This document shows positions 1-64,000 of a stretch of DNA of 64,000 bases, piece by piece (within the stretch, counting starts at the first letter, position 1; every line of letters begins with the position of its first letter). Under the pieces are notes generated by a model that did no database searches, was not told the origin of the DNA, and saw nothing but the letters and a program-made list of their open reading frames with translations. Source of the stretch: Lampris incognitus (lineage: Eukaryota; Chordata; Actinopteri; Lampriformes; Lampridae); contig NC_079214.1 in assembly GCF_029633865.1 (NCBI RefSeq), forward strand, positions 30,254,957 through 30,318,956, given 5' to 3'. The position numbers and the translations under genes were made by a program.

Positions 1-15
1 GCTACTGATTCCCAC

Positions 16-828
16 ATGACAGACTTTGTGAGATTTCTAGCACGACACGAGCTCGTCACAACTGGCCTGCTACAATTTAATGACCAGCCAGAGAGCCACA
101 GAGCTCGGCGGTGTTCCTTCCTGAATGCAGTAAGAGGCTTGAATCTAACACACAATGAAGAAATGGATCTTCTTGTTAAATGGCTGGGAAAAGAGTCAGG
201 AGCGCATGCTACGTGCATTAGATTTGTCCACATAAACCAGCCAGCAAAGGGGCAGAAGATGATGTGGAGCAGACTGGATGAGTGTTACGGCTCCATTGAG
301 GCAATTGAGAAAGCTTTGTTCCAGAAACTAGATAGCTTCCCCAACATCAGCAACAAGGATTACTCTAAACTGAGGGATCTCCGTGATCTACTGATGGACC
401 TGGACACCACCAATGCAGAGGGAGATCTTCCTGGCCTCTCCTATCTTAACACGGCCAGAGGCGTCAACCCGATAGTTCAAAAGCTACCATACGGCCTACA
501 GGAAAAGTGGCTGTGTTACGGATCCAGCCACAAAAAGCAACATCAGGTTGCATTCCCCCCTTTTTCTGTCTTTGTCGCCTTCCTCCACCAGCAAGCACGG
601 ATCACAAATGATCCCAGCTTTACACTCACAGGCCAGATTCCAGCGAACCAGAAAAGTCTTCATGGAAAGCCAGCAGGTCGAAGGAGGTCTCTGTCCACAA
701 AACAGAAATGTCTACAGCACCTCGCTCAGACCAAGACAGACACAGAAAGGAAGCAGACGATCCTGATAAGAGATGTCCTATCCACAAAAAGCCACATTCT
801 CCACAAAAGTGCTGTGCATTTTGTGTGA
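16..828 (+). pseudogene. BEL/Pao Gag-like fragment
   Basis: A 270-codon open frame. Residues ~1-190 resemble the Gag-type region of BEL/Pao elements, with a charged helical stretch and a conserved-looking PYGLQEKW motif. The last ~60 residues read out of the natural frame, because the Cys-rich continuation lies in another frame from 708. The start may be further left, outside the window. It is a decayed retroelement gene with no host function inferred. Confidence 0.65.
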
Positions 829-1022
829 AACCCATAGAGGAACAAAATAACTTCCTCAAAGAGAATGGCATCTGTTTTAAGTGTTGTATCACCACATTGC
901 ACACTGCCAGAGACTGCCAATGCACCGTGAAATGCACTGATTATGACAGTGACAGACATTCCTCTGCCCTCCATCCAGGCCCAGCACCATGGGTCAACGA
1001 GACAAGCCCTTCAGGGAGCTAG
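708..1022 (+). pseudogene. BEL/Pao Cys/His-rich (zinc-knuckle-like) segment
   Basis: This frame overlaps the Gag-like frame and carries closely spaced Cys and His residues (CPIHKK, CCAFC, CFKCC, then paired Cys before CTDY), typical of the nucleic-acid-binding segment between Gag and protease in BEL/Pao elements. It ends shortly after a HSSALHP motif. It is a shifted continuation of the same broken gene. Confidence 0.6.
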
Positions 1023-2125
1023 ACCCCACACCAACCCCAGTGGTCACAAGTCAGTGCACACAGGTCTGTGGAGGAGATCTCACCGATAGGTCCTGCTCAA
1101 AGATTCTCTCAGCCAAAGTTTATCTTGGAGGATGCCATGACAAGGCGATGAAGGTATGCGTTATCCAGGATGAACAAAGCAATAGATCTTTTGCTAGCTC
1201 CGAATTCTTTGACACCTTCAACATCCAAGGCCCCACTGCATCATACGCTCTGAAGACCTGCTCAGGCATGACTGAGAACATGGGCAGGACAGCCTCTGGC
1301 TTCTACATAGAGTTACTGGATGGTAAAACCATTCAACCTCTACCAAGACTGCTAGAATGCAATGAGATACCAGACAAAAGAACAGAGATTCCAACACCCA
1401 GTGCTGCCTTCTTCCATCCTCATCTGAAACCAGTAGCTCACCTCATTCCAGAACTGGAGCCCAATGCTCCCATCATGTTCCTGCTTGGCTGCGATGTCAT
1501 CAGACTCCACAAGGTTTGTAAACATGTCAATGTTCCCCCAGATGCCCCCTACGTCAAGAGACTCAACCTAGGATGGTTGGTTATGGGCAATGCCCATTTG
1601 GGGAGTGCTCACAAGCCACTCAGTGTGAACACCTTCTTCACCAACGCCCTAGAACCTGACATCTTTGAGCTTGTCGATTCAAACACAGATGCGGAAGTCT
1701 GTCCTCATATCTCCACCCTTAACACACAGACCACTGTTCAACAGCTTGGATCTCAGTGTTTCTCCAAGTTCTCCTCATGGCAGTCTCTGAATTGTGCCAT
1801 TGCTAATCTCAGTCATATCTCTCACAGCTACTGTAGCCATCCAGGTAGAGAGAGCAATGACTGCAGAGGGTGGCAGTTGTGTCAAGAAGCACACACACCT
1901 GAGCAGCTCAGTCAGTCCAAGTGCATAATTATCAGGGCTGTCCAGGAGAAGGCATATGCTGAAGAACTGGCTTGCCTAAGAAAGAGTGAGAAGATTCCTC
2001 AAGGCAGTCCTCTCAAAACCTTGGACCCCTTCATTGATGCACGGAATCTTCTCAGAGTTGGGGGTTGTATGAGGGAAGGAGAGCTTGAGGCCGAAGAAAA
2101 GAACCCTCTGATCATTCCTGGTTAA
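989..2125 (+). pseudogene. BEL/Pao protease-like plus pre-integrase segment
   Basis: A 378-codon frame. Residues ~30-210 look like the retropepsin-related domain of BEL/Pao polyproteins, with a LLGCDVIRLHK motif and then LNLGWLVMGNAHLG. Near 1680-1730 the frame passes directly into sequence that normally lies just before integrase (AEEKNPLIIPG at its end). The polymerase and RNase H region is therefore missing without breaking the frame. This is a clear internal-deletion derivative. Confidence 0.7.
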
Positions 2126-2143
2126 CACCACATCTCAACCCTG

Positions 2144-2416
2144 TTGGTTAGACACTACCACAAACAGACTGTACACCAGGGACGCCTCGTCACAGAAGGT
2201 GCCATCCGTACAGCTGGCTACTGGATCGTAGGTGTGAAGAGACGTGTGAGCATCATTATCCGCCAGTGCGTCACCTGTCGCAAACTCCATGGTAGCCCTG
2301 AAACACAGAAGATGGCTGACCTGTCAGCTGATCGTCTGTCCATGGAACCACCATTCACTAATCTGCAGCCTGGAATCATCGTGTTCCTCAAAGATCAGCA
2401 GCTGAAAAGGAACTAA
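2144..2416 (+). pseudogene. BEL/Pao integrase zinc-binding segment, core deleted
   Basis: This 90-codon frame begins with an HHCC-type integrase zinc finger (HYHKQTVHQGR, then CVTCRK). It passes straight to LQPGIIVFLKDQ, which belongs to the domain downstream of the integrase core. The catalytic core is absent. A stop at 2414 interrupts the remaining C-terminal domain, which can be followed in the same frame to about 2580. Confidence 0.7.
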
Positions 2417-2640
2417 TGGCCCCTGGGTATAGTCACCCAGGTCTTCCCCAGCAAAGAGAGTAATGTTCGCAAGGCAGAGATTAAGGTCTCCCGGAAAGAT
2501 GGGACTAAGCTGTTTTTGAGACCCTTTTCAGAAATTGTTCTTCTTCTACCGCCTAAACAGAAGTTTGTAACTTTCAAGTAGTAGTAGTAGCATTCAATCA
2601 CGCCAGACGGGGAGTGGGCTGTTACAGTCATAACATTTAG

Positions 2641-3480
2641 TACTTTTTTGCCACCTAATGGTGGATTCTAGTAATGCAGCTTGCATACAGTTTCAGGTGT
2701 TATGACACAGGCAGTTAAAACAACCAGTGTTTTTATTTTTTTAAGTGTGTTTATTTACATTGAGATGACATGTTGACGGACTTCTCCACAATCCATTTAC
2801 ATCTGCTTTCATCTTTCATGGCACTGTCTTTATGTATATATTCCAGTAGTGAACTGTGGGGTCTGGCAGTGGGCCTTCAACAGCGCACTGATATGGTAAT
2901 CAGCCAAATTTTTGGGGTATTTCTTAATATGTGAACAGTTCCGACAAAGCTCGAACACACACACACAAAGTGCACCCATCGCAGCACCACAGGTGAAAAC
3001 CCCCGACACATACAGCTCACACACACAGCTCACACAGCTCACACACACACACACACCGCTAGTAACTCAGTGCCTCAAGATCCACCAAAGTCAACTTCAC
3101 TGGATATCAAATAGCCTTTGTCTCGCTCCATACTTGGAAAACAATGAAAATGCACATTACATGGCCTCCGCTTCTGGTCTACAACATCACCATGGACAGC
3201 GCTAGCATGCTTCATCACAAAACCTCTTCTTCACAAACTGACCAGATCAAGTCAAAGCAATTCATGAGCAAAGGATAGAAATAACGATTTATGCCATGAG
3301 CAAAGTCGCAATACAATCATATACAAAATATGCCAAACCTTACACCATAATATCGAGTATAGTAGGCCGAACGTTACATGAACAAAGTGTGGTATTAACC
3401 AGCTATGAAGTGCCATCACAATATGTAAAATGAATACACCAGCTTTGATTTGGAATAAAATAAAATTAGGCAGCTGACCT
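2641..3480. other. Non-coding stretch with AC-rich repeats, possible LTR
   Basis: No gene is seen. It may contain the 3' LTR of the BEL/Pao element. Imperfect CACA-rich repeats lie at about 2958-3056; the open frames there are repeat artefacts. Confidence 0.4.
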
Positions 3481-3487
3481 TATTAGG

Positions 3488-3871
3488 CTACTTGAATATA
3501 AAGTCCATCAGTTGGTCCTTCTTTGTGAAGTGGGCAATGGCAGCATCATGCAGTTTGTCCTTGGATTTAAGTTCCATCAGAAGGCCTTTTTCTATGGACA
3601 TCAGTGCCAAAGCTCCCAGTTGATCATGTCCCATTGTGTTTCTGGTGTGCGTCTTGATGCGCTTCAGGGCCGAGAAAGACCGCTCAACTGAAGAGGTGGA
3701 TACGGGGATGGTCAACACCAGACAGGTGAGGTGATGAAGCATAGGCGAGACAAGAGTGGGAGTTGGCCTTCCATTTCCAATCACTTGTTGCTTTTCCCTG
3801 AAAGCACATCTTGAGAAGGGTAACACTAACAAGCTAGCTACAATGTCGCTCTCGTCTCCTCCTGTAGACAT
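3488..3871 (-). pseudogene. hAT transposase C-terminal dimerisation fragment
   Basis: A 127-codon frame contains the hallmark of the hAT C-terminal dimerisation region: the SSVERSFSALKRIKT motif around residues 60-75, followed by LGALALMSIEKGL. No catalytic region or zinc finger is found beside it, so it is an isolated relic of a hAT transposon or of a hAT-derived gene. Confidence 0.7.
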
Positions 3872-3879
3872 GCTTCGTC

Positions 3880-5380
3880 TTTAACTTCTTTCTCTAACTA
3901 AACTAAACTTCATCGCACTCGTCTGATACACAGACTAATGTTAGTGATGTGTGGTTCGATTGGTTTAAGTGAACCAGTAGATTTGGATCGCCAATGTGAA
4001 AGAGTCGGTCAATCCCAAGTAATGACTCCTCAGCAACCGCAGATCATTCTTTTTTAAGAGTGAGTCCGCGTCTGAATAGGTCTGGACTTCCAGAAGTCCT
4101 AGAGCGATATTTTTTTGTCTCACCCACTACAACAGCAAAATATGATTGGCTGATTCACCTGTCACTTTCTAAATAAACACACAAGCACAGGACTTCTAGC
4201 AGTCCTAACCAATGAGGGAGCCAGCCAGCTAACCCCTTTCCTGCCAAGAGACAAGAACAAAATCTGATTGGATAACTCGATTTTCATGGTTTCAAGACAG
4301 TAACCCTTTCATTACTGAAGCAAACTTGATAGAAACTAGGGCTAAAATTAGAATTAGAAGAGAGAATCATTATTAAACGAAAGATTTTAAATATAGCATC
4401 TAAAATACTAATAGGGCCTTCTCTTAAGTCCTAGAAGTCCCTAAGGGTTCCCCTCTGGTGTATTCTTAGTTTGATACTTATCTTACTTACGTTTAGATAT
4501 TCGTGATGTTTATGCCATTTAGTCACCATATTGTTCAGTTAATTAGAACATAAGGAGGAACCACGTGTGCGCTGTAATCCAAGTTAACTGTTACTATGCA
4601 CTGCTAGTGTTAGGCTAGCTTTCATGTTATTTAGTCCTGCAGTGAAACACTTTTTAATGTAAATTACTATGAATGAGTACATTCCAGTAATTCGAGATTT
4701 ACGTTTTATTTCTAGTTACACAACTTCCAACGTTATTAAACCTGTGGACAACACTAACCATCTTCAGAATTGTAATCTAAGGAAGGTGTTGACACTTGCT
4801 GCCAGTGCCCTTGCTCAGTAGTGAGAAGAGGGAAAGACAGTACAGCTGCTATAGTGCACAGTGGTGTACTATAGCAGTGTGGTTGTTGAAGATCAGTTGA
4901 AGATTGTTGGTGTTGATCCAGTAGTGCATATAGTGAACAATAGTGTATTTTGTATGTGGCTGTGTTGGCTATATCGGTGCCCCTATGAGAAATTTGTGTG
5001 TGTGGGGCAGTTCGTTACTGAAGGCCCTGGCTGAAACCCCACAGTACGCTACTGTTCAGAGGGTGTAATAACACAAGTCTGTTCCAACACTGCTTTTATA
5101 CAGACTGTTAAGTAATCAACAGAAGTTGGGACATCTGTAGGAATTGTTTGCATCAACTTTCAAGGCTTAATTTACTTCTACTGCTGCAGAACAGCAGGAA
5201 GTTGTTAACCCTTGACACCTGTTCCCTGAAAAACGCCAATTTTTTGTAACTGAAATTTACAATAAACTTTTTTTTTTAAATCCGCTGACAGTTTGTCGCT
5301 TACCTTTGTACCATTTCAGGTTATTCACTGGACTTGAGCAGCTTACATTAAAAAAAAAAAAAAGGAAAATGGGGGTGTTC
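3880..5380. other. Spacer with no recognisable gene
   Basis: No coding signal on either strand. An AATAAA (about 5261) followed by a T/A run and a second A-run (5350-5363) suggest old retroposed 3' ends. Confidence 0.4.
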
Positions 5381-5381
5381 T

Positions 5382-5401
5382 GAAACTTTTGACCAACAGT
5401 G
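5382..5401. repeat. Isolated Tc1/mariner-like terminal sequence
   Basis: The sequence GAAACTTTTGACCAACAGTG resembles the end of fish Tc1/mariner elements (compare the CACTACCGTTCAAAAGTTT ends elsewhere in the window). No partner terminus was found nearby, so this is a one-ended relic. Confidence 0.4.
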
Positions 5402-5761
5402 CATGCTTGCATGCACATACAAAAATTCAAAACACAACTTGGAAATCTTTATACCTCCATATTCTGGTGCAAAGAAGTGCAGGTTTTTCTGTTCCTCACG
5501 ACACGTCTTCACGTGGTTGTTAATGGTGTCGGGAGCAACTGGAGAGCAGAGAAGAGGGAAAGAAGAAAAAAAATCGGTTTTTAAAAAAGAATGAGATGGA
5601 GCAGAGAGCAGAGGAGAGTGAATAAGTGGCCAGAGAATGGGAAGAATGGAGGAGGGAAGGAACTAAAAGAAAAACAAAGACAGTTGCAGGAAATAGGAGA
5701 TGGGCAACTTAGTATTGGATTAAACAACATCAAATAATTTCCTCAGAAATATCAGCATATC

Positions 5762-5770
5762 TGATATATG

Positions 5771-5803
<33 letters not shown>

Positions 5804-5808
5804 CAGAT

Positions 5809-5897
<89 letters not shown>
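5762..5897. repeat. TA/TG compound microsatellite
   Basis: Alternating TA blocks around a TG block of about 30 bp. It abuts the truncated 5' edge of the Penelope-like element. Confidence 0.95.
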
Positions 5898-5900
<3 letters not shown>

Positions 5901-5902
5901 CT

Positions 5903-7240
5903 ATGCAAAGCCATTGATTTTGCCGCAAAACACACAGTGATATCCGAGCAAGACAGAAACATTATATACCAGGCGAAGGAATCACTTTTGTACCACAATG
6001 GAAACCCATGGCAGAAAAAAAGGTAGCAGTAAATTTGATGTAACCATGGGCAGCTTCGACGGGGCGGAAACTTGTGAACTAGTTGGAATGTATTTGTTGT
6101 CTCAACTGCAAGACCTAGACATCAATGTTGGACTCTATATAGGGATGATGAGCTAGCAATTTATAGCAAAACACCAAGAGAGGTTGAGCAAATTAAGAAA
6201 ACAATCTGCAAAATATTCTCAAGCAATGGGCTAAAAATCACAACTGAAGCAAACAAAAAACAAGTTGACTTTCTGGACATCTCAATGGACCTTAGGAACG
6301 GCACATACAAGCCGTACATTAAGCCCAACAACACGCTGCAGTATGTCCATAGAGAAAGCAACCACCCACCCTCCATCTTGAAGAACATCCCAGAAAGCAT
6401 TAATACAAGACTCAAAATGATCATCTAATGAGTCCATATTCATTGAAGCTACACCCCCATACCAAGATGCAATACAAAAGAGTACAAAAGAGCGGCTACA
6501 ATTTTAAGCTCAAATACAACCCACCGTTAAATACTGACTGCCAGCAAATCAACAAATGTAGCAGAAAACGAAACATCACCTGGTATAACCCACCCTACAG
6601 TGATACTGTGGCCACAAACATCGGTAAGCAGTTTTTTTAACTTTTGGATAAGTGCTTTACCCCGGACCATCAACGGAGGAAGATATTCAATAGGAACACC
6701 ACCAAAATTAGTTACAGCTGCATGCCTAACATTCAACAAATAATATCATCCTACAACACAAGAATCATGAACAAATCAATGACACTTTCATCACAACCGG
6801 ACTCCCCCAGCTGCAACTGCAGTGTGAATGACTCATGCCTCCTTGAAGGAAAATGCCAGTCGAAGGGAGTTATCTACCAAGCTACGGTGACAAGAAATGA
6901 CAGTGGTAAAATGGAGACATACGTTGGTCTAACAGAGGGAACATTCAAAAAGAGGTTTAATGCACACACGTGCAGCTTTAGAAACAACCGTTTAAAGAAT
7001 GTTACATCTTTAAGCCATTATATTTGGTCATTGGCGGACAGAAACATTAATTATTCAACCACTTGGAAAATCCTCTCAAAGAACAGGGAATATTCAATGA
7101 GCAGTAAAATGTGCAACCTATGTCTAACTGAAAAATATTTTATCACTTGCAAACCACAAATGTCCACATTGAATAACAGGAATGAATTGGCTAGCAGTTG
7201 CAGACATAGATATAAGCACCTATTTTGTAATTATAAATAA
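5903..7240 (+). pseudogene. Penelope RT/GIY-YIG polyprotein, frameshifted
   Basis: The C-terminal half of the reverse transcriptase is recognisable: [14 protein letters not shown] at 6041, YRDDE at about 6135, and VDFLDIS at about 6260. It is followed by a Cys-rich linker and a GIY-YIG nuclease in the 6644-7240 frame (VIYQA, YVGLTEGTFKKRFNAH, with the catalytic-type Arg). The reading frame is broken near 6018, again near 6130 and 6427, and in a T-run at about 6634. No active protein can be made. The first two thirds of the element are lost at the microsatellite border. Confidence 0.85.
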
Positions 7241-7327
7241 ATCACGCCAATAGACAAATACCAACCCCCCCCCCCGCATGTGATGTGCATGACAAGGCAG
7301 TAAATGGTATGTCCTTTCCTCAAGTAG

Positions 7328-7386
7328 CTTTATTGACAGCTGATGATTGCTTATGGCATGAAACAGGCTTGTACTGTCTCATAAAG
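7328..7386 (+). ncRNA. Type I hammerhead ribozyme in Penelope tail
   Basis: All core elements are in order. Stem I 5' strand is CTTTATTGACAG (7328-7339); core CTGATGA is 7340-7346. Stem II is TGC/GCA (7348-7350 with 7356-7358) with loop TTATG; GAA is 7360-7362. Stem III is AC/GT (7363-7364 with 7371-7372) around AGGCTT. The cleavage-site A is 7373, and stem I 3' strand is CTGTC-TC-ATAAAG (7374-7386). Stem I pairs as 5 bp, a 1x2 internal loop, then 6 bp. GUA is an allowed NUH cleavage triplet and a very short stem III is usual for Penelope hammerheads. A T-T mismatch closes stem II, which may weaken activity. Predicted cleavage is between 7373 and 7374. Confidence 0.8.
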
Positions 7387-7500
7387 AATTTACTTGATTC
7401 ACTGGATTTTATATATAAAACTTTGTTAAAAGAAACACTCAATGGTAGAGATAGTACTAAACAAATAAGGAGCAAAATAATCCAGTTATGTCAAGTAAAT

Positions 7501-7548
7501 TCTCTATGAGATAGTACAAGCCTGTTTCATGCTATAAGCAATCATTAT
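7501..7548 (-). ncRNA. Decayed hammerhead ribozyme in inverted tail arm
   Basis: The minus strand carries the same module (TGCT/AGCA stem II, GAAAC at 7528-7524, CTTGTACTATCTCAT), but the CTGATGA core reads ATAATGA and the 5' strand of stem I is gone. It is non-functional. Its 4-bp stem II supports the stem II fold proposed for the intact copy. Confidence 0.6.
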
Positions 7549-7691
7549 TTAATAATATTATTAAAAATAATGTAATGATTATTTGATTATATTACTTAAT
7601 ACTGTTAATTATTAACAATATTATACACTACTTTAACCACAATATCAAGGGAAGAACCTTTGTATAATTTGACTTAACCTCAGCTCCGTAC

Positions 7692-7786
7692 CTGATCCAA
7701 TCTTGATAAGCCCGTTGTGCTGGATAAAGATGGTGTCACAGGTCAGGTTGCCGTGGATGATGGGAGGGTCACAGGAGTGGAGGTAA
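7692..7786 (-). CDS. nrbp1: nrbp1 coding exon 6
   Basis: 95 bp coding SYLHSCDPPIIHGNLTCDTI onward to LIKIGS, with one base left over (phase 1). Acceptor TTTAG, donor GTACGG. It is the last nrbp1 exon found in the window. Confidence 0.92.
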
Positions 7787-9267
7787 CTAAAGGACAGTAA
7801 GACAACCCCCCCCCCAAAAAAAAACAAAACAAAAAAAAACAACAACAACCCATCGTAATCACACAGAGAAAAATATACAGACACATACCACAATAGAGGA
7901 ATTGTAAATCTCCCCTTCAATATTTGTGTATAATATGATCATTTAGCATGGGTAATCATTCTGTATGTGGCTGATTGTACTGTTTTATTGATAGAGTTGC
8001 AATACATGAGGAGGAAAGTAACCTGAGTGCTGAAAGGATCTGGGTGCACCATCTTTTCCAGGCCTGCGGAACCACATACAGGGAAACCAGTCAGAACACT
8101 TAGCAGCCTTGTATTCACAATGGAACAAAAGGGACGAGACAGAAATTGCTTTGTGTGACTTGACATTGCCCACAACAAAATTTGTTTGTCATCAAGCTGT
8201 TCAAGTTTATTGCTAATATGTGATTTGTTCTTAAACTCTTTATAAAGTATTTTTTAAACCATGTGCTAAAAATATTTGTCCTTGTCTGGGAACGGCTAAT
8301 TCCAACTTGGTCCAAATTGCAGGCATTGTCCTCCCATAAGATAGCATTAATTTAATTCATTTTATCCTATTAGTACAAAATGCTCTTAATGTCTTCATAG
8401 ATGTCACTATCTACATTTCATTATTACCTTTTCATTCATTGTCTTGTGATTTTTCTTTGTCTTTTTCAAAAACTGCTTCAAGCTTCCTGATGACATGTAC
8501 TCAGTAATGAAAATGACCTGAAGAGGATGAAAAATAAATGACAAAAACTGAAGGTCAAAATAGTTATACATTTTCCTCCAATATTGTTAGTGAGTGGGGC
8601 CGTGGGGAGGGAAGGATTTTTTTGACTGTATGTTGGTAAGTGGTGTTACTGCTTAAAACGTTAAGACTACAAGCAAACCCCAGGGTTATCAATTTGTTTA
8701 TGTGCAGGACTCACCCTAGCCCGGTTTTCCTTTGTGTCGGCCCAGTATTTGTGGAACTTGACAATGTTCAGGTGCTCTAACTGGATCAAGTTATCAAACA
8801 CTGCCTTAACCTTCTCCTACACACCCACACAAACATCACAGAAACACAAATACACAAAGGTCAAATACTCATTTCAGCTGCTTGTGAGATAAGTTTGGGC
8901 GGAAGTTCATCTCAGGTAATTAGCGGCAACACATAGATCATCCATCATTGCACATTTACATACTTATTCCACACCTGCTCCTGATACACACATATCATTT
9001 GGCTAACAAAACAAAGCTGACAGCCTCCCTAAAGGCACAATGATTTCATCCTCAGACCCATTTTACAGTGGTGATTCAACAGCCTCTTCAAAAAAAAAAA
9101 AGAGCACTGAAACAGTTGATATGGTTTGATTACAGGCAGTTATGAATAGCACACACAAAGAACCCATTTCAGTCCAGCATCTGGCAAAAACCCACAGCAG
9201 AAGCTCCAAATGTGACCACAAGTTTTGCATGTAGTAAGTAAACACCTAAGAAGCTTAAGTCTGACTT

Positions 9268-9313
<46 letters not shown>

Positions 9314-12300
9314 TACCGTTCAAAAGTTTGGGATCACCCAAACAATTTCGTGTTTTCCATGAAAAGTCACACTTATTCACCACCATATGTTGTGAAATGA
9401 ATAGAAAATAGAGTCAAGACATTGACAAGGTTAGAAATAATGATTTGTATTTGAAATAAGATTTTTTTTACATCAAACTTTGCTTTCGTCAAAGAATCCT
9501 CCATTTGCAGCAATTACAGCATTGCAGACCTTTGGCATTCTAGCTGTTAATTTGTTGAGGTAATCTGGAGAAATTGCACCCCACGCTTCCAGAAGCAGCT
9601 CCCACAAGTTGGATTGGTTGGATGGGCACTTCTTTGAGCAGATTGAGTTTCTGGAGCATCACATTTGTGGGGTCAATTAAACGCTCAAAATGGCCAGAAA
9701 AAGAGAACTTTCATCTGAAACTCGACAGTCTATTCTTGTTCTTAGAAATGAAGTCTATTCCATGCGAGAAATTGCTAAGAAATTGAAGATTTCCTACACC
9801 GGTGTGTACTACTCCCTTCAGAGGACAGCACAAACAGGCTCTAACAGGTACTATTTAATGAAGATGCCAGTTGGGGACCTGTGAGGCGTCTGTTTCTCAA
9901 ACTAGAGACTCTAATGTACTTATCTTCTTGCTCAGTTGTGCAACGCGGCCTCCCACTTCTTTTTCTACTCTGGTTAGAGCCTGTTTGTGCTGTCCTCTGA
10001 AGGGAGTAGTACACACCGGGGTAGGAAATCTTCAATTTCTTAGCAATTTCTCGCATGGAATAGCCTTCATTTCTAAGAACAAGAATAGACTGTCGAGTTT
10101 CAGATGAAAGTTCTCTTTTTCTGGCCATTTTGAGCGTTTAATTGACCCCACAAATGTGATGCTCCAGAAACTCAATCTGCTCAAAGAAGTGCCCATCCAA
10201 CCAATCCAACTTGTGGGAGCTGCTTCTGGAAGCGTGGGGTGCAATTTCTCCAGATTACCTCAACAAATTAACAGCTAGAATGCCAAAGATCTGCAATGCT
10301 GTAATTGCTGCAAATGGAGGATTCTTTGACGAAAGCAAAGTTTGATGTAAAAAAATCTTATTTCAAATACAAATCATTATTTCTAACCTTGTCAATGTCT
10401 TGACTCTATTTTCTATTCATTTCACAACATATGGTGGTGAATAAGTGTGACTTTTCATGGAAAACACAAAATTGTTTGGGTGATCCCAAACTTTTGAACG
10501 GTAGTGTATATCTGCTCAATCTCATATTCACTGAGTTCTCTTTATGGCCAAAGGACCTGCATTTTGGAAAATGTTCGTTACGGTTTAATACAGGACTGGA
10601 AAGCCTTTTATACGGTAGCTCAGCAGAGAGAAACCTCTTACCAGTGCAGTCAGTCCTATAAAAATCTTTTAATTTTTTTATATTCACATCGAAAAAATTG
10701 TGAAATCATAGTCTTTCTGAATTTGCTTGGGGACCCCTTTGTGGACTCCTTTCATCCAGTTCCCTGGCTGAATACTGAAACCACCATATTCAAGATGAAT
10801 CTAATCTAATATTCATGCACAAGTTAAAGTCCAAAACTTTACGAAAAAAAGCCACTTTATTTTTGACATTGTACAGTTGTTTGGTTACAATGAAATTTGT
10901 CTTCTGCATTTACCTCATCCTATTGTATAGGAGCAGTGAGCAGCTGTGGTGCAGCACCCAGGGACCAACTCCAGTTCTTCTTTCCATTGCCTTGGTCAGA
11001 GGTACAGGCAGGAGTATTAACCCTAACATGCATGTTTTTTTGATGGTGGGAGGAAACCAGAGCACCCAGAGGAAACTGACGCAGACATGGGGAGAACATG
11101 CAAACTCCACACAGAAAGGACCTGGGAAGGAACCCAGGATCTTCCTTGTTGTGAGGCAACAGTGCTAACCACTGGGCCACTGTGCTGCTGGATTCCAGCC
11201 AATTGAGGCGGCCGCATATCCTCATCCAGAACCCATTAAGTTGAATCAGTTCATCTGGACACGTTTAGTGGGAGAAACATTTCATCACTCATCAGTCCCA
11301 ACTGACTGCAGGTATCCCCCAACCTTGTAAACAGCACAGTTGCATAATGATAAAAACCAAAAATTGGTTTCATATGCAAATTGCTGTTACCATTAACAGA
11401 GGATTGGGGAATAGTTGCAATCAAAGCATTGTAAGATGGTGACAGATGTACTCTTACCCCCCCCCCCCCCAGTTCAGGGATGGTCGTTCCCTCTTCATAT
11501 AGATGGCCTTATCAAAAAGACATGTATGTTAGGGTTGATACTCCCGTCTGTGCCCCTGACCAAAGTGATAGGAAGAAATAACAAGTTGGTCCCTGGGCGC
11601 TGCACGGCGGCTGCCCACTGCTCTTAGCTACACAGCTAGGATGGGTTAAATGCAGAGAACGAATTTCATTGTATGTATGTACAAATGACAAAGTGGATTC
11701 TATTCTATCCCCCGTTCAAACCAGCGTTCCTCTCTATCAAGGATGTGCACATCCTCATCCTTGAAAGAGTGGCTACTGGCCTGTAGATGGGTCTAGACCA
11801 CAGAGTCCTGGCCTGACAAGGTAGCTCTTCTACGTTGTGCCATCCTCTTCGCCAGTGTCTGTTTGGTTTCTTCGATGTACAAATCACGGCAATCCTCTCG
11901 GCGCTTAACAGCGTACACCATAACACTCTGTCTGTGCCGGGGGACCTGATCCTTGGGGTGGACCAGCTTCTGGAACAGTGTGTTTTGGGGTTTGAAAGCA
12001 ACAGAGATGCAGTGTTTGGACTACCCCAAGGATCAGGTCCCCCGGCACAAACAGAGCAAAACAGTGTCTTTAGCCAGGTAAGGAAATCACAGAAAGTTGA
12101 ATCAGTTCATCTGGACACGTTTATTGAGAGAAATGTTTCATCACTTATCTGAGTGACTTCTTCAGTCTCAACTGATCCCCCCCCCAATTTTAGCATAGCC
12201 ACAAACTTTAAATCCACCACTCATAGCTGTACACCGCCTTTACACTGGTTCTTCCACATTGTAGGCCATGAGCTGCAGCACTTCACAGTTGCATAACTCC

Positions 12301-13720
12301 ACACTTACCAACTGTATGAATAAGATGGGTAATTACTTGCATTACCCTGCTTATCGCTGTTTCTTAAATAGTTTGAGGCCATTTTTAAATTCAAGATGAC
12401 TAATGTTTTTGAGACGGTTTTAAAATTGTGGCCAATTACATCCCACAGCAAACAGCTGACACAGTAATTGTGTCTTTAGTGATTGTTTTGAAGTGGAATT
12501 CATGTTGCACATTAGTTAAGTTAATAGCAAAACAATATGTATATCTCATCACTACAATAAAAATGCTGTGGACTATACATTTTATATTTCTATTATGTTA
12601 TCTGCAGTATCTAATACCCAAACTCATTATATTGTTTTTAAATCAGGCATAGCCAAGTTTAAATTAATTTTAAATCAAAAAGAATTTGCTTGTTGAAATA
12701 CCCTTGCCAGTCATGCTCGTCATAATGAAGATTACAATAATAAATCAAGAAGTGCTCTCTTTATCCAGTCTCACTCTGGAATTATTGGCCATACCTCCTG
12801 CAGTTTGAAGTTCTTTCTCTCTGAGAACATGACTTCATTCCACACCACCTCCACCCCCTCTTCGGTGTCCATGGCCAAGTATGCAGCGTCTATCCCTGGG
12901 ACATTTCGCTGATTCACCTACATTTGAATAGAAGAGGCTATAAAAAGACCAAGATACAATGTGTACCCACTAAAACTACTACAGGGGCGGGGAGACGCAA
13001 TAACAGTGTATTTTATTTGCAAATGTAAAAACCACAACATGGAAGTGCTTCCATCTTCCTCTGTTTACGATGCCACTCTCATGTTATCTAATTTATATGT
13101 CAATCCCATCTTTTTTTGTTTTCGCTATTTCTCTCCCTCACCTTGTGTCTCTCTTTTCCCCCCGATGCATTCTTGTCTTTTACCTATCTATACCAAACTT
13201 GGCAAAAACAATTTCACAACAGTCAATATTAGCTTTTGATGGTTGCATGTGGGTCCAGCCCACCATATAACTTCTATCTCAAGGTGAGTTTGGACTTTTC
13301 TGAGCATGCATAGTAAGGTTTGTGGGTGGTAACATTTGCAAGTACATAGGATTTTGCAGACGTTATTCGTCTCACTTCATGGCCTGCTTGATATGCGATG
13401 ATAAGCCTGTGAGAAACTCTGCCTTCTCTATTCATCATACATCTCTCTTCTTCTCTCAAATACCTTACCTCCTCTCTGCGTTTCTGCCAGCGACCACAGG
13501 GACTCTCCTCCAGGATGTCTGACTCATCTTCACTCTCATCTTCATCCTCTGTAGCTGTGGTGGCAGGGGGTGGTATGGAGGACACAGGCGGAGACACAGA
13601 TGCTCCACCATGTCCCTGCTGAGTATTAATAGCAGCAGTACTGGTTACTGCTGCTGCTACTGTGACTTCTGCCTTGTTTCCCTCAGTGGAAAGAGTTGTT
13701 TTCCCCTCTCCCTCCGACAT
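7692..13720 (-). CDS. nrbp1: NRBP1 pseudokinase adaptor, N-terminal 234 residues (6 exons)
   Basis: Exons in transcript order are 13720-13469, 12917-12795, 8816-8715, 8517-8428, 8063-8023 and 7786-7692. All are flanked by AG/GT and phase-compatible. The protein starts MSEGEGKTTL, has an acidic stretch (TEDEDESEDESDILEE, residues ~57-72), then CGRWQKRREE and the kinase-like fold. Signature segments include YLAMDTEEGVEVVWNE, LEHLNIVKFHKYW, VIFITEYMSSGSLKQF and YLHSCDPPIIHGNLTCDTIF. HGNL stands where active kinases have HRDL, as expected of this pseudokinase. NRBP1 is a cytosolic adaptor linked to trafficking and signalling. The remaining exons are not visible between 1 and 7691 and should lie further left. 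NRBP2 is less likely given the N-terminus. Confidence 0.93.
8023..8063 (-). CDS. nrbp1: nrbp1 coding exon 5 (41 bp)
   Basis: A micro-exon coding AWKRWCTQILSAL plus two bases of the next codon. Acceptor GCAG, donor GTTACT. It joins in phase to exon 6. Confidence 0.9.
8428..8517 (-). CDS. nrbp1: nrbp1 coding exon 4
   Basis: 30 codons, VIFITEYMSSGSLKQFLKK through KTMNEK. Acceptor CAG, donor GTAATA. Confidence 0.92.
8715..8816 (-). CDS. nrbp1: nrbp1 coding exon 3
   Basis: 34 codons, EKVKAVFDNLIQLEHLNIVK onward to ENRAR. Donor GTGAGT; phase 0 at both ends. The intron before it (8817-12794) is full of transposons. Confidence 0.93.
9275..9310. repeat. TA microsatellite flanking palindromic Tc1 element
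   Basis: A TA run that supplies the TA target site of the element starting at 9311. Confidence 0.9.
9311..10506 (-). mobile_element. Palindromic (foldback) Tc1-like element, copy A
   Basis: It is 1196 bp, begins CACTACCGTTCAAAAGTTTG, ends with its inverse and sits between TA dinucleotides. Two near-identical inverted arms (9311-9847 and 9973-10506) surround a 125-bp spacer. Each arm holds the terminal repeat, the antisense end of a Tc1 transposase (ending FFDESKV), a short leader, and the start of a transposase reading MARKRELSSETRQ. The catalytic domain is absent. Strand is set by the spacer, which extends the N-terminal ORF on the minus strand. It lies in nrbp1 intron 3. Confidence 0.85.
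9841..10128 (-). CDS. Tc1-type HTH DNA-binding domain only, 95 aa
   Basis: An open frame starting MARKRELSSETRQSILVLR. It contains a paired-like helix-turn-helix (GYSMREIAKKLKISYPGVYY), a GRPR hinge (SGRPRCTTEQ) and part of the second HTH (RRLTGPQLASSLNSTC). It stops where the spacer meets the opposite arm. No DDE catalytic domain follows. It would bind transposon ends at most; expression is unknown. Confidence 0.5.
   Translation of the reverse strand: MARKRELSSETRQSILVLRNEGYSMREIAKKLKISYPGVYYSLQRTAQTGSNQSRKRSGRPRCTTEQEDKYIRVSSLRNRRLTGPQLASSLNSTC
10507..10919. other. nrbp1 intron 3 sequence, nothing recognised
   Basis: No gene, RNA or repeat recognised. Confidence 0.4.
10920..11198 (-). mobile_element. 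tRNA-derived SINE
   Basis: On the minus strand a head resembling a tRNA gene (CAGTGGTTAGCACTGTTGCC, then GGGTTCCTTCC in place of box B) is followed by a conserved body (GTGTGGAGTTTGCATGTTCT). The tail resembles the 3' part of the SINE at 11513. This arrangement is characteristic of a widespread fish SINE. Confidence 0.7.
11235..12180 (-). mobile_element. Penelope-like element fragment (second family)
   Basis: On the minus strand the end of a Penelope polyprotein can be traced with shifts. The GIY-YIG region is at about 11995-11850 and the downstream segment with DEDVHIL and ERWFERG at about 11760-11705. Tail sequence lies at 11235-11460 and another tail piece at 12090-12180. It is the same family as the element at 41875-43980. 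A SINE piece (11513-11705) interrupts it. Confidence 0.65.
11513..11705 (+). mobile_element. SINE 3' portion inserted in Penelope fragment
   Basis: It carries GTTAGGGTTGATACTCCCGT, a GGGCGCTGCACGGCGGCTGC block and TAGGATGGGTTAAATGCAGA, the 3' body and tail of the same SINE family as at 10920-11198, in the opposite orientation. Confidence 0.6.
12181..12794. other. nrbp1 intron 3 sequence, nothing recognised
   Basis: AT-rich intronic sequence; the open frame at 12428-12652 has no recognisable features. Confidence 0.4.
12795..12917 (-). CDS. nrbp1: nrbp1 coding exon 2
   Basis: 41 codons beginning VNQRNVPGIDAAYL and ending in FKLQE. Acceptor TAG and donor GTATGG; phase 0 at both ends. Confidence 0.93.
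13469..13720 (-). CDS. nrbp1: nrbp1 coding exon 1
   Basis: 84 codons from ATG 13720-13718 (A at -3) to the donor GTAAGG at 13468. The open frame runs on past the donor, but only the part above it is coding. Upstream in the same exon, 5' UTR reaches the acceptor at 13865. Confidence 0.93.
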
Positions 13721-13864
13721 TCTAGTGCAACTTGTCTGTTGGGTTTTCTTTCTTTCTGCTCTTTTCTCCAGGCTGCCAAAGGCGACAGGGAGAATCTCTC
13801 TCTGTCAAATTTGATCACACCAGTGGTCTTCCTCTGGCTTTTCTTTCAATAGCCTGGCACTGAA
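13721..13864 (-). other. nrbp1: nrbp1 5' UTR in exon with start codon
   Basis: A clear acceptor (TTTTCCTACAG, 13875-13865) lies upstream of the start codon on the minus strand, implying a separate non-coding first exon. A good donor (CTTGT followed by GTGAGT, exon side ending at 14426) could end that exon. Confidence 0.6.
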
Positions 13865-13918
13865 CTGTAGGAAAATGACATGTCTTATTAAAGTTTATTC
13901 TGTCTCTATGAATTCGAC

Positions 13919-13920
<2 letters not shown>

Positions 13921-13984
<64 letters not shown>
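13921..13984. repeat. GA microsatellite in nrbp1 5' intron
   Basis: About 31 GA units between the inferred non-coding exon and the start-codon exon of nrbp1. Confidence 0.95.
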
Positions 13985-13989
<5 letters not shown>

Positions 13990-14425
13990 AAGTGCAAGTA
14001 GTATAAAAAGTTTCTCCCTCTGTCTCTCACAGACACAGCAATTATGTCAATACTGGTGATGACAAAGCTAGGCAAACGGTAGGTGATTAGCTAGTTAGCC
14101 AACTTGGAAACTTAACTAGCGTTAGTCTCGCTTGCTAACTACTCACTAACAAGAGCTAGTTATTATGTCATCGGGCCGGGGCAATGGGCGCCGTGGAATT
14201 ACGAAAAGACCACGAAAGTTAGCATGAAAATAACAGCTATTAAGCTATAGCTAGCGTCAACGCTAGCTAACTCAGTCTCCCACTCTTTGCAAGCTAACTT
14301 CCCTTGCTAACAAGCTAACACCAGAGAAATGACCAAATAGTTGGCTAACATTTATTTTGCAATCTATTAATAGGCCAGAACACAACAGTTGACTATAAAC
14401 ACTTTAGTAACATCGGGTTACTCAC

Positions 14426-15274
14426 ACAAGGAAGAGTTCACCGGGGATCCAATAAGACCCAAAAATGAAGTTCGTCATATAAAGATGTTGGTGTTTTTGG
14501 ACTCTTTCTTAGCATAAGTGGGAGGGGTGCTACTGTACTTGGAGAACACTTTATTGCGCGCCCAAGACGCAGTGCAGTACGGAGACCGCATTGGGTTATG
14601 ATACATTTTTGAAAAAGGAAGAGAAATCCTACAAATAACTTTAGAAAAATCCCCATTCACACTGATAATAAAATATCCCTTCACATGCAAACGGGAGTTG
14701 AACAGTTGAACAATATTTACTTCTCGACAAAAAAAACCCAAAACATGACTATGTGAGTATGATTTATGTTACGGGGTAACCCCGGTGTGTGTATGCTGCG
14801 TCTTTTTGTTTCGGTTTGTACAAGTCACCTAGTTCACAGGGGGACGCTGAATTGAAAAATCAAGCGTACCTAAAGCTGATTAGGACGTTAAGGGAGAGGC
14901 GACCGTCTCAGGGTGCCAAAACACTGCGCAAGATGTTAGTCACGACGGGGTGAAAATTACACGCAAGTCAGCGGTGCAAGCAAGCCCGCTCGAAAATAAA
15001 GGGGTGCTTGTGTTTCTCCCTAGTGACTTGGAGGATAACGGGACCCGCTGTCTATTCGCCCACTATGCGGGGCTTGGCGGAGGCCCTCCGCAGTCGCATG
15101 TAGTGGATATTTTATTTACGCAAGGACGGGAGAGGCTGTGAGGTAGGGGACACAGCAGCTGGGTAGGGTAGAGGAACGGAGCTAGCTAGCTTTCGTGTCA
15201 GTGTAAAGGAGTGGGGGGGAAACGCGTCTGGCATTTCGACCAGATCACAGAACAGTCAGTATAGACCAAAAAAA
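14426..15274. promoter_or_regulatory. Divergent nrbp1/kctd3 promoter region
   Basis: The two genes are transcribed away from each other, with 1554 bp between their ATGs. The kctd3-proximal half (14770-15270) is richer in CpG than surrounding introns. No obvious TATA box sits at a usual distance. A shared, CpG-type promoter is inferred from the layout; transcription starts are not known. Confidence 0.5.
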
Positions 15275-50790
<35,516 letters not shown>

Positions 50791-51012
50791 GTGACAGTCA
50801 GCGCAAAGTGTCCACCCCCTATGTCTTTCTATCCATCAGTGGAAGCATCTCAAAGTGGAGTCCTATACTCTTGGGTGGGTGCGGCGTGTACACCCAACTC
50901 TGGCCATAGAGTATATCCATCTGTAAACCTAATTACCAATGACCTACACCACATTTTACTTCCTGTGCTGGGAGTGACAGAAAATGGCTGTGACAACATG
51001 ACCTCAAATAAA
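50791..51012 (+). other. kctd3: kctd3 3' UTR start with candidate poly(A) signal
   Basis: The first AATAAA is at 51007-51012, 217 bp after the stop. The true 3' end may be further on. Confidence 0.45.
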
Positions 51013-52640
51013 GGCAAAAGATACCCTCCTCCTCAACCATTGCCACTCCTCAACCACCGCTACATCACTTTATCAAGAAGCGGCACTTTTCTAACCCCAG
51101 TCTTTTAAAACTAGGTTTGAAGACCCAAAATTGGTTGGGGCTTGTTATTGAGAGCACACTACAAAGGGTGATAGCGTGTATTGATTGTAATGTGTGTATT
51201 TTACCCCATTTGAATCCTGGGCTGAAAAAGTATGTGAGGAAAAACCCTCACCCCTCTAGTCAGTGGGGGTTGGAGGACTATTAATTTACTATGAAGTGCT
51301 GCCATTGTACTTTGATTTCACTGGCAAAGAATTGTTCACGACCCACCACCTCAACGAAACAGGAATGTGACATAGAATTCACATTCATTTATGCTGATTG
51401 GGATTCTTGTAATCATCACTTTCCCAAATCATTTCTTGATATTATTTATGTTTTTACCAGACAGTCATCTTTTTTTTTTTTTTAACAGACCTGATCGATC
51501 TGCCTGTATTGTCAGATTGATTGGGTTGGCTCTCAATGAAACTCTTGAGAAGAGTTTGATTGGTTATCATTGGCCAGTTTGGTTTGGAAAAGGAACCACT
51601 GATAAAAAAGACTTTGTTGGAATTTGTAACAAAATACAGTCTATGAAATCATCATGGCATAATACCAACTTTCTCAAAGAAAAAAAAAAGGTGACACAGA
51701 ATCAGTTACTTAACAACAATCGTGGAGCAGGATTGTGAAGCTAACATGGCTGCCGTTCCACTGGAAAGAATACATTTGGTTGGACCCAGAACTAGGTAAA
51801 CGCATGGCTTCAAATGAATCTATCTTGTAAGACATTTAAATAGCCTCAAATTTGAAGTATTTGCCATGGGGTAAGTTCAATCAAGCCATTCTGTGGCCCT
51901 CTTTTTGAAGCTTTTCCTCAACCTTTTTCAAATGATTTAATCATATTTAACTATTTGTTTTGCTCCTGTGTCATCCTCAATACTTTGCCATCTTGCCATC
52001 TTATTTTGTTGTATCTAGATGGATTTGGTCAAAGTCTCTGGCAAGGAATAGAAACAAGACATTCAAGATTACAATTTATGATGTCAACAATGTTTAGGAT
52101 TATAACTTCAACATATCTTAAATGTTTTCCATGGCTGCAAGCTTGCAACCTTGGCAGCTACTTAGATCTTCGTGCCCCATTATGTGTCTAGCTGAAAGAC
52201 TAAAGTTAAAGACTATGGTGCTCATTGAACAGCATTGAAGATGAAAGCAGTCAGCCAATTTGTGGTGGAACTATTTTTCAGTTCCTTCCAGCTGTCACAG
52301 CCACAGTTTGGAGAGTATGATTTGAATTCTGTTTTGAGTAATAGGTTTTTGGCTGATCAGTGGCAACTATGCAAAAGTGGAACATCGGTACGCAACAGAA
52401 AACTCTCAAGTTTAAAGTTCTCTGTGCAGTTTTTACATCAAGGTTCAGCATTGCTAAATCCTGACCTTTGATTTATGAGAACCTAAGCCTGCATTTATCG
52501 GCAGCTTCGAACAAATTTAACAGCTGCAGCAAATTTTTATTATTAACCTATTTTGACACCGAGGTAGAAGGAAGTTGAACTTGACTCTCCTCAACAAAGG
52601 CACATAGCTGAAGCTGTTGATTTCAACATGTGAATTCAGC
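51013..52640. other. kctd3 3' UTR or spacer, nothing recognised
   Basis: No repeat family or coding exon recognised. The sequence has ordinary composition and could be a long 3' UTR. Confidence 0.35.
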
Positions 52641-52646
52641 ATTTTA

Positions 52647-52651
<5 letters not shown>

Positions 52652-52729
<78 letters not shown>

Positions 52730-52741
52730 GTGTGTATATAT
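52652..52741. repeat. TA/TG microsatellite
   Basis: It directly precedes palindromic element copy C. Confidence 0.95.
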
Positions 52742-52742
52742 A

Positions 52743-53938
52743 CACTACCGTTCAAAAGTTTGGGATCACCCAAACAATTTCGTGTTTTCCATGAAAAGTC
52801 ACACTTATTTACCACCATATGTTGTGAAATGAATAGAAAATAGAGTCAAGACATTGACAAGGTTAGAAATAATGATTTGTATTTGAAATAAGATTTTTTT
52901 TACATCAAACTTTGCTTTCGTCAAAGAATCCTCCATTTGCAGCAATTACAGCATTGCAGACCTTTGGCATTCTAGCTGTTAATTTGTTGAGGTAATCTGG
53001 AGAAATTGCACCCCACGCTTCCAGAAGCAGCTCCCACAAGTTGGATTGGTTGGATGGGCACTTCTTTGAGCAGATTGAGTTTCTGGAGCATCACATTTGT
53101 GGGGTCAATTAAACGCTCAAAATGGCCAGAAAAAGAGAATTTTCATCTGAAACTTGACAGTCTATTCTTGTTCTTAGAAATGAAGGCTATTCCATGCGAG
53201 AAATTGCTAAGAAATTGAAGATTTCCTACACCGGTGTGTACTACTCCCTTCAGAGGACAGCACAAACAGGCTCTAACAGGTACTATTTAATGAAGATGCC
53301 AGTTGGGGACCTGTGAGGCGTCTGTTTCTCAAACTAGAGACTCTAATGTACTTATCTTCTTGCTCAGTTGTGCAACGCGGCCTCCCACTTCTTTTTCTAC
53401 TCTGGTTAGAGCCTGTTTGTGCTGTCCTCTGAAGGGAGTAGTACACACCGGTGTAGGAAATCTTCAATTTCTTAGCAATTTCTCGCATGGAATAGCCTTC
53501 ATTTCTAAGAACAAGAATAGACTGTCGAGTTTCAGATGAAAGTTCTCTTTTTCTGGCCATTTTGAGCGTTTAATTGACCCCACAAATGTGATGCTCCAGA
53601 AACTCAATCTGCTCAAAGAAGTGCCCATCCAACCAATCCAACTTGTGGGAGCTGCTTCTGGAAGCGTGGGGTGCAATTTCTCCAGATTACCTCAACAAAT
53701 AACAGCTAGAATGCCAAAGGTCTGCAATGCTGTAATTGCTGCAAATGGAGGATTCTTTGACGAAAGCAAAGTTTGATGTAAAAAAAATCTTATTTCAAAT
53801 ACAAATCATTATTTCTAACCTTGTCAATGTCTTGACTCTATTTTCTATTCATTTCACAAAATATGGTGGTGAATAAGTGTGACTTTTCATGGAAAACACA
53901 AAATTGTTTGGGTGATCCCAAACTTTTGAACGGTAGTG
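52743..53938 (-). mobile_element. Palindromic Tc1-like element, copy C
   Basis: 1196 bp, same architecture as A and B. One arm's transposase start has a TGA (ETTGA region, 53155) from a CGA codon, while the other arm remains open (53560-53273). Confidence 0.88.
53273..53560 (-). CDS. Tc1-type HTH-only ORF, 95 aa (copy C)
   Basis: Same protein as in copies A and B, with Thr in KISYTGVYY. Confidence 0.5.
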   Translation of the reverse strand: MARKRELSSETRQSILVLRNEGYSMREIAKKLKISYTGVYYSLQRTAQTGSNQSRKRSGRPRCTTEQEDKYIRVSSLRNRRLTGPQLASSLNSTC

Positions 53939-53939
53939 T

Positions 53940-54062
53940 ATATATATAAAACTTTGTTAAAAGAAACTCAATGGTAGGGAAAGTGCTCAACAAATAAGGA
54001 GCAAAATAATCCAGTGAGTCAAGAATTTACTTGACTCACTGGATTATATATATATATATATA
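53940..54062 (+). mobile_element. Penelope tail remnant between two palindromic elements
   Basis: AAACTTTGTTAAAAGAAAC and AGGAGCAAAATAATCCAGTG match the tail at 7420-7490. It contains a perfect 18-bp inverted repeat (54006-54023 with 54030-54047) and ends in a TA run. Confidence 0.7.
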
Positions 54063-55256
54063 CACTACCGTTCAAAAGTTTGGGATCACCCAAACAATTT
54101 TGTGTTTTCCATGAAAAGTCACACTTATTCACCACCATATGTTGTGAAATGAATAGAAAATAGAGTCAAGACATTGACAAGGTTAGAAATAATGATTTGT
54201 ATTTGAAATAAGATTTTTTTTACATCAAACTTTGCTTTCGTCAAAGAATCCTCCATTTGCAGCAATTACAGCATTGCAGACCTTTGGCATTCTAGCTGTT
54301 AATTTGTTGAGGTAATCTGGAGAAATTGCACCCCACGCTTCCAGAAGCAGCTCCCACAAGTTGGATTGGTTGGATGGGCACTTCTTTGAGCAGATTGAGT
54401 TTCTGGAGCATCACATTTGTGGGGTCAATTAAACGCTCAAAATGGCCAGAAAAAGAGAACTTTCATCTGAAACTCGACAGTCTATTCTTGTTCTTAGAAA
54501 TGAAGGCTATTCCATGCGAGAAATTGCTAAGAAATTGAAGATTTCCTACACCGGTGTGTACTACTCCCTTCAGAGGACAGCACAAACAGGCTCTAACCAG
54601 AGTAGAAAAAGAAGTGGGAGGCCGCGTTGCACAACTGAGCAAGAAGATAAGTACATTAGAGTCTCTAGTTTGAGAAACAGACGCCTCACAGGTCCCCAAC
54701 TGGCATCTTCATTAAATAGTACCTGTTAGAGCCTGTTTGTGCTGTCCTCTGAAGGGAGTAGTACACACCGGTGTAGGAAATCTTCAATTTCTTAGCAATT
54801 TCTCGCATGGAATAGCCTTCATTTCTAAGAACAAGAATAGACTGTCGAGTTTCAGATGAAAGTTCTCTTTTTCTGGCCATTTTGAGCGTTTAATTGACCC
54901 CACAAATGTGATGCTCCAGAAACTCAATCTGCTCAAAGAAGTGCCCATCCAACCAATCCAACTTGTGGGAGCTGCTTCTGGAAGCGTGGGGTGCAATTTC
55001 TCCAGATTACCTCAACAAATTAACAGCTAGAATGCCAAAGGTCTGCAATGCTGTAATTGCTGCAAATGGAGGATTCTTTGACGAAAGCAAAGTTTGATGT
55101 AAAAAAAATCTTATTTCAAATACAAATCATTATTTCTAACCTTGTCAATGTCTTGACTCTATTTTCTATTCATTTCACAACATATGGTGGTGAATAAGTG
55201 TGACTTTTCATGGAAAACACGAAATTGTTTGGGTGATCCCAAACTTTTGAACGGTA

Positions 55257-55259
<3 letters not shown>
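54063..55259 (+). mobile_element. Palindromic Tc1-like element, copy D
   Basis: 1197 bp. Same arms as A-C, but the spacer is in the other orientation, so the insertion is flipped. TA flanks both sides. Confidence 0.88.
54442..54729 (+). CDS. Tc1-type HTH-only ORF, 95 aa (copy D)
   Basis: Same 95-residue HTH protein as in the other copies, on the plus strand. Confidence 0.5.
   Translation: MARKRELSSETRQSILVLRNEGYSMREIAKKLKISYTGVYYSLQRTAQTGSNQSRKRSGRPRCTTEQEDKYIRVSSLRNRRLTGPQLASSLNSTC

Positions 55260-55322
<63 letters not shown>
55260..55322. repeat. TA microsatellite
   Basis: About 31 TA units after copy D. Confidence 0.95.
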
Positions 55323-55326
<4 letters not shown>

Positions 55327-58300
55327 GATTATTTCCAGGAATCAGTTATGAATGTGACCAAGACAACACAGACTTGGTGACTGCACACAGTGGATAACTT
55401 GCAATATGAGTGACCCACTCCAATGACATTTACACAAACAATAACTGTAGCTCACCTTTGTCTGAATTTATACAGGAACAAAACACATTTTTATGACTTT
55501 GTGGTATTGATATGACTTTTTAAGGATGCCTAAAAAGGGAGAAATTGTTTGCTACTTTTTGTCCCTGTTCAGATCAGTTATATGGAAAGCTCAGATCTGT
55601 GCCAAAAATAGTCATAACAGTTTTTGTCTGCCTGTGTAAATTAAGATTTCAGTCTGTCTCAGAGAGCCTTTTTCCTTTTTCACTATGGCTGTTCTGTGGG
55701 GTGGATAGCATGCTTTTGTGGACCTTACAATGACTTCTACAACACTACTACACTCAACTTTGTTCCAGTAGCAACACTACATCACTTTAGTCATTCTACT
55801 TTTTTATGTTTCTCATATTATTTTTAATATTAAACAGTCACAGTGCCTTATTTAACTTATTTTAAAGTCATCAGTCTATCTGTCCAGTGATTTAGTTGAA
55901 AAGGACACTTACCAAAGTCTTATGAAGCTGGAGAGAGTGAGGAAATGGCCCTGGTCTGCTTTAACGCTGCCTGGAATGGTCTTATTGTTTCATTTACACT
56001 TCTAACCCTGCTGGTCAAATATAATTTATAATCAACATGAGAAAGATCAGTTACATGATACATTCAGTTTTGACAGGATGTGCCAGAAAGTTGGTAAAAT
56101 AGCAGCTGGAGGAGGGAAGAGGACCACATGGATGAGTGATTATATGAATTGGCAGACAATAGATATTAACTGATCGCTATATCATTAAAAGATGATCACA
56201 TAGTACCAATAGGATCAAATAACTACAACAGGAGGTTTATTTCTTGGCCCAAACTCCTACAATCTGTTTCTTTACTGCATTTGCCTCATTCTTGTTAGTG
56301 TGTTTTCAACCACCTAATCAGTTGTGAGTAATGTAATGATAAAGCAAGTCTGAAAGCTACAGTGGAAAGAGGAAAATACAAGCAGAGCACCTTGATTACT
56401 ATGCAGACATGCAGACCCAACAGAATCAGATAGGTGGAAGTAAAATAGTGGCAGTTCTCATCAGTCAGTCATTGCACAAGTTCATCCTACTTCCCAATTG
56501 CTTGAACCTATAAAATCCCTTATAAAGTAAAATAAACCCTTTCTTTTTCCTTTGTTGCAAAGGTGTTAAGAGCAATAATCGTTTGGCTAAAATACGCTGA
56601 AAACGCTCTAGCAGCAGAAAAAAAGTAAATTGTAATGCCGTCCTGCTGTGTTCATTAAACACTAATTTTGAGCATTCAATACCTAATCGAAATCATTAGA
56701 GTAGGTTTTTGCATGTTTATTATTATTTTTACATAACTGGCCAACCGGCCACTAACTGTACAAATATGTAAATCTTTATATGCAAATTGACTTTATGTGA
56801 AATGGACTAACATAATCTAAAGAATATCCTACTATGGATGTGTTGATGTGTGTGTGTGATGCTCTGTTGATTTGCCGTTGTTACATGTTGGTATTACCCT
56901 GCTATTGGACCTAACTGCATTTGCACTCGCACTATGTGTATCTCAGGATGGTGAGCTGGACCGTCTGTCCATCCATCTCGTCATCTGTTTGTCTTTACAT
57001 GTTGTTGTCCCTTCGCTCCTCGCTGGCTATGTTTACATTATATTCTAGTTGGAAGCAAGTGTATGGAGCAGAATACACATCAATCTATTTAAGATACCCT
57101 GTTTATCTTTTGTTAAACAATAACTTGTCTATGTTGGAAATTATATGTACTGCCATATGTTCTGTTAGTAAGTATGGTTGTTTACTGATATACATGACTG
57201 AATACCTCTGTCATCAGCGAAACATCTGATTTTAGAAATGATGTACTCATGTTTTAGGCTACATCCCATTTATTTTAACTTTTTTTCCTCTCATTGATAA
57301 TTTTCTTCGAACTGTCAGAAGTCTTAGAAAGTTTGACATTGGGGCAAAGTGACATTTTCTTATCGTTTCTAAATTATTGCATGGCAAAAAAAAAGGGGGG
57401 GTGGGAACATTCATCTCCAAAGTTTACCAACATTTCAAAATTGCTGTAAATGTTGCTGCAAGCAAAGGTTTAACTTTTGAAGGGATGCGCCACAGTGCTC
57501 CAGTGAAGTTAGAAAAAGTTAGTGGAGCTGAAGCATTTTCTACAGTTATGTTTGCCTCATTTGTGTCCACAGTGAAAAGTGACCTCTGTGCAGAAGCCTT
57601 ACAGCCAGCAGAACGCAAACATCAGTCTCGATTTCTTTTCTGCCCACAGTGGCAAGTTAAATAGTTTTGGGATGTTTTTCTCTGACCAAATTCACCAGAT
57701 AAAACCACAGATATAATGGGTAAATTTATGAAAAAGTATTGGAAAAGATGTTAAATTGTATTTGGACTTTACAGAAGATCAGAGTCAGGGAGGACAAAAA
57801 CTATTTTAAAGCCCAAAGCTCACCCAGCATGTTTTCCAACACTGAATATACACAAGTTAAAATCGATTCTCAACATTAACATTTTTACAGAGGACGGCAG
57901 AGTTTAATCTGAATTTATCCATTTACCTTTAGTTCCAAAATGACAGGAAGAAAGGCCGATGGGCAGTGTTTGTATTCACTCAGTGGTTTGCAGGGAAAAC
58001 TTGCCAAAGCATATGATTTTTGTTTTGCTAATGAGTCAAAGGGGTGCGAGTGTGTTTGTGTGCATGTGTCTCCGTCCCTTCATCTCAGTAACCTTCCCGT
58101 CCAGACAGTCTCCTCCCTGGGACGGAGTCTCGTCAGCGTGATTTATGAGTTTAATAAAGCCGTGTGTGTTTGAGTGTGTGTATGTGTGTGCACGGCCCTG
58201 GGCCATGCTGTCCCTTACAATCACTCCATGATCTCTTTTCACAACTTCTCCCTCCCTCCATGGCTGACAATAAGCTGTGAATGTGCCTGTGAACATTTTA

Positions 58301-59446
58301 GCAGTGCCCTTGTCAGACTGGTGTCCTTGAGGGAGGGCATAGTTGTTACTGCCAGTTTGCTAATATCAACCCTGCCTTGATGTCCCCTTAAGGGACACAG
58401 AGGCAAAACTAATTGACTGCTGCATAGTTTTGATTGAGATACCATCCCCTTGTGTGTGTGTGTGGGGGGGGGGGGGGGGGGGCTAAAAATTGGTTACTGG
58501 TGATTGTGGACCTTAGACAATCAGTACATTACTGTGTTTTACAGACTCAAACCAAGACATGGCCCCAAATAACACGGGGCTAGACTTCATATTGTCCCCA
58601 AAATACCACCACAACCATTAAGCAGAGGTTTCTGCAAACAAAAGAAATTAGTATAATCCATCGGAAGTTCTGTAATAATGTACTAACATTGGGTGGAGGT
58701 GTGCTCTACTAACTGAATATCCTCTTAACACTGACTAAAGCCTCATTTATGCTGCTGCTTTAAAGCAGAATTTTTTCCCGTGTTTGTGAAGCAACTTATA
58801 TTTATGATTTAACAGTAGAGGTACCTGATAAACTACTTTACTCTCCTTATCAAAGACAAAGCTCAAACTGTTGACTGCAATTTAGTTAAAAGTTTACACT
58901 GACTATATCTGATATTTTTTTTAGCTTTCAATGCAAGTTATGATTTTAATGCCTCTTTTCATTTTTTTTTTAAATTTTATTTGTTTATACCTTATCTCCC
59001 TATGTAAATCCAGCTACGGGCACGCGACGTTCTTTAAAAATGAACTTATTTTGCCACCTGAAACAAATAACCATAACCTCAGTGTGTGACAGATATCCAT
59101 GTACTGCTATGAGAACGACGTTTTGGGTTTTCTTCATTGTAACACTCCATATCTTTATGCATTGAGATTTGGACCTTCACATGAACTCATACCTGAGTTA
59201 CAGACAAAGGTAGGAGTGTTTGTATGTGTGGGTTTGTGTAGTTGTGTTCCGTGTTGAGCTGCTGCTGCTTCTGTGTACTGACATCTCTATTCATGATGGA
59301 GTAAAACCAATATAATACTATAAAGATGGTCTCTGTCTTGTTCATTTTTCTTCTTACTGTCCTCTAAAAACCTTTTTGGCTTTACATGACTTCATGGTGG
59401 TGTCCATGAACAGTGCTGGGAGGATGCTGACATGGTAGGCAGGCCT
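55323..59446. other. kctd3-ush2a spacer, nothing recognised
   Basis: No exon, RNA gene or known repeat recognised apart from a G-run (58464-58482) and short GT runs. Open frames up to ~100 codons lack motifs. Confidence 0.4.
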
Positions 59447-59913
59447 TTGGGGCAACTTTTTTGTTTTTTGGACCCCCCCCCTTTTTTTTTTCTCCTCCCA
59501 GTTGTATCCAGCCAACTACCCCACTCTTTCGAGCTGTCCTGGTTGCTGCTCCACCGCCTCTGCTGATCTGGGGAGGGCTGCAGACTACCACATGTCTCCT
59601 CCGATACATGTGGAGTCACCAGCCGCTTCTTTTCACCTAACAGTGAGGAGTTTCACCAGGCAGACGTAGCACGTGGGAGGATCACGCTATTTCCCCCTGA
59701 ACAGGCACCCTGACCGACCAGAGGAGGCGCTAGTGCAGCAACCAGGACACATACCCACATCCGGCTTCCCACCTGCAGACACCGCCAATTGTGTCTGCAG
59801 GGATGTCCGACCAAGCCAGAGGTAACACAGGGATTCGAACTGGTGATCCCCGTGTTGGTAGGCAACGGAATAGACCGCCACACTACCCGGATGCCCCCCG
59901 TTGGGTCAACTTT
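59447..59913 (-). mobile_element. tRNA-derived SINE with 13-bp target duplication
   Basis: Head near 59898 on the minus strand (CGGGTAGTGTGGCGGTCTAT, box B AGTTCGAATCCC). TTGGGGCAACTTT / TTGGGTCAACTTT flank it (59447-59459 and 59901-59913, one mismatch). Confidence 0.8.
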
Positions 59914-61020
59914 ACCGAAGGAAATATTTCATCATACTGACAAAATATCAAACAACAAGTTTTGTTATCACCAATTCTCTATTATAGTCGCTATCAAACC
60001 AGTTATTATGCTATTAGCCACATGTCTCACTTGTCATATTGGTCAAGAATTTGCCTGGTGTGTTTCACATGAAGGAAATACAGGAAATATGTTTTCTAGG
60101 CAACGTGTCATATTTATAATTTCCCAAAAGACATTGATCAATAATTCAGTCATCTATAAATAACACTTTAGATAACATACGACATAAAACAACCATGAAT
60201 AATACTGGGTGAAAAAGGTTTTAGAACAATACACCGAGCTTGACTTTTGCACACTGATATAAACACACAAAAATATATCGTACACTTAGAATGTCAACAG
60301 TTTCTTGCTGCTCTCTGATCAATATCCATCATGATGTTTTCTCTTAAGCTTAAAGGTCCGATCCGTAATACCATGTAACCATACGTTTTGCCATTGCACT
60401 AAAAACCAGAATTATAGTAGTATAGTATAGTATTATGGTAGAAACATGGTTTCATTCTCAAACTGATGTTACAAGGGCTGACAGTATATAGAGCAACTAA
60501 AACTTAATGAACATAAAAACTGTGAAATACCCATTTGTAGTGAAAATATAAAATCAGACCTACTCCTAAGGTTCAAATGGTTGTAGACAGTTGCAAAAAG
60601 TTTGATATCCATGATATCTAAGAGTACAGTATTTAACTGAACAAAATTGGTCAAAAATATTTTAGATTGGGCCTTTAAGTTGGATCAGACAGGCGTGATG
60701 TTGACTTTGATTAATACAATCAGACGGCACATCTGGGACTCCCAGTCACAATTAAGACAGTTAAAAAACAGTTGGCATTTTGAGGCATTATACAAAGCTA
60801 CCTAATACCAAGGCCGTTGTTATTACTACCGCTAAAGACCTACTGCTGCTGTTCTAGTGTCTACTAGGCACAGATAATAGACAAGTTGAAATGTTATGGT
60901 AAAGGTAACTGAAACACTAAACCTGCAGGAGCTGCTCTATTTGCAGTTTTATAAAGCAATAAATACTTATAACTCAAAAGATCTTCCAGGCCAGAGAACT
61001 GGCATGCACTGGTCAGTATT
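59914..61020. other. Spacer, nothing recognised
   Basis: Unassigned AT-rich sequence between the SINE and the 3' end of ush2a. Confidence 0.35.
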
Positions 61021-61026
61021 TTTATT
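61021..61026 (-). terminator. ush2a: Candidate ush2a poly(A) signal
   Basis: AATAAA on the minus strand, 188 bp beyond the ush2a stop codon. Confidence 0.4.
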
Positions 61027-61213
61027 CATTTTTAAAAATTGGGCGCAATTCCCAAAAATTCTAAGACTTAGAAGTTAACAACTCAGTTCTAGACACATCT
61101 GGATTTTACAAACCTGTTTTTTCTGAGGGGGGGGGGTACAAATATTACTCGTTATGTTCTTTTTTGATTTTAGATTGGGCCCTAATTGTGTGGTAAAGAG
61201 TCAGGATCTTGTC

Positions 61214-61303
61214 TTACAACTGAGTGTCGATGAACATGGTGTGTTCCTTTCTCACAGAGCTGAAAGCCTTGAAGCTGTCCACAAACTCCTCTTCTTCCAC
61301 ATA
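61214..61303 (-). CDS. ush2a: ush2a terminal coding exon
   Basis: 29 codons plus TAA (61216-61214). Acceptor TTCCAG. Ends in DTQL. Confidence 0.92.
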   Translation of the reverse strand, partial: YVEEEEFVDSFKAFSSVRKEHTMFIDTQL

Positions 61304-63705
61304 CTGGAAGGGAAGAACACAAGGACATTCAGCAAATTAATCTTCATCATTCATGTAGGTTGTGTTATTGTCACCTAAAAATAAGATCACTGAGCCAAGG
61401 CCAAACTCAAATTACCCCTGTCGTTCTATAAGGGAACGTATCAACCTTAAAGGTACAATCAGTAATTTTTTTTCCCTCTAGTGACCGCTGTCAGTGACCA
61501 GTAGGGATTTTAAGACTGTCCCCTTGAGCAACAGTGGCCTGCAAATTGATGCAATAAACTCTAATAAAATCTTAGAACTTTGCAAATTAACTCATGCAGA
61601 TATCCCACAGAAAAGTCAAGTGAAGGTATAATGATGTAAAACACTGTACAATATTCATAACTCATCACATATTGCAACATATTGAACGACAATGCTGCTT
61701 ATCTGTTCAACGGTAGTGTGGCCAGCTTGGCATCGGTCTTCATACCTTTATAGTTGTGAAGTTTTGACCCCCCTCTCAAAAGCTAAACCTGTATTTATTT
61801 TACTTTTGAAGCAGCATTTATCATGACTTTTTTTCACCGATTGCAAAGGCTTTTTAAGACTCTAGAGCTGTGTCGAAAAGCTGGCTCCTCCATACTGGAA
61901 AGTAGGCGTGTCCAGTGAAATGAATGTGTGTGGGAACCTGTAGTTTTGTGGCTGGAAACTGGATTCTAAAGGGCGCAGACCAAAATAAAGATTTTGGACC
62001 AGCACACAAGTTTTGAATGCTAGAATCTCAGCACCTGGCAAAGCTGTTGTTTTACAGATGGTATAAATTGACAACTCTTTCCAACCCCACCCCTCCGATA
62101 CAAGATTACATTTTATTCTGTGACGATAATAATAATAATAATAATAATAATGTTATGATTTATTGACAGTACTGTTGACAAATCTTAGCTTATCTTGCAT
62201 GTACAAATGAGAACAAATGTTATGTTTTCATACTCAGCTTACTGGCCAACACTTGTCCAGCTTTTAAAATGGGAACTGATATTTGGGACTTGTGCTTGTA
62301 TTTTGTCGTGTTGGTAGGAATACTTAGAATAAAAGAACACCTAATGGTGCTGCAGAGAATCTTAGTATCAGTGTAGGTTTGTAACACTTAAAAGCATTTC
62401 TTGTAAAGCGACTCTGAGTGTTAGAAAAGCGCTATATAATTTTAATTTCTTATTATTATTAAAAGATATCAAAAACTTCAAAACGTTGGATTCTGACAAA
62501 GCAAGGATCAAGTTATTTCTAGGTTAATATTTATAATCCTTACCAGCCCAGAGTCCTGTCCCAGAGGGTTGTCCCAGCTTCCTTCATCCATCAGCGACTT
62601 CCTGTCAATGAGCTGGCTGACACTGCGGCACAGGGACTGCTGGGAGTAGGCATGGCTGAGGTCCGTTTGGCTGGGGACCCGCAGGACAGACATGGGGCTA
62701 AAGCATGAGCCCCCATCTACTATCTTAGTGTCCGTCAGACCCTGAGAGATGAACATAAGGACTTTTGATTTCATCTCCTGAAGGCTAACATTAAATACTG
62801 GTCTACCATTGTGGCAATAAACACTTGGAAGCTTCTTCACCCTGAAATGTGAATGTTAGACTTAAAAAAAAAAAATCCACAAAAACCACAAACAAAAACC
62901 AAGACACTTAAAAAAAAAAAAAAAAAAAAAAAACAAAGCGGAATATTTTTTTCAAACTTCAATCCGTCTGTTTTTAAATTGTCCCTCTTGTATTTCAGCA
63001 TGTGTATATATGAGATGGTTGATGTACAGGCATATCCTATGTTTTTTCAAAAATCTAGTTTCTTGAAGACATTTGAAATTCAAGTTAAATTAACATTGTA
63101 CTCATATCAACACAGTCCTTGAATATATAGCTGTTTTTCTTCAGGTGATGCAAGGCTGCAACAGAGGATTGAGCCTCAAAATCAACAGCAGGGATAAGCT
63201 TGTGTGTAATTCCCCAGTAAAAGCAGTCTCCGCTCCATTTCTTCATAAATCCCTACAAACACAGCACACACGAACCTGTGCCACCCATTATATTCCTCAA
63301 ACCATTTTGAAGATTGAGATAAAGCAAGCGGATTACATTGTACCGGATAAAGGGGATTACAGTTTTCACTGGCAGCCATATTTGTTCCTCTTAATCAACT
63401 CCATGGCCGCTAGGAAGTCAGTTGTCACACCTGTATGCCAGCCAACATTATTTTGTTAAACCTTTACAATAAATATTACCTTCAGGAAAAATGCACAATC
63501 TAGCTTGATTCATTCCATCACCCAAGATGAACCTACCAATGTTTGAAATTCCAAAACAAAAATAAACCATGTACCTCTTACCAGGTTTGTTGTTGTGAAT
63601 TTGGATGTGCAGCTAATTACGCATGTTTGGTATCATGTTTGCCATATTTACCCTGGCAGCATTTGTATAGGGTCGGACATGCACATTCAAACCCACACAC
63701 ACACA

Positions 63706-63777
<72 letters not shown>

Positions 63778-63936
63778 GCATGCATGCACCAAAAAAAAAA
63801 AAAAAAAACCTACTCATGCAAAGATACATAGAAAGCCAAACACCCAAACAAAGTCACAATCTCATACCTCAGTGTACACAGTGTAGCTTTTAAGTGTAAC
63901 GTTGCTGACCTCCACACAGCCTGCCACAGTGTCAAA
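61214..63936 (-). CDS. ush2a: Usherin C-terminus (3' exons)
   Basis: Three exons in transcript order (63936-63868, 62741-62544, 61303-61214), all phase 0, encode the end of usherin. The middle exon carries GLTDTKI, MSVLRVPSQ, YSQQSLCRSVSQLIDRK and WDNPLGQDSGL. The last carries YVEEEEFVDSFKAFSSVRKE and ends FIDTQL. These match the cytoplasmic tail of USH2A. Its final X-T-X-L is a class I PDZ ligand; in mammals the tail binds whirlin and harmonin in photoreceptors and hair cells. The rest of this very large gene lies right of the window. Tail-to-tail placement with kctd3 matches human 1q41. Confidence 0.9.
62544..62741 (-). CDS. ush2a: ush2a penultimate coding exon
   Basis: 66 codons, phase 0 at both ends. 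Acceptor CTCTCAG, donor GTAAGG. Codes part of the cytoplasmic tail. Confidence 0.92.
62899..62932. repeat. Poly(A) tract in ush2a intron
   Basis: A run of about 24 A, with further A-rich sequence upstream. Confidence 0.8.
63697..63776. repeat. CA microsatellite
   Basis: About 28 uninterrupted CA units plus imperfect flanks, in a ush2a intron. Confidence 0.95.
63868..63936 (-). CDS. ush2a: Probable ush2a exon, 23 codons
   Basis: Phase 0 between TCGACAG and GTATGA; codes FDTVAGCVEVSNVTLKSYTV then YTE. Phase and position fit the exon before GLTDTKI, but I could not match it to the family with certainty. Confidence 0.55.
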
Positions 63937-64000
63937 CTGTCGAGGAATAGTAAAGTATAGTTTTAGGCAACTTGACATAAAGTGTAAAAGACGATATTTT

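Follow-up and report, generated by a model that had tools for sequence, protein, structure and literature searches.

The motif at positions 7328-7386 of the window (the whole stretch of 64,000 nucleotides that was analysed) is best read as the hammerhead of the terminal unit (pLTR) of a decayed Penelope-like retroelement copy. We give a probability of about 85% to this reading, under which the ribozyme would trim transcripts and new copies would be inserted from uncut template RNA. The analysis established the presence of the motif, its conservation through compensatory changes in a second family and the narrow range of distances at which it follows the endonuclease frame.

Table 1. Features of the hammerhead locus, with the evidence on which each assignment is based.
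Feature	Position	Strand	Basis
Putative reverse-transcriptase remnant, open piece in another frame upstream of the endonuclease	6147..6425	+	motifs by eye
Open frame, 199 aa stop to stop, putative Penelope-like endonuclease part with GIY-YIG-like motifs	6641..7240	+	motifs by eye; 152 same-genome matches
Stem I with outer 7-bp extension (7320-7326/7391-7397)	7320..7397	+	pairing visible; recurs in the minimum-energy fold of 7320-7397
Type I hammerhead motif, predicted cut 7373/7374	7328..7386	+	sequence, model R1, covariation, random windows
Plus-strand insert end, common 3' end of copies (u80-83), then TA-rich DNA	7387..7408	+	3' end histogram
Tail after the unit in the inverted copy	7409..7478	-	same order found in other loci
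Inverted 5'-truncated second unit copy, missing C3, G5 and the 5' strand of stem I	7479..7545	-	inverted repeat 95% complementary; alignment

Structure of the hammerhead motif

The invariant hammerhead core (CUGAUGA, GAA, the A15.1-U16.1 pair and H17) is complete. CTGATGA occupies 7340-7346 and GAA 7360-7362, A15.1-U16.1 corresponds to A7363-T7372, and H17 is A7373. The earlier note had named these bases in this order, and the cut site that it predicted agrees with the sequence. In the unit numbering used below, u1 is position 7328 and the predicted cut falls after u46 (A7373). Model R1, whose training set includes the window sequence, scores the motif at 83.7 bits.

Three helices with an open stem I were found, together with covariation. 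Stem I consists of an inner helix of 5 bp (7335-7339/7374-7378), a 1x2 internal loop and an outer helix of 6 bp (7328-7333/7381-7386), which together are the 11-bp stem recognised earlier; the seven further pairs that extend it outwards (Table 1) had been overlooked. Stem II has four pairs (7348-7351/7355-7358), one of them G·U, and is short, as had been described, but the U7347·U7359 mismatch at 10.1·11.1 that precedes these pairs had been missed. Stem III is formed by 3 bp (ACA/TGT) closed by the loop GGCT, and not by 2 bp as first proposed. The G10.1-C11.1 pair beside the hammerhead core is conserved as a rule, and this feature of type I hammerheads is lacking in the window. The description of the motif as well formed thus holds for the core but not for position 10.1·11.1, which is U·U in the window's family (50 of 55 listed matches).

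Host element and position of the motif

The hammerhead motif begins 87 bases past the stop of the endonuclease-like frame. Searching the same genome with this frame gave 152 matches (150 scored of 3,673 candidates), which fall into two main groups with roughly 72-87% and 61-69% (about 65%) identity to the window; a 1952-aa open frame among them (L081) proved to be an artefact of N letters. A sense R1 match lies within 900 bp downstream in 40 of the 50 endonuclease loci L031-L080, a count that includes the window's own locus (L031) and both of the near-identical loci L043 and L044, R1 itself having been trained on part of the loci. An antisense match was found in 4 of these 50. The motif lies 89-239 bp past the end of the endonuclease match in 24 of 30 loci of the first set, and 314-507 bp past it in 16 of 20 loci of the second.

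The terminal unit has the marks of a pLTR, namely an optional tail, inverted copies and AT-rich targets. Among 148 units (L001, L022, L031 and L044 left out), the 3' end lies at u76-86 in 64 and coincides with the tail end in 44; 14 units, assigned by eye to the second family, end at u49. The next 15 bases are 90% A+T past the u76-86 ends and 70% past the tail end, compared with 58% in the loci set. These two discrete 3' ends beside AT-rich DNA support the reading as a Penelope-like hammerhead.

The protein encoded at 6641-7240 has no Pfam or PDB sequence match at threshold, and the best Pfam hit of the reverse-transcriptase remnant, DUF7494, stays below threshold with 15.0 of 27 bits. The AlphaFold2 single-sequence model of the 199-aa protein was uninformative (pLDDT 33), and no full-length copy of the element was seen, in which a GIY-YIG endonuclease and a telomerase-like reverse transcriptase would share one ORF. 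The Penelope-like label accordingly rests on motifs recognised by eye, the architecture of the tail and AT-rich targets, without a library match, and is to be taken as probable. At locus L036, a different GIY-YIG-like frame (by eye) was observed at 469-924 (+), upstream of the Penelope-like endonuclease.

The element was also compared with retrozymes, non-autonomous units with a circular RNA intermediate; these are small and non-coding, stand in direct tandem repeats and have hammerhead cut sites at their borders. It does not fit this description, as the motif follows a coding frame and copies seldom end at the cut site. The tandem repeats near the motif are simple ones, and a search of the phage collection gave no match.

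The window holds several other mobile-element sequences. A second hammerhead copy of the same family, with an intact core and an R1 score of 67.3 bits, is located at 30248-30309 (+), with TA-rich DNA and a piece of tail in inverted orientation after it. A unit fragment at 33169-33217 (+; R1 25 bits) and a short inverted piece, joined to it in head-to-head orientation, lie between TA repeats, directly after the apparent end of a Tc1-type copy (by eye). Further unit fragments at 31785 (+) and 54021 (+) start at u47 and u57. Long frames resembling Tc1/mariner transposases (by eye) are present at 18862-19620 (-), 29115-29999 (+), 31976-32980 (+) and 44251-45387 (-), and overlapping frames at 1-2125 (+) resemble an LTR-retroelement polyprotein (by eye). 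A kinase-like exon at 7693-7785 (-) has WNK1 as its best PDB match (E 0.00078), the closest relative being presumably NRBP; the element copy is therefore probably intronic and oriented antisense to the gene.

Relatives in the genome and covariation

Relatives were sought in the 1.48 Gb genome from which the window comes. The query 7300-7560 gave 130 matches (40 scored of 3,818 first-look candidates), and the pattern CTGATGA-N13-GAAACAGGCYTGTA had 3,651 exact matches, compared with 0 for the reversed-pattern control. The decayed host element has thousands of relatives in the same genome. The pattern matches span two families, and the pattern itself selects for the core bases.

From 60 distinct motifs, 42 were aligned (alignment A1), 24 from the window's own family and 18 from the second; the remaining 18 were 5'-truncated, had foreign 5' flanks or mismatched the own-family 5' strand. 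All rows were chosen by their core, and the own-family rows were picked by eye; with rows so chosen, the core is identical in 42 of 42, save for the variable H17 and non-core letters. Of the cells of A1, 86.4% pair. At stem I pair 4, A-U occurs in 23 rows and G-C in 17 (n=42), and at pair 5, G-C occurs in 25, A-U in 6 and G·U in 4 (n=42). The covariation score of A1 is 0.206 compared with 0.116 in shuffled alignments, none of 500 shuffles reaching the observed value, and 38 cells are changed on both sides compared with 18.5 in shuffles. Neither the count of doubly changed pairs nor that of pair types was above the shuffles (reached by 455 and 465 of 500, respectively). Most of the covariation is one difference between the two families, and the second family shows what, judged from the aligned rows, are compensatory changes in stem I. 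Together with the position past the endonuclease-like frame in most loci, this stem I covariation makes a hammerhead in a Penelope-like tail, as suggested in the earlier note, the best reading of the sequence.

Stem II was surveyed in the 100 core matches that head the list of 3,651, a search in which stem II had no part; the two groups were divided by their stem II letters. Positions 2-5 of stem II are paired in 50-53 of the 55 matches of the window's group, 50 of which carry U·U at 10.1·11.1. In the other group the same positions are paired in 35-43 of 45 matches, and 10.1·11.1 is G-C or G·U in 42.

Copy ends and the state of the template RNA

The junction between unit and tail occurs 2,708 times in the genome at up to 2 mismatches. 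Copy ends were determined by local alignment in 80 of 100 listed places out of the 2,708, all of them exact matches (0 mismatches) from contigs C1 and C2; each end may be off by a few bases. The 5' end lies at u-41 or further upstream in 10 of these tail copies, at u-32 to u-4 in 6, at u-3 to u25 in 50, at u32 to u39 in 4 and at u43 or later in 10. At or near the cut, three copies start at u43, one at u46 (within a base of the cut) and none at u47. Since 70 of the 80 start at u39 or further upstream and span the cut site, the template of at least these 70 was intact there. The insert in the window likewise extends without a break from the endonuclease frame across the cut site as far as 7408, and its template was therefore continuous at the site.

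A footprint of cutting was sought as a pile-up of 5' ends at u47. No pile-up was found in the 80-copy sample or in a set of 120 units (those reaching u70 in the loci set and the window, ranked by likeness to the query, with the near-identical L043 and L044 each counted), of which 3 start at u47. These results suggest that new insertions were mostly made from RNA uncut at this site.

An inverted piece of the unit stands upstream, head to head, in 33 of the 80 tail copies (short pieces from 16 bases included), as would be expected if both target strands were primed; tail-to-tail pairs were seen as well. The 5' ends cluster about CAGCTG (u10-15), and this hexamer also coincides with or adjoins some of the joints, one of which is a perfect palindrome (L025). 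The clustering of 5' ends may reflect microhomology joining or stalling of the reverse transcriptase, and could equally mark the start of transcription. We put forward, as a speculation that is probably wrong, that the self-complementary letters CAGCUG (stem I and core) and GUAC (cut site) double as a joint, where two cDNAs whose synthesis was primed on the two strands of an AT-rich target would anneal in head-to-head orientation. If this were true, the motif would owe its retention to the joining of cDNAs copied from uncut RNA no less than to cutting.

Proposed function and alternative explanations

As a Penelope-like hammerhead, the core would cut RNA after A7373, either with the help of the element protein or by dimer pairing, in which two copies would pair via the self-complementary ACAGGC(U/C)UGU of stem-loop III; the calculated energies of this self-duplex are -12.3 and -17.7 kcal/mol for the two versions. 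Cutting would trim multi-copy transcripts, and in the window's family it would probably be slow because of the U·U at 10.1·11.1. Insertions would start by priming at AT-rich target sites, frequently on both strands, and their template would be RNA that, as inferred from the copy ends, was uncut at the site.

The most serious alternative is that the motif descends from a hammerhead, no longer cuts in this family, and has been retained by the retroelement for protein binding or priming. We consider it the less probable explanation, though one with a real claim: the prevalence of U·U in the window's group and the copies made across an intact cut site both favour it, whereas the U·U lies outside the invariant core, and the core bases are all kept in the 3,651 exact matches of both families, for which the pattern selects.

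The library and energy tests speak against the motif. The covariance-model check named in the earlier note was negative, with no Rfam match for the motif at the gathering score; in an E-value search of 101 nt, HH9 (RF02275) stayed below threshold (E 0.28), with 14.5 of the 52 bits needed. The fold energy of the motif region is ordinary (z -0.37). Nearest-neighbour energies favour a rival fold (-19.0 kcal/mol), in which the core CUG is paired, over the hammerhead fold (-15.1 kcal/mol) by 3.9 kcal/mol. The case therefore rests on the relatives. A strict descriptor, in which 10.1·11.1 had to be paired, misses the window motif and matched in 1 of 400 random window-strands. The relaxed descriptor, composed after the motif had been seen, has the 7328-7386 motif as its single site in the window and matched in 0 of 1,000 first-order Markov windows (both strands). 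Conservation among the sequences compared is the stronger argument against chance than such scans. A chance match in an AT-rich repeat without ribozyme ancestry would fit the Rfam result and the ordinary fold energy, but it is very improbable given the empty random windows, the fixed place past the endonuclease frame in 40 of 50 loci and the compensatory changes between families, the second family by itself already making chance unlikely.

The inverted neighbour scores 49.7 bits with R1 at 7479-7545 (-), its pairs being broken, and forms with the unit a hairpin of -105.8 kcal/mol (z -14.3). In a transcript of the locus that reaches 7545, it would pair with the ribozyme and block it, so the ribozyme would be trapped in a long transcript unless the cut came first. 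That this very stable hairpin, which has a sub-threshold Rfam match to MIR2606 (E 3.1e-06, 49.7 of 139.7 bits), is of microRNA type in place of a ribozyme was rejected as highly improbable, because it is formed by two inverted mobile-element copies whose truncation points vary by locus, and the hammerhead is conserved at loci with a differing neighbour. The MIR2606 match (7362-7526, +) arises from inverted element copies, and such microRNA families call for caution.

Comparison with known systems

Minimal hammerheads of Penelope-like elements were reportedly described by Cervera and De la Pena in 2014 and by Lunse, Weinberg and Breaker in 2017. Hammerheads in these elements are already published; the window's family has a specific U·U flaw in stem II and offers a useful genomic record of uncut templates. 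In the literature searched, a coverage outside which most subscription papers fall, no report was recognised that compares copy ends with the cut site or regards the core as a joint.

According to PMC6155905, PMC7761336 and PMC7229834, the repeats of Penelope-like elements contain minimal type I hammerheads, possibly active as dimers and of unknown role; their in vivo activity and role are called 'still a mystery' in PMC7761336. The window's family shares with them, as far as they are described in the available portions of PMC6155905 and PMC7761336, the type I form, the short stem III, the location in terminal repeats, the thousands of copies and a self-complementary stem-loop III suited to dimers. 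It differs in the U·U at 10.1·11.1 and the 3-bp stem III, and in that copy ends were here compared with the cut site. Where one genome holds thousands of copies, such ends can reveal part of what the hammerhead does.

The Penelope elements of Adineta, as described in PMC3846280, likewise have pLTRs in inverted orientation, one of which may bear a tail, and palindromes at inverted junctions. That text has 0 mentions of hammerhead ribozymes and favours self-priming. Compared with Adineta, tail-to-tail as well as head-to-head pairs were found here.

The closest experimental parallel comes from the Poseidon element PAc of the anole, as presented in the available text of PMC11167929. In vitro, its hammerhead cleavage is protein-assisted, both target strands are cleaved and extended, and unprocessed RNA is used. 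A pLTR hammerhead, AT-rich targets, the use of both target strands and uncut RNA as the main template are features in common, and the two reverse-transcription start sites that define the optional tail of PAc resemble the two discrete 3' ends described here. The PAc motif overlaps with the ORF start, and its cleavage was demonstrated in the presence of the protein, whereas here the motif follows the ORF and cleavage is predicted. Reverse transcription ran through an uncut site in most of the sampled copies, an observation from a different genome that is consistent with the in vitro result reported for the anole element in that text.
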